Shown here one piece after another: positions 1 through 9,466 of a stretch of 9,466 nucleotides of DNA. The stretch is from Candidatus Cloacimonadota bacterium (GTDB lineage Bacteria; Cloacimonadota; Cloacimonadia; JGIOTU-2; B8-G9), in NCBI GenBank assembly GCA_003647765.1, contig QMNM01000036.1, positions 1-9,466 of the forward strand, given 5' to 3'. The notes below the pieces were generated by a model, which saw only the letters and a program-made list of their open reading frames with translations, was not told the DNA's origin and searched no databases. How positions within the stretch are numbered: position 1 is the stretch's first letter; each line of letters starts with the position of its first letter. The position numbers were made by a program, and so were the translations under genes.

Positions 1-253
1 CTTCTACCAGAACCGGACTCCCCTTTTTTAACACACTGCTCAATCTCTCTACTTGTGGACCCCAAAGAGTAACTCTCTGAAAACTTGTTTGCTCTTGCCA
101 ATTTCCATCTCTGTCTTTATAATTTCTATTATTAGCAATTCCAAATCTTAGAAATGGTGTTCCTTCACTTGTGTACCTTAAATCAGGGTCCATTGTAAGA
201 TGTCCAGAAATAATAATGTAATTAACATTCGGCATTCGTAATGGTATGCTCAT
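1..253 (-). CDS. ssb: Single-stranded DNA-binding protein, N-terminal part (cut by window edge)
   Basis: The 84 visible residues form the first part of the OB fold of a bacterial SSB, which coats single-stranded DNA in replication, repair and recombination. The pattern 'SGHLTMDPDLRYTSEGTP', then 'FLRFGIANNR', 'QEQTSFQRVTLWG' and 'LKKGSPVLVE' matches the family in order. The C-terminal part, including any acidic tail that binds partner proteins, lies outside the window. The ATG at 253 is preceded by AGGAGG at 260-265 with a 6-nt spacer, a strong reason for this start. It gives a short lead-in, MSIPLRMPNVNYIII; an internal ATG at residue 7 is possible but has no comparable ribosome site. The gene lies 33 nt after rpsF, the usual rpsF-ssb(-rpsR) arrangement, so the two are probably co-transcribed. 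Confidence 0.95.
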   Translation of the reverse strand, partial: MSIPLRMPNVNYIIISGHLTMDPDLRYTSEGTPFLRFGIANNRNYKDRDGNWQEQTSFQRVTLWGPQVERLSSVLKKGSPVLVE

Positions 254-286
254 TTATTTCCTCCTATTTACCTTATTTTGCAGATC

Positions 287-574
287 TCATTTGGAAATTA
301 GAATTAAGTATCGTAAGATATTCTCCATAAGCTTATACTTCTTTTCCAACTCAATGATTTTTTCACTATCTATTTGAAAGTAGATAATATAATAATAAGC
401 TTCTTTTTTCTTATTTATTGGATAAGCCAGATGCCTTTTACCCCATCTATCAATATCTGAAATTTTTCCATTATTTTCTTTAATTAAATTTGTCACGCCA
501 TCAATTGTTTTATCAATATCCTCTTCAGATAAATCTGTGTTTATAATTATCATCATTTCATAATTTCTTATCAT
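287..574 (-). CDS. rpsF: 30S ribosomal protein bS6
   Basis: This encodes bS6, the small-subunit protein that pairs with bS18 on the central domain of 16S rRNA. At 95 residues it is a compact form without the acidic C-terminal tail of the E. coli protein. The start 'MIRNYEMMIIINTDLSEEDI', the core 'IDRWGKRHLAYPINKKKEAYYYIIYFQ', and the last helix 'LEKKYKLMENILRYLILI' are the family landmarks. An AAAGGAG at 584-590 lies 9 nt before the ATG and supports this start over the internal methionines. It heads a probable rpsF-ssb unit. The 207-nt gap upstream contains a hairpin and a possible promoter, so expression is likely independent of pth. In other bacteria this operon can be autoregulated by S6:S18; that leader structure was not recognised here. 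Confidence 0.95.
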   Translation of the reverse strand: MIRNYEMMIIINTDLSEEDIDKTIDGVTNLIKENNGKISDIDRWGKRHLAYPINKKKEAYYYIIYFQIDSEKIIELEKKYKLMENILRYLILISK

Positions 575-627
575 TTCTTTTATCTCCTTTGGACTTTCAG
601 TCTAATATTTATTAGCCACAAACACAC

Positions 628-643
628 AAGGCGTAGTGCGTAA
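628..643. repeat. Dispersed 16-bp repeat, copy 1
   Basis: The word aaggcgtagtgcgtaa occurs here and again, perfectly, at 2996-3011. Flanks are also related: an 'aacac' word lies a few bases before both copies and 'tgcc' follows both. It lies between pth and rpsF. A perfect 16-mer twice in 9.5 kb is not expected by chance, so this is a repeat family member of unknown function. Confidence 0.75.
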
Positions 644-652
644 TGCCCGCAC
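636..652 (-). other. Small hairpin in the rpsF leader
   Basis: GTGCG (636-640) and CGCAC (648-652) are complementary around a 7-nt loop. In the minus-strand transcript this makes a 5-bp GC-rich stem about 60 nt before the rpsF start. Part of it belongs to the 16-bp dispersed repeat at 628-643, so it may be a by-product of that repeat rather than a regulatory leader. Confidence 0.3.
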
Positions 653-656
653 AAAA

Positions 657-686
657 ATAATACTTATAACTGATATGATCCCACAA
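657..686 (-). promoter_or_regulatory. Possible promoter for rpsF-ssb
   Basis: On the minus strand TTGTGG (681-686) is followed, after 18 nt, by TATTAT (657-662). That is a fair sigma-70-like pair about 80 nt before the rpsF start. The overlapping word TATTTTTG also fits the TAnnTTTG box of Bacteroidetes promoters. It lies downstream of the palindrome after pth, where a new transcription unit would be expected. In AT-rich DNA such matches arise by chance, so support is modest. Confidence 0.3.
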
Positions 687-751
687 GACAAGAAGACAGG
701 AGTTCAAGAAGACAAGAAGACAAGAAGACAAGAGTTCAAGAAGTTAAGAAG
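683..751. repeat. Degenerate GACAAGAA tandem tract
   Basis: A purine-rich tract is built from gacaagaa-type units, with three near-perfect copies at 711-734 and variants caggagttcaagaa and agagttcaagaagtt on both sides. The longer word agttcaagaag also recurs (701-711 and 733-743). Transcription of the minus strand makes this a CUUCUUGU-rich RNA just after the pth hairpin. It has no dyad or spacer structure and no coding potential that I can support. Confidence 0.7.
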
Positions 752-754
752 TAG

Positions 755-774
755 AACGACCTTCCAAGGTCGTT
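755..774 (-). terminator. Perfect palindrome after pth, candidate terminator
   Basis: AACGACCTT (755-763) and AAGGTCGTT (766-774) are exact inverted repeats separated by CC. The stem is best drawn as 7 bp with a 6-nt loop. It begins 7 nt after the pth stop codon. In the minus-strand RNA it is followed by CUACUUCUUAACUUCUUG, pyrimidine-rich but not a clean U run. It could therefore be a weak intrinsic terminator, an RNA-processing end, or a small palindromic repeat. Confidence 0.45.
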
Positions 775-781
775 TAAATAT

Positions 782-1363
782 TTATACTGATTTTTGCATT
801 TTGCTATAGAGATTCAACATCTCTTGAAATCCACTTTTTAGATATTTCCATAACAATTCTGCTGTCTTCCCAATCATTAGATTAACAACTTTTAATTCTT
901 CATCATTGAATTTGCCAAGCACAAAATTTTTTTTCTTTACTATATTTTCAGCAATAATTCCGTCAGATGTCTGACCAATGCCCAATCTGATTCGTTTAAA
1001 TTCCTCGCTCTCTAATTGATATATGATAGATTTTAGCCCATTATGTCCTCCATCTAAGCCACTCTCTCTGATTCTTATATTACCTAATTTGAGATGAATA
1101 TCGTCAAGAACAACCAATAGATTGTTTTGAGAACAGGAAAAATCATCAAGGACATCAATCACAGCAATTCCGCTTAAGTTCATAAAAGTATTCGGATACA
1201 CGAGAATATTATCATCAATTTCAAAGAATGAATAATTTTTTCTATTTATTATTTGAGGAGAACGATATTGCTTATTAATATAATCAAGCACAAGAAATCC
1301 GACATTATGTCTTGTGTACTTATATTTTTCCCCTGGATTCCCTAATCCAACTACGATTTTCAT
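782..1363 (-). CDS. pth: Peptidyl-tRNA hydrolase
   Basis: This enzyme cleaves the ester bond of peptidyl-tRNAs that fall off the ribosome, recycling the tRNA in the cytoplasm. At 193 residues it has the normal family length. It starts 'MKIVVGLGNPGEKYKYTRHN' with the catalytic histidine at residue 19 and Asn9. It contains 'NTFMNLSG' (Asn62), 'VVLDDIHLKLG' (Asp87 as the catalytic-site aspartate) and 'GGHNGLKS' (Asn108), all substrate-binding or active-site positions in the family. The start lies 12 nt after the rplY stop codon with only a weak ribosome site, which suggests translational coupling to rplY. The order prs-rplY-pth is the same as in B. subtilis prs-ctc-spoVC. A hairpin lies immediately downstream. 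Confidence 0.96.
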   Translation of the reverse strand: MKIVVGLGNPGEKYKYTRHNVGFLVLDYINKQYRSPQIINRKNYSFFEIDDNILVYPNTFMNLSGIAVIDVLDDFSCSQNNLLVVLDDIHLKLGNIRIRESGLDGGHNGLKSIIYQLESEEFKRIRLGIGQTSDGIIAENIVKKKNFVLGKFNDEELKVVNLMIGKTAELLWKYLKSGFQEMLNLYSKMQKSV

Positions 1364-1375
1364 CTATTTACCGAT

Positions 1376-1999
1376 TTAGTCAGTTTTAGATTTTGTATCC
1401 TCTTGTTCCTGTTCAATCTCTTCTTCTTTTTCTTCCTTTTCTTCTACTTCTTTCTTAGGAGGCACTATTGACAAGATAGGTGCATCTATGTCAGTTAAAA
1501 TTTCTACATTTTTTATCTTTATATCTCTAATATGTATAGTATGACCTATTTCCATATTAGATATATCTATTTCAATAGAATCAGGTAGATCGCCAGGCAG
1601 ACATCGTATTTCTAATCTCCTAAGATGAATTTCTATCATACCGCCTTGTTTTACACCTGTTGCTTCTCCAATGAATTTAAAAGGCACTGTTACTACAATT
1701 GATTCTCCACTTGTTACAATATGAAAATCAGCATGAATAAACTGTCGTGAAACAGGATCTGTCTGGACTTCTTTAATCAATGTTCTATAAGTTTTGCCGT
1801 CAACATCTAATTCAATAAATGATAAATGCTTCTGACTTTCTTTATATACATTAAAAAACTCTTTATAATTTAAAGTAATGGGTAAAGATTTAATATCTTT
1901 TCCATATACAACCCCGGGCATAAGTTTATGATTTCGTAGTTCTCTCATTTTTTGTTTGCCTAAAGCTTGTCTTTTTTCTACTGTCAATTTCAATTCCAT
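1376..1999 (-). CDS. rplY: 50S ribosomal protein bL25, two-domain CTC/TL5 type
   Basis: The product is the long form of bL25, which binds 5S rRNA in the large subunit. In B. subtilis the equivalent, Ctc, is a general-stress protein. The N-terminal 5S-binding domain (about residues 1-95) shows 'KRQALGKQKMRELRNHKLMPGVVYG' and 'LIKEVQTDPVSRQFIHADF'. The C-terminal beta domain (about 96-185) shows 'VPFKFIGEATGVKQGG' and 'EIDISNMEIGHTIHIRDI'. The end (about 183-207) is a highly charged tail, mostly Glu and Lys, of the sort common in this family. The ATG at 1999 is preceded by GGAGG at 2010-2014 with a 10-nt spacer. It lies 29 nt after prs and 12 nt before pth, so the three genes probably form one unit. 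Confidence 0.95.
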   Translation of the reverse strand: MELKLTVEKRQALGKQKMRELRNHKLMPGVVYGKDIKSLPITLNYKEFFNVYKESQKHLSFIELDVDGKTYRTLIKEVQTDPVSRQFIHADFHIVTSGESIVVTVPFKFIGEATGVKQGGMIEIHLRRLEIRCLPGDLPDSIEIDISNMEIGHTIHIRDIKIKNVEILTDIDAPILSIVPPKKEVEEKEEKEEEIEQEQEDTKSKTD

Positions 2000-2028
2000 T
2001 TATTAGTTTCCTCCATAAAAATTATGAT

Positions 2029-2973
2029 TTAATCAAAAAGCATACTAATTGATTCTTCCAAGTGAATTTTTTTTATTGCTTTTGCTAATAAATTAGCAAT
2101 TGTAAGTTGTTTAAACTTTTTACACATTTTTTTCTCTTTTGTCAGAGGAATAGAATCAGTAACAACGAATTCTGTAATAGGTGATTCTTGTATTTTTTTT
2201 ACTGCATTATCGGACAGTACAGCGTGTGTACAAGTAGCATAGATTTTATTAGCCCCAAGTTCTTTTAACTTATAAGCTATATTTGTAATAGAAGTTGCAG
2301 TATCAACAATATCATCTACCAAAATTGTATCACAGCCCTTTACATTGCCGATGATGTTTATAATGCTACTATTTCCGCTATTATCTGTTCTCCTTTTATC
2401 TCCAACTGCCAGATCTGCTTTTAGATTAGTAGCGAATTTCCGTGCACGCTTAACTCCTCCTGAATCAGGTGAAACTATGACCAAATTTTTCCACTTCATT
2501 TTACTGTAATAATCTAGTAAAATTGGTAATGCAGTTAGATGATCAACTGGAATGTCAAAGAATCCTTGAATTTGGCCTGCATGTAGGTCAAGGTTTACGA
2601 TTCTATCTGCACCAGCAGTTGTCAATAAATTAGCTACTAATTTAGCAGTAATAGGCACTCTTGGTTGGTCTTTTTTATCAGAGCGAGCATAACCATAATA
2701 CGGGATGACCGCAGTAATTCTTTCAGCAGAAGCACGACGTAAAGCATCAATGATTATCAATAGTTCCATTAGGTTATCATTAACAGGGGCACAAGTAGAT
2801 TGAATAACAAAAACATCGGATCCTCTGACATTGTCTTTGATTCTAACAAATGTATCATCATTAGAGAATTTGAATATATCAGCATTGCTTAATGGTATTC
2901 CAGATTCCTGAGCTACTTTTTGTGCTAATATCGGATTGGAATTACCACTAAAAAGTCTAAGTTTTGAAAACAT
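2029..2973 (-). CDS. prs: Ribose-phosphate pyrophosphokinase (PRPP synthetase)
   Basis: It makes PRPP from ribose 5-phosphate and ATP, feeding purine, pyrimidine, histidine, tryptophan and NAD synthesis. The 314 residues match class I enzymes. Visible landmarks are 'RIKDNVRGSDVFVIQSTCAP', the ATP-side loop 'YYGYARSDKKDQPR', 'NLDLHAGQIQGFF', 'VSPDSGGVKRARKFA' and the PRPP loop 'ILVDDIVDTATSI'. That loop usually reads DTAGT or DTGGT, so DTATS is an uncommon variant; the aspartate pair and the first threonine are kept. No Shine-Dalgarno site precedes the ATG at 2973, and the 16-bp dispersed repeat lies 22 nt upstream. It follows spoVG by 122 nt and is 29 nt before rplY, as in the Bacillus gene order but without glmU between spoVG and prs. 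Confidence 0.96.
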   Translation of the reverse strand: MFSKLRLFSGNSNPILAQKVAQESGIPLSNADIFKFSNDDTFVRIKDNVRGSDVFVIQSTCAPVNDNLMELLIIIDALRRASAERITAVIPYYGYARSDKKDQPRVPITAKLVANLLTTAGADRIVNLDLHAGQIQGFFDIPVDHLTALPILLDYYSKMKWKNLVIVSPDSGGVKRARKFATNLKADLAVGDKRRTDNSGNSSIINIIGNVKGCDTILVDDIVDTATSITNIAYKLKELGANKIYATCTHAVLSDNAVKKIQESPITEFVVTDSIPLTKEKKMCKKFKQLTIANLLAKAIKKIHLEESISMLFD

Positions 2974-2995
2974 AATTTAATAGAAAAACACGGAT

Positions 2996-3011
2996 AAGGC
3001 GTAGTGCGTAA
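2996..3011. repeat. Dispersed 16-bp repeat, copy 2
   Basis: This is the second perfect copy of aaggcgtagtgcgtaa (the first is at 628-643), placed in the spoVG-prs gap just before the prs start. Here it is followed by atttgccacaaagg, a word resembling the GCCAC... words of the repeats at 8085-8160. No coding function is evident. Confidence 0.75.
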
Positions 3012-3095
3012 ATTTGCCACAAAGGAAGAAATAATTGTTATTTCGTATAATTTTATAGAACAAAATATATTACAAATTATTTTCTAGCCTACGCA

Positions 3096-3383
3096 TTAAG
3101 ATCTGTGCTCTAAATTTTGATTCTCCGATTTATCCAGTTGCTTGTGATAAGCATCAATAATGGTTTGATCAAGCCATCTTCTTGTATCAGTGTTAATCGG
3201 ATGGACAACATCTGTAAAATCACCATTTTTCATTTTTTTGCTTGGCATTGCAACAAATAACCCTTTTTTGCCTTCAATGACTTTGATGTCTTTAATTAAA
3301 AAACAATTATCAAATACAATATTAGCATAAGCTTTTACAGGAGGTTTATTCAGTAAAAAAACACGAATATCAGTTACTTCCAT
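3096..3383 (-). CDS. spoVG: SpoVG family nucleic-acid-binding regulator
   Basis: SpoVG was named for a sporulation phenotype in Bacillus but occurs widely in non-spore-formers, where homologues bind DNA and RNA and regulate genes. The 95-residue product has the standard length and opens 'MEVTDIRVFLLNKPPVKAYA'. It then has the family signature 'GLFVAMPSKKMKNGDFTDVVHPIN' (about residues 41-64), ending in a charged tail after 'IIDAYHKQL'. AAAGGAG at 3392-3398, 8 nt before the ATG, fixes the start. The gene sits between ispE (169 nt upstream) and prs (122 nt downstream), its usual relative place in Firmicutes. Nothing here suggests sporulation, so a general RNA- or DNA-binding role is the safer reading. 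Confidence 0.95.
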   Translation of the reverse strand: MEVTDIRVFLLNKPPVKAYANIVFDNCFLIKDIKVIEGKKGLFVAMPSKKMKNGDFTDVVHPINTDTRRWLDQTIIDAYHKQLDKSENQNLEHRS

Positions 3384-3448
3384 TGATAGATCTCCTTTGT
3401 ATATAGTATTACGAATTAGAATTTTGTTTTTTGTGCAAAAAATTTAAC

Positions 3449-3480
3449 CGCAGAGTTCACGAAATAGTCGCAAAGGACAC
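3449..3480. repeat. CGCAGAG/CACGAAA/TCGCAAAGG phased words
   Basis: In the ispE-spoVG gap the words cgcagagtt, cacgaaatag and tcgcaaaggac follow each other with spacings of 11 and 9 nt. They resemble the words near 8085-8160 and 9263-9426, so this looks like another member of the window's family of short phased intergenic repeats. Confidence 0.5.
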
Positions 3481-3508
3481 CCTATTAAATAGTAAACATT
3501 TAACAGGG
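3480..3508 (-). terminator. 11-bp hairpin after ispE, possible terminator or processing site
   Basis: CCCTATTAAAT (3480-3490) faces ATTTAACAGGG (3498-3508) across a 7-nt loop. In the minus-strand RNA the single non-Watson-Crick position is a permitted G-U pair; on the other strand it would be an A-C mismatch. This favours function in the transcript reading from ispE towards spoVG. There is no U run after it, so an ordinary intrinsic terminator is doubtful; RNA stabilisation or processing is equally possible. It lies 45 nt after the ispE stop codon. Confidence 0.4.
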
Positions 3509-3552
3509 CAGGCAAAGATAATAAATAACGGATGCCATCCCTTTTTTGCGGT

Positions 3553-4461
3553 TTATCGCGCTATGTATAAGTTTGCATTGCTCGGTAAAGGATATTCACA
3601 TCTTGTTATAAATGTCCAATATCCTTTGTTAGAAAATCTTTCCTTAGCATATACAAGATCTTCACGATTCTCAAAAATCCCAAATAATGTGGCACCACTT
3701 CCAGAAAGTAATGCTCCTGATGCGCTAAATTCAAGCAATTGATTTTTTATTGTTTTTAGAAGAGGATATTTCTTAAATAGTCCATCTTCCAATTTGTTAT
3801 ATAAATTGGATGCAACTTCTTTTAAGTCATTACTTTTAACAGCATTTAATATTCGTTCAAATTTATTTTTATTCACTTTATTAAGTTTAACTAATGAATA
3901 AGCCTCATGACTAGAAATTTCTATTCCTGGATTTACTAACAATATATTTTCTAGTTTTATTTTTAGCGTAGATTTCTTGTCTGCAATTTTTGGAACTATT
4001 TGCTCTATACTATCGCCTTTATTCCTCCCGATTGCTATGCCTCCTGTTAAAAAGAAATTTATATCGCTCCCAAACTTAGTTCCAATATCTCTTAATTTCT
4101 CTTCTGATAATTCAAGTTCACATAATTGATTTAGGATTCTCAAACAAACTGCCGCATTACTGCTTCCCCCACCCAAACCTGCGCCAAGAGGAATTCTCTT
4201 TTTTATGGTTATACTAATGCCTTGTTTTATGCCATATTTATTCTTAATAAATTCTGCAATTTTGAACACAATATTTCTATTTCCACTGATTTTACTAACA
4301 TCTGATAAAACCGTTATCTTACCATCTTCCGTTAGATAAGTATTTATCTGGTCGCATAAATTTATTTCAGAGAAGAGAGTAATAATATTATGATAATTAT
4401 CATATCTACAAGACAATACATCAAGAAACAAATTGATCTTTGCGTAAGAATTTTGGAACAA
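3553..4461 (-). CDS. ispE: 4-(cytidine 5'-diphospho)-2-C-methyl-D-erythritol kinase (MEP pathway)
   Basis: IspE phosphorylates CDP-ME in the MEP route to isoprenoids. With the TTG start at 4461 the protein has 302 residues, close to the family length. Landmarks are 'SYAKINLFLDV' (Lys8 of the active site), the GHMP-kinase ATP loop 'PLGAGLGGGSSNAA' (residues 91-104), 'FGSDINFFL' with Asp133 as probable catalytic base, and the late glycine motif 'LSGSGATLFGIF'. The TTG is chosen because homologues have only about 6-9 residues before AKIN and because AAGGA (4472-4476) lies 10 nt upstream. An ATG at 4503 would add 14 basic residues with no ribosome site. The chosen start overlaps the kinase gene by 41 nt, implying translational coupling. 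The usual Pro after GSD(V/I) is Asn here. Confidence 0.93.
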   Translation of the reverse strand: MFQNSYAKINLFLDVLSCRYDNYHNIITLFSEINLCDQINTYLTEDGKITVLSDVSKISGNRNIVFKIAEFIKNKYGIKQGISITIKKRIPLGAGLGGGSSNAAVCLRILNQLCELELSEEKLRDIGTKFGSDINFFLTGGIAIGRNKGDSIEQIVPKIADKKSTLKIKLENILLVNPGIEISSHEAYSLVKLNKVNKNKFERILNAVKSNDLKEVASNLYNKLEDGLFKKYPLLKTIKNQLLEFSASGALLSGSGATLFGIFENREDLVYAKERFSNKGYWTFITRCEYPLPSNANLYIAR

Positions 4462-6721
4462 GTTTTGCCAATCCTTTTCTTTCTTTTTTCTTTTCCCCAC
4501 CATAATAATAATAGTAATAGTAGTAATAATAGTAGTAATAGCTATATCCGCTATAATATTTATGAACATCTATTCCATTTATAACAACACCATTTACAGT
4601 AATGCCGATATGTTCTAATAATGATTTTGCCCGTTCAACAATACTACGATCTGTAACGCCAGCACGAATAACTAATGAGAGAGCGTCAACTTTTTTTGAC
4701 AGAATCATAGCATCAGTTACAGCTATAATTGGTGGGCTGTCAAAGAGGATATATTCATAAGTTTCTTTGACTTTATTTATAAGTTGATCCATCTTTTTAG
4801 AAGCTATAAGCTCGGATGGATTTGGCGGAACATGACCGCAAGTTATTATATCCAAATTCTTAATTTCAGTTTGCCGAATAATATCAGAAAGTTGGCAGTT
4901 TTCATCTATAAAGTAATTTGTGAGTCCAGGCTCCTTATCTTTATAAAATAGATTATGTATCATTGGACGTCTTAAGTCAGCATCAATCAGAAGTGTTTTT
5001 GAGTCCATTTGCGCAATTGTTATAGCGAGATTTGCAACTGTTGTGCTTTTACCTTCTTTTGGCCCTGCACTACTAATAGCGAGAGTTTTTATTGGACCTG
5101 GATTTCTGTAAGCACTAAGCACATTAGTTCTAAAAGTTCTATATGCTTCTGCAATTGGTGATTTTGGTGCATAATGAGGAACTAATCTGGCTACAATACG
5201 CTGTTGGGTTTGTGTCAATTGTTTTAACTTTTCTTTATCTCTCTCATTTCTCAATTCTTCAGATAGTTGAGATAATGCAACCTCATCTACTGGAATATCT
5301 GGTATAGTTCCTACAACTGGTAATTTTACATATCGTTCAATATCATTTAAGGATCTAAGAGTAGTATCCATTGAAGATAATATAAGTGCAGAACCAATGC
5401 CTAATCCTAATCCCAAAACAATAGAGATCATTAAGTTCATTTTCGGTTTAGGTTTTGTAGGAGATACTGGCAGATATGCAGTTTCTAAAATTCGGATATT
5501 ACCTATCTTTCCCTGTTCAGAAATCTTTGCTTCTTCGTATTTCTCTACAAGCAATGTATGAATGTTCTCATTCATCTGTTTGTCTCTTTCTAAACGTGCT
5601 AATTCCAGTTCTGTATCAGGAAGAGATGTCATCTTTTGTGTATATTTTGCTACAATGCTTTCTATTGCACTTACTTTTGTTTGAGCAACATTTAGTTCTA
5701 CCTGTGCATTTGTAATCTCCCCTATTATTTCGCCTCTTCGTGCCAATGGGTCACTCGCATCAGTTTTCAATTGCAATACTTTATCTATTTCTAATTTTAA
5801 TTGTTCTCTTTCCCTTTCAATTTCTTCTTTTAATTTTCTAAGTTCTGGATGTTCAGACGAATATCCTTCTTTTGTTAAATAGATTGCATATTTCGCTTCA
5901 TTCTCTACTAGTTTTTTCCTTAATTCCTCAATTAATGGACTAGATATAGCCATCACCTCATTTGCTAAAGCAGAGTCCTGTTGAGCTAATATGCTTTGTA
6001 AGAATTTCAATTTTTTCTCTGCTACCTGTAATTCTGTATTTGCATCATTTAATTGAGCCTCAAAGCTAGATGAAGTCCTTACTAATTCAGCTGTTTCTGC
6101 TGAAAGAGTAGAGATCCTGTTTTGAATTTTAAATTCACGTAAATCCTCTTCAGATATAGCCAACTTTCTTTTTATTATATCTAATTGCTTTTCTAGGAAT
6201 TCTCTTACAGCTGCAACCTCTGTTCTGGCATATTCCAAATTTTTCTCCTTAAAGCTTTCTGCAACACTATTAGCTGCTACTTGCGCCTCTAATGGATTAG
6301 TTGAAGAAATAGATATTGTCAGCACATCAGTATCTCGCTCAGAAGATACATCTACTCTTCCTTTCAAAGACATTGCTGGATTTTCAGATTTTAGGATAGG
6401 AAAAGTTTCGCTCTCAGGATGAGCTTTCATTTTTTCAATAGCAGAATTCATAATTGGAATGCTCTTTAAGAGTATGATTTGGTTTTTTAGGGACTTATCT
6501 CCGTAACCTGCTGGCTGGAAAAAGAATTCCCCCTTTTTTTGTTGCTCAATAAGCACTTTTGCTGATGTAACATATATCTTTGGCTGACGCATTGTAAATA
6601 CCATAGTAACAAGAACAATTATCGTAAATATTGACAATACCAACCATTTCCTTTGTATTATAATTCTTATGTATTCTTTAAATTGTAGTTCACTTGTTTC
6701 TGTTTGGTCAAAATTTTCCAT
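4421..6721 (-). CDS. BY-kinase: polysaccharide co-polymerase fused to tyrosine autokinase (Wzc-like)
   Basis: This is a 766-residue inner-membrane protein of the Wzc/Etk class, which controls exopolysaccharide chain assembly by cycles of tyrosine autophosphorylation. A Wzz-type domain starts with TM1 (about 25-43), followed by a long coiled-coil periplasmic region (about 160-400). Then come a GNVR-type segment 'LPDTELELARLERD' (367-380), the Pro-rich 'PVSPTKPKPK' and TM2 (about 428-449). The cytoplasmic kinase has the oligomerisation motif EAYRTFR (525-531), Walker A 'GPKEGKST' (553-560), Walker A' 'LLIDADLRRP' (577-586) and Walker B 'ILFDSPP' (658-664). The tyrosine cluster spans 722-740, with Tyr728-740 as an unbroken run of 13, followed by a basic tail of 26 residues. 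An AAGAGGAA precedes the ATG. It starts 18 nt after the SLBB gene, its likely export partner, and its 3' end overlaps ispE. Confidence 0.93.
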   Translation of the reverse strand: MENFDQTETSELQFKEYIRIIIQRKWLVLSIFTIIVLVTMVFTMRQPKIYVTSAKVLIEQQKKGEFFFQPAGYGDKSLKNQIILLKSIPIMNSAIEKMKAHPESETFPILKSENPAMSLKGRVDVSSERDTDVLTISISSTNPLEAQVAANSVAESFKEKNLEYARTEVAAVREFLEKQLDIIKRKLAISEEDLREFKIQNRISTLSAETAELVRTSSSFEAQLNDANTELQVAEKKLKFLQSILAQQDSALANEVMAISSPLIEELRKKLVENEAKYAIYLTKEGYSSEHPELRKLKEEIEREREQLKLEIDKVLQLKTDASDPLARRGEIIGEITNAQVELNVAQTKVSAIESIVAKYTQKMTSLPDTELELARLERDKQMNENIHTLLVEKYEEAKISEQGKIGNIRILETAYLPVSPTKPKPKMNLMISIVLGLGLGIGSALILSSMDTTLRSLNDIERYVKLPVVGTIPDIPVDEVALSQLSEELRNERDKEKLKQLTQTQQRIVARLVPHYAPKSPIAEAYRTFRTNVLSAYRNPGPIKTLAISSAGPKEGKSTTVANLAITIAQMDSKTLLIDADLRRPMIHNLFYKDKEPGLTNYFIDENCQLSDIIRQTEIKNLDIITCGHVPPNPSELIASKKMDQLINKVKETYEYILFDSPPIIAVTDAMILSKKVDALSLVIRAGVTDRSIVERAKSLLEHIGITVNGVVINGIDVHKYYSGYSYYYYYYYYYYYYYGGEKKKERKGLAKLVPKFLRKDQFVS
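4472..4476 (-). promoter_or_regulatory. ispE: Ribosome binding site supporting the ispE TTG start
   Basis: AAGGA on the minus strand, within AAAAGGATTGGC, precedes the TTG at 4461 by 10 nt. It lies inside the coding sequence of the upstream kinase, over Lys749-Gly750. It is the only purine-rich site correctly placed for an IspE with a normal N-terminus; the ATG at 4503 is preceded only by TAT/TAC repeats. Confidence 0.5.
4502..4540 (-). repeat. 39-nt TAT/TAC codon tract encoding 13 tyrosines
   Basis: Thirteen consecutive codons of the BY-kinase are all TAT (8) or TAC (5). This trinucleotide-like tract could change in length in steps of one tyrosine without shifting the frame. The mixed TAT/TAC order makes slippage less likely than in a pure repeat. 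In the frame of ispE the tract reads Ile/Thr codons and ends in the ATG at 4503, which I do not take as the ispE start. Confidence 0.85.
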
Positions 6722-6739
6722 TATTATTCCTCTTGTAGT

Positions 6740-7234
6740 TTAATCTTTTAAATTTATAAACAGGTTATAAACACCCAGAACTGCAGCTACTTTTGCAAGA
6801 AAATCTGCTGTTTTTGAAAATGCGTAAAATATAGTACCAGACACAATAATAGTATCTCCAGGTTGTAGAACAGGTATCAGTTCCTGATTTCCTGTCTCCA
6901 AGTATTCTTTCATATTTACCCAGATGATCTTCTTTCCTCCCTTTGTGGGCCTAACTATCCTTATTTTTGATAACTTGGCTTGTTCTGTTGGACCCCCTGC
7001 TAAAGATAATAAAGCAAGTAAGTTCGTATCATCAGGAACAATATATAAACCTGGCTTCTTTACCTGCCCCCAAATATAAGTATAAATCCTTAATTGTTCT
7101 GCATCTCCCATAGTTCCTGAATATGAATAAGCAGATACAGCTGGTGCACTAGGAGAAATGTTCGTCTGTGATAATAACAAAATCGGTAGCATAAATAAGT
7201 TAATGATAATGATTATAATTATACCTTTTTTCAC
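6740..7234 (-). CDS. Small secreted SLBB-domain protein, probable partner of the BY-kinase
   Basis: The 164-residue product has a signal peptide or membrane anchor (MKKG followed by seven isoleucines, to about residue 22) and a low-complexity Ser/Ala/Pro linker. One SLBB domain follows (about 48-132), with 'YIWGQVKKPGLYIVPDDTNLLALL', 'AGGPTEQAKLSKIRIVRP' and 'QPGDTIIVSG'. SLBB domains occur in Wza-type export proteins, but the N-terminal poly-export domain is absent, so this is not a complete Wza. A hydrophobic helix ends the protein (about 135-162), which could insert in a membrane. The start is GTG at 7234, preceded by AAGGAG (7241-7246) with a 6-nt spacer. The BY-kinase follows after 18 nt, strongly suggesting co-translation and a joint role in surface polysaccharide or envelope work. 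Confidence 0.85.
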   Translation of the reverse strand: MKKGIIIIIIINLFMLPILLLSQTNISPSAPAVSAYSYSGTMGDAEQLRIYTYIWGQVKKPGLYIVPDDTNLLALLSLAGGPTEQAKLSKIRIVRPTKGGKKIIWVNMKEYLETGNQELIPVLQPGDTIIVSGTIFYAFSKTADFLAKVAAVLGVYNLFINLKD

Positions 7235-7240
7235 GCATAA

Positions 7241-7246
7241 CTCCTT
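7241..7246 (-). promoter_or_regulatory. Ribosome binding site supporting a GTG start
   Basis: AAGGAG precedes the GTG at 7234 by 6 nt. An out-of-frame ATG (7236-7238) lies between them, only 2 nt from the site, too close for efficient initiation and opening a frame with no recognisable protein. The GTG frame is the one carrying the signal peptide and SLBB domain. Confidence 0.6.
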
Positions 7247-7308
7247 ACTTAAAATTGAAAGCGAATTAACAATAATACTTATTTCCCAGTCAAATTTTTA
7301 AATTTTTA

Positions 7309-8079
7309 TTACTGAACAATTATTGTCCTTTCCTCAGATTCAGCACCATATTTACCACCAGAACCATCCTCAAAAAACACATCTACACGCCAATAATATG
7401 TCTGGCGTGAGATTAAATTGTCGTCTACTTCAATTGAATAAATACTTTGCATAGGATCTATGTCATAATGCCAGTAAACAGAGTGGTCACTATTAAATAT
7501 TAGCACTCTAACAGAACTAGCATTTTCACTAATACTACCAGCCTCCCAGGCTAATAACAATGTATCCATACCTGATATCTGATGTTCATCAGGAGGATAA
7601 GTTAGCATAGGAGAAACTAATAAGCCGTATCTTACAGTATCAGAAATAGATGAATTACCAGCTTCATCATAAGGTTGGATATAATAAGACCATATTTTAG
7701 GATAAAGTCTATGACCTGTATATGTATTAAATTCGTCAATAAAAACTGTATCTTGGGTATTATAAAGAACATCCACGACTGACAAAGAATCTTCATTGCT
7801 AAAGCGATAGACAATTATATGATGTAAGTCATCATCTGGTAAATAGTTCCACATAATCTGAATATAATTCTGCTCACCTGGCCCAGCAGACACTGCATCA
7901 ATACCATTGCCTTCATCTGTTAAAAAAATGGAAACAGTATCATCACCAGGATCGCCTAAATGAGGTATTAAATGTGGATTAGTAGGAGGTATTTTATCCA
8001 CTTCTTCTGGACCCTCTTTAGCACAGGAAAAGAAAAATGCTATTATAATTATCAGTAATATCCCAATGTATAATTTCAT
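7309..8079 (-). CDS. Lipoprotein with two fibronectin type III-like domains
   Basis: From the ATG at 8079 the protein has 256 residues. It starts 'MKLYIGILLIIIIAFFFSC', a lipoprotein signal with Cys19 as the lipidated residue. A short segment with 'PHLGDPGDD' and 'DEGNGIDAVSAGPG' follows, rich in Asp and Gly. Two beta-sandwich units of FnIII type come next: the first (about 70-150) with 'YIQIMWNYLPDDDLHHIIVYRF' and 'WSYYIQPYDEAGN', the second (about 165-255) with 'LTYPPDEHQISGMDTLLLAW' and 'TYYWRVDVFF'. No enzyme motif is seen, so a binding or structural role in the periplasm or at the surface is inferred. The frame stays open to an ATG at 8148, but those extra 23 codons are an intergenic repeat and would bury the signal peptide. 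No Shine-Dalgarno site is evident. Confidence 0.75.
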   Translation of the reverse strand: MKLYIGILLIIIIAFFFSCAKEGPEEVDKIPPTNPHLIPHLGDPGDDTVSIFLTDEGNGIDAVSAGPGEQNYIQIMWNYLPDDDLHHIIVYRFSNEDSLSVVDVLYNTQDTVFIDEFNTYTGHRLYPKIWSYYIQPYDEAGNSSISDTVRYGLLVSPMLTYPPDEHQISGMDTLLLAWEAGSISENASSVRVLIFNSDHSVYWHYDIDPMQSIYSIEVDDNLISRQTYYWRVDVFFEDGSGGKYGAESEERTIIVQ

Positions 8080-8169
8080 TTTCTTTGCCACGAAAATACA
8101 CGAAATTTTATAAAACTTTTTCATTTTAATTTCTTGCCACGAAAACATACGAAATTTTACAAACTCTCT
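8075..8169. repeat. Tandem duplication with CACGAA words before the lipoprotein gene
   Basis: Two adjacent copies (8075-8119 and 8120-8169) share ttcatttt, then ttgccacgaaaa and cgaaatttta. They differ by an insertion of about 5 nt and a few substitutions. Each copy contains CAT, an ATG on the minus strand followed by AA: one at 8079, the probable lipoprotein start, and one at 8124. The duplication therefore copied or recreated a start-codon context. Within each copy the cacgaa-like words repeat at about 10 nt. Confidence 0.75.
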
Positions 8170-8191
8170 TTATTTTTTAATTAACCTCGTA

Positions 8192-9220
8192 TTAAAAAGA
8201 TATACGCACACCTACACGATGCGTATTTGCTAAAACATTGGTTAAGAACGCATAATTTATATTAAATCTACGATATGTTATGCCAGCTCCGAATGAATAA
8301 TCATCATCAGAATAGCCAGTTCGCAGAAAAGCAAATTTTTTATATTGCAATTCAAGCCCAATATGAGAAGTGTACTTATACGCATTATCCCAATCATAGT
8401 CAATTGTAATTACTGAATGTATCTTTGGAATTGGCTGAACAACAGCTACTCCCATTTTTGTATTTGTAATGATTTCGTCACTCCATCTTGATTTTGTATC
8501 CCATGTAATTTTTGTCCCAGCAACATCTTGAATATTAATTCCATAACGGATTTCACCAAGCCAATCTAATTCTGTTAGAATAGCCAAATCCGATTTTATC
8601 ATTGCTGATAAATCAACACCAGTGCCTGTTGCAGAAAATTTATACAAATCTCGCTTGATATATTTAATTGTAGCACCGAAATAATAATCTATTGGCACTT
8701 CAAAAAATAGCCATCCCATATTAACTAATTGAGATATATGTTTAGAGAACGCAAATTGGAATAAATTATCACTGCTACTAAACTCGCCATCAGGAATGCC
8801 AGTTAATTGCTTGTTTATGTCTGATGACCTTTGGTCTGTATTGGTGCCTGTTAAATGTTTTTCGCTAAAATAAGGAATATCATCAATTGATAATCTAGTC
8901 CAAGCCAATCCTACAGATACATCACTTGGCAAGGGTATACATAGAGAGATGAAGTCATAGCTGGCAATATTATCGTATAAAAATGCCCGCATTAAAATAA
9001 TTTCTTTCTCTCTTATTTGCGAGATGCCAGCTGCATTCCAATAGATTGCACTTCCATCATTAGCAACAGCTACAAAAGCACCTCCCATAGATAAAGAGCG
9101 AACACCTGCTCCAATCGCAATAAAATCACCTGCATAGCGTCCAGCAATTAAGGAGAAAGGAGAAAGAAAAAAATAAAAAAGGGAACATACTAATGTTATT
9201 ACTAAAAAATATTTTTTCAT
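8192..9220 (-). CDS. PorV/UPF0164-type outer-membrane beta-barrel protein
   Basis: The 342-residue protein has a signal peptide (about 1-27, ending near 'SLIAG'). It then has the signature 'GDFIAIGAGVRSLSMGGAFV' (31-50) and 'ANDGSAIYWNAAGI' (53-66), shared by PorV, PorQ and UPF0164 proteins and related to the FadL fold. Alternating polar and hydrophobic strands fill the rest, and it ends '...RVGVRISF' with the terminal Phe used for outer-membrane insertion. PorV is part of the type IX secretion system in Bacteroidetes, but most UPF0164 relatives in candidate phyla have no proven role, and no other T9SS gene or C-terminal sorting domain is here. It heads the envelope module, 112 nt before the lipoprotein start. 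No Shine-Dalgarno site precedes the ATG, only an AT-rich stretch. Confidence 0.85.
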   Translation of the reverse strand: MKKYFLVITLVCSLFYFFLSPFSLIAGRYAGDFIAIGAGVRSLSMGGAFVAVANDGSAIYWNAAGISQIREKEIILMRAFLYDNIASYDFISLCIPLPSDVSVGLAWTRLSIDDIPYFSEKHLTGTNTDQRSSDINKQLTGIPDGEFSSSDNLFQFAFSKHISQLVNMGWLFFEVPIDYYFGATIKYIKRDLYKFSATGTGVDLSAMIKSDLAILTELDWLGEIRYGINIQDVAGTKITWDTKSRWSDEIITNTKMGVAVVQPIPKIHSVITIDYDWDNAYKYTSHIGLELQYKKFAFLRTGYSDDDYSFGAGITYRRFNINYAFLTNVLANTHRVGVRISF

Positions 9221-9262
9221 ATTATAAATAAAAAGAAATAGTACACTGATAAAAAATTAAAA

Positions 9263-9426
9263 TTACTCCGTGTCCTTAAATCTTACTCTGTGTCCTCTGT
9301 GTCTTTCTGTGCCGAATTATAGGAATTATTTTGATAGAAATTTATTCGTGATTCTTCGTGTTATTCGTGGCTAATTAACCGACCTTGCAGACGCGAACTT
9401 ATACGAACTATGCGAACTTACGCGAA
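9263..9426. repeat. Three consecutive arrays of short words at about 10-nt spacing
   Basis: The 246-nt gap upstream of the PorV-like gene holds no supported gene. It contains ttactc(c/t)gtgtcct twice, 20 nt apart (9263-9276, 9283-9296), followed by ctgtgtctttctgtgcc (9297-9313). Next is ttcgtg three times (9345, 9355, 9364), then cgaact/cgaa four times (9394, 9404, 9413, 9423). Spacings are 9-11 nt or a double of that. The arrays lack dyad symmetry and long spacers, so they are not CRISPR. Confidence 0.65.
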
Positions 9427-9466
9427 TTTTTTATCCATTTTATATCTTTTGCGATGAGTTTGTTGA

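Follow-up and report, generated by a model that had tools for sequence, protein, structure and literature searches.

The kinase gene considered here, from a Candidatus Cloacimonadota bacterium, has an unbroken series of 13 tyrosine codons near its 3' end, which raises the question whether this run is a functional part of the protein, a tandem repeat prone to changes in length, or an error of assembly. The window is the whole stretch of DNA that was analyzed, comprising 9,466 nucleotides of contig QMNM01000036.1, and its relevant features are compiled in Table 1. The C-terminal end of the 766-residue product reads ...NGIDVHKYYSGYSYYYYYYYYYYYYYGGEKKKERKGLAKLVPKFLRKDQFVS*. As the first-pass annotation had claimed, translation of the ORF places 13 consecutive tyrosines at residues 728-740, and further ones at residues 722, 723, and 726 bring the total to 16 within residues 722-740. 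The codons of the run follow the order t c c t t c c t c t t t t (t, TAT; c, TAC), so that the tract mixes eight TAT with five TAC codons and is no pure repeat.

Table 1. Positions of the kinase gene, the parts of its tail, and the adjacent genes in the window.
Feature	Position	Strand	Basis or remark
BY-kinase/PCP-2a polysaccharide co-polymerase, 766 aa	4421..6721	-	profiles, motifs, AF2 model
Upstream tail YYSGY (residues 722-726)	4544..4558	-	YY invariant across class
Acceptor tail, 13 consecutive Tyr codons (residues 728-740)	4502..4540	-	sequence
Basic C-terminal extension GGEKKKERKGLAKLVPKFLRKDQFVS	4424..4501	-	end shares DNA with IspE motif SYAKINLFLD
ispE	3553..4461	-	probable TTG start at 4461; AAGGA before it at 4472-4476
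SLBB (Wza/OPX-like) export protein	6740..7234	-	upstream partner in 53/56 loci

A Wzc-like kinase with a dense tyrosine tail

The protein is a Wzc-like BY-kinase with intact kinase motifs, and trans-autophosphorylation is ascribed to it by analogy. It matches the profile of polysaccharide biosynthesis tyrosine autokinases (TIGR01007) with 210.2 bits at a cut-off of 108.05, and an N-terminal Wzz domain (PF02706; 28.6 bits, cut-off 25.5) and a GNVR domain (PF13807; 61.1 bits, cut-off 27.7) belong to the same polypeptide as the kinase. The score for the Wzc equivalog NF008568 was 247.9 bits, which is far under the cut-off of 1068 bits. Walker A (residues 553-560), A' (577-586), and B (658-664) as well as EX2RX2R (525-531) are present, and their key residues are invariant or nearly so among 56 orthologues. 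PCP-2a co-polymerases have two transmembrane helices flanking a periplasmic domain; in the kinase, hydrophobic stretches were read by eye near residues 26-45 and 426-448.

Among solved structures, those of Wzc and CapB are the closest relatives. An AF2 model of the kinase part only, built with 27 orthologues, reached pLDDT values that exceed 90 in most of the core and are about 35 from the run onward, and the tail is predicted to be probably disordered in the monomer. The top Foldseek matches of this model were CapAB and octameric Wzc (TM about 0.73, E about 1e-20). Profile, motifs, fold, and the 16 tyrosines thus uphold the earlier description as a BY-kinase with an unusually dense C-terminal tyrosine cluster.

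The 13-tyrosine run is far beyond chance. Elsewhere in the 1.97-Mb genome, at least five consecutive TAY triplets in any frame occur in only two places, each with exactly five. Across 124 genomes of the phylum there is about one place per genome with an unbroken run of nine or more TAY codons, and nearly all of those places that could be compared with the kinase search fall inside the ispE-linked kinase. A run of more than 13 was implied in none of these 124 genomes when all-TAT matches, which were also present in the backward control, were left aside. The source is a metagenome-assembled genome of 360 contigs, in which repeats might have collapsed or expanded, so that an assembly or sequencing artefact had to be considered; this explanation is hardly credible, because dozens of independent assemblies of relatives, including a single-contig genome (G018), carry the same kind of run, and the mixed tract of 39 bp is shorter than usual reads. 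As regards the presence of the run, the relatives thereby also dealt with the assembly error that had been named as a possible refutation of the original observation.

Run length and codon usage among relatives

Of the 59 genomes searched, 58 have a match to the kinase. In all 56 readable loci ispE lies downstream of it, and the SLBB export protein is encoded upstream except in three loci that end at a contig edge. The tail retains an unbroken run of 5-13 tyrosines in 54 of the 56 orthologues, 45 of them with at least nine, and the remaining two are interrupted (YYYLYYY). The upstream YY pair (residues 722-723) is invariant across the class. Judging from these sequences, run length is specific to lineages and nearly fixed within them across the class: it is 10 in all eight species of genus g4, 12 in 19 of 23 full-length members of family f3, and mostly 7 in family f4. 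The run of 13 is not peculiar to the source genome; it was read directly in two genomes of family f3 (L029 and L064), and about five further genomes have an implied length of 13, as deduced from five overlapping 9-codon matches.

The first-pass annotation had proposed that the TAT/TAC coding could allow stepwise changes in length and thereby serve as a dosage dial, and had named a fixed cluster in homologues of the same lineage as one refuting outcome. Such fixed clusters are what was found in g4 and f3, and the proposal fails between species. Parsimony reconstruction gave 18 synonymous changes within the run in g4 and 58 in f3 members with 12 tyrosines. Per codon, this corresponds to 1.80 changes in the run vs 1.25 at other invariant tyrosine codons in g4, and to 4.83 vs 4.00 in f3. 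The g4 codon set comprises every member found (eight genomes), and no non-Tyr substitution occurs inside their runs; the f3 codon set was picked for 12 tyrosines, so the lack of tyrosine loss there follows from the choice of rows. Since synonymous turnover is at least as high as the background while tyrosine is kept, the run is selected as protein.

Codon composition points in the same direction. The TAT share is 0.49 in the run vs 0.72 at the other tyrosine codons of the same genes, i.e., TAC is enriched. With one genome per genus the shares are 0.50 and 0.68 (p 2e-5), and the enrichment also holds against YY pairs elsewhere (p 0.003), both p values being approximate because the sequences are related. 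The longest stretch of identical codons in the run is 3.24, compared with 4.00 in shuffled runs. Codon interspersion as a sign of anti-slippage selection was considered and rejected: the matching of adjacent codons gave p 0.28 with one genome per genus, and for this reason only the TAC enrichment is claimed.

A rapidly slipping TAY repeat that makes the number of acceptors phase-variable is consequently a very improbable explanation. Run lengths do vary from 3 to 13 between genera and families, the repeat is tandem, and one relative (L020, G045:C53) has ten tyrosines encoded by pure TAT, the only orthologue with a slippage-prone tract. A weak lag-4 periodicity of the codons (p 0.02 with one genome per genus, uncorrected) further hints at old 12-bp duplications. 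A young product of slippage would, however, be expected to have homogeneous codons and an unstable length, and the opposite is observed: besides the TAC-enriched codon mixture and the fixed lengths in g4 and f3, only about 18 length changes fall on a 55-tip tree, compared with many more synonymous changes. Neither a pure or nearly pure short repeat in the run nor frequent length change among close relatives, two of the features expected of a repeat-length contingency locus, was found. The sequence comparison therefore argues for selection at the protein level and not for a slipping DNA repeat.

The tail compared with Wzc and other BY-kinases

In Wzc of E. coli K30, the C-terminal tail enters the active site of the neighbouring protomer, where Tyr(i-2) is held in a pocket and orders the tail while Tyr(i) is phosphorylated (PMC8285477, PMC11986026). 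Phosphorylation proceeds from the C- to the N-terminal end and destabilizes the octamer, which disassembles after the fourth conserved phosphate (PMC8285477, PMC11986026). No single tyrosine of E. coli Wzc is essential, and it is the extent of phosphorylation that matters (PMC8285477, PMC11986026). Work from 2025 proposed the YxY spacing as a one-way phosphorylation ratchet, which is strengthened by the N711Y exchange: by filling one gap in the K30 tail, this exchange leads to an ordered tail and more phosphorylation, and with it the 3YE mutant regains CPS (PMC8285477, PMC11986026).

The kinase studied here shares with Wzc of E. coli K30 and K-12 (PDB 7NHR, 3LA6, 9EXO) the Wzz domain, GNVR, the Walker motifs, EX2RX2R, and a C-terminal tyrosine tail with YxY spacing. 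Wzc has seven interspersed tyrosines, whereas 16 are present here, 13 of them unbroken. The reach of the tail, counted between the Asn in the last core strand and the final tyrosine of the run, is 25 residues (17-25 in the class, median 23) and thus similar to the 22 residues in K30 Wzc. As 16 rather than seven tyrosines are accommodated within nearly the same reach, tyrosines appear to have replaced the spacers with little lengthening. Tyrosine pairs at i and i-2 exist throughout positions 730-740 and also at 726/728. By sequence, the tail is thus a denser variant of a known regulatory tail, and we rather favour the reading that the run serves a Wzc-type BY-kinase as its trans-autophosphorylation tail, spacers having given way to tyrosines at a nearly unchanged reach.

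In such a tail, the unbroken run would offer tyrosines at i and i-2 in every register, so that the tail could be held at every step, with no gap such as N711 in the path of the ratchet. Many more phosphates might then be loaded before the octamer falls apart, and the timer for polysaccharide polymerization and export would run longer or be steeper. The lineage-specific run lengths would tune this timer over evolutionary time and not by phase variation. The gene lies in a housekeeping neighbourhood and not in a polysaccharide gene cluster, so that a role in polymerization and the control of polysaccharide export are putative. Disassembly of the octamer after few phosphates could also leave most of the tyrosines unused.

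The K30 ratchet may not apply here in every detail, since two of its residues are not conserved. Opposite the pocket glutamate of Wzc, E675, the alignment places I694, and Ile or Val is found there in 54 of 56 orthologues, although this comparison is an ungapped pairwise alignment within a helix in which an acid at a shifted position is conceivable. D28, which forms an ion pair with K701 in Wzc, aligns with Q23, a position occupied by Gln or Arg in 50 of 56. Lys or Arg before the tail YY is common in the class. In view of the two missing details, the claim is limited to a tail that works like that of Wzc, and the protein is not claimed to be Wzc.

How the number of tyrosines would matter is a separate question. 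The poly-Tyr rail may act as a multi-step phosphorylation counter with single-residue steps and a capacity of about 16 phosphates for each protomer at most, its lineage-set length (7, 10, 12, 13) timing the lifetime of the export complex, which we regard as a tentative proposal. Alternatively, enough tyrosines could simply suffice, any of them being tolerated, and length would drift within the limits of tail reach. This saturation without tuning is considered possible but doubtful. It agrees with the dispensability of each single tyrosine in E. coli Wzc, where phosphorylation extent counts (PMC8285477, PMC11986026), and with class lengths between 3+3 and 13, as well as lengths of 0-8 in samples from Bacillota and Chloroflexota. 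Drift should nevertheless admit F, H, S, or N, and the eight g4 genomes contain no such substitution in the run despite synonymous change at or above the background. The class can be regarded as a natural experiment: all gaps of the Wzc type are filled, length is nearly fixed by lineage, and the natural lengths of 5, 7, 10, 12, and 13 bear on whether the lifetime of the oligomer counts phosphates or distance travelled.

Dense tails are also found beyond the phylum. CapB of S. aureus and the Bacillota BY-kinases (TIGR01007) have the same kinase fold, as seen in the top Foldseek matches. These differ in their two-chain system, in a shorter tail reach (14 residues in CapB), and in shorter runs. 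Samples of 25 kinases from Bacillota and 27 from Chloroflexota were drawn by kinase family and not by tyrosine run, except that three of the Bacillota kinases, all with eight tyrosines, came from two genomes first found via poly-Tyr. The longest run was at least five in 16 of the Bacillota kinases (maximum 8) and in five of those from Chloroflexota (maximum 6), and a run of nine or more was found in none of the 52. Bacillota kinases often have an unbroken run of 5-8 tyrosines, which in many of them precedes an acidic turn and basic residues. In other phyla, runs of 9-10 occur in L043, L047, and L048, which a poly-Tyr-seeded search had retrieved; the matches of the contig scan in other phyla are biased because they were partly seeded by the pattern YYYYYYYY, and the samples drawn by kinase family took their place in the comparison. 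As far as these sequences indicate, the 13-tyrosine run sits atop a continuum. The earlier statement that tyrosines of such clusters are normally interspersed is correct for E. coli Wzc but does not extend to the whole family, given how common runs of 5-8 tyrosines are among Bacillota kinases. In a literature search that mostly lacked subscription journals, no paper describing an uninterrupted tyrosine run in a BY-kinase was found.

The source genome encodes a second BY-kinase (G000:C27, L089 1-480), which is partial and has a long C-terminal extension. Its tail is rich in tyrosine like that of the main kinase, but the residues are interspersed in a YxY pattern: EYEDYSDYYYKYRYKYGYGYYDTY. In this kinase and in the second BY-kinases of related genomes (L087 and L088) the longest run is 2-3, and the gene is distinct from the ispE-linked orthologue.

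The counteracting phosphatase of Wzc is Wzb. Here, the partner of the kinase is probably of the CpsB/CapC type, which is encoded in 56 of 57 genomes and at G000:C54 in the source genome. LMW-PTP was not found in the source genome and is missing from most of its order, too. Within the class, the CpsB/CapC phosphatase co-occurs with a one-chain Wzc-like kinase.

Overlap with ispE and gene neighbourhood

The genes for the kinase and IspE overlap by about 41 nt (4421-4461). The probable ispE start is at the position where most genomes of family f3 have an ATG, four codons before the motif SYAKIN; the source genome has TTG there. A longer listed ORF (3553-4569) is probably over-extended, and the tyrosine run is probably located upstream of IspE and not part of it. 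Counted from the first base of the SYAKIN motif, the kinase stop codon starts 26 nt downstream in families f1, f3, f9, and f10 and in most members of f4; the geometry is shifted in the other families. Owing to this conserved geometry, the DNA for the IspE sequence SYAKINLFLE, when read out of frame, gives the kinase C-terminus FLRKxxxVS; in the source genome, the last residues FLRKDQFVS correspond to SYAKINLFLD.

The IspE overlap was rejected as the cause of the run because the probable start, also used by most f3 genomes, lies downstream of it. A role at the nucleic acid level, in which the run or the purine-rich stretch following it couples translation of the kinase to that of ispE, is very improbable. 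The probable ispE start inside the kinase gene, the AAGGA just upstream of it, and the geometry kept in several families would fit such a coupling. However, the run shows no conservation at synonymous sites, lies outside IspE, persists with differing geometry (f2, f5, f8), and is also found in short stand-alone kinases of other phyla.

Downstream of ispE (2-3383), housekeeping genes are encoded; spoVG and prs were confirmed by profile, and ribosomal L25-like, pth-like, ribosomal S6-like, and ssb-like proteins were read from the sequence only. Upstream of the export gene are a protein without family match, a possible lipoprotein, at 7309-8148, and a PorV-family protein at 8192-9220. Repeats resembling GCCACRAANRCACRAA occur at 615-630, 3016-3031, and 8087-8151, some of them inside genes; in the window there are eight loose matches on both strands vs 0.8 expected, and five exact copies are present elsewhere in the genome. 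In addition, a 49-bp tandem repeat is located at 8073-8176, and 8-bp units are repeated at 685-751.
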